Assembly: GCF_002105535.1 (NCBI RefSeq)
Contig: NZ_CP015848.1
Location: 2,470,624 to 2,534,623 of the forward strand
Direction: 5' to 3'
DNA: 64,000 bases
DNA from: Magnetospirillum sp. ME-1
Lineage (GTDB): Bacteria > Pseudomonadota > Alphaproteobacteria > Rhodospirillales > Magnetospirillaceae
Positions 1-64,000 of this stretch are shown here, in pieces (within the stretch, counting starts at the first letter, position 1; every line of letters begins with the position of its first letter). The notes below the pieces were generated by a model that was not told where the DNA came from, made no database searches, and saw only the letters and a list, made by a program, of their open reading frames with translations. The translations under genes were made by a program, and so were the position numbers.

Positions 1-550
1 ATTCCACCTCGATCTCGGCGAAGGCAAGCGGCTTGCCGTTTCTGCGTACGATTCCCCGGAACAGATTGCCGGTCCACAAGCCGTAGGGCCGAACCAGCGG
101 CTCGATCTCCACGGGCAGGCCTATCGCCTTGTCCCAGCCGCCGCCGCCGGCAAAATCCACCACCACCTTGGTGTAGTGCACGATCCACTTGCCCTCGGCC
201 TTCTCCCAATAGGGGGCGGGCTCGACGAAGAAGAGGTAATCGCCGGGCTGGTCCAGGCGGAACTCGGCGGTGAACACCGTCTTGTCGCCGGCCTTGGCGG
301 GCTTGAGGCTGGCCTTGAGGTCGCGGGTCTTGCCGCCGCTCAGCACGCCGAAGCGCACCGGAGCCGCCATCTCCATCACCGGGCCGCGCTCCATGGGATG
401 GGTGAAGGCCAGATCCAGGCGGATGTCGCGCGCGCCTTGTTCGGACACGATGTCGGCGGACGGGATCAGCTCCTGGAAATGGGCGGCCGCGGCCGCGGGA
501 AGCAGTCCCAGGACACAGGCCATCAGGCTTGCGGCGCCACGCTTCACCAT
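1..550 (-). CDS. DUF4198-type periplasmic protein (5' part only)
   Basis: The gene runs leftward off the window edge; about 183 codons are visible. It begins ATG at 550 behind a GGGGGGATGG purine run. The N-terminus ([23 protein letters not shown]) is a clear Sec signal peptide, followed by [12 protein letters not shown] and an all-beta region with repeated [23 protein letters not shown] text, typical of DUF4198. Members of that family are exported and often sit beside nickel/cobalt or other metal transporters (family knowledge). A metal-related periplasmic role is inference; the neighbours that would show it lie outside the window. The C-terminus is not seen. Confidence 0.7.
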
Positions 551-727
551 CCATCCCCCCAAAGATTATGCGACTTCGTTATCTCTCGGCCCGAGCATAC
601 GCGGGGGCAGGGAGCAGGCCAAGCGGTAATTGGGTGCAGCCCCCCAAGAGCCGCCCCAAAGCCGTCCCTGGGGATGGAGCGAAGGGGATACGGAAATGAT
701 GCCGTTCAGCGAAAGAAGCGACTCTTC

Positions 728-823
728 CTGTCATCCCGAGCGAAGCCGAGGGATCTTTCACGCCATGGCGGCAGAAGTTTGCCGCTGAAAGATTCTTCCT
801 CCCTGCGGTCCTCAGGATGACAG
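728..823. repeat. Dispersed intergenic repeat, family A, copy 1
   Basis: A roughly 96-bp element bounded by perfect 9-bp inverted ends CTGTCATCC / GGATGACAG. Inside lie CGAGCGAAGCCGAGGGATCTTTCA and a second, weaker inverted pair (TCTTTCA / TGAAAGA). Related copies lie at 37197-37287 and 62118-62227. It occupies much of the otherwise empty 551-926 gap before actP. It encodes no credible protein. Confidence 0.8.
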
Positions 824-877
824 GTCGGTTCAAACGACGGCCGGCATGACAGGGACTTGCGCCCGGCGTATCAAATC

Positions 878-899
878 GGTAAACAGGTACCTAATTACC
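878..899. promoter_or_regulatory. Imperfect palindrome upstream of actP (candidate operator)
   Basis: GGTAAACAGGT is followed directly by ACCTAATTACC, giving a 22-bp inverted repeat with two mismatched pairs, 28 bp before the actP start. Position and symmetry suggest a regulator site for acetate uptake; the regulator is unknown. Low confidence. Confidence 0.35.
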
Positions 900-926
900 A
901 CAATAAGACCCGGAGAGGCCGTTCCC

Positions 927-2588
927 ATGCCCCACCTTCCTCGCCTCGGCCTCGCCGCCCTGCTGCTGGCGCCGTCGCTGCCCGTCTGGGCCGCCGGCGC
1001 CGATCTCGGCCAGGCCGCCAAGCAGGCCACCAACTGGCATGCCATCCTGATGTTCGTGGCCTTCGTGCTGCTGACGCTGGGCATCACCTGGTGGGCGTCC
1101 AAGCGCACCCGCTCGGCGGCCGACTTCTACACGGCGGGGGGCGGCATCTCGGGCTTCCAGAACGGTTTGGCCATCGCCGGCGACTTCATGTCGGCGGCCT
1201 CGTTCCTGGGGGTGACGGCGCTGCTTTACGGCACCGGCATGGACGGCATGGTCTATGCCGTCGGCGTGGTGGTGGGCTGGCCGCTGATGCTGTTCCTGAT
1301 CGCGGAGCCGCTGCGCAATCTGGGCAAGTACACCTTCGCCGACGTGGTGGCCTATCGCCTGGCCAAGGTGCCGGTGCGCACCTATGCCGCCTTCAGCTCG
1401 CTCACCGTGGTGGTGTTCTACCTGATCGCCCAGATGGTCGGCGCGGGCCAGCTGATCAAGCTGCTGTTCGGCATGGATTACCTCTACGCCCTGTTCCTGG
1501 TGGGCGGGCTGATGATGGTCTACGTGGTGTTCGGCGGCATGGCGGCTACCACCTGGGTGCAGATCATCAAGGCGGTGCTGCTGCTGTCGGGGGCCACCTT
1601 CATGGCCGGCGCGGTGCTGGCCCGCTTCGGCTTCTCGCCCGAGGCCATGTTCGCCAAGGCGGTCCAGGTCAAGGGCTCGGCCGCCATCATGTCGCCCGGC
1701 CTGCTGTTCAAGGACCCCATCGACACCATCTCGCTGGCGGTGGCGCTGGCCTTCGGCACCGCCGGGCTGCCCCACATCCTGATGCGCTTCTTCACCGTCC
1801 CCGACGCACGCGAGGCCAGAAAGTCGGTGTTCTACGCCACCGCCTTCATCGGCTTCTTCTACGTCCTGGCGGTGGTGATCGGCATCGGCGCCATCGCCCT
1901 GGTGGCCACCGATCCGGCCTATCTGGCCGACGGCAAGGCCTTAAAGGGCGGCGGCAACATGGCGGCCGTGTGGCTGGCCCACGCGGTGGGCGGCGATCTG
2001 TTCCTGGGCTTCATCTCGGCGGTGGCCTTCGCCACCATCCTGGCGGTGGTGGCCGGGCTGACGCTGGCCGGGGCCTCGGCCATCTCCCACGACCTCTATG
2101 CCAACGTGTTCGCCCGCGGCCGCGCCAAGGAAGAGACCGAACTGCGCATCTCGCGCCTGTCCAGCCTGGGGCTGGGCATCGTCGCCATCATCCTGGGCGT
2201 CCTGTTCGAAAAGCAGAACATCGCCTATCTGGCCGGTCTCACCCTGGCCATCGCCGCCTCGGCCAATTTCCCGCTGCTGCTGCTGTCCATGCTGTGGCCG
2301 GGGCTGACGTCCAGGGGCGCCATCCTGGGCGGCTCGGTCGGCCTGGTCTCGGCGGTGGTGCTGACCGTGCTGGGCCCGGCGGTGTGGAAGGCGGTGCTGG
2401 GCTATCCCCAGCCCATCTTCCCCTGGGGCAATCCCGCCCTGTTCTCGGTGGCCGCCGGCTTCGCCGCCACTTGGGCTTTCTCGGTTACCGACCGCAGCGA
2501 GCGGGCGGCACGCGAAAGGGCGGACTTCGACGCCCAGTTCGTCCGCTCCCAGACCGGGTTGGGCGCCGAGGGGGCTTCCGCTCACTGA
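927..2588 (+). CDS. actP: Cation/acetate symporter ActP (SSS family)
   Basis: Inner-membrane sodium/solute symporter predicted to import acetate and related short monocarboxylates. The 553-residue product matches E. coli ActP along its whole length as I recall it: a signal-like N-terminus ending PVWAAGA, then [48 protein letters not shown], a central [15 protein letters not shown] and the ending [13 protein letters not shown]. About 13 membrane segments are visible. ATG 927 was preferred to an in-frame start at 846 because GGAGAGG sits 8 bp upstream and the signal sequence starts there. The small DUF485 partner (yjcH) that usually precedes actP is absent. The 3' end overlaps the convergent EamA gene by 7 bp. 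Confidence 0.93.
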
Positions 2589-3502
2589 GGGGACTGTTTT
2601 TTCTCGCTCCGCATCACGTACAGGCCGGACGCCACCACCACCGTGGCGCCGGCTAGCGTGCTGAGGGTGGGGATCTCGGCGAAGATCAGCCAGCCCAGGC
2701 TGGACGACACCACGATGTGGAAATAGTCGAAGGGAGCCACCGTCGAGGCGGGGGCGAGGCGCACCGCCTGACTGATCAGCAACTGGCCGATGCCGCCCAG
2801 GATGCCGGCGCACGCGAACAATCCCCAGGACTGCGGATCGGGAACCCGCCAGACCAGGGGAAGCGCCGCGCCGGTCAGGATCATGGTCAGTATTGAAAAC
2901 CAGAACACCGTGGTCACCGCCGCCTCGGTGCGGCCCATGTCGCGCATCATCACCATCACCAGGGCGTAGAGAAAGGTGCCGGCCACGGCGAAGGCGGTTC
3001 CCACGCCCAGCAACTCACCGCCCCAGGCGTCGGGCCCCGCCACGATCAGGATGCCGCCGAACCCGGCCGCCACCGCCGCCCAGCGGCCGGGCGACACCGT
3101 CTCCTTCAGCAGCGGCACCGACAGCGCGGTGATCAGCAGCGGCGCGGCGAAGCCGATGGCGGTGACCTGGACCAGGGGCAATCGGTGGAAGGCCATGAAG
3201 AAGCAGCCCACCGCCAGCAGGCCGACGGTGGAACGCAGCGCATGCGCCCAGGGCCGCCGGGTCGCCACGCACCGGATTCCGCCCCGCCACAAGAGCGGCG
3301 CCAGGGGAACCAGCCCGAATCCGGCCCGGAAGAACAGCACCTGGATCACCGAGTAATCGGCCATCAGCAGCTTGACCAGCGCGTCCATGCCGGCGAACAC
3401 CGAGGTGGCGGCCAGCATGGCGGTGATCCCCATCATGGGATTGCCCGGGGTGGAAGACTGAGGATGAAGGTGGGATGACAACGGTATGGTGCCCCTTGAC
3501 AT
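2582..3502 (-). CDS. EamA/DMT-family transporter
   Basis: A 306-residue polytopic membrane protein with ten predicted helices in two EamA repeats, starting at [24 protein letters not shown] and again near [17 protein letters not shown]. The family exports amino acids, nucleosides or other metabolites by drug/metabolite-type transport; the substrate cannot be read from sequence. The start is uncertain: ATG 3502 gives a 22-residue cytoplasmic lead, ATG 3436 starts just before helix 1, and neither has a strong ribosome site. It converges on actP and stands alone. Confidence 0.85.
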
Positions 3503-3694
3503 GCGGGTGCATGAGTCCCATATGCAACCACGAAAAACACGGCCTATTGCAGACAGTTACCGCATCGCAAAATACTTGCTGCAGCGCAATAAACGTAAAA
3601 AACAAGAATAATTGATACTAAAGCGACTCTGTCAATCCCTTGGTGGCTCCTGTATAGTCCGTTTCAGAGCTACAACCGGAAAAGGGGGCTGCCC

Positions 3695-3934
3695 ATGCTG
3701 TCAAGCGCATACAGATCCACCCCGCAACCGGCCGAAATCCGCGTCGTGCGCCGTCTTGGCACCGCGATCGGTGGCCGCTCCGCCCGTGCCTTCGCCTATT
3801 GCAGCGGCGGCATCGAGCCGACGCTGGACGAGGTGATGGCCGACCCCATCATCCATCGTCTGATGGCCCGCGACGGCGTCGCCGTGGATTCGCTCAATTC
3901 CCTGATCGCCGAGGTACGGGACCGCCTGCTTTAG
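3695..3934 (+). CDS. Small conserved-looking protein of unknown function
   Basis: 79 codons, ATG 3695, with AAAAGGGGG 7-15 bp upstream and an intrinsic terminator right after the stop, so it is a free-standing transcription unit. The product is soluble and slightly basic at the N-terminus (RVVRRLGTAIGGRSARAFAYCSGG), with an acidic helical second half (PTLDEVMADPIIHRLMARDGV). It has one Cys and no membrane segment. I recognise no family. Strong expression signals and lack of overlap with another gene support it being real. Confidence 0.65.
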   Translation: MLSSAYRSTPQPAEIRVVRRLGTAIGGRSARAFAYCSGGIEPTLDEVMADPIIHRLMARDGVAVDSLNSLIAEVRDRLL

Positions 3935-3958
3935 GAGCGGGATTCCCGTTGACGCGGC

Positions 3959-3981
3959 AAGCCCCCGAAAGGGGGCTTTTT
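3959..3981 (+). terminator. Intrinsic terminator of the 79-codon gene
   Basis: AAGCCCCC-GAAA-GGGGGCTT stem with a run of five T, 25 bp after the stop codon at 3934. The rest of 3935-4085 holds only GC-rich inverted segments. Confidence 0.9.
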
Positions 3982-4085
3982 GCGTTGGGGTTCTTTGCGG
4001 CGCGCGCCAAATGCCGCAATCAGCCGCCATTGAGGCGGCGGCCAAGCGGCCAGAGGGCCGCGCTAAGGCCGAAGGTGAACATGAT

Positions 4086-4631
4086 CTAGCGTCGCGACGA
4101 GGGGGGCGGCAGCTGCTCGGAGCGGATGCCGCCCGCCGGAGCCGAGCGCGGTGCGGGCGCGGAGTCGTAGCCGCCGCCATAGGACGACGCGTTTCCGCCT
4201 TCCGACTGCTTGGGCGCCACGGTGACCGAAACCACCGAACCGTAGACGGTGCGCCGCTCCACCTGCACGGTGGCGGCGCGGTCGCCGCGCACATAGGTCA
4301 GCACGCTGGTTTCGGCGATGACGCTCATCATGGGCTGCCAGCCGAAATTGGGCATCTGCTGCTGGTAGAAGGCGGTGATCTCGTTGGCCGAGTTGAACAG
4401 CCGCATCACCACCCGACCGGTCCAGCGGTCGCGGTCCGACAGGATCAGCGAGCGATCGGTGTCCATGGTGGCGCCCGACGGAATGGGAATGTCGGTCACC
4501 AGCTGGAAATTGGCCGGCTGGTCGCCGCTTGCCGCGCTGGAGGCGGGCGGCAGGTCGGTCCCGCGCGAGCACGCCGCCAGACCGAGGGCGGCGGCGAGAC
4601 ACAGGACAAGGCGGAGCGACGAAGCGTTCAT
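4086..4631 (-). CDS. Hypothetical lipoprotein
   Basis: 181 residues from ATG 4631 (MNASSLRLVLCLAAALGLAACSRG): a lipoprotein signal peptide with lipobox LAAC. An upstream ATG at 4667 would put 12 extra residues before the signal and is less likely. The mature part contains a mixed alpha/beta segment (PIPSGATMDTDRSLIL ... MRLFNSANEITAFYQQQMPNFGWQPM) and a low-complexity Ser/Gly/Pro tail with SSYGGGYDS and PPPSSRR. The central part resembles proteins that parse 'sticky' stress or envelope lipoproteins, but I cannot name a family. Expected to be anchored in the outer membrane. It is monocistronic, 79 bp downstream of thpR. Confidence 0.7.
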   Translation of the reverse strand: MNASSLRLVLCLAAALGLAACSRGTDLPPASSAASGDQPANFQLVTDIPIPSGATMDTDRSLILSDRDRWTGRVVMRLFNSANEITAFYQQQMPNFGWQPMMSVIAETSVLTYVRGDRAATVQVERRTVYGSVVSVTVAPKQSEGGNASSYGGGYDSAPAPRSAPAGGIRSEQLPPPSSRR

Positions 4632-4709
4632 GGCCTTGAAAATACTGTGAAGGCCTGGGGCTAACAAGGGAATGTTTGCGCCCGGCCATGCCGGCCCAAG
4701 ATGTGGGCG

Positions 4710-5246
4710 TCAGCCCAGCGCGTAATGTTCCAGCGCGTCGTATTGGGCGCCCTGGCGGGCCAATGTGCTGCGGAACAGGGTGAAGCGCTCCACCGCCACG
4801 TGGTCTTCGCGGAAATGGCCGGTGGCGTCGATGAAATCCTGCAGCCGCCCCGGCGGCGTATCCTTGAGCCGCGCCAGGGTGACGTGGGGATTGAACTTGC
4901 GCGGCTCGGTCCTGGCGCCCGCCTGCACCACGGCGGAATCGACGCGTGCGGCAAGCCGGGACAGGGATTCGGAGCGCTCGACGCCCAGCCACAGGGTATG
5001 GGCCTGGTGGCGGTCGCCGAACAGGCCCAGCCCGGCCAGCGTCAGGGCGAAGGGCGGCTCGGCCAGGGCGGCGAGATGGTGGTGAATCTCCTCGGCCAGA
5101 TCCTCCTCCACCTCGCCGATGAAGCGCAGCGTCAGGTGCAGGTTGGCGGCGTCCACCCAGCGGGCGCCGGGCAGGCCCCGCGGCAACCGGCTGATGCGCG
5201 ATGCCAGATCCTCGTCGAAGCCGATGCCGACGAACAGGCGGATCAC
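4710..5246 (-). CDS. thpR: RNA 2',3'-cyclic phosphodiesterase (2H family)
   Basis: 178 residues, GTG start at 5246 whose last bases overlap the stop of the FIST gene (GTGA), so translation is probably coupled. Two HxTx catalytic motifs of the 2H phosphoesterase superfamily are present: HLTLRFIGEV near residue 43 and HVTLARLKD near residue 125. The family opens 2',3'-cyclic phosphates on RNA ends to 2'-phosphates and was first described as a reversible RNA ligase (LigT). Length is normal for the family. Third gene of a leftward tesA-FIST-thpR operon. Confidence 0.9.
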   Translation of the reverse strand: MIRLFVGIGFDEDLASRISRLPRGLPGARWVDAANLHLTLRFIGEVEEDLAEEIHHHLAALAEPPFALTLAGLGLFGDRHQAHTLWLGVERSESLSRLAARVDSAVVQAGARTEPRKFNPHVTLARLKDTPPGRLQDFIDATGHFREDHVAVERFTLFRSTLARQGAQYDALEHYALG

Positions 5247-6364
5247 GGCCTGGGCTCCGGCAGCAGGGCCAGCACGCCGGTGAAGCCGTAGAGATGGTCG
5301 CGGCTGATCTCGCCGTTGGCGAAGAAGCCGATCAGCGGGAAATCGCCCAGCACCTCGTGCAGAAGCTCCGGTTCGGCGCCCTGATGGCCGAACATGTGCT
5401 CGCCCCGTCCGGTGCACGAGACGTAGATCCCCGCCCGGATGGAGCGCCCGTCCAGGCGCTCCTTCATTCCATCCAGCATGCGCTTCATGTCCATGCGCGC
5501 CGCGTTGGCGTCGCGGCGCACGAACATCAGCTTGCCCCCTTCCTCCACATGGTCGCCGATGGCGATCCAGCCCTGGTTGGGGTCGATGCCGATCAGGGTG
5601 CGGACCTGATAGTCGTGGCCGTCGTCGCCATCCCCCGGCAGGCCCACATGGATGTAGCCGGCGATGCGCCGCAGGTCGCGGGCCAGCAATTCACCCACCT
5701 CCTCCTTCAGCACCTGGAGCGCCGGGCGGCCGTCCAGGGCCATCACCACGCCCTGCCAGGATTCGGTGACGGTGTGGATGGCGCCCAAGGGCGAGCAGCC
5801 CTGGGTCATGCCGGTCAGCACCTCGATGCCCGATCCCAGCAGCACCCCGGCCAGCCCGCCGTCGGTGGCGATGCCGGCCAATTGCGCCGCCGGCCCCGCC
5901 GCGCTCATCAGGCCGCCGGCCAGGAATCCCGCCTCGGCGGCCAGATCGACGATGGCCCGGGGCACGTCGGGGTCGCGGGGATCGCCGTGGACCAGTCCGA
6001 CACAGGGGAAGTGGCGCCGGCTCCAGTCGCCGGCGTCGCCGATGAACACCCGGAACTGGTCGGGGGGCAGGCGGCCGACCATGGCGGCCACGGCGCCTTC
6101 GTCGCGGATTTCCTCGCCGCCCACGCACAGGCCGGGGGCCACGCCGCCCACCCAATGCTCGATGCGGGTGGTCTCGCGCAGGAAGGTCAGAAGCGAGGAC
6201 AGGTTGGGGGCGAAGGGCTCGGTGGCGTAGAGAAAGCCGAAATTGGCGCCGGGCGGCAGCGGCCCCAACTGGTCGAGGCAGGCCTTGGCGGTGGTGCCCC
6301 AATGATTGCCCCTGGCATGGGCGACCCGGAAAGGGGCGAGCGAAGGGGCAAGGTCGGCGGTCAT
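5243..6364 (-). CDS. FIST domain signal-sensing protein
   Basis: 373 residues from ATG 6364, which overlaps the tesA stop (ATGA) and follows GGGGAAAG. It holds the FIST N region (about residues 35-230, with TTRIEHWVGGVAPGLCVGGEEI and GLMSAAGPAAQLAGI) and FIST C (about 230-350, ending GIYVSCTGRGEHMFG). FIST proteins are thought to bind small ligands such as amino acids and to be input modules, often next to signalling genes. This one has no output domain fused, so any partner must be separate. Position between tesA and thpR in a coupled operon is unexplained. Confidence 0.85.
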   Translation of the reverse strand: MTADLAPSLAPFRVAHARGNHWGTTAKACLDQLGPLPPGANFGFLYATEPFAPNLSSLLTFLRETTRIEHWVGGVAPGLCVGGEEIRDEGAVAAMVGRLPPDQFRVFIGDAGDWSRRHFPCVGLVHGDPRDPDVPRAIVDLAAEAGFLAGGLMSAAGPAAQLAGIATDGGLAGVLLGSGIEVLTGMTQGCSPLGAIHTVTESWQGVVMALDGRPALQVLKEEVGELLARDLRRIAGYIHVGLPGDGDDGHDYQVRTLIGIDPNQGWIAIGDHVEEGGKLMFVRRDANAARMDMKRMLDGMKERLDGRSIRAGIYVSCTGRGEHMFGHQGAEPELLHEVLGDFPLIGFFANGEISRDHLYGFTGVLALLPEPRP

Positions 6365-6987
6365 GGCTTTCCCCTTTCCAGCAGCTTGCGGACGGAGGGC
6401 AGGATGCGCTCGACGATCACGTCCACTCCCTTGGCGTTGGGGTGCAGGCCGTCGGGCAGGCACAGGCGGGGATCGCCGGCCACGCCGTCCAGGAAGAAGG
6501 GATAGAACACCACGTCGTGCTCGGCGGCCAGGCGGGCGAACACCGCCTTGAACTCCGCCTCGAACTCCTTGCCGTAATTGGGTGGCGCCAGCATGCCGGT
6601 CAGCAGCACCGGCACACCCGCCGCCTTGAACCGCTTCAGGATGGAATCCAGATTGGCGTGGGTCAGCCTGGGATCGAGGCCGCGCAGCCCGTCATTGGCC
6701 CCCAGCTCGAGAATGGCGAGCTGGGGCTTGGCGGCCAGCGCCCAGTCGAGGCGCGCCTTGCCCCCGGCGGTGGTGTCGCCCGACACGCCGGCATTGATCA
6801 GGCTGACGTCTTTGCCCTCGGCCCTGAGCGCGCGCTCCAGCCGGGCGGGAAACGCCTCTTCCGGCGCCAGGCCGAAGCCGGCGGTGAGCGAATCGCCCAA
6901 GGCCAGGATGCGGATGGCGGGGGCCGCCTGGGCCATGCGGGTTCCTCCCAGTACATTGACAAGCACCAGGGCGGCCCCATATCGCAA
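6361..6987 (-). CDS. tesA: Arylesterase / lysophospholipase TesA-like (SGNH hydrolase)
   Basis: GDSL/SGNH esterase: block I ALGDSLTAGFGL (nucleophile Ser), Gly block NAGVSGDTTAGG, Asn block ELGANDGLRG and the C-terminal DGLHPNAKG with Asp and His. The start is debatable. TTG 6987 gives a signal peptide (RYGAALVLVNVLGG ... MAQA), expected because TesA is periplasmic. ATG 6936 has a better ribosome site (GGGAGGAACCCGC) but would remove the signal. Gene order tesA divergent from ybbA-ybbP is the same as in E. coli. First gene of the leftward operon; its stop overlaps the FIST start. Confidence 0.88.
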   Translation of the reverse strand: MRYGAALVLVNVLGGTRMAQAAPAIRILALGDSLTAGFGLAPEEAFPARLERALRAEGKDVSLINAGVSGDTTAGGKARLDWALAAKPQLAILELGANDGLRGLDPRLTHANLDSILKRFKAAGVPVLLTGMLAPPNYGKEFEAEFKAVFARLAAEHDVVFYPFFLDGVAGDPRLCLPDGLHPNAKGVDVIVERILPSVRKLLERGKP

Positions 6988-7053
6988 GACCGAGCGCCGT
7001 TCCCCGTCTATCCTGTCCAAGGCGTTCCGCTCATCCAAGAAAGTCACCCTCGC

Positions 7054-7743
7054 ATGCATCAGCGTTCCATCGCCGGCCTCCCCTTGGTTTCGCTGGAAGC
7101 CGTCCATCTCAACTTGGCGAGCCTGGCGGGCGAGGTCAATGTTCTCGATGGCATCGACCTGGAGGTGATCACCGGCGAGACGGTGGGCGTGGTCGGGCCG
7201 TCGGGGTCGGGAAAGTCCACCCTGCTGATGGTCATGGCCGGTCTGGAACGCCCCACATCGGGCCGGGTGGCGGTGGGCGGCACCGATTTTTCCACCCTGG
7301 ACGAGGACGGGCTGGCGCGTTTCCGCCGCGACCGCATCGGTATCGTCTTCCAGAGCTTCCACCTGATTCCCACCATGACGGCGCTGGAGAACGTGGCGGT
7401 GCCGCTGGAACTGGCCGGGCACGCCGATCCCTTCGGGGCGGCGGAAGAGGAACTGGGCCGGGTCGGGCTCGCCAAGCGCCTCGCCCACTATCCCGGCCAG
7501 CTGTCGGGGGGCGAGCAGCAGCGCGTCGCCCTGGCCCGCGCCTTCGTGATCCGGCCCGGATTGCTGCTGGCCGACGAGCCCACCGGCAACCTGGACGGCG
7601 CCACCGGCCGCGCCGTGATGGATCTGCTGTTCGACCTCAACGCCCGTTTCGGCACCGCCCTGGTGCTGGTCACCCATGACGACCATCTGGCGGCGCGGTG
7701 CGGACGGGTGGTCCGGGTCGAGGATGGGAAGATCCGGTCGTGA
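7054..7743 (+). CDS. ybbA: ABC transporter ATP-binding protein YbbA
   Basis: 229 residues with Walker A GPSGSGKST, Q-loop, signature LSGGEQQRVALARA, Walker B LLLADEPTGNLD and switch His (VLVTHDD). It belongs to the LolD/MacB-like class that pairs with FtsX-type permeases. The stop overlaps the GTG start of the permease gene (GTGA), so the two are one unit. Divergent from tesA, 66 bp apart, as in enterobacteria. Its physiological substrate is not established in the family; release or export of hydrophobic compounds has been proposed. Confidence 0.92.
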   Translation: MHQRSIAGLPLVSLEAVHLNLASLAGEVNVLDGIDLEVITGETVGVVGPSGSGKSTLLMVMAGLERPTSGRVAVGGTDFSTLDEDGLARFRRDRIGIVFQSFHLIPTMTALENVAVPLELAGHADPFGAAEEELGRVGLAKRLAHYPGQLSGGEQQRVALARAFVIRPGLLLADEPTGNLDGATGRAVMDLLFDLNARFGTALVLVTHDDHLAARCGRVVRVEDGKIRS

Positions 7744-10262
7744 TCGGGTTGGCGATCAAGTTCGCCCGGCGCGAGTTGCGTGGCGGGCTCAAGGGCTTTC
7801 GGGTGCTGGTGGCCTGTCTTGCGCTCGGCGTGGCGGCCATCGCCGGGGCGGGCAGTTTGCGCGCCGCCTTCGACGCGGCGCTGGCCGAGGACGCCCGCGC
7901 CCTGCTGGGCGGCGATCTCGACATCCGCCAGACCCACCAGCCCTTCGAAGCGGGCATGCTGGCGGCGCTTGCCCGCCTGGGCCGCATCACCCAGGGCATC
8001 GAGATGCGGGCCATGGTCCAGGTGGACGGCAATGCGCGGCGCTCCCTGGTGGAGTTGAAGGGCGTCGATGGGGCCTATCCCCTGGTGGGAGCGCTGGAGC
8101 TTTCGCCGTCCGGCCCTTCGCCCTTCGCCCTTCGCGACGGCCAATGGGGCGCGGCCGCCGAAGGCAACCTGCTGGATCGCCTGGGGCTCAAGGTGGGCGA
8201 CGTGGTGAAGGTCGGCGACGCTACTTTGCGCATCAACGCCATCATCGCCAAGGAGCCCGACCGGGTGGCCACGGCCCTGTCCTTCGGCCCCCGGCTGATG
8301 GTGGCCAACGGCGCGGTGGAGGCCACCGGGCTGATCCGCCCGGGCTCGCTGGTGCGCCATACCGTCCGTCTTCTCCTGCCCGGCGGCGGTGATCCGGCTT
8401 CGGCCAAGGCCGATCTGGCCCGGCGTTTCCCCGAGTCCCCCTGGCAGGTCAGAGACGTGGCCGAGGCCTCGCCCGGGGTCGGGCGCTTCCTCGACACCAT
8501 GGCCTCGTTCCTGTCCCTGGTGGGGCTGACCGCCCTGCTGGTGGGCGGCATCGGCGTGGCCAACGCGGTGAAGGCCTATCTGGACGGCCGCATCGGCACC
8601 ATCGCCACCCTGAAATGCCTGGGCGCGCCATCGGGGCTGATCTTCGCCACCTATTTCCTGCTGGTGGGATTGCTGGCCGGGCTCGGCATCGTCGCCGGGC
8701 TGGCGGCGGGCGCCGCTCTGGTGCCGCTGGTGGCCGGGCTGGGGGCGGAGCGCATTCCCCTGGCCTTGAAGACCGGGCTCTATCCCCGCCCGCTGGTGGT
8801 TGCCGCCGGATTCGGAGCGCTGTCCGCCCTGGTGTTCACCCTGTGGCCCCTGGCCCGCGCCAAGGCGGTGCCCGCCGCCCTGCTGTTCCGCCGGCTGGTG
8901 GCGCCTGAAGCCGGACCGGTGGGCAAGCCGGTCTGGGCCGCCCTGGTGCTGTCGGGCGGCGGGCTGGCGGCGCTGGCGGTGGCGTCCGCCGCCAACCGCC
9001 CCCTGGCCGCCTGGTTCGTGGGCGCGGCCGCCGCCACCCTGGTGCTGTTCCGCGCGCTCGCCTGGGCCCTGGCGCGGGCGGCGTCGGTGCTGGCGGCCCG
9101 CCACGGCAAGGCGGCGGGGCCCACCTGGCGCATGGCGCTGGCCAACCTGCACCGCCCCGGCTCGGCGGTGGTGGGCATGGTGCTGTCGCTGGGCCTGGGG
9201 CTTTCCGTGCTGGTCACCATCGCCCTGGTGGAGGGCAATCTGGCCGCCCAGTTCGGCGAAAGACTCCCCGAACAGGCGCCGTCCTTCTACTTCATCGACG
9301 TGCAACCCGATCAGGTGGAGGCATTGGAAAAGGTGGTGCGCGATACCGACCCGGACGCCGCTTTGTCCAAGGCGGCCATGGTCAGAGGCCGCATCTCCTC
9401 CATCGGCGGGGTGCCGGTGGGCCAGGCGAAAATCGCCCCCGAGGCGGAATGGGCGGCCCGGGGCGACCGCGGCCTGTCCTCGGCCGCCGCGCTGCCGGAC
9501 GGCACAAGGCTGGTTTCGGGCCGGTGGTGGCCGGTGGATTACCAGGGGCCGCCTTTGGCCTCGGTGGACGCCGCCGTGGCCAAGGGCTTCGGCCTCAAGG
9601 TGGGCGACCGTCTGGGCCTCAACGTGCTGGGCCGCGAGATCGAGGTGGAGGTGGCGTCGCTGCGCCAGATCGACTGGTCCAACCTCTCCATGAACTTCGC
9701 CTTCCTGCTGTCGCCCGGTGTGCTGGACGGCGCACCGCATACCTATATCGCCACGCTGCGCACCCGGCCCAGCATGGACGCGGTGGTGGAAAAGGCGGTG
9801 ACCGACCGCCTGCCCAACGTCTCCTCCATCCGGGTCAAGGAGGCGCTCGACGCGGTCAAGGCCATCATCGCCGAGGCCGATCTGGCGGTGCGCCTGGCCG
9901 GTCTGGTGACGCTGGCCGCCGGAGCGCTGGTGCTGGCCGGGGCGGTGATGGCCGGGCATCGCCGCCGGGTGTGGGAGGCGGTGGTGCTCAAAGTGGTGGG
10001 GGCGACCAAGGCGCAGCTGTGGCGGGCCCATCTGGCCGAGTTCGCCCTGATCGGGCTGGCCACCGGACTGGCCGCCGCCCTGGTGGGCTCGCTGGCGGCC
10101 CGCGCCATCCTGATTCACGTCATGAAGACCGACTGGGTGTTCCTGCCCGGCGCCACTTTGCTGACGCTGGCCGCCTGTATGGCGGCCTCGCTGCTGGCCG
10201 GCTTCGTCGGCACCTGGCAGGCCCTTGGGGCTAAGACCGCCCCATTACTAAGGAATGAATGA
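7740..10262 (+). CDS. ybbP: FtsX-family ABC permease YbbP
   Basis: 840 residues from GTG 7740. An N-terminal helix (GLAIKFARRELRGGLKGFRVLVACL) is followed by a periplasmic MacB-like region (about 50-240), a first FtsX core of four helices (about 255-400), a central helical stretch, a second periplasmic domain (about 500-680) and a final FtsX core (about 710-835). This ten-helix layout is that of YbbP-type permeases, about 800 residues. Works with the ATPase encoded immediately upstream. No frameshift or missing segment seen. Confidence 0.9.
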   Translation: MIGLAIKFARRELRGGLKGFRVLVACLALGVAAIAGAGSLRAAFDAALAEDARALLGGDLDIRQTHQPFEAGMLAALARLGRITQGIEMRAMVQVDGNARRSLVELKGVDGAYPLVGALELSPSGPSPFALRDGQWGAAAEGNLLDRLGLKVGDVVKVGDATLRINAIIAKEPDRVATALSFGPRLMVANGAVEATGLIRPGSLVRHTVRLLLPGGGDPASAKADLARRFPESPWQVRDVAEASPGVGRFLDTMASFLSLVGLTALLVGGIGVANAVKAYLDGRIGTIATLKCLGAPSGLIFATYFLLVGLLAGLGIVAGLAAGAALVPLVAGLGAERIPLALKTGLYPRPLVVAAGFGALSALVFTLWPLARAKAVPAALLFRRLVAPEAGPVGKPVWAALVLSGGGLAALAVASAANRPLAAWFVGAAAATLVLFRALAWALARAASVLAARHGKAAGPTWRMALANLHRPGSAVVGMVLSLGLGLSVLVTIALVEGNLAAQFGERLPEQAPSFYFIDVQPDQVEALEKVVRDTDPDAALSKAAMVRGRISSIGGVPVGQAKIAPEAEWAARGDRGLSSAAALPDGTRLVSGRWWPVDYQGPPLASVDAAVAKGFGLKVGDRLGLNVLGREIEVEVASLRQIDWSNLSMNFAFLLSPGVLDGAPHTYIATLRTRPSMDAVVEKAVTDRLPNVSSIRVKEALDAVKAIIAEADLAVRLAGLVTLAAGALVLAGAVMAGHRRRVWEAVVLKVVGATKAQLWRAHLAEFALIGLATGLAAALVGSLAARAILIHVMKTDWVFLPGATLLTLAACMAASLLAGFVGTWQALGAKTAPLLRNE

Positions 10263-10274
10263 AATCCGTGTAAC

Positions 10275-10302
10275 TTGATTCTTTCTCGAAGTGCCTCATA
10301 TT
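10275..10302 (+). promoter_or_regulatory. Candidate sigma-70 promoter for the Bax inhibitor-1 gene
   Basis: TTGATT (10275-10280), 16-bp spacer, CATATT (10297-10302), in the AT-rich gap between ybbP and the next gene, 38 bp before its ATG. Inferred from match and position only. Confidence 0.4.
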
Positions 10303-10339
10303 GGTGTTCAGGTTCAACTGAGTGTTCAAAGGAACGACC

Positions 10340-11062
10340 ATGGCTTTCGGAACAGACCGCAGATACATGAGTGCCGCCCAGGCGGAGGCTGCTCAGATCG
10401 ACGTGGGTCTGCGGCAGTACATGCTGAGCGTGTATAACTACATGGCCTCAGCCCTGGCTCTCACCGGTATCGTCGCCTGGGTGATCGCCAGCGTCCCTGC
10501 GCTTACCGCCATCGCCGTCTACTCGCCGCTCAAGTGGGTGTTCATGCTGGCCCCGCTGGGTCTGGTGTTCTTCATGGGCGCCAAGATCGACAGCATGCGC
10601 GCTTCGACCGCCTCGACCCTGTTCTGGGTCTATGCCGGCCTGATGGGCGCCTCGCTGGCCTCGGTGTTCCTGGTCTTCACCGGCGCGTCGGTGGCCCGGG
10701 TGTTCTTCATCACCGCGGCGGCCTTCGCGGGCCTCAGCCTCTATGGCTACACCACCAAGAAGGACCTGTCCGGCATGGGCAGCTTCCTGATCATGGGCGT
10801 GTGGGGCCTCCTGATCGCCGGTATCGTCAACATCTTCCTGGCCAGCCCCATGCTGCACTTCGTGATGAGTGCCGCCGGCGTGCTGATCTTCGCGGGCCTC
10901 ACCGCCTACGACACCCAGAACATCAAGCAGATGTACTGGGAAGGCGACGACAGCGAGGTCGCCTCGAAGAAGGCGGTGTTCGGCGCCCTGCAGCTCTACA
11001 TGGACTTCATCAACCTGTTCATGTTCCTGCTGCAGTTCCTGGGCGTGCGCCGCGACGAGTAG
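10340..11062 (+). CDS. Bax inhibitor-1 / YccA-YbhL family membrane protein
   Basis: 240 residues, ATG 10340 after AAAGGAACGACC; a GTG at 10322 is in frame but less likely. Seven membrane helices. Hallmarks are the N-terminal MSVYNYMASALALTGIVAWV segment and the C-terminal GLTAYDTQNIKQMYW motif, whose acidic residues form the proton/calcium-sensing pair in BI-1 relatives. Bacterial members are calcium-leak or FtsH-associated membrane quality proteins (YbhL/YccA). Stands alone between its own promoter and a strong terminator. Confidence 0.92.
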   Translation: MAFGTDRRYMSAAQAEAAQIDVGLRQYMLSVYNYMASALALTGIVAWVIASVPALTAIAVYSPLKWVFMLAPLGLVFFMGAKIDSMRASTASTLFWVYAGLMGASLASVFLVFTGASVARVFFITAAAFAGLSLYGYTTKKDLSGMGSFLIMGVWGLLIAGIVNIFLASPMLHFVMSAAGVLIFAGLTAYDTQNIKQMYWEGDDSEVASKKAVFGALQLYMDFINLFMFLLQFLGVRRDE

Positions 11063-11088
11063 TCGCCGGTTCCTAAGCGAACGAACGG

Positions 11089-11115
11089 ACCCGCCCCGAA
11101 AGGGGCGGGTTTTTC
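11089..11115 (+). terminator. Intrinsic terminator after the Bax inhibitor-1 gene
   Basis: ACCCGCCCC-GAAA-GGGGCGGGT stem followed by TTTTTC, 27 bp after the stop at 11062, ending at the 3' end of the convergent DUF2189 gene. Confidence 0.92.
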
Positions 11116-11906
11116 TATGGATCGGGAACGATCAGATCGCGGTAGGCGTGCCAGCTGGCGTGTCCGGCCACCGGCAGGGCCACCACCAGACCCACCAGTC
11201 CGAGGGCCAGGCCCAGGCCGGTGATTCCGGCCAGCAGGGCGGCCCACAGCGCCATGGGGCCGGGATTGCGGGCCACCGCCATGATCGACAGCGCCGCGCC
11301 GGCGAAGAAATCGGTGCGCCGCTCCAGCATGGCCGGCAGGGTGACCACATTGGTGGCGAACGCGATGGCGGCCAGCGCGCCGCCGAAGAGGGTGCTGGTG
11401 ATGATGAAGGCGATTCCGTCCAGGGTGGGCAGCACCTCCATCAGGCTCCGCCAGTCGGTGGGCTGGTTGGGCAGGCAGACGGCGAAGATGATCACGGCGA
11501 GACGCGCCCAGATCATCAGATAGAGCATGTAGATCAGCCCGGCGGTCATCATGTGGAAGCGGTTGGGCCGCCAGCACAGGAGAATGGGCCGCCAGTCCAG
11601 GGGCTCGCCCCGTTCCAGGCGCCGGGAAATCTCGTAAAGGCCCAAGGCCAGCAGCGGCGCCACCAGCATGAACCCCTCGACCAGGGGGGTGATCAGGTAT
11701 TCCATCCCGGCCAGGGCCAGCCCGCCGGTAAGCAAAAGCCCCGCCACCACGAAGGTCCCGCCATACAGCAGGCTGAGGCGGCCGGCCGCCCGTGTGTCGC
11801 GCCATCCGGCGGCCACCCAGCCCAGCACCTGGGCGAAGGTGACGGCGCGGACCTTCTCCCGCCGGATGGGGGTGTCCTGGGGTGAGACGGTATCGGTGAC
11901 GGCCAT
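11115..11906 (-). CDS. DUF2189 family integral membrane protein
   Basis: 263 residues from ATG 11906 with GGAGGCCC upstream. A soluble N-terminus (residues 1-50, with VRAVTFAQVLGWVAAGWRDTRA) precedes six membrane segments. The segment LGLYEISRRLERGEPLDW and the later ATNVVTLPAMLERRTDFFAGAALS are typical of DUF2189. Family members often lie near cytochrome oxidase genes but no function is established. No operon partner here. Confidence 0.85.
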   Translation of the reverse strand: MAVTDTVSPQDTPIRREKVRAVTFAQVLGWVAAGWRDTRAAGRLSLLYGGTFVVAGLLLTGGLALAGMEYLITPLVEGFMLVAPLLALGLYEISRRLERGEPLDWRPILLCWRPNRFHMMTAGLIYMLYLMIWARLAVIIFAVCLPNQPTDWRSLMEVLPTLDGIAFIITSTLFGGALAAIAFATNVVTLPAMLERRTDFFAGAALSIMAVARNPGPMALWAALLAGITGLGLALGLVGLVVALPVAGHASWHAYRDLIVPDP

Positions 11907-12036
11907 GACGGGCCTCCCCTTTCCATGGACCTGATCAGGGTCATATGGGAAGCGGGCGGCTTGGGGGAAAGGGAGGGCGAAAGACCACGCCCTTCGTGAA
12001 ACCGCCCCGGCATCGCTGCCGGGGCGGATCATCGCA

Positions 12037-13857
<1,821 letters not shown>

Positions 13858-13868
13858 GGGACTCGTTC

Positions 13869-14885
13869 TTACCGGAGATTTTCGAAGATATGGGGGCCCA
13901 GCTTGGCGCGGGCCAGGTCCTTGAGCGAACGCTCGGGCCGCGCGCCGTAATGCGAGATGATCTCGCCGGCGGCGATGCCGCCCAGCATGGCGCAGGTGGC
14001 GAGGTCGCGCCCCTGGGTGAAGCCGAACAGGAAGCCGGCGGCGTAAAGGTCGCCGGCGCCGGTGGTGTCCACCAGCTGGTCGATATCGTCGGCGCCGACC
14101 ACGTGGACGTCATCGGCGGTCACCACCACCGAGCCCTTCTCGCCCCGCGTCACGGCGGCGACGCGGCAATGGCCGCGCACGGCCCGCACCGCGTCGTCGA
14201 AGGAGGTGGTCTCGTACAGGCTCATCAGCTCGGCCTCGTTGGCGAACAGGATGTCCACATGCCCCGACACCAGATCGAGGAAGGCGTCGCGGTGACGGTC
14301 GACGCAGAAGGGGTCGGACAGCGACAGCGACACCAGGCGGCCGGCGCCGTGGGCGGTGGTGGCGGCCTTGAGGAAGGCGCGCTTGGCCTCGGGCGGATCG
14401 TAGAGATAGCCCTCGAGATAGGTGACCTCGGCGCCGACGATCAGGCCGGTGTCCACGTCGTCGGGGCCCAGCTCCACGCAGGCGCCCAGATAGGTCAGCA
14501 TGGTGCGCTGGGCGTCGGGGGTGACCAGCACGAAGCAGCGTGCCGTGGACGGACCGCCATCGGCGGCGGGCGTCTCGAAATGGACGCCGGAATTGCGGAT
14601 GTCGTGGCGGAAGACCTGGCCCAACTGGTCGCTCTTGACCTTGCCCACATAGGCGGCGCGGCCCCCCAAGGCGGCGATGCCGGCGATGGTGTTGGCGGCC
14701 GAACCGCCCGAGCATTCGATGCCGGGGGGAAGCTGGGCGTAGATGGATTCGGCCTGCTCGGCGTCGATCAGGGTCATCACACCCTTGGTCAGGCCGAGCT
14801 TGTGCAGCAGCAGGTCGTCGGCATGCACCAGTACGTCAACGATCGCGTTGCCGATGCCGGCGACGTGAATGGTCTTGTCCGCCAT
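13869..14885 (-). CDS. PfkB-family carbohydrate/nucleoside kinase (adenosine kinase-like)
   Basis: 338 residues from ATG 14885. PfkB signatures: N-terminal [16 protein letters not shown] (substrate loop) and the C-terminal [20 protein letters not shown] anion hole with the catalytic Asp. The spacing and the [13 protein letters not shown] start match the adenosine/ribokinase-like group common in alphaproteobacteria, annotated as adenosine kinase. Exact substrate is not settled by sequence. Read in the same direction as typA and 11 bp from it, so probably upstream in one transcript. Confidence 0.88.
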
Positions 14886-15074
14886 GGTCGAATACGGGCC
14901 TTCTCGCAAGGAAAGTCTGTGCCCCGGGCGCGGGCCGCGCGGGTTCCGGGGGCATTTTGCGGCGCAGTATAGCCATGGAGCCGCCATAAACAACAAAAAC
15001 CGCCTTGACACTTGGCGGGCAGCGCCATGCGTGCTTGAATTCCGGCCGATGACACCGCTTTGGCCAGGGGTTCC

Positions 15075-15749
15075 ATGACCATTCCCGCCGCTTTTGTGAA
15101 GGCCTTCGCCCAATTGGGCGACCCGCGCCTGCGCCGCATCCTGGGTTTCGGGGTGGCGGCGGCGCTGGCCTGCTGGATCGCGCTGGCGCTGGGCGCCTCG
15201 GCCCTGCTGCGCCAGATTCACCTGTTCGAGAACGTCCTGGCCGACATGAGCGCCGGGGTGGTTCTGGGCATCACCGCGCTGCTGCTGCCCATCCTGTTCT
15301 TCTCGGCGCTGGCCACCTTCGTCATGAGCTTCTGGCTGGACGACGTGGCCGATATCGTCGAGGCGGAGCACTATCCTCAACTGGGGCCGGCGCGCGAGAT
15401 GGGGTGGGCCGAGATCCTGCGCCTGTCCACCCGCTTTTTGCTGGTCATGGGGCTGATCACCGCCGTGGCCGCGCCGTTCTATCTGGCGCTGCTGTTCCTG
15501 GGCTTCGGCATCTTCCTCAACTACGCGGTCAACGGCTATCTGCTGGGCCGCGAGTATTTCGAGGTGGTGGCGGCCCGCCGCATGGAGCCGGACGCCATGC
15601 GCATGGTGTTTCGCAACAATCTCGGGCGGCTGTGGCTGTGCGGCGCGGCCATCAACCTGCTGTTCCAGATTCCGCTGCTGAACCTCACCGCCCCGGTGGT
15701 GGCCACCGCCTTCATGGTCCACGTCTTCCAGTCCCTGAGGAAAGAATGA
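15075..15749 (+). CDS. EI24-domain (CysZ-like) membrane protein
   Basis: 224 residues from ATG 15075, with CAGGGG 6 bp upstream. Four to six hydrophobic segments, the second carrying AGVVLGITALLLPILFFSALATFVMSFW and a later FGIFLNYAVNGYLLGREYFEVVAARRM, the diagnostic EI24 region. Relatives include sulfate permease CysZ, but no sulfur genes are near, so the substrate is open. Its stop overlaps the start of the lipoprotein gene (ATGA), so the two are coupled. Confidence 0.82.
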   Translation: MTIPAAFVKAFAQLGDPRLRRILGFGVAAALACWIALALGASALLRQIHLFENVLADMSAGVVLGITALLLPILFFSALATFVMSFWLDDVADIVEAEHYPQLGPAREMGWAEILRLSTRFLLVMGLITAVAAPFYLALLFLGFGIFLNYAVNGYLLGREYFEVVAARRMEPDAMRMVFRNNLGRLWLCGAAINLLFQIPLLNLTAPVVATAFMVHVFQSLRKE

Positions 15750-16165
15750 TCCAGCGCCTCGCGTCCGTGTCGCTTCTGCTTCTGGTGGCCGCCTGCAACG
15801 GGGCGGGGAACTCGGCCACGGGCGGCGGCCCGGTGACCGGCGCGTCGGGGGTGGAGAACGAGGAACAGCTGGCGCTGATGAGCCCGCCCGCCCCGGGCAC
15901 CATGGCCCCGGCCGCGCTGAAGGGCATGAGTGCCGGCGCCGTCCAGCGTGCCCTGGGCAGGCCCGGTTTCGTGCGCCGCGACCCGCCGGCCGAGATCTGG
16001 CAGTACCGGGTCAAGGTCTGCACCCTGGACCTGTTCCTCTATGAGGAGAAGGGGCGCATGGTGGTGGCCCATTACGCGGTGCGCGCCCCCAATGGCGGCT
16101 TCATGGGCGATATGGCCTGCCTGGACGAGGTCCTGGCCCGGCGCGACGGTGCGCCCACCAGCTGA
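15746..16165 (+). CDS. Small hypothetical lipoprotein
   Basis: 139 residues; the signal MIQRLASVSLLLLVAAC ends in lipobox VAAC. The mature part has a flexible Gly/Thr linker and then a compact domain (ALKGMSAGAVQRALGRPGFVRRDPPAEIWQYR) that resembles SmpA/BamE-type folds, in which a GMS/T turn precedes a helix and a W-Q-Y strand. The two Cys late in the protein (KVCTLDLFLY, DMACLDEV) could form a disulfide. The BamE-like reading is inference. Translation is coupled to the EI24 gene. Confidence 0.75.
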   Translation: MIQRLASVSLLLLVAACNGAGNSATGGGPVTGASGVENEEQLALMSPPAPGTMAPAALKGMSAGAVQRALGRPGFVRRDPPAEIWQYRVKVCTLDLFLYEEKGRMVVAHYAVRAPNGGFMGDMACLDEVLARRDGAPTS

Positions 16166-16185
16166 GGTGTTTCTCAAACGACTCC

Positions 16186-16213
16186 GGGGTGCCTCTCCCG
16201 CGAGAGGCACCCC
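16186..16213. terminator. Hairpin 1 of a tandem pair
   Basis: Perfect 12-bp stem GGGGTGCCTCTC / GAGAGGCACCCC around CCGC. It lies between convergent genes and lacks a T run on the + strand. Preceded by AAACGACTCC, nearly the same lead as the next hairpin. Confidence 0.6.
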
Positions 16214-16230
16214 AAAGCTACCGAAACGAC

Positions 16231-16261
16231 TCAGGGCCGCCCTTCTTGCGAAAGGCGGCCC
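16231..16261. terminator. Hairpin 2 of a tandem pair, between the lipoprotein gene and irr
   Basis: AGGGCCGCC(CTT) and (AAA)GGCGGCCCT form a stem around TTGCG. Preceded by AAACGACTC as in hairpin 1. Convergent location suggests a bidirectional stop or transcript-stabilising element. Confidence 0.55.
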
Positions 16262-16310
16262 TGGGCCGGTTCGTTCCCTTGGAGATCGAGGGAACCGTAA
16301 AGTCCAAGCC

Positions 16311-16730
16311 TCAGCCGTCCACCCGGACGATCACTTCCACGCGGCTGATGTTGAAGCCCTCGGGGGCGTCGGGCACCTTGGCCACGGCGATCAGGTCGGC
16401 GGGGATGTCGCACAGCTTGCCGCTCTTCTCGTAGAAGAAGTGGTGGTGGTCGCTGGTGTTGGTGTCGAAGTAGCTGCGGCCCGCATCCACCACGATCTCG
16501 CGCAGCAGACCGGCGTCGGTGAACTGGTGCAGTGTGTTGTAGACGGTGGCCAGCGAGACCCGGATGCTCGACGACAGCGCCTCGGTGTGGAGCTGCTCCG
16601 CCGAGATGTGGCGGTCGCCGCCGTCGAACAGCAGGCGGGCCAGGGCCAGACGCTGGCGGGTGGGGCGCAGACCCACGGCGCGGAGCCGGTCCAGGGCGTG
16701 ACTGTAGGGGCGAACGGTGATCATGGTCAT
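16311..16730 (-). CDS. irr: Fur-superfamily regulator, Irr type
   Basis: 139 residues. Winged helix: GLRPTRQRLALARLLF, then VSLATVYNTLHQFTDAGLLREI (recognition helix). The dimer domain carries the HHH heme motif (TSDHHHFFYEKSGKLCDIP) and ends PEGFNISRVEVIVRV, the Irr-type end; the paired CxxC zinc motifs of Fur and PerR are missing. In alphaproteobacteria Irr controls heme and iron genes in response to heme availability. ATG 16730 or 16724 are both possible. An FNR-like box lies 33-46 bp upstream. Confidence 0.87.
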   Translation of the reverse strand: MTMITVRPYSHALDRLRAVGLRPTRQRLALARLLFDGGDRHISAEQLHTEALSSSIRVSLATVYNTLHQFTDAGLLREIVVDAGRSYFDTNTSDHHHFFYEKSGKLCDIPADLIAVAKVPDAPEGFNISRVEVIVRVDG

Positions 16731-16762
16731 GGTGGCAACCGCCCTTTCGGGGTGGGGTGGAA

Positions 16763-16776
16763 TTGATCTATCTCAA
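16763..16776. promoter_or_regulatory. FNR/CRP-like box upstream of irr
   Basis: TTGATCTATCTCAA, one base from the FNR consensus TTGAT-N4-ATCAA. Read on the irr strand it is TTGAGATAGATCAA. A second site with the same deviation is at 40320-40333. Confidence 0.5.
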
Positions 16777-16884
16777 CGCTAACATAGAGTTCTTCGAAAG
16801 ATAAAGTCCCATAGAGCCAATTTTTTTGGGAATTAGGGCTTTGGTATTAGGGACTTGGCCAAAATCGCCATTTTTCATACATGG

Positions 16885-17310
16885 TTACGCCGGACAGGCG
16901 TTTCCATAGGCCACGATGCGGCTGCGCAGCGGTTCGGGAATGGGCACCGCCTTGGATCGGGCGAAGTCGGTGATGCAGGCGACATAGCGGGCACGGAAAT
17001 GGATTGTGCCGTCCGCCGCCATGCCCTCCACCTGGAAATTGATGCTGGACGTGCCGACCTTGGTGACCAGCACCCGCACATCCAGCTCCAGGCCGGGCGC
17101 CATGGGGACCAGATAGTCGCATTCGGCGTGGACGGTGGGTGAACCCATGTTGTCGCGGCGGTTCATGGTCGGCCAGTCGGTGCCCATGGGGCCGGCGTAC
17201 CAGCGCTCGATGGCCTCGGTGCAGTAATCGAAGACGCGGGGGGTGTAAAGGATGCCCGCCGGGTCGCAATCGCCCCAGCTCACCCGTCTTGTGACGGAAA
17301 ACACGTTCAT
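16885..17310 (-). CDS. Acyl-CoA thioesterase (hotdog fold, 4HBT family)
   Basis: 141 residues from ATG 17310. The N-terminal VSWGDCDPAGILYTPRVFDYCTEAIERW is the 4-hydroxybenzoyl-CoA thioesterase/YbgC signature with the catalytic Asp (DPAG). A later VHAECDYLVPMAPGLELDV strand follows the hotdog pattern. The acyl substrate is unknown. Same strand as irr, 154 bp upstream of its start, and likely separately transcribed. Confidence 0.85.
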   Translation of the reverse strand: MNVFSVTRRVSWGDCDPAGILYTPRVFDYCTEAIERWYAGPMGTDWPTMNRRDNMGSPTVHAECDYLVPMAPGLELDVRVLVTKVGTSSINFQVEGMAADGTIHFRARYVACITDFARSKAVPIPEPLRSRIVAYGNACPA

Positions 17311-17372
17311 CCGGACCGGCCTCCGTGAAATCGGTATTCGAATGCCGATTATTCACCGCCGGGGCGGACGGG

Positions 17373-17828
17373 TCAAACCCGTTCGGTCTCCTCCCACGGG
17401 AACACCAGCCAGGTTTCCTGCTCCACGTCCTCCACATGGGTATGGACCATGGGCTTTCCAGAGGGCTTGGCGTAAAGCGTGGCGTAATGGCCGCCGGGCA
17501 GCATGTCGCGCACCGCCTGGGCGGTACGTCCGGTATCCACCAGATCATCCACCACCAGCCAGCCGGTGCCGTCGCCCGGCACGCGTTTCAGGACCTCCAG
17601 ATCGTGGCGGGTGCTTTCGTCGTAGCCGGCGATGCACACGGTGTCCACCTGGCGGATGTCCATCTCCAGCGCCAGGATGGCGGCGGGAACCAGCCCGCCG
17701 CGGGCGATGGCGATGATGCCGGCGAACGGTCCCTTGGCCTTCAGCCGTCGGGCCAACTGGCGGGAAACGGCGTGAACCTCCTCCCACGACAGGGAGCGGG
17801 TACGGGAAAAAGTGGGGTCGAGATCCAT
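17373..17828 (-). CDS. gpt: Xanthine-guanine phosphoribosyltransferase
   Basis: 151 residues from ATG 17828. Close to E. coli Gpt: WEEVHAVSRQLARRL, IIAIARGGLVPAAILALEMDIRQVDTVCI, the PRPP loop LVVDDLVDTGRTA, then ATLYAKPSGKP and the ending QETWLVFPWE. It salvages guanine and xanthine using PRPP at the membrane face. An in-frame ATG at 17909 would add an unlikely Cys/Arg-rich lead. It is divergent from the gamma-glutamyltransferase gene, 95 bp away. Confidence 0.93.
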   Translation of the reverse strand: MDLDPTFSRTRSLSWEEVHAVSRQLARRLKAKGPFAGIIAIARGGLVPAAILALEMDIRQVDTVCIAGYDESTRHDLEVLKRVPGDGTGWLVVDDLVDTGRTAQAVRDMLPGGHYATLYAKPSGKPMVHTHVEDVEQETWLVFPWEETERV

Positions 17829-17923
17829 GGAGTGCCGGCCGCATGCTGAGGAATGGTATCGCCACTCTGGACGGCGGGCGGCATTTTCGCAACAATCGCC
17901 CTGCCACAAAAGGACCCCGCCCG

Positions 17924-19519
17924 ATGCTGCATTCGCCCATGGCCCGCCGGGGCATGGTGACTTCCCCCCACCACCTCGCCTCCCAGGCGGGGCTGGCCGT
18001 GCTGCGCGAAGGCGGCACCGCCATCGAGGCGGCCATCGCCACCGCCGCCACGCTGGGTGTGGTCTATCCCCACATGACCGGGCTGGGCGGCGACGCCTTC
18101 TGGCTGATCGCCGAACCGGGCAAGCCGCCCGTTTCCATCGACGGTTCGGGCGCCGCCGGGGCCAAGGTGGATGCCGAGCTCTATCGCAAGGCCGGTCACA
18201 AGCGCATTCCCACGCGCGGGCCGCTGGCCGCCAATACCGTGGCCGGCGCGGTGTCCAGCTGGCAGCTGGCGCTGGACGTCTCGGGCCATTGGGGCGGGCG
18301 TCTGCCCTTGCGCCGGCTGTTCGAGGACGCGGTGTTCGCGGCGCGTGAAGGCTTCGCCGTGTCGCGCCATCAGGCCGCGGCCACCCAGCGCGGGCTGGCC
18401 GAATTGAAGCGCCATCCCGGCTTCGCCGAGACCTTCCTGGTCAGGCGCAAGGTTCCCGCCGCCGGTTCGGTGCTGCGCCTGCCCGCCCTGGCCGACACGC
18501 TGGAGCGCCTGGCCAATGCCGGGCTCGACGATTTCTATCGCGGCGAGGTGGCCCGCGCCGTTTCCGCCGGACTGCAGGCCGCCGGATCACCCTTGCGCGC
18601 CGAGGATCTGGCGCGTCATCGCGGCATGCGCCGCCGGCCTTTGTCGCTCAACCTGCCGTGCGGGCATCTGTTCAATACCGCGCCGCCCACCCAAGGACTG
18701 GCCTCGCTGATCCTGCTGGGCCTGTACCAGCGCCTGGAAGTCACCGAGGCGGACGGCTTCGACCATATCCACGGACTGGTAGAGGCGGCCAAGCTGGCCT
18801 ATCGCATCAGAGACGCCCACGTCACCGATCCGGCGCGCATGTCCATCCACGCCACCACCTATCTGGAGGACGGCGTTCTCGACCGCATGGCCTGGGAGAT
18901 CGACAAGGCCAAGGCCAGCCCGTCGCCCGGCGCAGGCGGAGAGGGCGACACCGTGTGGCTCGGCGTGATCGACGGCCAGGGCCGCGCCGTCAGCTTCATC
19001 CAGAGCCTGTACCACGCCTTCGGCTCGGGCGTGGTGCTGCCCGAGATCGGGGTGGTCTGGCAGAACCGGGGCTGTTCGTTCAGCCTGGACCCGGACCATC
19101 GCAACGCGCTGGAACCCCGGCGGCGTCCCTTCCACACCCTGTCGCCCGGACTGGCGCGCCTCAAGGATGGCCGGACCCTGGTCTACGGCACCATGGGCGG
19201 CGATTCCCAGCCGCTGGTCCAGGCCGAGATCTTTACCCGCGTGGCGCTGTACGGCCAGGGCCTGCAGCAGGCGGTGTCGGCGCCGCGCTGGTGCCTGGCC
19301 CGCGCCCTGGACGGTGCGCCGCCGCCCGCCGGCATCCAGGTGGAAGGGCGCATCCCTGCCGAAGTGCTGGGACAACTGGCGAAAGCCGGTCACCATATCC
19401 ATGTGGTGGACGAGTGGGATTCGCTGCTGGGGCACGCCGGGGCGCTGATGCGGCGGCCCGACGGGCTCATCGAGGGAGCCGCCGACCCCCGTGCCGATGG
19501 CGTGGTGGCGGCGTTTTAA
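17924..19519 (+). CDS. Gamma-glutamyltransferase family protein
   Basis: 531 residues from ATG 17924 with AAAAGGACC upstream. GGT signatures: ASQAGLAVLREGGTAIEAAIATAATLGVVYPHMTGLGGDAFWL at the front; the self-cleavage site GGEGDTVWLGVIDGQGRAVSFIQS near residue 340, whose Thr is the predicted nucleophile; and GTMGGDSQPLVQAEIF near 425. No signal peptide is visible, so it may act in the cytoplasm, unlike classical periplasmic GGT. The group also includes acylases and oxamate-type hydrolases, so the substrate stays open. Confidence 0.88.
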   Translation: MLHSPMARRGMVTSPHHLASQAGLAVLREGGTAIEAAIATAATLGVVYPHMTGLGGDAFWLIAEPGKPPVSIDGSGAAGAKVDAELYRKAGHKRIPTRGPLAANTVAGAVSSWQLALDVSGHWGGRLPLRRLFEDAVFAAREGFAVSRHQAAATQRGLAELKRHPGFAETFLVRRKVPAAGSVLRLPALADTLERLANAGLDDFYRGEVARAVSAGLQAAGSPLRAEDLARHRGMRRRPLSLNLPCGHLFNTAPPTQGLASLILLGLYQRLEVTEADGFDHIHGLVEAAKLAYRIRDAHVTDPARMSIHATTYLEDGVLDRMAWEIDKAKASPSPGAGGEGDTVWLGVIDGQGRAVSFIQSLYHAFGSGVVLPEIGVVWQNRGCSFSLDPDHRNALEPRRRPFHTLSPGLARLKDGRTLVYGTMGGDSQPLVQAEIFTRVALYGQGLQQAVSAPRWCLARALDGAPPPAGIQVEGRIPAEVLGQLAKAGHHIHVVDEWDSLLGHAGALMRRPDGLIEGAADPRADGVVAAF

Positions 19520-19539
19520 AACGAGAGGATCTGGATTCC

Positions 19540-19761
19540 ATGGGCACCATTGTTTTGAAGCACGTCGCCGAGGATAAGGTGGGCGACCGCGAAGTGGTCG
19601 ATACCGGCGCCGCCATGATCGGCATGGGCGGCGATAATGTTCACTGTGGCGTGTGCGGCCGTGAGATGATGCACGAGGTGCCCATCCGATCCATGAAGGT
19701 CAACCTGCTCTATCGCTGTACCGGGTGCGATTCCATCAACGAACTGCCGCCCGACGCCTAG
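19540..19761 (+). CDS. Small zinc-ribbon protein
   Basis: 73 residues from ATG 19540, with CGAGAGGAT upstream, 20 bp after the ggt-like gene and 17 bp before gst. It has two Cys pairs, HCGVCGREM and YRCTGCDSI, spaced as a zinc ribbon about 26 residues apart. No catalytic motif. Operon position between the glutamyltransferase and glutathione transferase suggests a link to glutathione use; that is inference. Confidence 0.75.
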   Translation: MGTIVLKHVAEDKVGDREVVDTGAAMIGMGGDNVHCGVCGREMMHEVPIRSMKVNLLYRCTGCDSINELPPDA

Positions 19762-19778
19762 ACCCAAGGAGTCTTTCC

Positions 19779-20384
19779 ATGAAGCTCTATTACAAGGCGG
19801 GCGCCTGCTCGCTGGCGTCGCACATCGCCCTGGAAGAGGCCGGCATCCCCTATGCCCTCGAGGCGGTCGATCTGGTCGCCAAGAAGACGGAGACCGGCGG
19901 CGACTTCCTGGCCATCAATCCCAAGGGCTATATCCCCGCCTTGGTGATCGACGACGGCGCGGTGCTGACCGAGGGCGTCGCCATCCTGCTGCGCATCGCC
20001 GCCATGGCGCCGGAAAAGGGACTGGCCCCGGCGGTGGGCACCCAGGATTACATGAAGCTGGTGGAATGGCTGGTGTTCATCGCCACCGAGCTGCACAAGC
20101 CGGCCGGCACCCAGTTCAACCCGACCATGCCCGAAGAGGGCAAGGCGGTGCTGAAGACCATCCTGGGCCGCCGCCTGGACTACCTGGACAAGGCCCTGGG
20201 CAAGGGCCCCTTCCTGATGGGCGAGCGCATCACCGTGGCGGATTTCTACCTGTTCACCGTGATGACCTGGCTGCCCCGCCTCAAGATCGACACCGCCGCC
20301 TGGCCGCATGTGGTCGCCCATTTCGAGCGCATCAAATCCCGCCCCGCCACCCAGGCGGCGCTCAAGGCCGAGGGGCTGGCGTAG
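19779..20384 (+). CDS. gst: Glutathione S-transferase, beta-like
   Basis: 201 residues from ATG 19779 behind AAGGAG. The thioredoxin-like N-domain begins MKLYYKAGACSLASHIALEEAG, where beta-class enzymes keep the catalytic Cys, and has the cis-Pro segment NPKGYIPALVIDDG. The all-helical C-domain carries GERITVADFYLFTV (N-capping box). Conjugates or reduces electrophiles with glutathione in the cytoplasm. Last gene of a three-gene rightward run. Confidence 0.93.
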   Translation: MKLYYKAGACSLASHIALEEAGIPYALEAVDLVAKKTETGGDFLAINPKGYIPALVIDDGAVLTEGVAILLRIAAMAPEKGLAPAVGTQDYMKLVEWLVFIATELHKPAGTQFNPTMPEEGKAVLKTILGRRLDYLDKALGKGPFLMGERITVADFYLFTVMTWLPRLKIDTAAWPHVVAHFERIKSRPATQAALKAEGLA

Positions 20385-20396
20385 AGGCGGCGGCCG

Positions 20397-21230
20397 TCAG
20401 AACCCCGCCAGCGCCCGCACCTCTTGCGGGGTGCGGCCCGCGTCGCGCAGCGCACGCAGTGTCAGCGACCGGTCGCGCTTGGCGTAGCGCCGCCCGTGCT
20501 CGTCGGTGAGCAGGCGGTGGTGGGCGTAGCCGGGCGTCGGCAGGTCCAGCAGGGCCTGCAGCAGGCGGTGGACATGGGTGGCCTCGAACAGATCCACGCC
20601 CCGCGTCACCAGGGTGACGCCCTGCAGCGCGTCGTCCACGGTGACCGCCAGATGGTAGCTGGCCGGGGTGTCCTTGCGGGCCAGCACCACGTCGCCGAAC
20701 AGTTCGGGCCGGGCGGCCTGTTCGCCCCGCTCGCGGTCCCGCCAGGACAGGGGGCCGGCCCGCCGCGATGCTTCCGCCATGTCCAGGCGCAGCGCGAAGG
20801 GCTGGCCGGATGCCGTCCGCTCGGCCCGCTCGGACGCCGACAGATGGCGGCAATGGCCGGGATAGAGCGGTCCGTCGGGACCGTGGGGGGCATGGCCGGC
20901 GCCGTCCACCTCGCGGGCGATATCCTTTCTGGTGCAAAAGCAGGGATAGAGCAGTCCCAGGGAGTCCAGCCGGTCCAGGGCGGCGCGGTAATCGTCGAAA
21001 TGTTCGGACTGGATGCGGACCGGTCTTTCCCACTCCAGGCCCAGCCAGGCGAGGTCTTCGAAGATTCCTTGGGTGAATTCCGGGCGGCAGCGGGTGCGGT
21101 CGATATCCTCGATGCGCAGCAGGAAGCGCCCCTGGGCCTTCCTCGCCTCGGCGAAGGCGAACAGGGCGGAATGGGCGTGGCCCAGGTGCAATTCCCCGGT
21201 GGGGCTGGGAGCGAAGCGGGTAATGGTCAC
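20397..21230 (-). CDS. gluQ: Glutamyl-Q tRNA(Asp) synthetase
   Basis: 277 residues; a truncated GluRS catalytic core without the anticodon-binding domain. Contains RFAPSPTGELHLGHAHSALFAF (HIGH motif), RIEDIDRTR, a zinc site (YPCFCTRKD ... YPGHCRHL) and a degenerate KMSKS region (RRYAKRDRS). GluQ-RS glutamylates queuosine in tRNA(Asp). Length is normal. Converges with gst (12 bp gap). Confidence 0.93.
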   Translation of the reverse strand: MTITRFAPSPTGELHLGHAHSALFAFAEARKAQGRFLLRIEDIDRTRCRPEFTQGIFEDLAWLGLEWERPVRIQSEHFDDYRAALDRLDSLGLLYPCFCTRKDIAREVDGAGHAPHGPDGPLYPGHCRHLSASERAERTASGQPFALRLDMAEASRRAGPLSWRDRERGEQAARPELFGDVVLARKDTPASYHLAVTVDDALQGVTLVTRGVDLFEATHVHRLLQALLDLPTPGYAHHRLLTDEHGRRYAKRDRSLTLRALRDAGRTPQEVRALAGF

Positions 21231-21308
21231 AGTTTGTCGCCAGCTTTAGCAGGACAGTCGGCGCGAACCATACCATAATGCCGCCGATTCCATTCGTCAG
21301 GAGCCGTC

Positions 21309-21983
21309 ATGTCCAGCCCCGCCCCCGTCAAACTGTCCGGCCCCTCGGTGGAGCCCGCCTCGGGCGGTCCCGCCGCCCAGCTGGTGATCCTGCTGCACGG
21401 CGTGGGTGTCGATGGTTCGGACCTGATCGAGCTGGCGCCGTTCTTCGCCTCCATCCTGCCCGACGCCGCCTTCGTGGCCCCCGACGCGCCCTTCGCCTTC
21501 GACATGGCCCCCTTCGGCCGCCAGTGGTTCAGCCTGGCCGACCGCTCCATCCCCGCCATCTCGGCCGGGGTGCGGGCCACCGCCCCCATTCTCGACGCCT
21601 ATATCGACGAGCAGATCGCCCTGTGGGGGGTGCAGCCATCGGATGTGGCGCTGATCGGCTTCAGCCAGGGCACCATGATGGCGCTGCATGTGGGCTTGCG
21701 CCGCGCCGCTGCTCCGGCGGCGATCATCGGCTTCTCCGGCGCCCTGGTCGATCCCGATTGCCTGCCCAAGGAGATCACCGCCCGGCCCCGCACCCTGCTG
21801 ATCCACGGCGCGGCCGACGAGGTGGTCAACCCCAATTGCCTGCAGGCCGCCGAACAGGCTTTGGCCGCCGTGGGGGTGCCGGTGCTGACCGAGCTGCGCC
21901 CCGGCCTGGGCCACGGCATCGACGGACCCGGCGCAGAGATGGCCATGGGCTTCCTGGGCCAGGTGTTCGGCATTAGCGATTGA
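21309..21983 (+). CDS. Phospholipase/carboxylesterase (alpha/beta hydrolase)
   Basis: 224 residues from ATG 21309. Oxyanion segment LVILLHGVGVDGSDLIEL, nucleophile elbow IGFSQGTMMALH, acid in LIHGAADEVVNP, His in GLGHGIDGPG: the complete Ser/Asp/His triad of the abhydrolase_2 carboxylesterase group. No signal peptide; cytoplasmic esterase of unknown ester. Divergent from gluQ, 78 bp away. Confidence 0.92.
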   Translation: MSSPAPVKLSGPSVEPASGGPAAQLVILLHGVGVDGSDLIELAPFFASILPDAAFVAPDAPFAFDMAPFGRQWFSLADRSIPAISAGVRATAPILDAYIDEQIALWGVQPSDVALIGFSQGTMMALHVGLRRAAAPAAIIGFSGALVDPDCLPKEITARPRTLLIHGAADEVVNPNCLQAAEQALAAVGVPVLTELRPGLGHGIDGPGAEMAMGFLGQVFGISD

Positions 21984-22015
21984 AGCCAAACCGCGACGAG
22001 CCTTGATCGGCACGG

Positions 22016-22092
22016 TTTGGTTAGGCCCAAGGGGCCGCGCCGCTTATGCGGCGGAAGCCAAGCGGGCGAATGCCCGCGCCCGGCGACTGAGG
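22016..22092. repeat. Dispersed repeat, family B, copy 1
   Basis: 77 bp starting TTTGGTTAGGCCC and ending CGGCGACTGAGG, holding GCCGCGCCGCTTATGCGGCGG (an internal hairpin CCGC-TTAT-GCGG). An inverted copy is at 42320-42395. It is intergenic, between the carboxylesterase and HNH genes. Confidence 0.8.
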
Positions 22093-22172
22093 ACGGGCAA
22101 CACGTCACCCAACCATCACGAAGAGGGGTATGGAACAACAATAGCGAATACTATATTTTGTGAACGTCTTCC

Positions 22173-22751
22173 GTGGAAAGGGAGAGGGGTTTGGTCGCAT
22201 TCGACAGCCATCCTGCCCTGGTGCTGAACGCCGACTTCCGGCCGCTCAGCTACTTCCCCCTGTCCCTGTGGTCCTGGCAGGACGCAATCAAGGCGGTGGT
22301 TTCCGATCGCGTGGCGGTGGTGTCCGAATACGACCGTGTCATCCACTCTCCCAGCCAGTCCCTGCGCCTGCCCAGCGTCATCGCGCTGAAGGAATTCATC
22401 CCCGCCTCGCGCAAGCCGGCCTTCACCCGCTTCAACGTCTTCCTTCGGGACCGCTTCTCCTGCCAGTATTGCGGCGAGTGGTTCCCCACCCACGATCTCA
22501 CCTTCGACCACGTTCTGCCGCGCTCAAAGGGCGGGCGGACCACCTGGGACAACGTGGTCACCGCCTGCGCGCCCTGCAACCTGATGAAGGGCGACCGTCT
22601 GCTGTTCGAGGTGGGCATGGCCCTGCTCAGCCGCCCCGGCCAGCCCTCGACCTGGCAGCTGCAGGAAAACGGCCGGGCCTTTCCGCCCAACTACCTGCAC
22701 GAAAGCTGGCGCGACTTCCTCTATTGGGACAGCGAGCTGGAGCCTTTCTAG
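22173..22751 (+). CDS. HNH endonuclease family protein
   Basis: 192 residues if started at GTG 22173; TTG 22191 also fits (behind GGAGAGGGG but very close). The C-terminal half has a zinc-bound HNH fold: FSCQYCGEWF (CxxC), DLTFDHVLPRSKGGRTTWDNVVTACAPCNLMKGDR (H-N-H and a second CxxC). The front part LNADFRPLSYFPLSLWSWQDAIKAVV is typical of a widespread chromosomal HNH group, not of restriction or intron proteins. Function unknown; single gene. Confidence 0.88.
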   Translation: MERERGLVAFDSHPALVLNADFRPLSYFPLSLWSWQDAIKAVVSDRVAVVSEYDRVIHSPSQSLRLPSVIALKEFIPASRKPAFTRFNVFLRDRFSCQYCGEWFPTHDLTFDHVLPRSKGGRTTWDNVVTACAPCNLMKGDRLLFEVGMALLSRPGQPSTWQLQENGRAFPPNYLHESWRDFLYWDSELEPF

Positions 22752-22801
22752 GGGCTGTCATCTTGCTTCAATCGGCGGGCGGACCTGCGCTCTCCCGCCT
22801 C

Positions 22802-22825
22802 CCCTCTCCCGTTGGCGGGAGAGGG
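22802..22825. terminator. Bidirectional hairpin between HNH and hemerythrin genes
   Basis: Perfect CCCTCTCCCG-TTGG-CGGGAGAGGG stem between two convergent genes (ends 22751 and 22842). No T run, so terminator function is inferred from position. Confidence 0.55.
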
Positions 22826-22841
22826 TCGAGGCAAGGGCGCT

Positions 22842-23261
22842 TCACGCCGCCTTGTCGAACAAATCGTAGAGGCGGCTTTCCTCACGCTCCACCCGCGCCT
22901 TGAACAGGCCCAGGATCTCGCGCGTCGCCGCGACGAAGGCGGCGGGGTCGCGGCCGATGGCCAGCGGGCCGGCCCAGGCCTTCTTGTAGGCGTCGAAACG
23001 CTGGGACAGGCTGCCCATCTCCGCCTGGAACTCGGCGGCGGTGCGGCGCAGCGCCGCGTCGGCATGGGCGGCGCATTTCGGGTACAGCGTGTTGTCCTCG
23101 ATGGCCAGATGGATGGAGAACTTGCCGAACAGGTCGAGCACCACCTTGGACACCGCCGCCGGGTCCTCGGCGATGCGGGCCGGCACCAGCATGGGCTCCA
23201 GACGGCCGACGATCTCACGCAGGCCATCATGATGTTTACGGAAACTGTCGGTCTTTCTCAT
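22842..23261 (-). CDS. Hemerythrin-domain (HHE) protein
   Basis: 139 residues from ATG 23261 (MRKTDSFRKHHDGLREIV). A four-helix bundle with likely di-iron ligands: HHDGL near the front, FSIHLAIEDNTLYP (HxxxE), and Glu/His-rich late helices (EREESRLYDLFD). Family members bind oxygen or NO, or protect iron-sulfur clusters. The canonical C-terminal HxxxxD is not obvious, so this is the looser HHE class rather than a classical bacteriohemerythrin. Confidence 0.8.
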   Translation of the reverse strand: MRKTDSFRKHHDGLREIVGRLEPMLVPARIAEDPAAVSKVVLDLFGKFSIHLAIEDNTLYPKCAAHADAALRRTAAEFQAEMGSLSQRFDAYKKAWAGPLAIGRDPAAFVAATREILGLFKARVEREESRLYDLFDKAA

Positions 23262-23355
23262 GGCGGGATTCCTTCGCTTCAAGCAACTGAGGCGATAATA
23301 CCCAACCAATCAGCTATGGTACTTGACGGCGGTCAAGCGTGGCGGAAAAGCCGGA

Positions 23356-25164
23356 TCACCGCCGCCCGAACAGCTTCTCGATATCGGCCAGACTGAGGGA
23401 AACGTGGGTGGGCCGCCCGTGGTTGCATTGGCCTGACAGCGGCGTGGCCTCCATGCGGCGCAGCAAGGCGTTCATCTCGGGAACCGAGAGTCGGCGCCCC
23501 GCCCGCACCGAGCCGTGGCAGGCCATGGTGGCACAGATGTGGAGCAACCGCTCCTCCAGCGCGGTGGCCGCGCCCCATTCGGCCAGTTCGTCGGCCAGAT
23601 CGCGCACCAGCCCCTGGACGTCGCCGTCCCCCAGCAGGGCGGGGATTTCGCGCACCACCACGGCGCCGGAACCGAAGGGCTCGATCCCCAGGCCCAGGCG
23701 GGCCAACTCGTCGGCGCGCTCGGCGATGCGGGCGGCCCCGGCCTCGCCCAGATCCACCACCTCGGGCAGCAGCAGGCCCTGGCGGGCCACCTTGCCGTCC
23801 TCGAGGCCCAGCTTCAGGCGCTCGAACACCAGACGCTCGTGGGCGGCGTGCTGGTCGACGATCACCAGCCCCTGGGCGGTCTCGGCGACGATATAGGTGT
23901 CGTGCAGTTGGGCCTTGGCGGCGCCTAAGGGGTAATCGGCGGCGCTCTCTTCCGCCTCGTCCGCACGGGCGGCGGGAGCGGCGGGCGGCAGGTCCAGGCC
24001 CAGAACCTGCTCGGCCAGCCCGATGGGAGCCTGGGCATTGATGCCTGCGCGGACCAAGGGCAGCGAGGGTCGTGGCGGCGGATAATGGCCGAAGGCGGGC
24101 GGCGCGGCGCCGCTGCTTCCCAGCGCCCCCAGCGCCACGCCGGTGAGCGTCGAGCTGGCCCGGTGGCCGGCTCCGGCCAAAGCGTGGCGGATGGCCCCGA
24201 CGATCAGGCCGCGCACCAGCCCGGAATCGCGGAAGCGCACCTCGGCCTTGGCGGGATGGACGTTGACGTCCACCTGATCGGGGTCCAGTTCCAGGAACAG
24301 GGCCACCACCGGATGGCGGTCGCGGGCCAGCACGTCCTGATAGGCGCCCCGCACCGCGCCGATCACCAGCCGGTCCTTGACGGGCCGTCCGTTGACGAAC
24401 AGGTACTGGGCGGCGGAGGTGGCGCGGTTGTAGGTGGGCAGCCCGGCCCAGCCGGTCAGCCGCACCCCGTCGCGCTCGGAATCCAGCGCCAGGGCGTTGG
24501 GCTCGAACTCGCGCCCCACCACTTGGGCGATGCGGGCCAGCCGGGCGGCGGCCGGCTCGCCGCGTTTGGCCGCCAGGTCCAGTACCTTGCGCCCGCCGTC
24601 GGACAGCGAGAAGGCGATACCGGGATGCGCCATGCCGAGGCGCTCGATCACGTCGGCTGCGTGGGTCAGCTCGGTGCGCGCCGCCTTGAGAAATTTCAGC
24701 CGCGCCGGGGTGGCGTAGAACAGGTCGCGCACCTCGATGCGGGTGCCATGGGGATGGGCGGCGGGAACCGGCTCGCCCTTCGCCCCGCCTTCCACCGACA
24801 GACTCCAGGCGGACTCGGCGCCTTTGGGCCGGCTGGTCAGCGTCAGGCGCGCCACCGAGCCGATGGAGGGCAGCGCCTCGCCGCGGAACCCTAGGAACTT
24901 GACCCGCACCAGATCGTCGTCGGGAAGCTTGGAGGTGGCGTGGCGCTCCACCGCCAGCATCATCTCGTCGGGGCCCATGCCGCACCCGTCGTCGGCCACC
25001 GCGATCAGCGCCTGGCCGCCCTCGGCCAGGGTGACGTCGATGCGGGTGGCCCCGGCATCGATGGAATTCTCCACCAGCTCCTTGACGGCGGAAGCGGGAC
25101 GCTCGACCACCTCGCCGGCGGCGATCTGGTTGACCAGGGTGGGGGGAAGAAGACGGATGGGCAT
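23356..25164 (-). CDS. mutL: DNA mismatch repair protein MutL
   Basis: 602 residues. GHKL ATPase N-domain: [57 protein letters not shown]. The C-domain carries the endonuclease motif [12 protein letters not shown] (DQHAx2Ex4E), ACHGSVRAG and [11 protein letters not shown], so it is a nicking MutL, as expected where MutH is absent. A variable Pro/Ala linker lies about residues 335-400. Complete; 21 bp from the diguanylate cyclase gene on the same strand. Confidence 0.97.
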
Positions 25165-25185
25165 GGGGCCAGTTTAGCCGCCCCG

Positions 25186-26922
25186 CTACCCCACCGCCAC
25201 CCTGTTGCGGCCCGAGCGCTTGGCGGCGTAGAGCGCCATGTCGGCGCGCGACAGCATGGCGTCGATGGTGGAATCGCCCTCCAGCCGCTCGGCCAGGCCG
25301 ATGCTGGCGGTGAAGACGACGTCTCCCTGGTCGGTGGGAATCTTGATGGCGGCGATGGCCAGGCGCAGGCGCTCGGCCACCAGCAGGGCGCCATCCTGGT
25401 CGGTCTCGGTCAGCACGATGGCGAATTCCTCGCCGCCCATGCGGCCCAGCACGTCCTCGTGGCGGATTTCATGGGCGCAGGTGGCGGCCAGCGCCTTGAT
25501 GGCGATGTCGCCCACCGGATGACCGAAGGTGTCGTTGATGCGCTTGAAGTGGTCGATGTCGAGCATCAGGGCCACCATGGGGCGCTGGTGACGGCGCGCC
25601 CGATCCAGCTCGGCCCCGGCCAGCTCCATGAAATGGCGGCGGTTGAAGGCGCCGGTCAGCACGTCGGTGGTGGCCAGGCGGCGCAGTTCGGCCTCCATGC
25701 GCTTCCTGTCGGTGATGTCGAGCATCACGCCGATCACGCCTTCGGCCTTGTGGTCGCGGCCCTGCCAGACGGTCTTGCTGACCACCACGTCCAGCTTCTC
25801 GCCCAGGCGGACGTTGAGGCGGGCCTCGAACTGGACGCGGCGCTGCTCCTTCAGGGCCTCCACATCGGCCCGTCCCGAGGCGGCGGCGAAATCGGGATTG
25901 ACCGTCGCATCCATGGTCCGGCCGATCCATTCGGTGGAATCGATGCCGTGCAGCTCGCGGAAGGCGCCGTTATAGCCGAGATAACGGCCCTCGGTGTCCT
26001 TCCACCACAGGGGGTTGGGCACCGCCTCCAGCAGGCTTTCCACGAAGGTGCGGGCTTCGACGGCGCGCGAGCGCTCTTCGGCCAGTTCGCGGGTGCGGGC
26101 CACCACCTGCTGCTCCAGGGTATCGTTCATGTGGCGCAGCGCCGCCACCGCCCGGATCTGACCGGTGATGTCGCGGGCCTCGACCATATATTCCGGGGCC
26201 GCGCCCCGCGACGGCAATCGGGTGGCCTTGATCTGGGCGTCGAACACCGAGCCGTCCAGGCGGGCGAGGCGCATGGGCATGATGCCGCCCTCGTCCAACA
26301 GGGCGGACAAATCGGCGGCGACGATCTCGCGGTATTCCCCGGCGAAGATCTCCGAAACCGGATGGCCGACGAACTGGCTGGCGTCGACGCCGCCCAGCAC
26401 GCGGGTTCCGGTGGCGTTGATGTAGCCGATGCGCCCGCCGTGGCACAGCAGCACCAGATGCATGGACCGCTCCACCAGCGCCTGGAAGCGGTCCTCGCTG
26501 TGCCGTGCCGTGCGCGCCAGATGCCCCTGGTGGGAAATGTCGCGGGCGGTCACCACCGCGTGGGCGGGGCCCAATTCACGGGCGGGATGGATCTGCAACT
26601 CGGCTTCGAAGGCGGTGCCGTCCAGGCGGAGGATCTTGATGGGAAAGGCGGAATCCTCGATCTCCTTCAGGTGCAGAAGATCGTCGATCACCCCGGCATA
26701 GTCGCCGCCCACCATGTCCCGGAAGGCATGGCCCACCACCGCCTCGCCATCCCCGGCCCCCAGCATGGAGATGCCGGCGCTGTTGACGTCGATCACCACC
26801 CCCTCGGCGCACAGGCAGACGAGGTCGCGCGACACTTCCAGAACCGTCATGAAATTGGCGCCGAAGCGCGGCCCCTTACGCCGCCGTTCGGCCGGCGTCT
26901 CCACCCGTCCCATGCTGCCCAT
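25186..26922 (-). CDS. PAS-PAS-PAS-GGDEF diguanylate cyclase
   Basis: 578 residues from ATG 26922; a TTG at 26964 is possible. Three PAS-like domains: about 20-130 (LVCLCAEGVVIDVNSAGISML), 145-260 (LVLLCHGGRIGYINATGTRVLGG) and 295-405 (PLWWKDTEGRYLGYNGAFRELHG). A short coiled coil (VAALRHMNDTLEQQVVARTRELAEERSR) comes before PAS3. GGDEF about 415-575 has an intact MGGEEF near residue 494 and an upstream RHED product-inhibition site (RxxD). It is thus expected to make c-di-GMP with feedback control. No membrane segment, so sensing is cytoplasmic. Confidence 0.93.
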   Translation of the reverse strand: MGSMGRVETPAERRRKGPRFGANFMTVLEVSRDLVCLCAEGVVIDVNSAGISMLGAGDGEAVVGHAFRDMVGGDYAGVIDDLLHLKEIEDSAFPIKILRLDGTAFEAELQIHPARELGPAHAVVTARDISHQGHLARTARHSEDRFQALVERSMHLVLLCHGGRIGYINATGTRVLGGVDASQFVGHPVSEIFAGEYREIVAADLSALLDEGGIMPMRLARLDGSVFDAQIKATRLPSRGAAPEYMVEARDITGQIRAVAALRHMNDTLEQQVVARTRELAEERSRAVEARTFVESLLEAVPNPLWWKDTEGRYLGYNGAFRELHGIDSTEWIGRTMDATVNPDFAAASGRADVEALKEQRRVQFEARLNVRLGEKLDVVVSKTVWQGRDHKAEGVIGVMLDITDRKRMEAELRRLATTDVLTGAFNRRHFMELAGAELDRARRHQRPMVALMLDIDHFKRINDTFGHPVGDIAIKALAATCAHEIRHEDVLGRMGGEEFAIVLTETDQDGALLVAERLRLAIAAIKIPTDQGDVVFTASIGLAERLEGDSTIDAMLSRADMALYAAKRSGRNRVAVG

Positions 26923-27053
26923 CCGTGGTCCGCCCCATCCCAGGGTGCCAAACTCAAGTATCAATTATGCCTATACCGGTTCGGATGCCCCAATACCAGT
27001 CCAAATACCGCCCACCTCCATGCGCTGAAATTCTATTGAATGATTGATCAATA

Positions 27054-28691
27054 TTACCGCATTGAGCGGACGGCCTTGATGAGATTCGCCGTCGAGCAAT
27101 CATGGGTGCCGGGTGTACTGCCCGAGGACAGTTCCGGCAGGATGGCCTTGGCCAGCACCTTGCCCAGTTCCACCCCCCACTGGTCGAAGCTCGGCACGTC
27201 CCAGATCACGCCCTGGACGAACACCTTGTGCTCGTAGAGCGCGATCAGCATGCCCAGCGTGAAGGGGTCCAGCCGGGGGTATAGAAGCATGTTGCTGGGC
27301 CGGTTGCCGGGAAACACCCGGTGGGGCAGCTGGAAGGCGATCTCGGCGTCGTTCATGCCGGCCTTTTCCAGCTCGGCGCGGGCCTCGGCCTCGGTCTTGC
27401 CCTTCATCAGGGCTTCCGCCTGGGCCAGAACGTTGGACAGCAGCAGCAGGTGATGCTCGCCCAGCGGGTTATGGCTGTTGGCGGCGGCCAGGAAGTCGCA
27501 GGGGATCAGGCGGGTGCCCTGGTGGATCAGCTGGTAGAAGGCGTGCTGGCCATTGGTGCCGGGCTCGCCGAACACGATGGGGCCGGTGCCCCAGGCGACG
27601 CGGGCTCCGTCGAGGGCGGTGCCCTTGCCGTTGCTTTCCATGTCCAACTGCTGGAGATAGGCCGGCAGCCGGTGCAGATACTGGTCGTAGGGCAGCACGG
27701 CATAGGCGTCGGCGCCCAGGAAGTTGGCGTTCCAGATGCCGATCAGGGCCAGGATCACCGGCAGGTTGGACTCCAGCGGCGCGGTCTGGAAATGGCGGTC
27801 CATGGCGTGGCCGCCGTCCAGCAGACGCTCGAAATGGTCGAAGCCCACCGCCACGGCGATGGACAGGCCGATGGCCGACCACAGGGAATAGCGCCCGCCG
27901 ACCCAATCCCAGAACTCGAACATGTTGGCGGTGTCGATGCCGAACCCGGCCACCGCCTTGGCGTTGGTGGACAGCGCCACGAAATGGCTGGGAATGGCCG
28001 CCTCGCCCAGCTTTTCGGTCAGCCAGGCGCGGCAGGTCCGGGCGTTGGCGATGGTCTCCTGGGTGGTGAAGGTCTTCGACGCCACGATGAACAGGGTGGT
28101 TTCCGGATCGCAGAGCTTCAGCACCTCGGCGGCGTGGCTGCCGTCCACGTTGGAGATGAAGCGCACCGCCAGCCCGTCCTTCTGGTAGGGCTTCAGCGCC
28201 TCGGTGACCATCACCGGCCCCAGGTCGGAACCGCCGATGCCGATATTGACCACGCTATGGATGGGCTTGCCGGTGGCACCCTTCCACTCGCCCGACCGCA
28301 CCCGGCCACTGAAATCCTTCATGCGGGCCAGCACGGAATCCACCTCGGGCATCACGTCGCATCCGTCCACCATGACCGGCTGGCCGGACCGGTTGCGCAG
28401 CGCGGTGTGCAGCACGGCGCGGCGCTCGGTGGCGTTGATCCTGCCGCCCTGGAACATGGAATCGCGGGCCCGGGACAGCCCGGCCTGTTGCGCCAGACGG
28501 ACCAGGGCGGCCATCACGGACGCATCGATGCGGTTCTTGGAATAATCCAGCAGCAGATCGCCCAGGCGGGCGGAAAAGCGGTCGAAGCGGCCGGGATCCT
28601 CGGCGAACATGTCGCGCATGGGGCGCCGGCCGGTGGTGGAGGCCAGGGCCTCCAGTTCCGTCCAGGCGGGAAGCGTCGTCGGATGTGCCAT
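27054..28691 (-). CDS. pgi: Glucose-6-phosphate isomerase
   Basis: 545 residues from ATG 28691, normal for the enterobacterial-type enzyme. PGI signatures [18 protein letters not shown] and a C-terminal segment with [23 protein letters not shown]; catalytic Glu in GEPGTNGQH and the late [10 protein letters not shown]. Interconverts G6P and F6P in the cytoplasm. Same strand as the iron-cluster polyferredoxin gene upstream; 37 bp gap and no obvious functional link. Confidence 0.96.
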
Positions 28692-28728
28692 GAGGGTCCC
28701 CCCGGTATTGCCGTGGGAGAATCCTACC

Positions 28729-30096
28729 CTACCAGACGAAGAAGAACACCCCCCACATGCCGATCTGGGCGAAGGCCCCGGCCAGACCCAGCGGCCAGGC
28801 GGCCAGGCGGCGGCCAAGGGAAACGGCCGGCAGGGACCGCCACAGCAGCAGGGCGCTCCAGGCCAGTCCTGCCGCCAGCACCCCGGCGCGGGCGTCGGGG
28901 ACCCAGGCGAGAAAGACGCCCTCGGCGGTGAGCTGGGTGAGCGTCATGGCCGACAGGCCGACGATCAGTCCGGCGGCTCCGGCCGGCACCAGCGCGTAGC
29001 CCAGCCGCCAAAGCAGTTCGGGCCGGCCCAGCACCCGGGCGCTCAGCCCCAGCCCGGCCAGCCCGATGGCACCGAACAGCAGCGCCGCGCCGCCCATGTA
29101 GGCCAGGATGCAGAAGCCGTCCAGCAGGGTGAAGACCTCGCCGGTCTCGTCGGAATTGGTCAAGAGCCACCAGGGCAGAGTCCCGGTCATGGGGAACAGG
29201 ACGTCGTGCTCCACCAGGATTTTGGCCAGTCCCTGCTTGAGCGCGATGAACACCGGCGAGGCCGACCACTGGAAGGCCCCGCTGGCCACCCCCATCACCC
29301 CGAACAGCAGCAGGACGATGTCCCAGGCCGAGACCTCGCGGGCGGGAAGGGCGGCGATCTCCGACCCCGGCAGGCGCGGCGCCAGTTCCACCGCGCCCCG
29401 GTGGCCCGAGCAACGGCCGCAATTATGGCACGAGCCGCCGCCGGTCATGGCGCGCACGTCCACCAGGGTGGCGCAATCCACCGCATGGGTGCGCGGCGCC
29501 GCCTTCCAGGCCTCGGCATCGACGCGGAAATGGACGGGCGCCAGGCGCGACAGCAGCGAGAACACGCCCGAGGCCGGGCAGAGATAGCGGCACCACACCC
29601 GCTTTCCCCGCCCATAGACCAGGCCGATGCCCAGCGCCATCACCGTCGAGACGCCGAGAATCAGCAGCGCCGCCTTGGGATATTCATAGACGGTGATCAT
29701 CTGGCCGTAGACCGTGGTGCAGACGAAAGCCACGAACGGCCAGCCCTTCCAGCGCAGCCAGGCGGGAATGGCGCGGCCCAGCCCATGGCGGCTCACCCAT
29801 TCGGTCATGGGGCCCTCGGGGCAGAACAGGCCGCACCAGGCGCGGCCCATCACCACCATGCTGACCATGACGAACGGCCACCACACCCCCCAGAAAGCGA
29901 ACTGGGCGAACAGCACCAGATCGTCCCAGATATGCCTGGAATCGTCGGGCACCGGCAGGAAGGCCGGCAATGTCACCAGGACCAGATAGATGACCACCAT
30001 CAGCCATTGCACCGCCTGGATCAGCCGGGAATGGCGGGCCAGGAAATGGCCGAGGACGGCCAGGGGGGTCGGGCGGACGGGCGTCAGGCTGTTCAT
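28729..30096 (-). CDS. Membrane polyferredoxin, FtrD-like (4Fe-4S)
   Basis: 455 residues from ATG 30096, about ten membrane helices. Two NapH/NosR-type CxxxCP motifs ([19 protein letters not shown]) and a third cluster [12 protein letters not shown], giving ligands for at least two 4Fe-4S centres. Such proteins are the electron-transfer part (FtrD) of FTR1-type ferrous iron uptake with a P19 protein and a cupredoxin, both present just upstream. The C-terminal 180 residues are a string of hydrophobic helices without Cys. No FTR1 permease is encoded in the window. Preceded by an operator-like motif and a hairpin, so it may have its own promoter. Confidence 0.8.
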
Positions 30097-30113
30097 TCGG
30101 TCCTCAAAGGCGA

Positions 30114-30146
30114 AACCATGCCCGGCTGTCGGCACCGGGCATGGTT
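30114..30146. terminator. Hairpin between porin and polyferredoxin genes
   Basis: Perfect 12-bp stem AACCATGCCCGG / CCGGGCATGGTT with a 9-base loop. On the gene strand it is followed by TTTCG. It could end or stabilise the porin mRNA and thereby separate its expression from the polyferredoxin gene. Confidence 0.6.
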
Positions 30147-30163
30147 GTTGTTGATAATACAAG

Positions 30164-30178
30164 TGAGATGCATTCGCA
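30164..30178. promoter_or_regulatory. Operator-like motif 3 of the iron cluster
   Basis: On the gene strand: TGCGA-ATGCA-TCTCA, 68 bp before the polyferredoxin ATG, with TATTAT (a possible -10) right after it. Same TGCGA-N5 pattern as the sites at 32243-32257 and 32443-32457. Confidence 0.45.
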
Positions 30179-30182
30179 TCAC

Positions 30183-31649
30183 TTAATACGTCAACTGCCC
30201 TCTCAGCCCCAAGGCATAGGCGACCTCGCCCGAGGGATTGCCGCCGGGATGGCGGATGATCTGGACGTCGGGGGTCAGGTCGAAGCGGGGCATGACGCGG
30301 TAGCGGTAGTAAAGCTCCGCCGTCTGCTCGAAGGACGTCGCCTTGTACCCCACATCCGGCGTGCCGTCGTTGTCGAGATCCAGGGTGGACGACTTGTCGC
30401 GGTAGGTCTTGGACACGTGGTTGGCCACCAGGCCCAGACCCAGGCCATCGGCGCCGCGGCCCCAGTACGAACCGTTGACCTCGCCGCCGGCGCTGACGCT
30501 CTGGTCGAAGCGCGTCTTGCCCTTCAGCTGATAGCCGTAGCGGCCGAACAGGGTGACGTAATCGTCCACCTTCTGGTCCACGGACAGGCCGAGTCCGGCA
30601 TGGCGGCCCCGCTTGTTGTCGAAGTCGGTGGCGCGGTCGTTGGTCCAGCCGTAGACGCGGTAGGTGCCTTCCAGACCGCCGAAGAAGCGCTGGGTGGTCT
30701 CCGCCTGAACAATGCGGAAGGGGAACTCGTTGGAGCCCTGGAATGACGCGCCGGTCCCCGTCTCGAAGACGCCGGCCTGCACCTTCCACTTGTCGGCGTC
30801 GTTGACATAGGCCATGCGCAGGCCGGGCGAAAAGCCGAAGGGATCCACCCCAACGTCGCCGCCGGCATCCAGCAGGGCGTTGTGGACCAGGGCGGAATTC
30901 ATGAAATACACGGTCTCGTCGTTGGCCACGGCGTTCTTGTCGAAGAAGCCGAAGGGATCCATCTTGCCGGCGGTGATCTCCATGTGATGCTTGGCGGTCT
31001 TCAGGTCGCCGCCGAACGGCACGTCGAGCTGGTACCAGGCCTCCACCAGGCCGATGGCCGCGTCGGTGTTGTCGGCGCCGGAGCGCTGGAAGGCCGTGCC
31101 GTTGACCGAGGCCATGGAGTTGCTGACCGTGCCCAGGCCACGCCCCTGGCCCATGCGCAGATGGGTGAAGATGGTGCCCTTGGAATTGCCGACATTGCCG
31201 CCGGGAATGGTCAGGGTCACGTCGCCGCGCCAGTTGAGCTGGCCGTCCTTTTCCTGGGACTGGCCGATCAGATTCTGGCCCACCACGGTCATGCCGGCGC
31301 CCACCTTGATGCCGCCCAGCACGTCGACGACCTTCGAGCCCTTCTTGTAGGAGAGGATCTCGTTCTCGGCGGCCTTGACGCGGGCCGCCACCTCGGGCTC
31401 GTTCTCGCTGATGGTATCCTGGGCCATGGCTTTTTCCATGGCGGCGTTATGGCTCTCCAGCTTCTCGATACGCTGCTCGGTGTCGGCGGCGGCGGTCTTC
31501 TTGCGTTCCAGTTCCTCGACGCGGTTGGCCAGGCGCCTGATCTCGGCCAGCAGTTCGGCGGTGGACGGGTCCTTGGCCGGGGCGGCCCAGGCCGGGGCGG
31601 CGGCGATCAATCCGATCGCGGCCGCCGTGGCAAGGAAACGGCTGTTCAT
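30183..31649 (-). CDS. OprB-like outer-membrane porin with coiled-coil N-terminus
   Basis: 488 residues, ATG 31649 overlapping the P19 stop by one base (TGATG). Signal peptide MNSRFLATAAAIGLIAAAPAWA. Residues 30-80 form a heptad coiled coil (ELLAEIRRLANRVEELERKK) that can bind peptidoglycan or trimerise, and the rest is a beta barrel ending in aromatic LRGQLTY. Segments such as WYQLDVPFGG, FRIVQAETTQRFFGGLEG and DYVTLFGRYGYQLKG fit the OprB carbohydrate-porin family. Its place between P19 and polyferredoxin genes implies passage of iron or an iron ligand (inference). Confidence 0.78.
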   Translation of the reverse strand: MNSRFLATAAAIGLIAAAPAWAAPAKDPSTAELLAEIRRLANRVEELERKKTAAADTEQRIEKLESHNAAMEKAMAQDTISENEPEVAARVKAAENEILSYKKGSKVVDVLGGIKVGAGMTVVGQNLIGQSQEKDGQLNWRGDVTLTIPGGNVGNSKGTIFTHLRMGQGRGLGTVSNSMASVNGTAFQRSGADNTDAAIGLVEAWYQLDVPFGGDLKTAKHHMEITAGKMDPFGFFDKNAVANDETVYFMNSALVHNALLDAGGDVGVDPFGFSPGLRMAYVNDADKWKVQAGVFETGTGASFQGSNEFPFRIVQAETTQRFFGGLEGTYRVYGWTNDRATDFDNKRGRHAGLGLSVDQKVDDYVTLFGRYGYQLKGKTRFDQSVSAGGEVNGSYWGRGADGLGLGLVANHVSKTYRDKSSTLDLDNDGTPDVGYKATSFEQTAELYYRYRVMPRFDLTPDVQIIRHPGGNPSGEVAYALGLRGQLTY

Positions 31650-32212
31650 CAGTAGCCGCCCTTCTTGCCGACACCGGCGAAGACGAATTCATAATCCAGG
31701 GTGAAGGCGGGGAACCACGGGCGCACGCCGGTGGCGCGGTCGGTGTGGCGGCCGTAATGCTTGCCCGAGGCGTTCTCCGGGGCGTTGGGAGGCAGGATGG
31801 TGTACTTCACCTTGTACTTGCCCGGGCCCTTCAGCTTGATGTTGTCGCCGTAATGGGGGCCGTCATTGGCCACCATGGGCATCATGTCGCCCTTGATCAC
31901 CTCGCCGGAATCCACCTTGGTCAGCTCGTACTTGACCAGCAGGTAGGGAATCCACGCGCCCTCGGGATAGCCGTTGGGATTGCCCTGCAGGGCCTTGATG
32001 TCGGCCTCGATGTGGATGTCCGACTGCTCGGGCTGCAGCATCATGCCGTCGGGCTCCATGCGCACGGCCTGAAGGTAGACGGCGCCGATCTCCATGCCGT
32101 AGCGGGTCTCGGGAGCGCCGATGGGGTACTCCACCGCCAGGGCCGGGGCGGAAGCGGCGGACAATCCCGCCAGGACGGCGAGGGCGGGAAGGAAGGTCTG
32201 GCGTTTGATCAT
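31649..32212 (-). CDS. P19/FtrA-type periplasmic iron transport protein
   Basis: 187 residues from ATG 32212. Signal peptide ending SAPALA, then VEYPIGAPETRYGMEIGAVYLQAV. The P19 signature is clear: MMLQPEQSDIHIEADI, GAWIPYLLVKYEL and DMMPMVANDGPHYGDNIKL, with the Met, His and acidic metal ligands seen in Campylobacter P19. These dimers bind copper and iron and hand iron to an FTR1 permease. First gene of the leftward cluster; a palindromic operator-like site sits 31-45 bp upstream. Confidence 0.9.
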   Translation of the reverse strand: MIKRQTFLPALAVLAGLSAASAPALAVEYPIGAPETRYGMEIGAVYLQAVRMEPDGMMLQPEQSDIHIEADIKALQGNPNGYPEGAWIPYLLVKYELTKVDSGEVIKGDMMPMVANDGPHYGDNIKLKGPGKYKVKYTILPPNAPENASGKHYGRHTDRATGVRPWFPAFTLDYEFVFAGVGKKGGY

Positions 32213-32242
32213 GGGGGGCCTCTGCGCGAATGGGAATGCGAC

Positions 32243-32257
32243 TGCAAGTGACTCGCA
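32243..32257. promoter_or_regulatory. Operator-like motif 1 (before the P19 gene)
   Basis: On the P19 strand TGCGA-GTCAC-TTGCA, within a larger palindrome TGCGACTGCAAGTGACTCGCA (32237-32257). Position close to the start codon suits a repressor such as Fur or Irr. The wider 32213-32474 gap holds the divergent promoters. Confidence 0.5.
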
Positions 32258-32442
32258 ATTGCTTTTGGTTAAGGCCTCTCGCCCTATTCTGTCAACACCC
32301 ATAATTTTCCCCGGAGTTATGCGCGTCGCCGGCGAGGCCCGGAGAACGCTTGGGATTACCCCGTGAAATCAGGGCCTTGCCCATCAGCGGGAAATTCCCT
32401 CAATCCAATTCTGGACAAAGCCTTAGGACTTGCGTATGAGAA

Positions 32443-32457
32443 TGCGAGTCGGTCGCA
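32443..32457. promoter_or_regulatory. Operator-like motif 2 (before the cupredoxin gene)
   Basis: TGCGA-GTCGG-TCGCA, a 15-bp palindrome with perfect 5-bp arms, 18 bp upstream of the cupredoxin ATG, preceded by TGCGTATGAGAA, which resembles a Fur half-site. Confidence 0.5.
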
Positions 32458-32474
32458 AACTTAAGAGGCCCTCC

Positions 32475-32813
32475 ATGCCTGCGCTCCTGCGAATCATTCT
32501 CCCCATCCTGCTTGTCTCCCTATGGAGTCCGCTCGCCGGGGCGGCCGACGAGGTCGTGGTCAAGCTGACCATCAAGGATCACCGCTTCATCCCGGAGCGG
32601 CTGGAAATTCCCGCCAGGACCAAGGTGATCCTGCTGGTCCGCAACGAGGACGCGGAGCCCGAGGAATTCGAGTGCCTGCCCCTTCGCCGCGAGAAGATCG
32701 TCTTTCCCGGCACCGAGGTCCGCGTGGTGCTGGGCAAGGTGGATGCCGGCGAATACCCCTTCTTCGGCGAGTACCACGAGGCCACCGCCAAAGGGGTGAT
32801 CATCGCCCGGTAA
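32475..32813 (+). CDS. Periplasmic cupredoxin-like protein (FtrB-type)
   Basis: 112 residues from ATG 32475 with AGAGG upstream; an in-frame ATG at 32430 is less likely. Signal peptide MPALLRIILPILLVSLWSPLAGA. The mature domain (VVVKLTIKDHRFIPERLEIPARTKVILLVRN ... EEFECLPLRREKIVFPG ... GEYPFFGEYHEATAKG) is the EfeO/FtrB cupredoxin type. A classical Cys-His-Met copper loop is not visible. In FtrABCD systems it is thought to oxidise or buffer iron before the permease. Divergent from the P19 gene. Confidence 0.85.
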   Translation: MPALLRIILPILLVSLWSPLAGAADEVVVKLTIKDHRFIPERLEIPARTKVILLVRNEDAEPEEFECLPLRREKIVFPGTEVRVVLGKVDAGEYPFFGEYHEATAKGVIIAR

Positions 32814-32912
32814 AGACCCTAATACGGATGAGCCTTGGCAATTTCCCGGCATTGGGCGCTCTAATATCCACTCACCTCATGTGGGTATTCTGCGGAAATT
32901 GAGGAGGCGGCC

Positions 32913-32993
32913 ATGGAAGATTTTTCCAAGAACCTGCTGATCGCAGCCTTGCCCGGCGGCAGCTACTGGCTTCTCGGCCTGCTGCTGCTTTAG
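32913..32993 (+). CDS. Candidate 26-residue hydrophobic microprotein
   Basis: ATG 32913, 26 codons, stop TAG at 32991. The product is an amphipathic head MEDFSKNLLIAAL plus PGGSYWLLGLLLL, which could form one short membrane helix. A strong ribosome site GAGGAGG (32901-32907) lies 5 bp upstream. It sits between the cupredoxin and acetyltransferase genes, so it may belong to the iron cluster. Length alone gives little statistical support; the Shine-Dalgarno match is the main evidence. Confidence 0.5.
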   Translation: MEDFSKNLLIAALPGGSYWLLGLLLL

Positions 32994-33055
32994 TCACGGT
33001 GGCCTTCCCTCTCCCGCCGTGTCAGGATTTGCCGGCGCGGCCGGGAGATGAGGAT

Positions 33056-33559
33056 ATGAGGGACGACGTCGAGATCGTGGCGGGATGGCAGCCGGGCGCC
33101 ATCGGCGACATCGTCGCCATGCAGTCGCGCTATTATGCGCTCCACTGGAATTTCGGCCCCTATTTCGAGGCCAAGGTGGCCACCGAGCTGGCCGCCTTCG
33201 TCCGCGACCGCCACCGCTTCGCCAGCCAGCTGTGGTGCGCCGTGGACAACCGCGAGCGGATGATCGGATCGGTGGCCATCGACGGCGCCAAGGGGCCCGA
33301 AGCCGGTGCCCATCTGCGCTGGTTCATGGTCGATCCCAACCGCCAGGGCATGGGGGCGGGCTCGCGCCTTTTGGATTGCGCCCTGGAATTCTGCCGCGAG
33401 AAGGGCTTCGCCTCGGTCTACTTATGGACCTTCGCCGGCCTGCATGCGGCGCGGCGGCTGTACGAGGCGCGCGGCTTCGTCCTCACCCAGGAGCTGACCG
33501 GCGAAACCTGGGGCAAGCCGGTGACCGAACAGTGCTTCCAGCTGGATCTGGCGGGATGA
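33056..33559 (+). CDS. GNAT-family N-acetyltransferase
   Basis: 167 residues from ATG 33056 (GGGAGATGAGG upstream). GNAT motif A: HLRWFMVDPNRQGMGAGSRLLDCALEF (acetyl-CoA loop Q-G-M-G-A-G), and motif B: VYLWTFAGLHAARRLYEARGFVLTQE. The front HWNFGPYFEAKVATELAAFV is usual for the MarR-linked acetyltransferase subgroup, but no HTH is fused here. The acceptor is unknown. 39 bp upstream of murJ. Confidence 0.88.
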   Translation: MRDDVEIVAGWQPGAIGDIVAMQSRYYALHWNFGPYFEAKVATELAAFVRDRHRFASQLWCAVDNRERMIGSVAIDGAKGPEAGAHLRWFMVDPNRQGMGAGSRLLDCALEFCREKGFASVYLWTFAGLHAARRLYEARGFVLTQELTGETWGKPVTEQCFQLDLAG

Positions 33560-33598
33560 GCCCTTGCGTCGGCCAAAACTTGCCCCAATAGTGCGGCC

Positions 33599-35146
33599 AT
33601 GAGTCTGTTCCGCTCCATCGCCACGGTCGGCGGTTTCACCATGCTGTCGCGCGTCACCGGCCTGGCGCGCGAGATGATGATCGCCCATTTCCTCGGCGCC
33701 GGGGCGGTGGCCGACGCCTTCTTCGTCGCCTTCCGCTTTCCCAACCTGTTCCGCTCGCTGTTCGCCGAAGGGGCGTTCAACGCCGCCTTCGTGCCGCTGT
33801 TCACCGGCAAGATGGCCACGGAAGGGACCGAGGAGGCGCGCCGCTTCGCCGAGCAGGCCTTCTCGGTCATGGCCCTGGTGCTCACCCTGTTCGTGGCGGT
33901 GATGGAGCTGTCCATGCCCTGGGCGGTCTACGGCCTGGCCCCGGGCTTCGACGCGGTGCCGGGCAAGATGGCGCTGGCGGTGGAATTCTCGCGCATCTGC
34001 TTTCCCTATCTGCTGTTCATCTCGCTGGTCAGCCTGCAGGCCGGAGTCCTGAACTCCATGGGCCGCTTCGCGGCGGCCGCCGCCACGCCGGTGCTCTTGA
34101 ACCTCACCTCCATGGCCGGGCTGTGGTTCCTGGTGCCCTATTCCGAGACCGCCGGCCACGCCATGGCCTGGGGCACCTTCGCCGCCGGCGTGGTGCAGTT
34201 CGTCTGGCTATCGCGCGCGGCGCGGCGCGTCGGCATGGGATTGGGGCTCACCCGCCCCCGCCTGACGCCCGAGGTCGGGCTGCTGTTCAAGCGCATCGTG
34301 CCCGGCGCGGTGGGGGCCGGGGTGTACCAGGTCAATCTGGTGATCAACACCATGATCGCATCGACCGTGGCCGACGGCGCGGTCAGCTACCTCAACTACG
34401 CCGACCGGGTGAACCAGTTGCCGCTGGGGGTGGTGGGCATCGCCATCGGCACCGCCCTGCTCCCCACCCTGTCGCGCCAGCTGAAGGCGGGCGAGGCCGA
34501 GGCGGCGCGCACCAGCCAGAACCGCGCCATGGAACTGGGCCTCGCCCTGACTCTCCCGGCGGCGGTCGCCCTGATGGTCATCGCCGCGCCGGTGATCCGG
34601 GTGCTGTTCGAGCGGGGCTCCTTCGGCCCCCACGAGACCGAGGCGACGGCAAGCGCCCTGGTGGCCTTCGCCATCGGCCTTCCCGCCTATGTGCTGGTCA
34701 AGGTGCTGGTGCCCGGCTTCTTCGCCCGCGAGGACACGTCCACGCCGGTGCGGGTGGCGGGCGTGGCCATGGTGCTCAACGTCGTCCTCAACCTCGCCAT
34801 GGCCAAGCCCCTGGGCCATGTGGGCATGGCGCTGGCCACCGCCGTCGCCGCCTGGGCCAATGTGGCCATCCTGGCCGTGCTGCTGGCCCGGCGCGGCTAT
34901 TTCACCCTGGACGATCGCCTGAAGTCCAAGGCGCCGCGCATCATCGCCGCCTGCGCCGTGATGGGGGGCGTGTTGTGGAGCGGTAAATGGGCACTGTGGC
35001 CCCTGGCCCAGGGCCAGCTGATGGCGGTCGCCATCCTGGCCGGCCTGGTGGTCCTGGGCGCCCTGGCCTTCCTGGCCGCCGCCCAGGTGCTGGGCGCGCT
35101 GAGTCTCGGCGAAATCCGGGGGATGATGCGGCGGAAGAAGGGTTGA
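33599..35146 (+). CDS. murJ: Lipid II flippase MurJ
   Basis: 515 residues, about 14 membrane helices. MurJ/MviN signatures: [52 protein letters not shown] at the front, then a polar cavity lined by Arg/Asp residues. It flips lipid-linked peptidoglycan precursor across the inner membrane and is normally essential. Length is normal. trpS follows 64 bp downstream. Confidence 0.96.
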
Positions 35147-35210
35147 ATTGGGCCGGGCGAGGAGTATACCTCTCCCCCTGATCATCGCTCGAACGGAGTC
35201 CAAACCCGTC

Positions 35211-36209
35211 ATGAACCGCATCTTTTCCGGCGTCCAGCCCACCGGCAACCTCCATCTCGGCAATTACCTGGGCGCCATCCGCAACTGGGTGCGGCTTCAA
35301 GACCAGTTCGAGTGCATCTTCTGCATCGTCGACATGCACGCCATCACCCTGTGGCAGGACCCCAAAGAGCTGACCCGCAATATCCGGGAAGTCACCGCCG
35401 GCATGATCGCCGCCGGCGTCGATCCGGCCAAGCACATCGTCTTCAACCAGTCGACGGTTCCCGCCCATGCCCAGCTGGCCTGGATCTTCAACTGCGTGGC
35501 GCGCATGGGCTGGCTGAACCGCATGACCCAGTTCAAGGATAAGGCGGGCAAGCACAAGGAGAATGCCTCGGTCGGCCTCTTCGCCTATCCCAACCTGATG
35601 AGCGCCGACATCCTGGCCTACAAGGCCACCCATGTGCCGGTGGGCGAGGACCAGAAGCAGCATCTGGAACTGGCCCGCGACACGGCGCAAAAGTTCAACA
35701 ACGATTTCGGCGTCGAGTTCTTCCCGCTGCCCGAACCCATCATTCCGCCCGAGGCGGCGCGCATCATGAGCTTGCGCGACGGCGCCAAGAAGATGAGCAA
35801 GTCGGATGAATCCGATTACTCGCGCATCAACATGACCGACGATGCCGACGCCATCGCCTTGAAGATCAGGAAGGCCAAGACCGACCTCGAACCGCTGCCC
35901 GGCACCCTGGACGGGCTTGAAGGCCGCCCCGAGGCCTCCAACCTTCTGGGCATCTACGCCGCCCTGTCGGACAAGGAGAAGGCCCAGGTGGTGAGCCAGT
36001 TCGAAGGCAAGCAGTTCTCGGACTTCAAGAAGGAGCTGGTGGAGCTGGCCGTCTCCGTGCTGGGTCCCATCAACGCCGAGATGAAGCGCCTGATGACCGA
36101 CACCGCCCACATCGATTCCATCCTGCGTTCGGGCGCCGAGCGGGCCGATGCCATCGCCCGGCCGATCATCAGGGACGTCTACGACATCGTCGGATTCCTG
36201 CGGCCATGA
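35211..36209 (+). CDS. trpS: Tryptophanyl-tRNA synthetase
   Basis: 332 residues from ATG 35211; an ATG at 35148 is in frame but the true start [23 protein letters not shown] is clear. Class I HIGH-like motif HLGNY and KMSKS in [11 protein letters not shown]. Length is normal for bacterial TrpRS. Its stop overlaps the start of the DUF2333 gene (ATGA). Confidence 0.96.
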
Positions 36210-37186
36210 CCCAGCGCTTCGCCGAAGGCCTGCTGAACGCCGTCGCCGCCGCCCTGGCCGGCATCGCCGCAATCCTGCGCCATCCGTCGCGCCGCTTCGT
36301 GCTGTGGGCCTTCGCCGTTGTCGTGGTGCTGGTCTTCCCCGTCGCCATGCTGGTGATCAGTAAGGTGGACGACAATCCCGACTTCGCCGCCGGTACGGTG
36401 ACGGGAGCCCGCTCGCGCGGGGTGGCGGTCACCGCCGCCCTGATCACCCGCGAGCTGGACGGCAGCAAGTGGCACGCCAACGACCCCTTCTTCATGCCCG
36501 GCGCCTGGCTGCGCGACATGCCGGCCTTCCAGCTGGGCCTGGTGGGCGGGCTGGCCCGCATGGTCGGCGCGCTCAATTCCGAGAAGGGCGTGGCCTTCGG
36601 TCCCAACGGCACCGACGTCAACCTCAACCACGCCGCCGGCCTGCTGAAATATCCCGGCACGGTGTGGAAGTTCGACACCCACAAATCCTGGCTGCCCACC
36701 GCCTCGGCCGAGAAGCAGTATCGCAACGCCCAGCGTTCGCTGGACCTCTACAACGACATGGTGGCGGCCGGCGGCACCCCCTTCGAGCGCAAGCCCGAGG
36801 CCCTGGCGGCCGTGGTCGAGGCGCTGATCCGCGACCTGGACGAGGTCACCGAAGCCATCGACCACCATCTGGCCGCCGGGCATCTGGTGCTGCTGGATTT
36901 CGGGGTGGACGGGGTGTTCTACGGCAACAAGGGCCGGCTTTACGCCTATTCCATCGTGCTGCGCGAACTGGGCCGCGATTTCGAGAAGACGCTGGCCGAC
37001 CGCCGCCAGCTGGAAGCCTGGACCCGCATGGTGGACCAACTGGCCGCGAGCGCGCGCCTCAAGCCCTGGCTGGTGTGGAGCGCCGCCCCCGATTCCAGCT
37101 TCCTGCCCAACCATCTGGCGGCGCAAGGCTACGGCGCGCTGCGGGTGCGCATGCAGGCCGCCGAGATACTGGCCGCGCTGAAATAG
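36206..37186 (+). CDS. DUF2333 family membrane-anchored protein
   Basis: 326 residues. One membrane helix at about residues 30-52 ([21 protein letters not shown]), then a large periplasmic domain with [35 protein letters not shown] near 95, typical of DUF2333. Function unknown in the family. Coupled to trpS by an ATGA overlap; the downstream region holds a family A repeat. Confidence 0.85.
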
Positions 37187-37196
37187 GGTGGAGGGT

Positions 37197-37287
37197 CTGT
37201 CATGCTGAGCGTCAGCGAAGCATCTTTCAGCCGTCGACGGTTGCCGTCCTGCCTGAAGGATCCTTCGGCTACGCCTCGGGATGACAG
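37197..37287. repeat. Dispersed intergenic repeat, family A, copy 2
   Basis: About 91 bp with ends CTGTCAT / ATGACAG, internal GCATCTTTCAG and GGATCCTTCGGCTACGCCTCGGG. It starts 10 bp after the DUF2333 stop. Most divergent of the three copies. Confidence 0.75.
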
Positions 37288-37408
37288 GTCCGGGCATTGA
37301 ACATTAGAAAACCATAAAATTCCTGTTGCCATTTGACCCCGGTTGGAGCGACAACCAAGGAACCCCGTAAGCGCCGGTCGAGAGCGCAAGGGGCAGGGGG
37401 CGGAAGGA

Positions 37409-38335
37409 ATGCAGATCTACCTTCCCATCGCCGAGATGTCGGTGAACGTCTTCGTCATCTTAGGGCTGGGTGGCGGAGTGGGATTCATGTCCGGCCTGTT
37501 CGGGGTCGGCGGCGGCTTCCTGATGACGCCGCTGCTGATCTTTTTGGGCGTGCCGCCCACCGTGGCGGTGGGGACCGAGGCCAACCAGATCGTCGCCTCG
37601 TCGGTGTCGGGCGTGCTGGCCCATTGGCGGCGCGGCAACGTCGACGTCAAGATGGGACTGATCCTGACGCTGGGCGGCTTTGTCGGCTCCACCCTCGGCG
37701 TCTATCTCTTCAAATGGCTGCGCGGCCTGGGCCAGATCGATCTGGTCATCTCGCTATGCTACATCATCTTCCTGGGCATCGTCGGCTCGCTGATGCTGGT
37801 GGAAAGCATCCAGGCGCTGATGGCCAGCAAGCGCAACGGCGGCAACGTCCCGGTGCGCAAGAAGCACCAGCACAGCTGGATGCACGGCCTGCCCTTCAAG
37901 ATGCGGTTCCGCCGCTCGCAGCTCTACATCAGCGCCGTCGTCCCGGCGGGTATCGGCCTGTTCGTCGGCATCCTGGCGGCCCTGATGGGCGTCGGCGGCG
38001 GCTTCATCATGGTGCCGGCCATGATCTACCTGCTGGGCATGCCCACGTCCGTGGTGGTGGGCACCTCGTTGTTCCAGATCATCTTCGTCACCGCCAACGC
38101 CACCTTCCTGCAATCGACCATGAACCACACGGTGGACGTGGTGCTTGCCCTGCTGCTGCTGGTGGGCGGGGTGATCGGCGCCCAGATCGGCGCCCGCTTC
38201 GGGGTCAAGCTGAAGGGCGAGCAGCTGCGCTCGCTGCTGGCGCTGATGGTGCTGGGCGTCTGCGTCAAGCTGCTGTTCGACATGGTGACGGTTCCCAGCG
38301 AACTGTTCGCCGCCGGAACGGGGGGCAAGCACTGA
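37409..38335 (+). CDS. TauE/SafE family membrane exporter
   Basis: 308 residues from ATG 37409, eight or so helices in two repeats, each with a glycine-rich motif: GLFGVGGGFLMTPLLIFLGVPPTVAVGT and ALMGVGGGFIMVPAMIYLLGMPTSVVVGT. The family exports sulfite, sulfoacetate or other organic sulfonates. Next gene (TIGR02186) overlaps by one base and is a known companion of this transporter subgroup in alphaproteobacteria. Confidence 0.9.
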   Translation: MQIYLPIAEMSVNVFVILGLGGGVGFMSGLFGVGGGFLMTPLLIFLGVPPTVAVGTEANQIVASSVSGVLAHWRRGNVDVKMGLILTLGGFVGSTLGVYLFKWLRGLGQIDLVISLCYIIFLGIVGSLMLVESIQALMASKRNGGNVPVRKKHQHSWMHGLPFKMRFRRSQLYISAVVPAGIGLFVGILAALMGVGGGFIMVPAMIYLLGMPTSVVVGTSLFQIIFVTANATFLQSTMNHTVDVVLALLLLVGGVIGAQIGARFGVKLKGEQLRSLLALMVLGVCVKLLFDMVTVPSELFAAGTGGKH

Positions 38336-39084
38336 TGCGGCGGCTTCTCCTCGCCCTGCTGCTGCTGCTGCCCGTGGCCCAAACCCATGCGGCCGAGCCG
38401 CTGGTCGCCGATTTGTCCAAGCATCTGGTGGCCATCACCACCGGTTTCGCCGGTACCGACGTCCTGCTGTTCGGTGCCATCGAGGAGGTGGGCGACGGCA
38501 AGACCGGCGACGTGGTGGTGGTGGTGCGCGGCCCCAACAAGGCCGAGACCCTGCGACGCAAGGACCGCGCCGCCGGCATCTGGATCAATTCGGGCATCGC
38601 CAAGGTGGACAACGCGCCGTCGTTCTATCATGTGGCGTCGACCCGTCCCCTGGACCAGCTGGCCCCGCCCGGCATCCTGGGGCGTCATCAGATCGGCCTG
38701 GATCACCTGGACCTGGACATCCGGGTCAAGGATACCGGCGCCGACCTGGACCAGTACCGCCGGGCGCTGATCCGCCTGAACCAGAAGAAGGGCCTTTACG
38801 GCGACAAGGTCACCGATATCGGCATGCTGAGCCAGCGCCTGTTCCGCACCGACGTGCATTTCCCCGCCAACGTGCCGGTGGGGGTGTACATGGTCGAGGT
38901 CTACCTGATGGTGGGCGGCCAGGTGGTCAGTGCCCAGACCACGCCGCTGGTGGTGAGCAAGATTGGCATCGGCGCCGACGTCTACGACTTCGCCCATCAG
39001 CAGGCGGCGGCCTACGGCCTCATCGCCATCGCGCTGGCGGCCTTCGCCGGCTGGCTGGCGGCGGTGGTCTTCAAGAAAGCCTGA
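38335..39084 (+). CDS. TIGR02186 family periplasmic/membrane protein
   Basis: 249 residues, start ATG 38335 overlapping the TauE stop (TGATG). Signal peptide ending TQTHAAEPLVADL, a beta-rich exported domain (HLVAITTGFAGTDVLLFGAIEE, VVVVRGPNKAETLRRKDRAAGIWIN) and one C-terminal membrane helix (AYGLIAIALAAFAGWLAAVVF). This alphaproteobacterial family is almost always next to TauE-like exporters and probably forms a complex with it. Confidence 0.88.
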   Translation: MRRLLLALLLLLPVAQTHAAEPLVADLSKHLVAITTGFAGTDVLLFGAIEEVGDGKTGDVVVVVRGPNKAETLRRKDRAAGIWINSGIAKVDNAPSFYHVASTRPLDQLAPPGILGRHQIGLDHLDLDIRVKDTGADLDQYRRALIRLNQKKGLYGDKVTDIGMLSQRLFRTDVHFPANVPVGVYMVEVYLMVGGQVVSAQTTPLVVSKIGIGADVYDFAHQQAAAYGLIAIALAAFAGWLAAVVFKKA

Positions 39085-39104
39085 CCATTCCCGGGGAGAA
39101 CATC

Positions 39105-39572
39105 ATGCCGACCAATCGCGTTTTCCTGGTGGTTGTGGACGATTCGCCCGAGATGCAGGCGGCGCTGCGCTTCGCCTGCCGCCGGGCCTATTCCTCCGGC
39201 GGGCAGGTGGCGCTGCTCCGGGTGATCGAGCCCACCGAGTACGAGCACTTCGCCTCCATCGGCAATCTGATGCGGGCCGAAGCGCGCGAGGCGGCCGAGG
39301 AGCTTCTCAACCGCCTGGCCGGCGACGTCAACCAGATGTCGGGCCACATGCCGGTGCTGTACGTGCGCGAGGGCAACCCCAGGGACGAGCTGATCGCCCT
39401 GATCGCCGAGGAGCCGTCCATCTCGGTGCTGGTGCTGGCCGCCGACACCGGACCGGGCGGGCCGGGACCGCTGGTCACCGCGCTCACCGGCAAGTATATC
39501 GGCAAGCTGCGCGTGCCGCTCACCCTGGTGCCGGGCAGCCTGACGCCGGACCAGATCGACGCCATCTGCTAG
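39105..39572 (+). CDS. Universal stress protein (UspA family)
   Basis: 155 residues: VFLVVVDDSPEMQAALRFACRRA front and a C-terminal segment with a Gly-rich turn (AADTGPGGPGPLVTALTG) close to the ATP-binding G-2x-G-9x-G-S/T pattern, followed by KLRVPLTLVPG. Third gene of the TauE-TIGR02186-Usp run (20 bp gap), suggesting a stress or sulfur link that is not proven. Confidence 0.88.
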   Translation: MPTNRVFLVVVDDSPEMQAALRFACRRAYSSGGQVALLRVIEPTEYEHFASIGNLMRAEAREAAEELLNRLAGDVNQMSGHMPVLYVREGNPRDELIALIAEEPSISVLVLAADTGPGGPGPLVTALTGKYIGKLRVPLTLVPGSLTPDQIDAIC

Positions 39573-39680
39573 GGGCGCGCCTTCCGCCATCGGTCAGGCT
39601 TCATCCTACTCCTTGACTCGGAGATCGGTGACGCCATCTACTATGGGGCAGTTTCCGTGCCCCGAATCGTAAGGACCCCC

Positions 39681-40229
39681 ATGTTCATCCAGACCGAACC
39701 CACCCCCAATCCCGCCACCCTGAAGTTCCTCCCCGGCACCGTGGTGATGGGCCAGGGCACCGCCGATTTCGCCGATTCCTCGCGCGCCTCCGGCTCGCCG
39801 CTCGCCACCCGCCTGTTCGCCATCGAAGGCGTGGGCAGCGTGTTCCTCGGCACCGACTTCATCACCGTGGCCAAGGCCGATTCCGCCGACTGGCAGGTGG
39901 TCAAGCCCCAGGTGCTGGCGGCCATCATGGACCACTTCAATTCCGGCGATCCGGTGATCAATCCCGGCTCCGAGGCGGCCGCCGCCACCGGCGACGACGA
40001 CGGCATCGTCATGCAGATCAAGGAGCTGCTGGATACCCGCGTGCGTCCCGCCGTGGCCCAGGACGGCGGCGACATCATCTTCCGCGCCTTCGAGGACGGC
40101 ATCGTCTACCTGCACCTGCAGGGCGCCTGCTCGGGCTGTCCCAGCTCCAGCGCCACCCTGAAGCACGGCATCGAGAACATGCTGAAGTATTATGTTCCCG
40201 AGGTGATGGCCGTTCAGGCGGTGGACTAA
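39681..40229 (+). CDS. nfuA: NifU-like Fe-S scaffold/carrier protein
   Basis: 182 residues from ATG 39681. Nfu_N domain (MFIQTEPTPNPATLKFLPG ... RLFAIEGVGSVFLGTDFITVAK) followed by the NifU C-domain with GACSGCPSSSATLKHGIENML, whose CxxC binds a 4Fe-4S cluster. Delivers clusters to target apoproteins. Length is typical for alphaproteobacterial and mitochondrial-type Nfu. Monocistronic. Confidence 0.95.
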   Translation: MFIQTEPTPNPATLKFLPGTVVMGQGTADFADSSRASGSPLATRLFAIEGVGSVFLGTDFITVAKADSADWQVVKPQVLAAIMDHFNSGDPVINPGSEAAAATGDDDGIVMQIKELLDTRVRPAVAQDGGDIIFRAFEDGIVYLHLQGACSGCPSSSATLKHGIENMLKYYVPEVMAVQAVD

Positions 40230-40256
40230 CCACCTCTGATCGCACGGTTTGTCCTG

Positions 40257-40294
40257 CGCGCCCCGAGGCCCCGGCCCGGGGCGCGTTCCGTTTC
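40257..40294 (+). terminator. Terminator-like hairpin after nfuA
   Basis: CGCGCCCCG / CGGGGCGCG 9-bp stem, then TTCCGTTTCTG (imperfect T run), 28 bp after the stop. Confidence 0.6.
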
Positions 40295-40319
40295 TGTTCA
40301 TATATCGGGCGGTTTTTGG

Positions 40320-40333
40320 TTGATCTAGCTCAA
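40320..40333. promoter_or_regulatory. FNR/CRP-like box upstream of the glucosaminidase gene
   Basis: TTGATCTAGCTCAA, one base from consensus TTGAT-N4-ATCAA, 58 bp before the ATG at 40392. Same single deviation as the box before irr. Confidence 0.5.
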
Positions 40334-40391
40334 TCGTCTCGGGTATGGTCTTCGTCGATATTGCACTGCAACAAAATGGAGGCAGGCCGAT

Positions 40392-41321
40392 ATGCGATGC
40401 GGGTCGATCGGGTCCCGAATCTTCACAGCCGTCAGTTTCGCCGCCCTTCTGGGTGCGGTTGGCGGGCTTTACTGGATGGTTCTTCAAGACAAGGCCGCGC
40501 CCGTCGCGGTGCCCCGTCCCCTGGTGAGCGAGGCCGCACAGCCGCAAGGCGCGATGCTCACCGGTGACGACGTCAGCAACGCCGCCCGGCTGAACGCCGC
40601 CCTCGACCGCATGGGCTATCGCCTCGACGCGGTGGCGGCCGGTCAGGCCGATGTGCCGCCGCTGTTCCTGCCCAATGTTCCCGGCGACATCGACGACCTG
40701 CCCGACATCGAGGGCAAGAAGGCGGTGTTCCTGCGCGTCACGCTGCCCCTGGTTCTGGCGGTCAACGAAGAGATCGCCGCCGAGCGCTCGCGTCTGCTCG
40801 ACATCATGAACCGCAAGGCCAACCGCCTGCATATCGCCGCCTCGGACCAGGCCTGGCTGGCCGATCTGGCGAGCCGCTACGAGGTGGACGACGGCAATCT
40901 GCGCAAGCTTCTGTCCCGCGTCGACGTGGTGCCTCCCTCTTTGGCGCTGGCCCAGTCGGCCGAGGAATCGGGCTGGGGCACCTCCAAGCTGGTGCGCCGC
41001 TCGCGCAATCTGTTCGGCCACACGGTCGAGGCCTCGGCCGATGGTTCGGGCATGCGCAACTTCACCACCCTGTACGAGGCGGTGCGCGCCTATGTCCACA
41101 ACCTCAACACCCACCGCGCCTATGAGAGCCTGCGCCGGGTGCGCGCCCAGGCCCGCGGCGAAGGCGGGCTGCCCGACGGCCATGTGATGGCGGCGGCGCT
41201 CGCCACCTATTCCGAGCGCGGCGACGCCTATGTCCAGACCATCCGCACCCTGATCCGCCGCAACGAGCTGAACCGCTACGATCAGGCCCGCCTGGGCCGG
41301 CCGCAGGTCCGGAAGGGCTGA
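40392..41321 (+). CDS. Bax-type glucosaminidase (peptidoglycan hydrolase)
   Basis: 309 residues from ATG 40392 with GGAGGC upstream. Signal-anchor helix ARIFTAVSFAALLGAVGGLYWMV near the N-terminus, then a Bax/glucosaminidase domain: PPSLALAQSAEESGWGTSKLVRRSRNLFG, where Glu in AEESGWG is the likely catalytic acid, and a later YSERGDAYVQTIRTLIRRNEL. Expected to hydrolyse GlcNAc linkages in peptidoglycan at the inner-membrane outer face. An FNR-like site upstream suggests oxygen-linked control. Confidence 0.86.
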   Translation: MRCGSIGSRIFTAVSFAALLGAVGGLYWMVLQDKAAPVAVPRPLVSEAAQPQGAMLTGDDVSNAARLNAALDRMGYRLDAVAAGQADVPPLFLPNVPGDIDDLPDIEGKKAVFLRVTLPLVLAVNEEIAAERSRLLDIMNRKANRLHIAASDQAWLADLASRYEVDDGNLRKLLSRVDVVPPSLALAQSAEESGWGTSKLVRRSRNLFGHTVEASADGSGMRNFTTLYEAVRAYVHNLNTHRAYESLRRVRAQARGEGGLPDGHVMAAALATYSERGDAYVQTIRTLIRRNELNRYDQARLGRPQVRKG

Positions 41322-41343
41322 ATTCGGGCAAGGCGGGCGGCGA

Positions 41344-41378
41344 CGCCCGCGCTCCTACACTATCCCGGAGCGCGGGCG
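41344..41378. terminator. Bidirectional hairpin between convergent genes
   Basis: Perfect CGCCCGCGCTCC / GGAGCGCGGGCG 12-bp stem; the right arm lies inside the last codons of the hemerythrin gene. Serves both the glucosaminidase and hemerythrin transcripts by position. Confidence 0.65.
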
Positions 41379-42157
41379 CCCTGCCCGTCACCGCCAAGAT
41401 CCCGGCGGTCGATGCCCAGAATATGCTCCATCACCCAGAACCGCAGGTAATGATCCACCAGGACGCCGAGCTTATGCCCATCGGCGGCGGCCAACTCGTC
41501 CAGCTGGCCCAGCATGCGGGCATGCTCGGCGCGGTGATGGGACAGCGGCCCGCCGCTGGCTTCCAGGTACCGCTCCTCGGCGGCGAAATGAATCCGGGTC
41601 AGTTCGAGAAACTGCCGCATCAGGTCGGCGCAGTCGGCGTGTGCGTGATCCCGCGACGCCCGTGACAGCCGGTTGAACAGATCGACCATGCGGTGATGCT
41701 GGTCATCCACCCAATCGATGCCGATGACCATCAAACCCGTCCATTTCAGGGGCGAATTGCCGGAATGGGCGCGGACGGCGTCCCAATAGGCGGCGTCCTC
41801 CAGCATCTCGTGGTCCAGCAGGGTCTGTTCCAACTCGTCGAGAATGAGGTGGCGGGAGGCCGGCGTGGCGAACGAGTCCAGCGATTCGAGGATGCCGTCC
41901 AGACGCCGCAGGATCGCGGCATGGGCGCTGTCATGGCTGGCCGCCGCGTCGAAGCCCGCGCCGCTGTAGATCACCTTCTCCACCGCGAAATGGCGGGCCA
42001 GCACCCGGCGGAATTCGGCCAAAGCCGCCCCGAACGGCTCGGGCCCGCCGCCGTCGCGCGCCGCCAGCGCCGCCTGCTGAATCAACGCGTTCAGCTGCGC
42101 ATGCTGCTGGTCGATCAGCGGATTGCCGCTGGGTGGAATTGAATGAGCCTGGGGCAT
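41360..42157 (-). CDS. Tandem two-domain bacteriohemerythrin
   Basis: 265 residues from ATG 42157. Two complete hemerythrin domains. Domain 1 (about 12-130): IDQQHAQLN, RHFAVEKVIY (HxxxE), SHDSAHAAIL (HxxxH), LLDHEMLED (HxxxxD). Domain 2 (about 140-255): VDDQHHRMVD, HFAAEERYLE, HHRAEHARM, VMEHILGID. Both should bind a di-iron, oxygen-carrying centre. Single-domain forms are about 130 residues; this fused pair is unusual. No signal or output domain. Confidence 0.93.
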   Translation of the reverse strand: MPQAHSIPPSGNPLIDQQHAQLNALIQQAALAARDGGGPEPFGAALAEFRRVLARHFAVEKVIYSGAGFDAAASHDSAHAAILRRLDGILESLDSFATPASRHLILDELEQTLLDHEMLEDAAYWDAVRAHSGNSPLKWTGLMVIGIDWVDDQHHRMVDLFNRLSRASRDHAHADCADLMRQFLELTRIHFAAEERYLEASGGPLSHHRAEHARMLGQLDELAAADGHKLGVLVDHYLRFWVMEHILGIDRRDLGGDGQGARAPG

Positions 42158-42232
42158 GGCCTCCACCACGAAGCGTGGGGCTGGATGGACAGCATGCCAT
42201 GGTGGCAATGGGACGGCAACGATGATCAGAAA

Positions 42233-42268
42233 GAGAAAAACCCCCGCCGGCTGCCCGGCGGGGGTTTC
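42233..42268 (-). terminator. Intrinsic terminator of acnB
   Basis: On the minus strand CCCCCGCCGG-GCAG-CCGGCGGGGG followed by TTTTTCTC, about 170 bp past the acnB stop with a family B repeat in between. Confidence 0.88.
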
Positions 42269-42319
42269 GCTTGATTATTTAAACCAAGATGCACTGATCG
42301 GAACCGATCAGCGCATCGC

Positions 42320-42395
42320 CCTCAGTCGCCGGGCGGGCGCTGTGCGCCCTTGGCTCCCGCCGCATAAGCGGCGCGGCCCTTCGGGCCTAACCAAA
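42320..42395. repeat. Dispersed repeat, family B, copy 2 (inverted)
   Basis: Reverse complement of the element at 22016-22092: shares TTTGGTTAGGCCC, GGGCCGCGCCGCTTATGCGG, AGCCAAG and CCGGCGACTGAGG; the arm after AGCCAAG has compensating changes that keep its hairpin. Confidence 0.82.
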
Positions 42396-42437
42396 TCCCA
42401 ATGAGTCCGGCTCATCGGGATTTGGTGTTACCCCGGA

Positions 42438-45023
42438 TCAGACGGCGACCTTGGCGGCCACGTCGCTGAACTCGGCGATCTTGTCGAAGTTCATGTAGCG
42501 ATAGACTTCGGCGGCCTTGGCGTTGACCACGTTCACCTGCTGCATGTACTCGGCCACCGTCGGGATCTTGCCCATCAGGGCGCAGACGGCGGCCAGCTCG
42601 GCCGAGCCGAGATAGACGTTGGTGTCGATGCCCAGGCGGTTGGGGAAGTTCCGCGTCGAGGTGGACATGGCGGTCGAGCCCTTGCGGATCTGCGCCTGGT
42701 TGCCCATGCACAGGGAGCAGCCGGGCATTTCCATGCGCGCGCCCGACTTGCCCAGCACCGAGTAGTAGCCTTCCTCGTTGAGGATCATGGCGTCCATCTT
42801 GGTGGGCGGCGCGATCCACAGGCGAGTCGGGATGTCGGACTTGCCTTCCAGCACCTTACCGGCGGCGCGGAAGTGACCGATATTGGTCATGCACGAGCCG
42901 ATGAACACCTCGTCGATCTGGGCGCCGGCCACTTCGGACAGCAGCTTGACGTCGTCGGGATCGTTCGGGCAGGCGACGATGGGCTCCTTGACGTCGGCCA
43001 GATCGATCTCGATCACGGCGGCGTATTCGGCGTCCGCATCGGGGGCCAGCAGGTCGGGCTTGGCAATCCAGGCCTCCATGGCCTTGATGCGGCGGCCCAG
43101 CGTGCGGGCATCCTCGTAGCCGTTGGCGATCATCCACTTCATCAGGGTGATGTTGGACGTCATGTACTCGATGATCGGAGCCTTATCCAGGCGCACCGAG
43201 CAGGCGGCGGCCGAACGCTCGGCGGCGGCGTCGGACAGTTCGAACGCCTGTTCGACCTTGAGGTCGGGCAGGCCCTCGATCTCCAGGATGCGGCCGGAGA
43301 AGACGTTCTTCTTGCCCTTCTTCTCCACGGTCAGCAGGCCGGCGCGGATGGCGTAAAGGGGGATGGCGTTGACCAGGTCACGCAGGGTGACGCCGGGCTG
43401 CATCTTGCCCTTGAAGCGGACCAGCACCGATTCCGGCATGTCCAGCGGCATGACGCCGGTGGCGGCGGCAAAGGCCACCAGACCGGAACCGGCCGGGAAG
43501 GAGATGCCGATGGGGAAGCGGGTGTGGGAATCGCCGCCGGTGCCCACGGTGTCGGGCAGCAGCAGGCGGTTCAGCCAGGAATGGATGACGCCGTCGCCAG
43601 GGCGCAGGGCCACGCCCCCACGGGTGGAGATGAAGCCCGGCAGCTCGCGGTGGGTCTTGACATCCACCAGCTTGGGGTAGGCGGCGGTGTGGCAGAAAGA
43701 CTGCATCACCATGTCGGCGGAGAAGCCGAGACAGGCCAGATCCTTCAGCTCGTCACGGGTCATGGGACCGGTGGTGTCCTGGGAGCCCACGGTGGTCATC
43801 TTGGGCTCGCAATAGGTGCCGGGACGCATGCCCTTGCCCTCGGGCAGGCCACAGGCGCGGCCGACCATCTTCTGGGCGAGGCTGAAGCCCTTGCCGGTAT
43901 CCTTGGGAACGGCCGGCAGGCGGAACAGGGTGGAGACCGGCAGGCCCAGGGCCTCGCGGGCCTTGGCGGTGAGCCCACGGCCGATGATCAGCGGAATGCG
44001 GCCGCCGGCACGCACTTCGTCGAAGATCACCTCGGACTTGACGGTGAATTCGGCGATGACCTTGCCGTCCTTCAGCGCCTTGCCCTCATAGGGACGCAGC
44101 TCGACCACATCGCCCATGTTCATCTGGTTGACGTCCAGCTCGATGGGCAGCGCGCCCGCGTCTTCCATGGTGTTGTAGAAGATGGGGGCGATCTTGGTGC
44201 CCAGGCAGACACCGCCGAAGCGCTTGTTGGGGACGTAGGGGATGTCCTCGCCGGTGAACCACAGCACCGAGTTGGTGGCGGACTTGCGCGACGAGCCGGT
44301 GCCCACCACGTCGCCCACATAGGCCACCAGGTTGCCCTTGGCCTTCAGGGCCTCGAGCTGCTTGATGGGGCCGCGGTTGCCGGGCTCGTCCGCCTCGATG
44401 CCGGGGCGGGGATTCTTCAGCATGGCCAGCGCGTGCAGGGGGATGTCCGGGCGGCTCCAGGCGTCGGGCGCCGGCGACAGATCGTCGGTGTTGGTCTCGC
44501 CGGTCACCTTGAAGATGGTGACGGTAAGCGACTTCGGCACTTCGGGGCGCGAGGTGAACCACTCGGCGTCGGCCCAGGACTGCAGCACCGCCTTGGCGTT
44601 GGCGTTGCCCTTGTCGGCCAGCTCCTTGACGTCGTGGAAGAAGTCGAACACCAGCAGGGTCTTCTTCAGGCCCTCGGCCGCCACGGCGCCCACCTTGGCG
44701 TCGCCCAGCAGCTCGATCAGCGGCTTGACGTTGAAGCCGCCCAGCATGGTGCCCAGCAGCTCGGCGGCCTTCTCGCGGCTGATCAGCGCGCAAGCCACGG
44801 TGCCCTTGGCCACCTTGTCCAGGAACTCGGCCTTGATCTTGGCGGCGTCGTCCACGCCGGCGGGAACGCGATAGGTGATCAGATCGACGAGGGCCTGCTC
44901 CTCGCCCTTGGGCGGGTTTTGCAGCAGGCCGACCAGGGCCTGGGTCTGCTCCGCCGACAGCGGCAGGGGGGGAATCCCGAGCGCGGCGCGTTCGGCGACA
45001 TGCTGGCGATAGGCTTCAAGCAC
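42438..45023 (-). CDS. acnB: Aconitate hydratase B
   Basis: 861 residues from GTG 45023 ([16 protein letters not shown]), behind GAGAGGATTACGCC; E. coli AcnB has 865. HEAT-like domain and swivel domain at the front, then the catalytic core with Fe-S ligands in [11 protein letters not shown] and [10 protein letters not shown]. Converts citrate to isocitrate in the TCA cycle, and as AcnB can act as an iron-dependent RNA-binding regulator. Followed by a repeat and a strong terminator. Confidence 0.96.
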
Positions 45024-45334
45024 GGCGTAATCCTCTCGATCAAGGTTGCGGCCCCACTTCCGGGTGGTTCGGCCGATCCGTTGGACGCACGCAAACACCG
45101 CGACCTTGGCTGCCGCCGAGGCCCCCGGTGTCCGGTGCGCAGGATACCACCCTTAAGTGGGGGTTCAAGCGGAAGAAAACTACCCCCAACGCCCGTCCAG
45201 GGAAAAGACAAATTCTCAGGGCCGCTCCGCATGGCGTCCATGAAATCGCCACAATTGCCCCCGATGATCCCCGTCATGGCCCTCGCCAAGGCCGCCGCTC
45301 CCCCGTCCCCTCTCGAGCGGCAGCCGGCCAGACG

Positions 45335-45371
45335 CGGCGGCCGGTGCTTCCCCCCCTAGCACCGGCCGCCG
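45335..45371. terminator. Strong hairpin in the gap upstream of acnB
   Basis: Perfect 13-bp stem CGGCGGCCGGTGC / GCACCGGCCGCCG with an 11-base loop. It lies 40 bp after the stop of the DUF1848 gene and lacks a T run. The remaining 45024-45334 segment holds the acnB leader and no gene I can support. Confidence 0.6.
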
Positions 45372-45410
45372 CACTTATTTCCAGGTCCCTCAATCGCCGG
45401 GCGGGTCGCC

Positions 45411-46340
45411 TCACAGCAGGGTCGGTGGCTTCTCCTCCTGCCCCAGCCAGGGCGGCGGCAGCAGGAATTCGGACTCGGGGTCGTGTTCGGCGTAACGGCG
45501 CTTGGCCAGGGTGCGGCTGCCCACCGCATAACAATAGGTGCAGCCGTGCGGGCAGGTGTCGTATTCGCCCAGGTCCCGGCTTTCGTGGCACAGACAGCCG
45601 GGGCGGTTGCCCTTGACCTTTGCGTCGATCCGCCGGTCCAGACCCCAGCCCCTGGCCACGTCCTCCAGCCGCCTTGCGTCGATGCAGGACGACGGCTCGA
45701 TGCCGGGCGCCAGCAGATCGGGCTGCGAACACAGGGTCAGGCGAATGCCATGCGTGGAGGCCAATTCCGCAAGGCGGAGCAGCAAGGCGCGCTTGTCCCC
45801 GGGCGAAGGGTCGCTCCAGCCGAAGCGATGGGCGCGGGCGGCAACGGCCAGATTGCGTTCGGTCTTGCGGTAGAGGGTGGCGAAGGACACCGACACCTCG
45901 TCGGCGACACCCTCCAGACGCGCCGCCAGTCGGGCGAAGTTCTCCTCATGCCAGTCGAGAGGGGTCAGCGAGGTGGCCAGAATCGGATCGTAGCGCCACA
46001 CCACGGTGCGGGGACCATGGATGCTGGCCGATTCCGCCATCAGGGAAAGCGAACGCTCCACCTCGATCACCGAGCTTTCCAGGGCGCGGGGATAGCCGGT
46101 CAGGGTGCAGTGCAGGACGAAGGGCAATTCCGCCCGGCGGATCTCCGCCAGGGCGTCCCGGAACGGACCGGGATTGCGGGTCCAGAACACGAAGCCGTCC
46201 ACGCCGGACCGCAGCGGTATGGTGGAGACCTGCCGGCCATAGGGATTGACCGCCTTGGCCCAGCCCGCCCGGAACCGGTTGAGGAACCAGCGGCCGTAAA
46301 AGGCGGGAATGTCGGTGCGATAGCTGGCCGAGACGATCAT
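45411..46340 (-). CDS. DUF1848 (radical-SAM-like) protein
   Basis: 309 residues from ATG 46340 (MIVSASYRTDIPAFYGRWF). DUF1848 core: FVFWTRNPGPFRDAL, WRYDPILATSLTPLDWHEENF and near the C-terminus a Cys cluster CLCHESRDLGEYDTCPHGCTYCYA with the CxxxCxxC pattern of radical-SAM enzymes, unusually at the C-terminal end. Substrate unknown. Divergent from the transglycosylase gene. Confidence 0.85.
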   Translation of the reverse strand: MIVSASYRTDIPAFYGRWFLNRFRAGWAKAVNPYGRQVSTIPLRSGVDGFVFWTRNPGPFRDALAEIRRAELPFVLHCTLTGYPRALESSVIEVERSLSLMAESASIHGPRTVVWRYDPILATSLTPLDWHEENFARLAARLEGVADEVSVSFATLYRKTERNLAVAARAHRFGWSDPSPGDKRALLLRLAELASTHGIRLTLCSQPDLLAPGIEPSSCIDARRLEDVARGWGLDRRIDAKVKGNRPGCLCHESRDLGEYDTCPHGCTYCYAVGSRTLAKRRYAEHDPESEFLLPPPWLGQEEKPPTLL

Positions 46341-46519
46341 TCCCCCATTATGAAGGTTGCGGCCCAATCCTGCCACAGCGACTCGGGGTGTCAGTTTATC
46401 TCATTGTTTTCACAGGTAATTTTACAATTCATTCATGAATCGCGAGTCGTTTTTCGTTGCCCCGGAGGGGGGCGTCATTTATAAAACCGCTGACCACGAT
46501 TGGTTTTGTCGATAACCCC

Positions 46520-46569
46520 GTGGTCCGGTCCCGGCGCGCGATCCGCGAGCGGCGGGCGAATCGGACCAC
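46520..46569 (+). other. Possible leader hairpin before the transglycosylase gene
   Basis: GTGGTCCG and CGGACCAC (8-bp perfect arms) bracket GC-rich sequence and end 12 bp before the AGGAG ribosome site. Could shape the 5' leader; function is speculative. Confidence 0.35.
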
Positions 46570-46592
46570 CCGCGTATCAGAGGAGAACAGCC

Positions 46593-48422
46593 TTGCGCGA
46601 CAGGCTCCTCCCGGCAGTGATGCTGGCGATCATGGCAGCCACCTCCCCGGCCCTGGCGGGCGAAACCGCCAAGACGGAGAAGGTGCGAATCGCCGCCGCC
46701 GATGGCGCCCAGACGGCGGCCATCCTGCCCGGCTCCAATCGTGAAGCCCGTGTCGCACCCCTGCCCAAGCCCCTTTCCGCCGCCGATGCCGAGCTCTACA
46801 AGCGGGTGATGGCGCTGCAGGCCTCGGGCCAGCTGGCCGCCGCCGACCGCGAGCTGGGCAGAATCGGCGACGAATTGCTGAAGGGCCACGTGCTGGCCAA
46901 CCGCCTGCTGGCGCCCGGCGCCAAGCCCAAGTTCCAGGAAATCCGCGCCTGGCTGTCCGAATACGCCGACCTGCCCCAGGCCGAGGCGATCCACAGGCTG
47001 GCCAAGGGCGTCAAGGGGGGCAAGGGCGTCGGCGCGCTGCGCGCCCCGACCAAGGGCGGGCTGAAGGGCACCGGCATCGAGTTCGAGGCCGACGGCGCCA
47101 CCTGGGAAGAGGTGGCCTACGACGTGGAAGCCTCGCCGGCCAAGGTCAAGACCTTCAAGGCCAAGCTGCGCCAGGCGCTGCGCGACGAGGAGCCGGCCCG
47201 CGTCGAGGCCATGATGGCGTCGGCTGAGGCCCAGGCCATGGCCGCCCTGGATTTCGACCGCATGCGCCTGATGGTCGCCGCCGATCATTTCGCCGGCGGC
47301 CGCGACGAACCCGCCGCCAGTCTGGCCGGCCTCTCCGCCGAGCGCTCGGGCGAGCAATTGCCCGCCGCCCACTGGATCGCCGGCCTGGCCCAGTGGCGCC
47401 TGGGCAAGCCCGAACTGGCGCGCCGCCACTTCGAGGAAGTGGCCAAGTTCGCCGATGGCCAGGACTGGCTGTCCGCCGCCGGCGCCTTCTGGGCGGCGCG
47501 GGCCAATCTGGTCACCCGGCGTCCCGAGGCGGTCAATCACTGGCTGGAACTGGCCGCCACCTCGCAACGGTCCTATTACGGCCTGCTGGCCCGCGCCGGA
47601 CTGGGCCATGACAACCAGTTTTCCTGGGAAGTTCCGCCCTTCACCGAGGGCGACGCCGACCTCCTGATGCGCATTCCGGGCGCGCGGCGGGCTCTCGGCC
47701 TGCTGCAGCTGGGCGACCGCACCGGGGCCGAGGACGAGTTGCGCAAGCTCTATCCCAATGCCGGCAAGGGCGTGCGCCAGTCCATGCTGGTCCTGGCCTA
47801 TGCCGGCCAGATGCCCGCTTTGGCGGTGCGCCTGGGCGGCTCGCTGCCGCGCGAGAACGGCCGCGTCCACGACGCCGCCGCCTTCCCGGTGCCCGACTGG
47901 ACGCCCAAGGGCGGCTGGCAGGTGGACAAGGCCCTGGTTTTCGCCCTGGTCCGCCAGGAATCCTCGTTCAATCCCAATGCCCGCTCGGGCGCCGGCGCCG
48001 CCGGTCTGATGCAGCTGATGCCCGCCACCGCCGCCGCCGTCGGCGGCCGGGATGCGCGCAACCGCCTGCTCGACCCCGAGCATAATCTGGGCCTGGGCCA
48101 ACGCTACGTCGCCAAGCTGCTGGACGAGCAGCCGGTCAACGGCAACCTGCTGCTGATGGCCGCCGCCTATAATGCCGGCCCCGGCAATCTGGGCCGCTGG
48201 CTCGCCAACATCCGCCACAACGACGATCCGCTGCTGCTGACCGAAAGCCTGCCGTCCAGGGAAACCCGTTCCTTCGTGCAGCGGGTGATGACCAGCTACT
48301 GGATCTACCAGAGCCGCCTGGGCCAGCAATCGGACACCCTGGAAGCGGTGGCGTCGGGCGAATGGCCGCTCTATTCCGGCCAGGACCCGGTACAGCCCAA
48401 GCCCCGCAAGGCAAGCCGCTGA
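46593..48422 (+). CDS. Soluble lytic murein transglycosylase
   Basis: 609 residues. TTG 46593 is chosen: AGGAG lies 7 bp upstream and it starts a signal peptide (RDRLLPAVMLAIMAATSPALA). Middle region is a long Ala-rich alpha-superhelix (about 50-430) as in Slt70. The SLT catalytic domain is near 455-590: ALVRQESSFNPNARSGAGAAGLMQLMPATAAAVG with catalytic Glu, then AAAYNAGPGNLGRWL. Cleaves peptidoglycan to 1,6-anhydro-muropeptides in the periplasm. Confidence 0.93.
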   Translation: MRDRLLPAVMLAIMAATSPALAGETAKTEKVRIAAADGAQTAAILPGSNREARVAPLPKPLSAADAELYKRVMALQASGQLAAADRELGRIGDELLKGHVLANRLLAPGAKPKFQEIRAWLSEYADLPQAEAIHRLAKGVKGGKGVGALRAPTKGGLKGTGIEFEADGATWEEVAYDVEASPAKVKTFKAKLRQALRDEEPARVEAMMASAEAQAMAALDFDRMRLMVAADHFAGGRDEPAASLAGLSAERSGEQLPAAHWIAGLAQWRLGKPELARRHFEEVAKFADGQDWLSAAGAFWAARANLVTRRPEAVNHWLELAATSQRSYYGLLARAGLGHDNQFSWEVPPFTEGDADLLMRIPGARRALGLLQLGDRTGAEDELRKLYPNAGKGVRQSMLVLAYAGQMPALAVRLGGSLPRENGRVHDAAAFPVPDWTPKGGWQVDKALVFALVRQESSFNPNARSGAGAAGLMQLMPATAAAVGGRDARNRLLDPEHNLGLGQRYVAKLLDEQPVNGNLLLMAAAYNAGPGNLGRWLANIRHNDDPLLLTESLPSRETRSFVQRVMTSYWIYQSRLGQQSDTLEAVASGEWPLYSGQDPVQPKPRKASR

Positions 48423-48474
48423 GTCGTTCCCAGCCCGGCTTGACTTGGGCGGGTGGCGCGGCCACCCTTTTCCC

Positions 48475-48906
48475 ATGACTCTCGTTCACGGCACCTGCGT
48501 GGCCATAGCGGGCCGCGGCGTTCTCCTGCGCGGTCCATCGGGAAGCGGCAAGTCGGATCTGGCGCTGCGGCTGATCGACGGCGGCGCCCTGCTGGTGGCC
48601 GACGACCAGACCCGGCTGGAGCGCGACGGCGGCACGCTGCTGGCCAGCCCGCCCGCCACCATCGCCGGCATGATCGAGGCGCGCGGCCTGGGACTGGTCC
48701 GTTTGCCCCATCTGGCGCGGGTGCCGCTGGTTCTGCTGATCGATCTCGTCCGCCCATCCGAGGTGGAGCGGCTGCCCGAGGCGAACACCTTGGAATTGCT
48801 GGGATTGCCCGTCCGCCACCTGCGTCTGGCCCCCTTCGAGGCGTCGGCGGCGGCGAAGGTTCGCCTTGCGATGGGCGCCTCGACGCGAGATATAATGCCG
48901 CCGTGA
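48475..48906 (+). CDS. hprK: HPr kinase/phosphorylase, short alphaproteobacterial form
   Basis: 143 residues: only the C-terminal kinase domain, as usual in alphaproteobacteria. Walker A LLRGPSGSGKSDLALRLID, a central GGALLVADDQTRLE, then LELLGLPVRHLRLAPFEA. Phosphorylates HPr on Ser. Stop overlaps rapZ start (TGATG/ATGA). It begins the hprK-rapZ-EIIA-HPr-EI set. Confidence 0.92.
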   Translation: MTLVHGTCVAIAGRGVLLRGPSGSGKSDLALRLIDGGALLVADDQTRLERDGGTLLASPPATIAGMIEARGLGLVRLPHLARVPLVLLIDLVRPSEVERLPEANTLELLGLPVRHLRLAPFEASAAAKVRLAMGASTRDIMPP

Positions 48907-49850
48907 TGAGCGACCTGCACTCCAGCCCGACGGATTCGAACCCGGCCAGCCCCGATGGCGGCGACAGCCGTGTGGTGCCCGATGGCGGCGACAGCCGCGT
49001 GGTGATCGTCACCGGCATGTCCGGGGCGGGCAAGACCATGGCCTTGAAGGCGCTGGAGGACATGGGCTGGGAGGCGGTGGACAACCTGCCCCTTTCGCTG
49101 GCGGCCAGTCTGGTGCGTCCGGGCGAGCGCATGGCGCGTCCCCTGGCGCTGGGGGTCGATATCCGCACCCGCGATTTCGGGGTCGAGCCGGTGCTGGCGG
49201 CGCTGGACCGCCTGATGGGCGAAAGCGGGGTGAACGTGCGGCTGCTGTTCCTCGATTGCGAGGACGACGTGCTGTGCCGCCGCTTCACCGAGACGCGCCG
49301 CCGCCATCCCATGGCGGTGGACCGGCCGCTCCTGGACGGCATCCGCCACGAACGCGCCCTGGTCTCGCCGCTGCGCTCTCGCGCCGACGTGATGATCGAC
49401 ACAACCAACCAGCCCCCGGCCGAGTTCAAGCGGGTGCTGGCCGGGCATTTCGGGCTGGAAAGCGTCGGCGGCCTGGTGGTGTTCGTCACCTCGTTTGCCT
49501 ATCGCAACGGCCTGCCGCGCGAGGCCGATCTGGTGTTCGACGCCCGCTTCCTGGCCAATCCCCATTACGTGCCCGAGCTGAAGCCGCTGACGGGGCGCGA
49601 CAGGGCGGTGGCCGATTACGTGGCCGCCGATCCGGCCTTCCAGCCGTTTCTCGATTCGCTCACCCGCCTGCTGGAGCCGCTGCTGCCGCGCTTCGCCGCC
49701 GAGGGCAAGAGCTACCTCACCATCGCCATCGGCTGCACCGGCGGCCGTCACCGTTCCGTCGCCACCGCCGAGCGCCTTGCCGAATGGATGAAGCGCCGCG
49801 GCGAGCAGGTCGAGCTTCGCCATCGCGAACTCGACGAAGGAAGTTCATGA
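48906..49850 (+). CDS. rapZ: RNase adapter protein RapZ
   Basis: 314 residues. P-loop VIVTGMSGAGKTMALKALEDMGWEAVDNLP, then LFLDCEDDVLCRRFTETRRRHPM, and the C-terminal IAIGCTGGRHRSVATAERLAEWM that binds RNA or glucosamine-6-phosphate in E. coli. The N-terminus contains an exact-frame 27-bp tandem duplication that repeats PDGGDSRVV just before the P-loop. In E. coli RapZ guides GlmZ decay; here its place among PTS genes is the usual alphaproteobacterial order. Confidence 0.93.
   Translation: MSDLHSSPTDSNPASPDGGDSRVVPDGGDSRVVIVTGMSGAGKTMALKALEDMGWEAVDNLPLSLAASLVRPGERMARPLALGVDIRTRDFGVEPVLAALDRLMGESGVNVRLLFLDCEDDVLCRRFTETRRRHPMAVDRPLLDGIRHERALVSPLRSRADVMIDTTNQPPAEFKRVLAGHFGLESVGGLVVFVTSFAYRNGLPREADLVFDARFLANPHYVPELKPLTGRDRAVADYVAADPAFQPFLDSLTRLLEPLLPRFAAEGKSYLTIAIGCTGGRHRSVATAERLAEWMKRRGEQVELRHRELDEGSS
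48951..49004 (+). repeat. 27-bp tandem duplication inside rapZ
   Basis: Two copies of CCCGATGGCGGCGACAGCC+GYGTGGTG, 48951-48977 and 48978-49004, differing at one base (GTGTGGTG vs GCGTGGTG). In frame, nine residues each. Confidence 0.9.
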
Positions 49851-49920
49851 TGTCACTGTGCAAGACGCGGGGGATCGGGGCCGGGGGAACCGGCTTGTCA
49901 CCCGCCCAAGGGGGATTGAG

Positions 49921-50328
49921 ATGATCGGACTGGTACTCGTCACCCACGGCCGGCTCGCCGACGAACTCGTCGCCGCGCTCGAGCACGTGGTCGGGCCGCA
50001 GCCCAATGTCGCGGCGGTATGCATCGGCCCCGACGACGACATGGAGCAGCGCCGCAACGACATTCTGGCCAGCGTGGCCCGCTGTGACGACGGGTCCGGC
50101 GTGGTGGTGCTGACCGACATGTTCGGCGGCACGCCTTCGAACCTGGCCATCTCCATCATGGACAAGGCCAAGGTCGAGGTGATCGCCGGCGTCAACCTGC
50201 CCATGCTGATCAAGCTGGCCAGCGTGCGCCATTCCGAGCCCCTGGCCGACGCCGTCGCCAGCGCCCAGGAGGCCGGGCGCAAATACATCAACGTCGCTTC
50301 CAAGCTGCTGACCCAGGATCGCAAGTGA
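49921..50328 (+). CDS. PTS mannose/fructose-type EIIA
   Basis: 135 residues from ATG 49921, GGGGGATTGAG upstream. ManX/AgaF-type EIIA with phospho-His in LVLVTHGRLADELVAALEHVVG and LTDMFGGTPSNLAISIM. No EIIB or EIIC follows, so it is a regulatory, non-transport EIIA. Its stop overlaps the HPr start. Confidence 0.93.
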   Translation: MIGLVLVTHGRLADELVAALEHVVGPQPNVAAVCIGPDDDMEQRRNDILASVARCDDGSGVVVLTDMFGGTPSNLAISIMDKAKVEVIAGVNLPMLIKLASVRHSEPLADAVASAQEAGRKYINVASKLLTQDRK

Positions 50329-50621
50329 TGTCGGACGTGACCCATACCGGCGGCGAACTGGTCCGTACCGCCGCCATCACCAACCAGCGCGGCCTGCACG
50401 CCCGGGCCGCCGCCAAGTTCGTCAAGCTGGCCGCCACCTTCGACGCCCAGATCACCGTCGGCCATCGCGGCACCGAGGTGTCGGGGCTGTCCATCATGGG
50501 CCTGATGATGCTGGCCGCGGCACCGGGTTGCTCCATCGAGCTCAAGGTAAGCGGTGCCCAGGCCTCCGAAGCCATGGAGGCCCTGTTCGACCTGGTCGAC
50601 CGCAAGTTCGACGAAGACTGA
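50328..50621 (+). CDS. ptsH: Phosphocarrier protein HPr
   Basis: 97 residues. His phosphorylation site NQRGLHARAAAKFV and regulatory Ser region SGLSIMGLMMLAAAPG, matching the HprK in this cluster. Relays phosphate from EI to EIIA. ATG 50328 overlaps the EIIA stop; EI starts 10 bp after its end. Confidence 0.95.
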   Translation: MSDVTHTGGELVRTAAITNQRGLHARAAAKFVKLAATFDAQITVGHRGTEVSGLSIMGLMMLAAAPGCSIELKVSGAQASEAMEALFDLVDRKFDED

Positions 50622-50631
50622 CGCCAAGTCC

Positions 50632-52452
50632 ATGACGACGCGCAGGGGGGGCACGGCGGACGGACGAGGCAGGGCGGGAAGCCACCCGACCGGCACGTCC
50701 GGCGGCGAGCCCGGCGGAGAGGTCGTCCGCGACGGCCTGGGCGTGTCGCGCGGCATCGCCATCGGCACCCTTTACCTGCACGATTCCGGCACCATCGCGG
50801 TGCCCGAGCTGCGCATCGCCGCCAACCGGCTGGACGCCGAATGCACCCGCTTCGCCGAGGCCGCCGCCAATGCCGGCCGTCAGGTGGAGCAGTTGCAGGA
50901 CAAGGCGGGACGCCTTGGGGGCGCCGCCGGCGAGGAGCTGGGCTACCTGCTGGACGCCTACCGCCAGATGCTGCACGGCTCGCGCCTGTTGAGGGGCGTG
51001 GAAAGCCGCATCCGCACCGAGCGCATCAACGCCGAGGCCGCCGTCCAGCAGGAGATCAACGAGATCGTCCGCGGCTTCGAGGCCATGGAGGATCCCTACC
51101 TCGCCGCCCGCGTCGCCGACATCAAGGATATCGGGCGGCGCCTGCTGCGCGCGCTGACCAACACCGTCTACCGTCCCTTCACCGCCCTGCCCAGAAACGC
51201 GGTGATCGTCGCCGAGGAGATGACCCCGGCCGACACCGCCCTGCTCGACCCCGCTTTGGTGGCCGGCCTGGCCGCCTCGGTGGGCGGCAGCGAAAGCCAC
51301 ACCGCCATCATGGCCCGCTCGCTGGGTCTGCCCGCGGTGCTGGGCATCGCCGATCTGCTGACCGGAGTAAAGGGCGGCGAGACGGTCATCATCGACGGCT
51401 CCAACGGCCTGGTGGTGATCAATCCCCTGGCCGAGACCCAGGCCTTCTACCGCAAGGAACGCGCCGCCTTCCTGAAGGCGCGCCGCGTGCTGGCCCGGCT
51501 CAAGGACGTGCCCGCGATCACCCGCGACGGCGGACGCATCGGCCTGCAGGCCAACATGGAACTGCCCAACGAAGTGGCGGCCGTACTGGATTCGGGGGCC
51601 GAGGGCATCGGCCTGCTGCGCAGCGAGTTCCTGTTCATGAACCGCGACGACGTGCCCAGCGAGGACGAGCAGTACCGCATCCTTCGGGATGTCATCGAGC
51701 GCATGGGCGGGCGGACCGTCACGGTGCGCACCTTCGACGCCGGCGGCGACAAGCTGGCCCCGGCCTTGGGCTGCACCATCGGCCCCAATCCCTCGCTGGG
51801 CCTGCGCGCCATCCGCTTAGGCCTCGCCCGCCAGGATCTGCTGGAGGCCCAGCTGGCCGCCATCCTGCGCGCCGCGATCCATGGCCCGGTGCGCATCCTG
51901 ATCCCCATGATCGCCACCGTGGGCGAGTTGCGCGCCACCCGCGAGGTGATGAACCGGGTGGTGCGCCGCCTGCGCAAGGCCAAGGTGCCGCTGCCCGACA
52001 CCCTGCCGCCGCTGGGCGCCATGATCGAGATCCCCGGCGCGGCGCTGTCGGCGGATTCCATCGCCTGGCACGCCGATTTCTTCGCCATCGGCACCAACGA
52101 CCTGGTGCAGTACACCCTGGCCATCGACCGCGCCGACGAGGCGGTGGCCCATCTCTACAACCCGCTGCATCCGGCGGTGCTGCGCCTGATCCAGTTCACC
52201 GCCCAGGCCGCCCAGCGGGCCAATATCCCGGTCAGCGTCTGCGGCGAGATGGCCGGCGATCCGCGCTATGCGCCCCTGCTGCTGGGGCTCGGCCTGCGCG
52301 AGTTGTCCATGACCACGTCCAATCTGCCGGTGGTGAAGAACCGCATCCGCTCCATGTCGCTGGCCGCCGCGGAAGGCCTGGCCCGCACCATCATGGAGCA
52401 GACCGATTCCGGCAAGATCGGCCAGCTGCTCGACGAATTCGAAAGCCGCTGA
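50632..52452 (+). CDS. ptsI: PTS enzyme I
   Basis: 606 residues from ATG 50632. An extra N-terminal Gly/Arg-rich tail of about 30 residues (TTRRGGTADGRGRAGSHPTG) precedes the HPr-binding domain. Phospho-His in GGSESHTAIMARSLGLPAVLG; PEP-binding barrel with AGGDKLAPALG, DFFAIGTNDLVQYTLAIDR and the active Cys in VSVCGEMAGDP. Starts the phosphorelay from PEP. With no sugar EIIC nearby, the pathway is likely purely regulatory. Confidence 0.95.
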   Translation: MTTRRGGTADGRGRAGSHPTGTSGGEPGGEVVRDGLGVSRGIAIGTLYLHDSGTIAVPELRIAANRLDAECTRFAEAAANAGRQVEQLQDKAGRLGGAAGEELGYLLDAYRQMLHGSRLLRGVESRIRTERINAEAAVQQEINEIVRGFEAMEDPYLAARVADIKDIGRRLLRALTNTVYRPFTALPRNAVIVAEEMTPADTALLDPALVAGLAASVGGSESHTAIMARSLGLPAVLGIADLLTGVKGGETVIIDGSNGLVVINPLAETQAFYRKERAAFLKARRVLARLKDVPAITRDGGRIGLQANMELPNEVAAVLDSGAEGIGLLRSEFLFMNRDDVPSEDEQYRILRDVIERMGGRTVTVRTFDAGGDKLAPALGCTIGPNPSLGLRAIRLGLARQDLLEAQLAAILRAAIHGPVRILIPMIATVGELRATREVMNRVVRRLRKAKVPLPDTLPPLGAMIEIPGAALSADSIAWHADFFAIGTNDLVQYTLAIDRADEAVAHLYNPLHPAVLRLIQFTAQAAQRANIPVSVCGEMAGDPRYAPLLLGLGLRELSMTTSNLPVVKNRIRSMSLAAAEGLARTIMEQTDSGKIGQLLDEFESR

Positions 52453-52471
52453 AGCTTAAGGGGGAACCGTC

Positions 52472-52885
52472 ATGCGCGTCCTGTTCGCCGCCTTCCTGGC
52501 CCTGCTGGGGATGGCGCCCGCCGCTTTCGCCCAGAACGCCTATCCGTCCGTGGAACTGCTCTCCACCGCCACCACGGTGATGGGCGAACCCATCCGCTAT
52601 CCCGACAGCGGCCCGGCCCGGGTGACCTCCACCATCGTCACCCTGGGGCCGCATTCCGAGGCGGCGCTCCACCTGCACCCCGCCCCCATGTACGCCTACA
52701 TCCTGGAAGGCGAGGTGGTGGTGGATTACGGCCCCCACGGCCGGCGCACCTTCACCCAGGGCCAGGCCCTGATGGAAACCATGGCCGTGCCGCACAAGGG
52801 GCTGAACCTCACCGACCGGCCGGTGCGCATCCTCTGCGTCTTCATGGGCGCCGAGGGGACGGCCAATGTCAGCCTGGTGAAGTAG
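52472..52885 (+). CDS. Secreted cupin-domain protein
   Basis: 137 residues; GGGGGAACC before ATG 52472. Signal peptide MRVLFAAFLALLGMAPAAFA, then one cupin barrel with metal-ligand motif GPHSEAALHLHPAPMYAYILEGEVVV (HxH...E) and a late AVPHKGLNL (second-motif His). Periplasmic. No enzyme class can be assigned. Only 19 bp after ptsI, but a role in PTS is unlikely. It converges with the AAA ATPase gene. Confidence 0.85.
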   Translation: MRVLFAAFLALLGMAPAAFAQNAYPSVELLSTATTVMGEPIRYPDSGPARVTSTIVTLGPHSEAALHLHPAPMYAYILEGEVVVDYGPHGRRTFTQGQALMETMAVPHKGLNLTDRPVRILCVFMGAEGTANVSLVK

Positions 52886-52897
52886 ATTTGGTTCGGC

Positions 52898-54112
52898 TTA
52901 TGGTTTTTCAGGGCGGGGACGACGCTGAGGGACATGCTGCTCCAATTGCGGCATTTGTCTTTTCATGAAGGCGTCGAACATGGGAACGGTAAAGGCCGTT
53001 TCACCGTGGCGCATACTCCAGATCATCCCATCCTTGATCAACTGTTGCCGGGTGGTTGCCACCGCTGACGGCAGGACGCCAAGCACGGATGCGATGTCGC
53101 CGGTCTTGTGTGGCCCCGGGCCGAGTTCAGCCATGGCTCTCAGGTATTTTTGCTGAAGCGGCGTCAGTCTGTCGAAACGGACCCGAAAGAAATTCGCATC
53201 AAGGAATGCGACGATGGTATCTGTGACCGCCAGGACGTCTTGGCGCCGGATCGGACTTGCCGGGGCCGCATTCCAGACTTGGGCTCCCCACACCTGAATG
53301 AAATAGGGGTACCGGGCCGTCAGATGGAGAATTTCGGCGATGGCATCGGCATCGAGCGAGACGCCCTCGTGTTCGGCGGGCTTTACAAGCGCCCGCTTCG
53401 CGGAATCCGGGTCAAGAGGCCCGATCTCGGGATAACGGAAAAGACGCTCCGCATAAGATTTTGCATTCCCGGCCAATGCCGCTATCTGCGGCAATCCGGC
53501 ACCGACGAAATAGAACGGCAAATTGCGCTGCGATATCTCGTGGCAACTAACGACCACCGCCGCCAACTCATCCGGGGACAGATACTGGACCTCGTCGAGA
53601 AAAAGGCCGATGGCGGAATTTTTTTCCGCCGCTGCCTCGGCAACGGCGACGATAAGCGACGGAAGATCCTGCTGAAGATTGCCCGTGTCCGCGATGCCCG
53701 GCGACGGCTCAAGGCTGAACTCCATGTCACCGGCAGAAATTTTGAAGACGCCGACAAAATTGCGTACCGCCGACATTGCTGCCCGAACTTTAGCGCCCGA
53801 GGCGGCCTTTAAATCGAGAATATGCAGAATCCGCCTCAATTCCGGGACAAGAAGTCGCGGCAGCATACCTCCTTCAGGAGCTTCAATCTTCGCCGTCTGA
53901 AACCCCATATCGCCAGCAGTCTTGTATAGGCGGTTGAGGAGAACGGTCTTGCCAACGCCCCGCAATCCCAGAAGCATGAGGCCATTGGCCGGACGGCCGG
54001 CAAGGATGCGCTCCATGTCGATGGAGGCGTCCTCAAGGAGGGCATCCCGGCCCGCGAGTTCCGGAGGCTGCACGCCTGCCCCGGGATTATATGGGTTTGT
54101 GCGACGATCCAT
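52898..54112 (-). CDS. Lone AAA/Cdc6-like ATPase with winged-helix C-terminus
   Basis: 404 residues from ATG 54112; TTG 54118 is possible. AAA_16-type P-loop LLGLRGVGKTVLLNRLY near 50, Walker B IGLFLDEVQYL near 170, sensor-like FYFVGAGLPQI. A C-terminal winged helix about 315-385 (LTPLQQKYLRAMAELGPGPHKTGDIASVLGV). Resembles a widespread bacterial ATPase type of unknown job, related to archaeal Orc/Cdc6-like and STAND proteins. Base composition is clearly lower in GC than its neighbours and its flanks are AT-rich, which suggests horizontal gain. No toxin, nuclease or transposase partner is adjacent. Confidence 0.8.
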   Translation of the reverse strand: MDRRTNPYNPGAGVQPPELAGRDALLEDASIDMERILAGRPANGLMLLGLRGVGKTVLLNRLYKTAGDMGFQTAKIEAPEGGMLPRLLVPELRRILHILDLKAASGAKVRAAMSAVRNFVGVFKISAGDMEFSLEPSPGIADTGNLQQDLPSLIVAVAEAAAEKNSAIGLFLDEVQYLSPDELAAVVVSCHEISQRNLPFYFVGAGLPQIAALAGNAKSYAERLFRYPEIGPLDPDSAKRALVKPAEHEGVSLDADAIAEILHLTARYPYFIQVWGAQVWNAAPASPIRRQDVLAVTDTIVAFLDANFFRVRFDRLTPLQQKYLRAMAELGPGPHKTGDIASVLGVLPSAVATTRQQLIKDGMIWSMRHGETAFTVPMFDAFMKRQMPQLEQHVPQRRPRPEKP

Positions 54113-54192
54113 GCGCAAATCATAGCAAGATTATTGGAATTAGCAAACTAGCCGTTAAATTCATTAAACTACGCTTTGAGCCCCATACCCAC

Positions 54193-54211
54193 ATAAAGAT
54201 ATCTTTATATC
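54193..54211. promoter_or_regulatory. Palindromic operator-like site before ahcY
   Basis: ATAAAGATATCTTTAT is a perfect 16-bp palindrome (54193-54208), overlapping GATAT-CTTT-ATATC (54198-54211). It stands in an AT-rich leader 70 bp before the ahcY ATG. ArsR-type SahR regulators control ahcY and other methionine-cycle genes in proteobacteria through palindromic sites; the match to that regulator is inference. Confidence 0.5.
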
Positions 54212-54280
54212 ATATTGCGTTTTGGCCCAAGGCCTGCTACACAGGCCCTAGCTGGAAAACCACGTGTTATAGGGACCGCC

Positions 54281-55681
<1,401 letters not shown>

Positions 55682-55704
55682 ACTGCGAATACCGTAAACC
55701 GGCG

Positions 55705-55738
55705 AAGCCCCCTTCCGGCGACGGGAGGGGGCTTTTTC
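55705..55738 (+). terminator. Intrinsic terminator of ahcY
   Basis: AAGCCCCCTTCC and GGGAGGGGGCTT (one mismatch) with TTTTTCTT, 24 bp after the stop. Confidence 0.9.
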
Positions 55739-55752
55739 TTGGAGGCAACCCC

Positions 55753-56400
55753 ATGTGCACCTGTGGAAAATCCGGCCCCAGCCGCCGCCGCCTGCTGACC
55801 GGCATGGCGGCCCTGGCGGCCTTCGGCTCGCTCCGTCCGGCCTCGGCCATGGCGCCCAGGGGCGGAAGCCTGAACAGGAGCGACGGCGAGGTCATGGTCA
55901 ACGGCCGCCCCGCCCGGACGGGCAGCGCCATCGCCGCCGGTGACAGGGTCGCCGCCGGGCCCAATGGCACGGCGGTGTTCACCCTGGGCGACGACGCCTT
56001 CCTGCTGCGCGCCGAAAGCACGGTGACCGTCTCCGACGGCCCGGACGGGCGCCGGATCGACCTGGAGAGCGGCCGCCTGCTGTCGGTATTCGGCCCCAAG
56101 GTCATCACCTTGAAGACGCCCCACGCCAATGTGGGCATCCGCGGCACCGCCGCCTATCTGGAAGCCCGCCCGGCGGCCACCGACATCTGCGTGTGCTACG
56201 GCCACGCCGTGCTGAGCCCCGACGCCGCCCCCGACAAGGCCGAAGAGGTCCGCACCCGCCACCACGACGCGCCGCGCCGCATCTTCGGCCCCGGCCGCCA
56301 GCCGGCCATCGAGCCCTACATGGTCACCAACCACACCGACGAGGAGCTGGTGATGCTGGAAGCCCTGGTGGGCCGGGTGCCGCCGTTCGTGACGAGGTAA
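55753..56400 (+). CDS. FecR-domain protein with Tat signal
   Basis: 215 residues. The N-terminus MCTCGKSGPSRRRLLTGMAALAAFG has a twin-arginine motif SRRRLLTG and two early Cys. The FecR-like beta domain has GTAVFTLGDDAFLLRAESTVTV, IDLESGRLLSVFGPKVITLKTPHANVGIRGTAAYLEA (strong FecR signature), then DICVCYG. Unlike true FecR there is no receptor or sigma factor beside it. Predicted periplasmic. Function unknown. Confidence 0.83.
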   Translation: MCTCGKSGPSRRRLLTGMAALAAFGSLRPASAMAPRGGSLNRSDGEVMVNGRPARTGSAIAAGDRVAAGPNGTAVFTLGDDAFLLRAESTVTVSDGPDGRRIDLESGRLLSVFGPKVITLKTPHANVGIRGTAAYLEARPAATDICVCYGHAVLSPDAAPDKAEEVRTRHHDAPRRIFGPGRQPAIEPYMVTNHTDEELVMLEALVGRVPPFVTR

Positions 56401-56445
56401 CACCCCCCTTGCCCCTAAGCCCGCTTGGCCCCAAACTCTGGCCCC

Positions 56446-58221
56446 ATGCGTGCCCTGCTGACCGCCCTTTGCCTGCTGATCGCCCTGCCCGCCGGGGCCG
56501 AGACCGTGCATCCGGTGCACGGATTGGCCATGCACGGCGCGCCCAAGTACGGGCCGGGGTTCCGGCATTTCGACTACGTCAACCCGGATGCCCCCAAGGG
56601 CGGCGAGATCCGCTTAGCCGAGATCGGCGGGTGGGATTCGCTCAACCCCTTCATCGTCAAGGGCGACCCGCCGGCCGGGGCCGACCTGCCGTTCGAGACG
56701 CTGATGGCGAGCTCCGCCGACGAGGCGTTTTCCCAATACGGCCTGATCGCCGAAAGCGTCGAGGTGCCCGCCGACCGCTCGTGGGTGGTGTTCAACCTGC
56801 GGCCCAAGGCCCGCTGGCATGACGGCAAGCCCATCACGCCTGAGGACGTGGCGTTCTCGTTCGAGATCCTGAAGGCCAAGGGCCATCCCCGCTACCGCTT
56901 CTATTACGCCGCCGTGGACAAGGTCGAGGTGCTGGGGCCGCGCCGGGTGCGCTTCTCGTTCAAGCCGGGCGACAACCGCGAATTGCCGCTGATCGTCGGG
57001 CAATTGCCCATCCTGCCCAAGCATTACTGGCAAGGCCGCGACTTCGCCGCCACCACCCTGGAGCCGCCCTTAGGGAGCGGCCCCTACAAGGTGGCTACGT
57101 TCGAGACCCAGCGCACCATCACCTACGAGCGGGTGAAGGATTACTGGGGGGCCGAGCTTCCCGTCCGCAGGGGCGAGCACAATTTCGACCGCATCCGCTA
57201 TGACAGCTACCGCGACACCACCGTGGCGCTGGAGGCGTTCAAGGGCGGCGAATACGACTGGCGGGCCGAGAACGAGGCCAAGAAGTGGGCCACCGCCTAC
57301 GAGGATTGGGGCGCGCTGAAGGACGGGCGGGGCAGGAAGCAGGGCTTCGCCAACCAGCGCCCGGCCGGCATGCAGGGCTATGCCTTCAACCTGCGCCGCC
57401 CGCTGTTCGCCGATGTCCGGGTCCGCCGCGCGCTCGGTCTGGCCTTCGACTTCGAGTGGACCAACAAGACCCTGTTCTACGGCCAGTACAAGCGCACCGG
57501 CTCGTACTTCGCCAACTCGGAACTGGCCGCCACGGGCCTGCCGTCGGCTGCCGAGCTGACGGTGCTGGAGCCGCTGCGCGGCCAAATCCCGCCCGAGGTG
57601 TTCACCACCGAATTCAGGCCCCCCGCCACCGAGGGCGATGGCAACATCCGCCCCAATCTGCGCGCCGCCATGAAGCTGCTGGAGGAAGCCGGCTGGGACG
57701 TGGTGGACGGCAAGCTGATGAAGGACGGCAAGCCCTTCGCCTTCGAGATCCTGCTGGTCCAGCCCGCCTGGGAGCGCATCACCCTGCCGTTCGCCCGCAA
57801 TCTGGCCCGCCTGGGCATCGAGGCAAGCGTGCGCACCGTCGATACCGCCCAGTACAAGAACCGTCTCGACCACTTCGATTTCGACATGGTGGTGCATGTG
57901 TGGGGCCAGTCCCAGTCGCCGGGCAACGAGCAGCTGGGCTATTGGGGGGCCGAATCCGCCGACGCGGCGGGCGGCCAGAATCTGGCCGGCATCAAGAACC
58001 CGGCCGTCGACGCCCTGATCGAGCAGGTGATCGCGGCGCCTGACCGCGAAGCCCTGGTGGCCCGCACCCGGGCGCTGGACCGGGTGCTGCTGTGGAATGA
58101 CTACGTCATTCCCCAATGGCATCTCGGCCTCGACCGTCTGGTCTGGTGGGACAAGTTCGGCATGCCCGAGGTAACGCCGGCCAACGGGGTGCAGCTGATG
58201 ACCTGGTGGGTGAAGAAATGA
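56446..58221 (+). CDS. yejA: Peptide ABC transporter substrate-binding protein YejA
   Basis: 591 residues from ATG 56446. Signal peptide MRALLTALCLLIALPAGA, then SBP family 5 fold: HFDYVNPDAPKGGEIRLAEIGGWDSLNPFI, RPKARWHDGKPITPEDVAFSF, and VRRALGLAFDFEWTNKTLFYGQYKRTGSYF, the YejA-type signature. Captures oligopeptides, or a microcin C-like ligand, in the periplasm. First of yejABEF; overlaps yejB. Confidence 0.93.
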   Translation: MRALLTALCLLIALPAGAETVHPVHGLAMHGAPKYGPGFRHFDYVNPDAPKGGEIRLAEIGGWDSLNPFIVKGDPPAGADLPFETLMASSADEAFSQYGLIAESVEVPADRSWVVFNLRPKARWHDGKPITPEDVAFSFEILKAKGHPRYRFYYAAVDKVEVLGPRRVRFSFKPGDNRELPLIVGQLPILPKHYWQGRDFAATTLEPPLGSGPYKVATFETQRTITYERVKDYWGAELPVRRGEHNFDRIRYDSYRDTTVALEAFKGGEYDWRAENEAKKWATAYEDWGALKDGRGRKQGFANQRPAGMQGYAFNLRRPLFADVRVRRALGLAFDFEWTNKTLFYGQYKRTGSYFANSELAATGLPSAAELTVLEPLRGQIPPEVFTTEFRPPATEGDGNIRPNLRAAMKLLEEAGWDVVDGKLMKDGKPFAFEILLVQPAWERITLPFARNLARLGIEASVRTVDTAQYKNRLDHFDFDMVVHVWGQSQSPGNEQLGYWGAESADAAGGQNLAGIKNPAVDALIEQVIAAPDREALVARTRALDRVLLWNDYVIPQWHLGLDRLVWWDKFGMPEVTPANGVQLMTWWVKK

Positions 58222-59321
58222 TCGCCTACACGCTGCGCCGTCTGGCCCTGATCCCGCTCACCCTGTTCGGCATCATGCTGATCAACTTCACCGTGGTGCA
58301 GTTCGCCCCCGGCGGACCGGTGGAGCTGATGATCTCCAAGCTGCAGGGTACGGCGGTGGACGCCGCCGCCCGCGTCTCCGGCTCGGGCTCGGGCGAGACC
58401 GCCCCGGTCAAGGCCGCGCCCGCCCAGGGCAACCAGGGGGCCTATCGCGGGGCGCAAGGGTTACCGCCCGACTTCATCAAGGAGATCGAGCGCCAGTTCG
58501 GCTTCGATCGTCCGGCGCACGAGCGTTTCTGGCTGATGATGGGCCAGTACGCCCGCTTCGATTTCGGCAAGAGCTTCTATCGCGATACCTCGGTGGTGGG
58601 TCTGGTGATCGAGAAGATGCCCACCTCCATCTCGCTGGGACTGTGGAGCACGCTGATCATCTATCTGGTGTCCATACCGCTCGGCATTTGGAAGGCCCGG
58701 CGCGACGGTTCGCGCTTCGACGTCGCCACCTCGTGGGCGGTGATCATCGGCTATGCCGTGCCCGGCTTCCTGTTCGCCATCGCCCTGATCGTCCTGTTCG
58801 CCGGGGGAAAGTATTTCTCGTGGTTTCCGCTGCGCGGCCTCACCTCGCCCGGCCTGGAGGGAGCGCCCTTCCTGACCCGCGCTTTTGACTACTTCTGGCA
58901 TCTGGCGCTCCCCGTAACCGCGTTGGTAGTTGGGGGATTCGCCGGTCTCACCATGCTGACCAAAAACTCGTTCCTGGAAGAGATCAACAAGCAGTACGTG
59001 GTCACCGCCCGGGCCAAGGGATTGAGCGAGCGGCGCATCCTCTACGGCCATATCTTCCGCAACGCCATGCTGCTGATCGTCGCCGGCTTTCCCCGCGCTT
59101 TGGTGGGAATTCTCTTCACCGGCTCGGTGCTGGTCGAGATCATCTTCTCGCTGGACGGCATCGGCCTGCTGGGCTTCGAGGCGGTGAGCAACCGGGATTA
59201 CCCCGTGATGTTCGGCACGCTCTACGCCTTCTCGCTGCTGGGTCTGGTGCTCAATCTGGTCAGCGACCTCACCTATCACTGGGTCGACCCCCGCATCGAC
59301 TTCGAGGGGAGGGGCGGATGA
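58218..59321 (+). CDS. yejB: Peptide ABC permease YejB
   Basis: 367 residues from ATG 58218 (ATGA overlap with yejA). Front helix MIAYTLRRLALIPLTLFGIMLINF typical of DppB/YejB, an inserted Ser/Gly-rich loop near residues 48-75, six helices and the EAA loop (TARAKGLSERRILYGHIFRNAM). The stop is 163 bp before yejE, a gap filled by a hairpin repeat. Confidence 0.93.
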   Translation: MIAYTLRRLALIPLTLFGIMLINFTVVQFAPGGPVELMISKLQGTAVDAAARVSGSGSGETAPVKAAPAQGNQGAYRGAQGLPPDFIKEIERQFGFDRPAHERFWLMMGQYARFDFGKSFYRDTSVVGLVIEKMPTSISLGLWSTLIIYLVSIPLGIWKARRDGSRFDVATSWAVIIGYAVPGFLFAIALIVLFAGGKYFSWFPLRGLTSPGLEGAPFLTRAFDYFWHLALPVTALVVGGFAGLTMLTKNSFLEEINKQYVVTARAKGLSERRILYGHIFRNAMLLIVAGFPRALVGILFTGSVLVEIIFSLDGIGLLGFEAVSNRDYPVMFGTLYAFSLLGLVLNLVSDLTYHWVDPRIDFEGRGG

Positions 59322-59364
59322 GGACGAGAGCTATACGACATTTCCGTGGCTTGCCGGGGATAAA

Positions 59365-59454
59365 CCACAGAGACACAGAGACACAGAGAATACACAGAGG
59401 GAAAAAAACCTTTCTTTTTCTCTGTGCCATCTCTGTGTCTCTGTGTCTCTGTGG
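59365..59454. repeat. Long palindromic repeat inside the yej operon
   Basis: Perfect 24-bp arms, 59365-59388 and 59431-59454, built of ACAGAG units (CCACAGAGACACAGAG...). The 42-bp loop has further pairing (CACAGAG / CTCTGTG). It sits between yejB and yejE, where the two genes would normally be nearly contiguous. No ORF. Probably an inserted mobile palindrome. Confidence 0.9.
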
Positions 59455-59484
59455 TGAGTTCCCCTGTTTCGGCGGAACATCCCC

Positions 59485-60503
59485 ATGCGCCTGACGCCCT
59501 TGGATCGCCGCCGCCTCGACGCCTTTTGCCGCAACCGGCGGGGATTCTGGAGCCTGTGGATCTTTCTGGCCCTGTTCCTGGTCACGCTGGCGGCCGAGCT
59601 GGTGGCCAACGACCGCCCCATCATGGTGCGCTATGACGGGGCAACGTACTTCCCCATGGTCAAGGACTACCCCGAGGTGACCTTCGGCGGCGACTTCAAG
59701 ACCTATGCCGATTACCGCGACGCCTACATCGTGGCCAAGATCGCCGAAAAGGGCTGGGCCCTGTGGCCGCCGGTTCCCTACGATTACCGCGCCATCAACT
59801 ACGACCCGCTGATGAAGCACCCCGCGCCGCCGTCGCCCCGCAACTGGCTGGGCACCGACGACCAGGGCCGCGACGTGCTGGCCCGGCTGATCTATGGGCT
59901 GCGCCTGTCCATCTGCTTCGGGCTGGCGCTCACCCTGGTCAGCACGGTGATCGGCGTGGCCGCCGGCGCGGTGCAGGGCTATTTCGGCGGCAAGGTGGAT
60001 CTGGCCTTCCAGCGCTTTCTCGAGATCTGGGGCGGGCTGCCGGAATTGCTGATCCTGATCATCATCGCCTCCATCATCAAGCCGGGCTTCTGGACCCTGC
60101 TGCTGGTGCTGGTGCTGTTCTCGTGGACCAATCTGGTGGGCGTGGTCCGGGCCGAGTTCCTGCGGGCGCGCAACTTCGATTACGTCCGCGCGGCAAGGAC
60201 GCTGGGCATGAGCGATTCCCGCATCATGGTCCGCCATGTGCTGCCCAACGCCATGGTGGCCACCGTGACCTTCATGCCGTTCATCCTCAATTCCTCCATC
60301 GTGTCGCTGACCGCTCTCGACTTCCTGGGCCTGGGGCTGCCGCCCGGCTCGGCGTCGCTGGGCGATCTGCTGCGCCAGGGCAAGGAGAACCTGCAGGCCC
60401 CCTGGCTGGGCCTGACCGGCTTCGTAGTGGTCGCCACCTTGCTGTCGCTGCTGGTCTTCGTGGGCGAAGCGGTGCGCGATGCCTTTGATCCCAGGAAAAC
60501 CAC

Positions 60504-60507
<4 letters not shown>
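59485..60507 (+). CDS. yejE: Peptide ABC permease YejE
   Basis: 340 residues. DppC/YejE type: N-terminal RRRLDAFCRNRRGFWSLWIFLALFLV, a periplasmic region with YDYRAINYDPLMKHPAPPSPRNWLGTDDQGRDVLARLIYG, then the permease core with EAA loop (RAARTLGMSDSRIMVRHVLPNAM). Stop overlaps yejF start (ATGA). Confidence 0.93.
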
Positions 60508-62108
<1,601 letters not shown>

Positions 62109-62117
62109 GCGCGTCAC

Positions 62118-62227
62118 CTGTCATCCCGAGAGAGCAACGCGACCGAGGGATCCCGTCCTGGACGGCCGGTGGGCCTTTGGCAGTGCCGGAGCAGGCGGAG
62201 ATTCCTCGCTGCGCTCGGAATGACAAG
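62118..62227. repeat. Dispersed intergenic repeat, family A, copy 3
   Basis: 110 bp, ends CTGTCATCCCGAG / CTCGGAATGACAAG. Fills the space between yejF and the EamA gene; the EamA ATG lies 3 bp after the element, so any ribosome site comes from the repeat itself. Confidence 0.8.
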
Positions 62228-62229
62228 TC

Positions 62230-63123
62230 ATGACCCCCCAGCGCCACACTCACCTCGACGCCCTGGCCATGACCCTGATGGTGGGCTTGTGCGCGCTGTG
62301 GGGCCTCAACCAGGTGGCGGCCAAGGTGGCCAATGCCGGCATCTCGCCCGTCCTGCAGGCCGGCTTGCGCTCGGGCGGCTCCGCCCTGTTGCTGCTGGGC
62401 TGGAGCCGCATGCGCGGCGTGCCCCTGTTCCGGTCCGACGGGTCGGGCAAGGCGGGGCTGGCCGCCGGCCTGCTGTTCGGCGCCGAATTCGCCCTGATCT
62501 ATTGGGGCCTGGAATACACCCCGGCGTCGCGGGCCGTGGTGTTCCTTTACACCGCCCCCTTCGTGGTGGCCCTGGGGCTGCATTGGCTGGTCCCGGCCGA
62601 GCGCCTGACCCGCAATCAGGTCCTGGGCCTCTTGTGCGCCTTCGGCGGCATCGTGCTGGCCTTCGGCGACAGCCTGTCCCTGCCCGACCGCCGCCAGCTG
62701 GTCGGCGACCTGATGCTGCTGGTCTCGGCGGTGATGTGGGGGGCGACCACCGTGCTGGTGCGCACCTCGCGGCTGTCGGCCATCAGCCCCAACAAGACCC
62801 TGCTGTACCAGTTGGGGGTGTCGGCGCTGGTGCTGCCCGTCGCCTCGGTTCTGCTGGGCGAGAGAGGCATCATCGGCGAGCCCTCCGCCCTGGTCTGGGC
62901 CTCGCTGGCCGGGCAGATCGTCATCGTCGCCTTCGCCTCCTACCTGACATGGTTCTGGCTGATCTCCCGCTACCCCGCGACACGGCTGTCGGCCTTCTCG
63001 TTCCTCACCCCCCTGTTCGGCATGGTGTTCGGGGCAATGCTGCTGGGCGAGCGCCTGACCTGGGGCCTTGGCGGCGCCATGGTGCTGGTGGCGGCGGGCA
63101 TCTGGCTGGTGAACCGGAAGTGA
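62230..63123 (+). CDS. EamA/DMT-family transporter
   Basis: 297 residues, ten helices in two EamA repeats (front AMTLMVGLCALWGLNQVAAKVA; second LVGDLMLLVSAVMWGATTVLVR). Start ATG 62230 has only GGAAT about 10 bp upstream, from the repeat; ATG 62269 (MTLMVG) is the alternative. Substrate unknown. Different from the EamA protein at 2582-3502. Confidence 0.85.
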   Translation: MTPQRHTHLDALAMTLMVGLCALWGLNQVAAKVANAGISPVLQAGLRSGGSALLLLGWSRMRGVPLFRSDGSGKAGLAAGLLFGAEFALIYWGLEYTPASRAVVFLYTAPFVVALGLHWLVPAERLTRNQVLGLLCAFGGIVLAFGDSLSLPDRRQLVGDLMLLVSAVMWGATTVLVRTSRLSAISPNKTLLYQLGVSALVLPVASVLLGERGIIGEPSALVWASLAGQIVIVAFASYLTWFWLISRYPATRLSAFSFLTPLFGMVFGAMLLGERLTWGLGGAMVLVAAGIWLVNRK

Positions 63124-63144
63124 GGGGAAAGTGATTCCGGCCGC

Positions 63145-63173
63145 TTGCATTCGAGTATCGCCCGAGCTATAAG
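63145..63173 (+). promoter_or_regulatory. Sigma-70-type promoter of rpmI-rplT
   Basis: TTGCAT (63145-63150), exactly 17 bp, TATAAG (63168-63173). The transcript would have a leader of about 80 bases before rpmI, containing CAAGGC / GCCTTG (about 63195-63216) that could form a hairpin for ribosomal-protein feedback. Confidence 0.65.
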
Positions 63174-63258
63174 CGTCCCCTTCTGCGAGCGGACAAGGCT
63201 GTTAGGGCTGCCTTGCCGTTCTTCGCCGCTGAACCATTCAGACTAAGGATAAGCGCAA

Positions 63259-63462
63259 ATGCCCAAGATGAAGACCAAGAGCTCCGCCAAGAAGCGGTTC
63301 AAGCTCACCGGCACCGGCAAGGTGAAGGGCAACGTGGCGTTCAAGCGTCACTGCCTGTCGGCGAAGTCCCAGAAGATGAAGCGCCAGGCGCGCGGCACCT
63401 TCGTCCTGTTCAAGACGGACGGGGACAACGTCAAGAAGTACTTCCTGCCGAACGGAGGCTGA
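63259..63462 (+). CDS. rpmI: 50S ribosomal protein L35
   Basis: 67 residues from ATG 63259, with ACTAAGGATAAG upstream. Canonical [21 protein letters not shown] start and C-terminal [11 protein letters not shown]. Very basic. Cotranscribed with rplT (3 bp gap). infC, usual upstream neighbour, is not here. Confidence 0.98.
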
Positions 63463-63465
63463 TAA

Positions 63466-63822
63466 ATGGCTCGCGTCAAGCGGGGCGTCACCACGCACGC
63501 CCGTCATAAGAAGATTCTCAAGCTCGCCAAGGGCTATCGCGGCCGGTCCAGCACCTGCTTCCGGGTCGCGATCCAGAAGGTCGAGAAGGCGCTCCGGTAC
63601 GCCTACCGCGATCGCCGCGCCAAGAAGCGCAATTTCCGCGCCCTGTGGATTCAGCGCATCAACGCCGGCGCCCGTGCCAACGGCCTGCCGTACTCGCGTT
63701 TCATGGACGGCCTGAAGAAGGCCGGTATCGCGCTCGACCGCAAGGTCCTGTCCGATATCGCCATCCGCGAGCCCGATGCGTTTAAGTCGCTGGTGGAAAA
63801 GGCTCAGGCCGCCCTCCGGTAG
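63466..63822 (+). CDS. rplT: 50S ribosomal protein L20
   Basis: 118 residues. [27 protein letters not shown] start, long basic helix and the globular part with [23 protein letters not shown]. Binds 23S rRNA early in 50S assembly and in many bacteria represses its own operon. Followed by a terminator, then pheS. Confidence 0.98.
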
Positions 63823-63853
63823 GACTTCCCGCCGGGAAGCTAATGTGTTGGAG

Positions 63854-63886
63854 AGGGGCCGGCCCGATCGGGGCGGCCCCTTTTCC
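63854..63886 (+). terminator. Terminator/attenuator between rplT and pheS
   Basis: GGGGCCGGCCC-gat-GGGGCGGCCCC-type stem followed by TTTTCC, 32 bp after rplT. Lies only 22 bp before pheS, so it may attenuate rather than fully stop. Confidence 0.7.
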
Positions 63887-63907
63887 TGTCTTTGGGGAAC
63901 GAGAGAC

Positions 63908-64000
63908 ATGCAGGACCTCGACAAACTCCGCGCGCAAGCCCTGGCCGAACTGGCCGCCGCCACGACGCTCGACCAGCTGGACGCCGCCCGCGTCGCCGCC
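63908..64000 (+). CDS. pheS: Phenylalanyl-tRNA synthetase alpha subunit (5' end)
   Basis: First 31 codons only (MQDLDKLRAQALAELAAATTLDQL...), ATG 63908 with GGGAACGAGAG upstream. The N-terminal helical coiled-coil pattern and the position after rpmI-rplT (the conserved rpmI-rplT-pheS-pheT order) identify it. It runs off the right edge. Confidence 0.85.
   Translation, partial: MQDLDKLRAQALAELAAATTLDQLDAARVAA

Follow-up and report, generated by a model that had tools for sequence, protein, structure and literature searches.

A permease-less FtrAPBCD-type iron-uptake cluster in Magnetospirillum sp. ME-1 and a candidate FTR1 partner elsewhere in the genome

Where does an iron-uptake cluster find its permease when the permease gene is missing from it? 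The question is raised by a 64,000-bp stretch of the chromosome of Magnetospirillum sp. ME-1 (NZ_CP015848.1, positions 2,470,624 to 2,534,623; hereafter the window), in which a preliminary description made from the sequence letters saw an FTR/P19-type cluster with a porin and without an FTR1 permease. Copper-dependent iron transport was reportedly described in the magnetotactic strain MV-1 by Dubbels in 2004, and ChpA of that strain is said to be a P19; the FtrAPBCD system of Rubrivivax gelatinosus is reportedly the subject of Steunou et al. 2022. The five-component system of R. gelatinosus is described in PMC11966278, and judging from our locus L108 we read its P as the porin. In the literature searched we found no description of the porin-FtrD cluster or of its missing permease in the genus, and searches that were not aimed at an unlinked FtrC and covered few subscription papers returned no report of one.

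Results

A Pfam scan finds all four cluster genes, for P19, the porin, the 4Fe-4S protein and the cupredoxin (together called locus A), at the coordinates in Table 1, in which the starts of the P19 and 4Fe-4S genes are the most likely ones; longer open reading frames exaggerate both. The top solved relative of P19 is 7r4z, an 'FtrA-P19 protein' (E 5e-77), and 3lzl belongs to the same family. For the cupredoxin it is 8vuk (E 3e-16), given as Brucella FtrB in PMC11966278. By sequence the four proteins match FtrA, FtrP, FtrD and FtrB of a five-component FtrAPBCD importer, and their families bear out the proposed iron-uptake type. The three Ftr parts first listed (P19, cupredoxin and Fe-S membrane protein) are real, but the cupredoxin gene is divergent to the P19 operon and lies outside it. 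The reported lack of the permease holds as well, with no PF03239 match in the window.

Table 1 Features of locus A, in window positions
Feature	Position	Strand	Evidence
ftrD-like, membrane 4Fe-4S protein, 455 aa	28729..30096	-	Fer4_5 PF12801 E 8e-10
ftrP-like, OprB-type outer-membrane porin, 488 aa	30183..31649	-	PF04966 E 9e-23
ftrA-like, periplasmic P19 iron-binding protein, 187 aa	31649..32212	-	PF10634 E 7e-64
Candidate Fur-type 7-1-7 palindrome, 30 nt before P19 start codon	32243..32257	-	Similar box in relatives
Conserved TTGACA (-35-like) of P19 operon	32290..32295	-	10/10 genus loci
Weak Fur-type candidate upstream of cupredoxin gene, possibly by chance	32443..32457	+	Motif score
ftrB-like, periplasmic cupredoxin, 112 aa, divergent	32475..32813	+	Cupredoxin_1 PF13473 E 4e-25

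The porin, whose start codon overlaps the P19 stop, matches OprB 4gey by profile (E 7e-13), and 4gey is also the best Foldseek match of its model. Its helical start, predicted earlier from the letters, appears in the model at residues 30-51, 54-76 and 85-102 with mixed to low local confidence (block means 37-77). The porin does stand between the P19 and Fe-S genes, but it is not foreign to such clusters: it is 40-48% identical to 24 aligned porins from P19 clusters outside the genus, and of the 39 loci with FTR1 in its usual slot, out of the best 80 of 145 relatives, 25 place it between P19 and the cupredoxin gene. The order P19-porin-cupredoxin-FTR1-4Fe4S in these 25 of 80 loci, R. gelatinosus included, makes the porin a regular part and rules it out as a stand-in for the permease.

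The FtrD-like protein combines an N-terminal half resembling NapH/CcoG (matches weak and below cut-off) with additional C-terminal helices. Eight cysteines are invariant in 45 aligned relatives, in two C-x3-C-P motifs, at C208 and in CxxCxxC 223-229; the protein is an Fe-S membrane protein, for which the earlier term 'polyferredoxin' is loose. The AlphaFold2 model (mean pLDDT 93) is a many-helix membrane protein, for which a sequence search at E 0.01 gave no solved relative and Foldseek no significant match (best E 0.5). The C-terminal region, invariant residues included, is also present in FtrDs encoded beside FTR1, which rules it out as a new transport domain.

Among 17 genus genomes, locus A is present in ten. 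The cupredoxin gene is divergent in all ten regions, and the genes are open and conserved as far as the contigs show, except in G008, where the porin is split into two ORFs. The preliminary description had named an FTR1 gene linked in close relatives as evidence against it; we found none beside locus A in any of the ten (a contig end truncates one region), which makes the gap an old one, and linked genes occur in more distant relatives.

The suggestion that the permease lies elsewhere in the genome fared well: a full-genome PF03239 search gave three match rows at two FTR1 loci, both outside the window. One is an orphan gene at chromosome 4085834-4086643 with both RExxE motifs intact. The other, locus B, encodes an intact 391-aa FTR1 with two RExxE motifs at chromosome 515.6-516.8 kb, along with an FtrD-like protein of its own, two genes for P19 and a distinct OprB porin. 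Over 12.8 kb locus B shares 99.7% identity with the copy in G006, versus 85.8% for the locus-A region, and for this reason looks like a recent exchange; it had no match on plasmids. In seven of the ten locus-A genomes it was not seen, and G007 has only decayed pieces.

The orphan FTR1 is found in nine of the ten locus-A genomes versus two of the seven others (G004 and G011; Fisher p 0.035, not corrected for kinship). The exception is G012, a 99% complete MAG that has locus A and in which FTR1 was not found. FeoB is present in 17/17 genomes, G012 included. The EfeO M75 domain (PF09375) was found in 0/17, so the orphan FTR1 does not serve as EfeU in an EfeUOB system.

To place these genes among wider relatives we grouped by hand the best 80 of 145 loci found with two peptide patterns, a biased sample with several short contigs: 39 have FTR1 in the slot before the 4Fe-4S gene, 12 have it at the cluster edge, 21 have none, 6 belong to the genus and 2 are cut contigs. 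The slot loci comprise, besides the 25 with a porin, 13 with P19-cupredoxin-FTR1-4Fe4S and one with FTR1-4Fe4S at a contig end. In an FTR1 tree of 84 rows (leaving out L115, a partial FTR1 at a contig end), one orphan-type clade of 37 rows with 100/100 support takes in 11 of the 12 FTR1s that the genus has outside locus B (the remaining one, of G016, is B-type) and 15 of the 16 FTR1s on contigs other than those of FTR1-less clusters, which in these draft genomes is what we call unlinked. It also holds 11 FTR1s at the edge of empty-slot clusters, 8 in Methylobacterium after the 4Fe-4S gene and 3 in Betaproteobacteria before P19. A cupredoxin gene directly precedes FTR1 in 7 of the 16 other-contig loci and in the genus member G005. 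B-type FTR1 forms a separate, distant clade. The same division appears in the FtrD tree, with nine genus locus-A rows in one clade and B-type FtrD in another, distant one.

FTR1 was found elsewhere in 14 of the 21 genomes with FTR1-less clusters and not found in the other seven, two of which are Sinorhizobium isolates; for two of the seven P19 gave no match either, so these genomes are incomplete. An orphan-clade FTR1 also occurs in 8 of the 39 genomes with a slot-type operon (one assigned on a weak score; where a genome had just one FTR1 match we counted it as the linked gene, in seven cases without a sequence check), and can thus exist without an FTR1-less cluster. An empty slot is associated with an orphan-clade FTR1 at p 0.0007, uncorrected for phylogeny; a test of independent pairs drawn from the FtrD tree (omitting L115, L096, L105 and five B-type rows) finds it non-significant (median p 0.38-0.63), at 8-9 pairs and little power. 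An all-against-all ORF comparison of 25 FTR1-less loci gave no common replacement permease: only cluster genes and their antisense shadows have relatives in most loci, and other ORFs in at most 6 other loci. In five FTR1-free cases the neighbours were judged by eye only.

We judged a response to iron or to copper by sequence motif. A candidate Fur-type box, which may point to iron repression, lies 28-30 nt before P19 in 10/10 genus loci, and in the window it agrees at 12/16 positions with the palindromised MgFur feoAB1 operator, which has been footprinted in Magnetospirillum (PMC4506495). All ten loci have TTGACA between -79 and -83 relative to the P19 start; it is absent from the output of a generic promoter scan. 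The box on the cupredoxin side scores 14.9, below the background 99th percentile (16.3). The best operator match before that gene is a different site and non-significant (p 0.24), and a weak box precedes the orphan FTR1 (p 0.01-0.30 across 9 genomes), these p values coming from first-order resampling shuffles instead of exact dinucleotide shuffles. A genome scan with the Fur pattern at one mismatch returned six rows from four sites (control 0), among them the P19 box; the other three sites are not obviously before iron genes, so the scan gives no independent support for a regulon.

Discussion

Gene content, conservation, the FTR1 clades and the box before P19 can be read from the sequences themselves, and at roughly two in three we consider the best explanation to be that locus A encodes FtrA, FtrP and FtrD plus a divergent FtrB of an FtrAPBCD-type ferrous-iron importer whose FtrC lies outside the operon, most likely as the orphan FTR1. 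From this we infer which proteins work together, what is transported and how the electrons travel. Following the published FtrABCD model, iron starvation would relieve Fur repression, Fe2+ would pass the outer membrane via the porin and be bound by P19, copper-loaded P19 or the cupredoxin would oxidise it, the permease FTR1, which has two RExxE motifs, would import the ferric ion, and FtrD would pass electrons via its Fe-S clusters.

The alternative that deserves most weight, although we hold it to be rather improbable, is that P19, porin and FtrD work without any FTR1, as a redox module in the periplasm that binds iron (or copper) and hands Fe2+ to FeoB or another permease. P19 and FtrD without an FTR1 match in G012, in the MAGs G018, G019 and G032 and in the Sinorhizobium drafts G035 and G036 speak for it, as does FeoB throughout the genus, but these FTR1-free cases are drafts or MAGs, most FTR1-less clusters have an FTR1 elsewhere in their genome, as do nine of the ten genus genomes with locus A, and all four Ftr parts are required in Bordetella according to PMC11966278. 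The same six genomes hint at a bolder version, to which we give a slightly smaller chance: the module would have been freed from FTR1 in several lineages as a stand-alone, Fur-controlled iron-binding and electron-transfer device that supplies FeoB and, in Paramagnetospirillum, perhaps magnetosome iron as well; FTR1 would be dispensable.

That the partner is instead the FTR1 of locus B seems unlikely: it is intact and in the same genome, but most locus-A genomes show no locus B or only its debris, its FTR1 and FtrD fall in distant clades of their own, and it looks recently exchanged. We give little credence to the earlier suggestion that FtrD itself is the permease by way of its C-terminal helices; a confident many-helix model with no solved relative leaves room for it, but the same region in FTR1-adjoining FtrDs tells against those helices having taken over transport, and the fold search gave no significant match of any kind. 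Least credible is that locus A is what decay has left of an FtrAPBCD operon. The slot without FTR1 and the split porin of G008 would fit decay, but in the nine other genomes the reading frames stay open and conserved as far as contigs show, the promoter elements persist in 10/10, and nine FtrD rows keep to one clade.

With the R. gelatinosus system, locus A shares P19, porin, cupredoxin and an FtrD-type protein, with P19 followed by the porin; unlike it, locus A has no FTR1 between cupredoxin and FtrD, its cupredoxin gene is divergent and its permease would be unlinked. The FtrABCD systems of Bordetella, Brucella and Burkholderia share FtrA, FtrB and FtrD homologues, the cupredoxin being nearest to Brucella FtrB, whereas locus A has an additional porin and no linked FtrC. 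The FetMP-FetABCDEF/P19 system of Campylobacter jejuni, as given in PMC6083913, has the P19 family (3lzl) in common, but no ABC permeases, ATPase or thioredoxins are among the six proteins scanned at 27057-33556. EfeUOB differs by its EfeO domain.

An FTR1 missing from an Ftr cluster need not mean lost function, since clusters with an empty slot are repeatedly accompanied by an FTR1 of a distinct clade, either at their edge or unlinked, and often paired with a cupredoxin gene. ME-1 probably keeps its permease gene apart from the place that holds most parts of the importer; this layout is uncommon, and it is found in other bacteria too. With the orphan gene, a permease-less iron-uptake cluster that is conserved in a genus including magnetite formers gains a candidate partner, and the dispersed genes become an iron-supply route that can be tested. 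FtrD relatives also occur on 12 plasmid records, and of the four examined both annotated ones carry P19-cupredoxin-FTR1-4Fe4S.

The four genes that the preliminary description placed at 28729-32813, encoding P19, a porin, a 4Fe-4S membrane protein and a cupredoxin with no FTR1 permease among them, are real, and Pfam assigns all four. No FTR1 was found within the 64-kb window. Among solved structures, the best relative of P19 is FtrA-P19 7r4z and that of the cupredoxin is Brucella FtrB (8vuk); the porin profile matches OprB. In the 4Fe-4S protein (FtrD), eight cysteines are invariant across 45 relatives and the C-terminal region is common to FTR1-linked relatives as well; its structure model is confident, and a fold search with it returned no significant match.

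Genes of the cluster and its flanks (window coordinates)
Gene	Position	Strand or direction	Assignment	Placement
pgi	27054-28691			downstream of P19-porin-4Fe-4S genes
4Fe-4S membrane protein	28729-30096	-	Pfam	
OprB-type porin	30183-31649	-	Pfam	
P19	31649-32212	-	Pfam	
Cupredoxin	32475-32813	opposite to P19-porin-4Fe-4S genes	Pfam	
Acetyltransferase	32999-33559			other side of cluster from pgi

Named genomes were scanned with the genus 4Fe-4S profile, which gave 145 relatives, and the best 80 of these were read and grouped by hand. Among these 80 loci, FTR1 lies before the 4Fe-4S gene (the usual slot) in 39 and at the cluster edge in 12; 21 have no FTR1 in the stretch available, six belong to the same genus and two are on cut contigs. 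The slot loci run P19-porin-Cup-FTR1-Fer (25, including Rubrivivax gelatinosus, L108) or P19-Cup-FTR1-Fer (13), and one contig starts at FTR1. The R. gelatinosus system is described as FtrAPBCD in excerpts of PMC11966278, citing Steunou et al. 2022. From these gene orders and the 7r4z, 8vuk and OprB matches, we take the porin to be FtrP and the window genes to form an Ftr cluster that lacks FtrC. In an FtrD tree of 88 rows the 'no FTR1' label needs at least 13 changes, 9 of them forced by starred branches, which makes the emptying of the slot, as judged from this tree, a repeated event. Two Sinorhizobium loci (L136 and L143) carry P19 and FtrD with no cupredoxin or FTR1 nearby, and their draft genomes gave no FTR1 match.

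Within Paramagnetospirillum, 14 of 17 genomes have P19 matches, and on reading the regions 10 of the 17 proved to carry a cluster like that of the window (locus A: P19, porin and 4Fe-4S genes with a divergent cupredoxin gene). P. caucaseum SO-1 and P. marisnigri SP-1 are among the strains with this cluster. An FTR1 linked in close relatives, which the preliminary description had named as counter-evidence, stands beside locus A in 0/10 regions, one of which (L050, G013) is on a contig that ends in the porin, leaving its 4Fe-4S gene out of view. An acetyltransferase gene adjoins the cupredoxin gene in 8/10 regions, and of the nine regions whose downstream flank can be seen five have pgi there; the cassette thus holds together where its flanks vary. 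Since the nine locus-A FtrD rows also form one clade (SH-aLRT 96), the absence of FTR1 is, on gene order and phylogeny, old in the genus. In P. marisnigri (G008, L047 9668-11069) two overlapping ORFs take the place of a single porin gene, which points to either a pseudogene or misassembly.

The permease is probably encoded elsewhere, one of the alternatives in the preliminary description: the genome (4,551,873 bases, one contig) holds FTR1 at two further loci, one at 515.6-516.8 kb inside a second iron cluster (locus B) and an unlinked orphan at 4085834-4086643, whose RExxE motifs (residues 10 and 126) are preserved. Across the 21 genomes with FTR1-less clusters, 19 have a P19 match, and FTR1 is on other contigs in 14 and without a match in 7. 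The FTR1 tree (84 rows) contains one clade of 37 rows (support 100/100) that unites 11 genus orphans, 15 of 16 unlinked FTR1s and 11 edge-linked FTR1s (8 from Methylobacterium behind the 4Fe-4S gene, 3 from Betaproteobacteria before P19); the 39 usual-slot FTR1s fall outside it, and the B-type FTR1s form another group with that of G016. In 7/16 loci with an unlinked FTR1, and in genus member G005, the gene immediately before FTR1 encodes a cupredoxin. On the clade membership and these cupredoxin neighbours we read the orphan FTR1 as FtrC. It occurs in 9/10 locus-A genomes vs 2/7 other genus genomes (p 0.035, with no correction for kinship). Judged by eye rather than with profiles, the orphan sits beside arsenic-resistance-like genes in this genome and G010 (L004 3940-8644) and beside oxidoreductase genes in several other genus genomes.

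In all ten genus loci the P19 start is preceded by a 7-1-7 palindrome at a distance of 28-30 nt and by TTGACA at -79 to -83. According to excerpts of PMC4506495, Magnetospirillum Fur has been footprinted on feoAB1 with DNase I. Compared with the palindromised feoAB1 operator, the ten P19 boxes agree at 10-14 of 16 bases (published wild-type operator, 13), with resampling p <=0.017 in seven and 0.030, 0.093 and 0.146 in the remaining three. Boxes upstream of the orphan FTR1 in nine genomes match at 10-12/16 (p 0.01-0.30), and that before the G005 cupredoxin-FTR1 pair at 12/16, so these boxes do no more than suggest Fur-type control linking the orphan to P19. On the cupredoxin side no consistent box emerged, and a whole-genome scan with the box pattern gave no clear iron regulon.

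Several results count against the orphan as partner. Orphan-clade FTR1s are also found in slot genomes, at 8/39 (one by weak score). The contrast with 14/21 empty-slot genomes has an uncorrected p of 0.0007, but independent pairs on the FtrD tree gave no significant association (8-9 usable pairs, median p 0.38-0.63 in three versions, with little power). No FTR1 match was obtained in G012 (a MAG, 99% complete), though locus A is present, or in five further genomes with P19 and FtrD (MAGs G018, G019 and G032; Sinorhizobium isolates G035 and G036). FeoB is encoded in 17/17 genus genomes, so an alternative Fe2+ permease is available in each.

According to excerpts of PMC11966278, FtrABCD takes Fe2+ only, FtrA or FtrB with bound Cu is proposed to oxidise it, the energy released by this oxidation is believed to drive FtrC, and Bordetella requires all four parts. 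With the orphan FTR1 as FtrC, the window cluster would work like FtrAPBCD: iron would cross the outer membrane through the porin, pass to P19, be oxidised and then be taken in by the unlinked FTR1, with FtrD as putative electron carrier. Judged by sequence, the cluster is genuine and most likely a known type of importer in split form; unlike the FtrAPBCD operon, it has no linked FtrC, a defining feature, and is therefore not classed as an intact one.

Locus B (L005 3514-9381; G000:C1:511.5-517.4 kb) encodes a small periplasmic protein, FTR1 (391 aa), a 4Fe-4S protein, two P19s and a different OprB porin. Across 12.8 kb it is 99.7% identical to its counterpart in G006, vs 85.8% for the locus-A region, which suggests recent exchange. 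In G007 (C36, L057) locus B is decayed to short P19, FTR1 and porin pieces with one stop inside P19, and locus A is intact; in G016 (C76, L171), a genome without any P19 match, an OprB porin directly follows the B-type FTR1.
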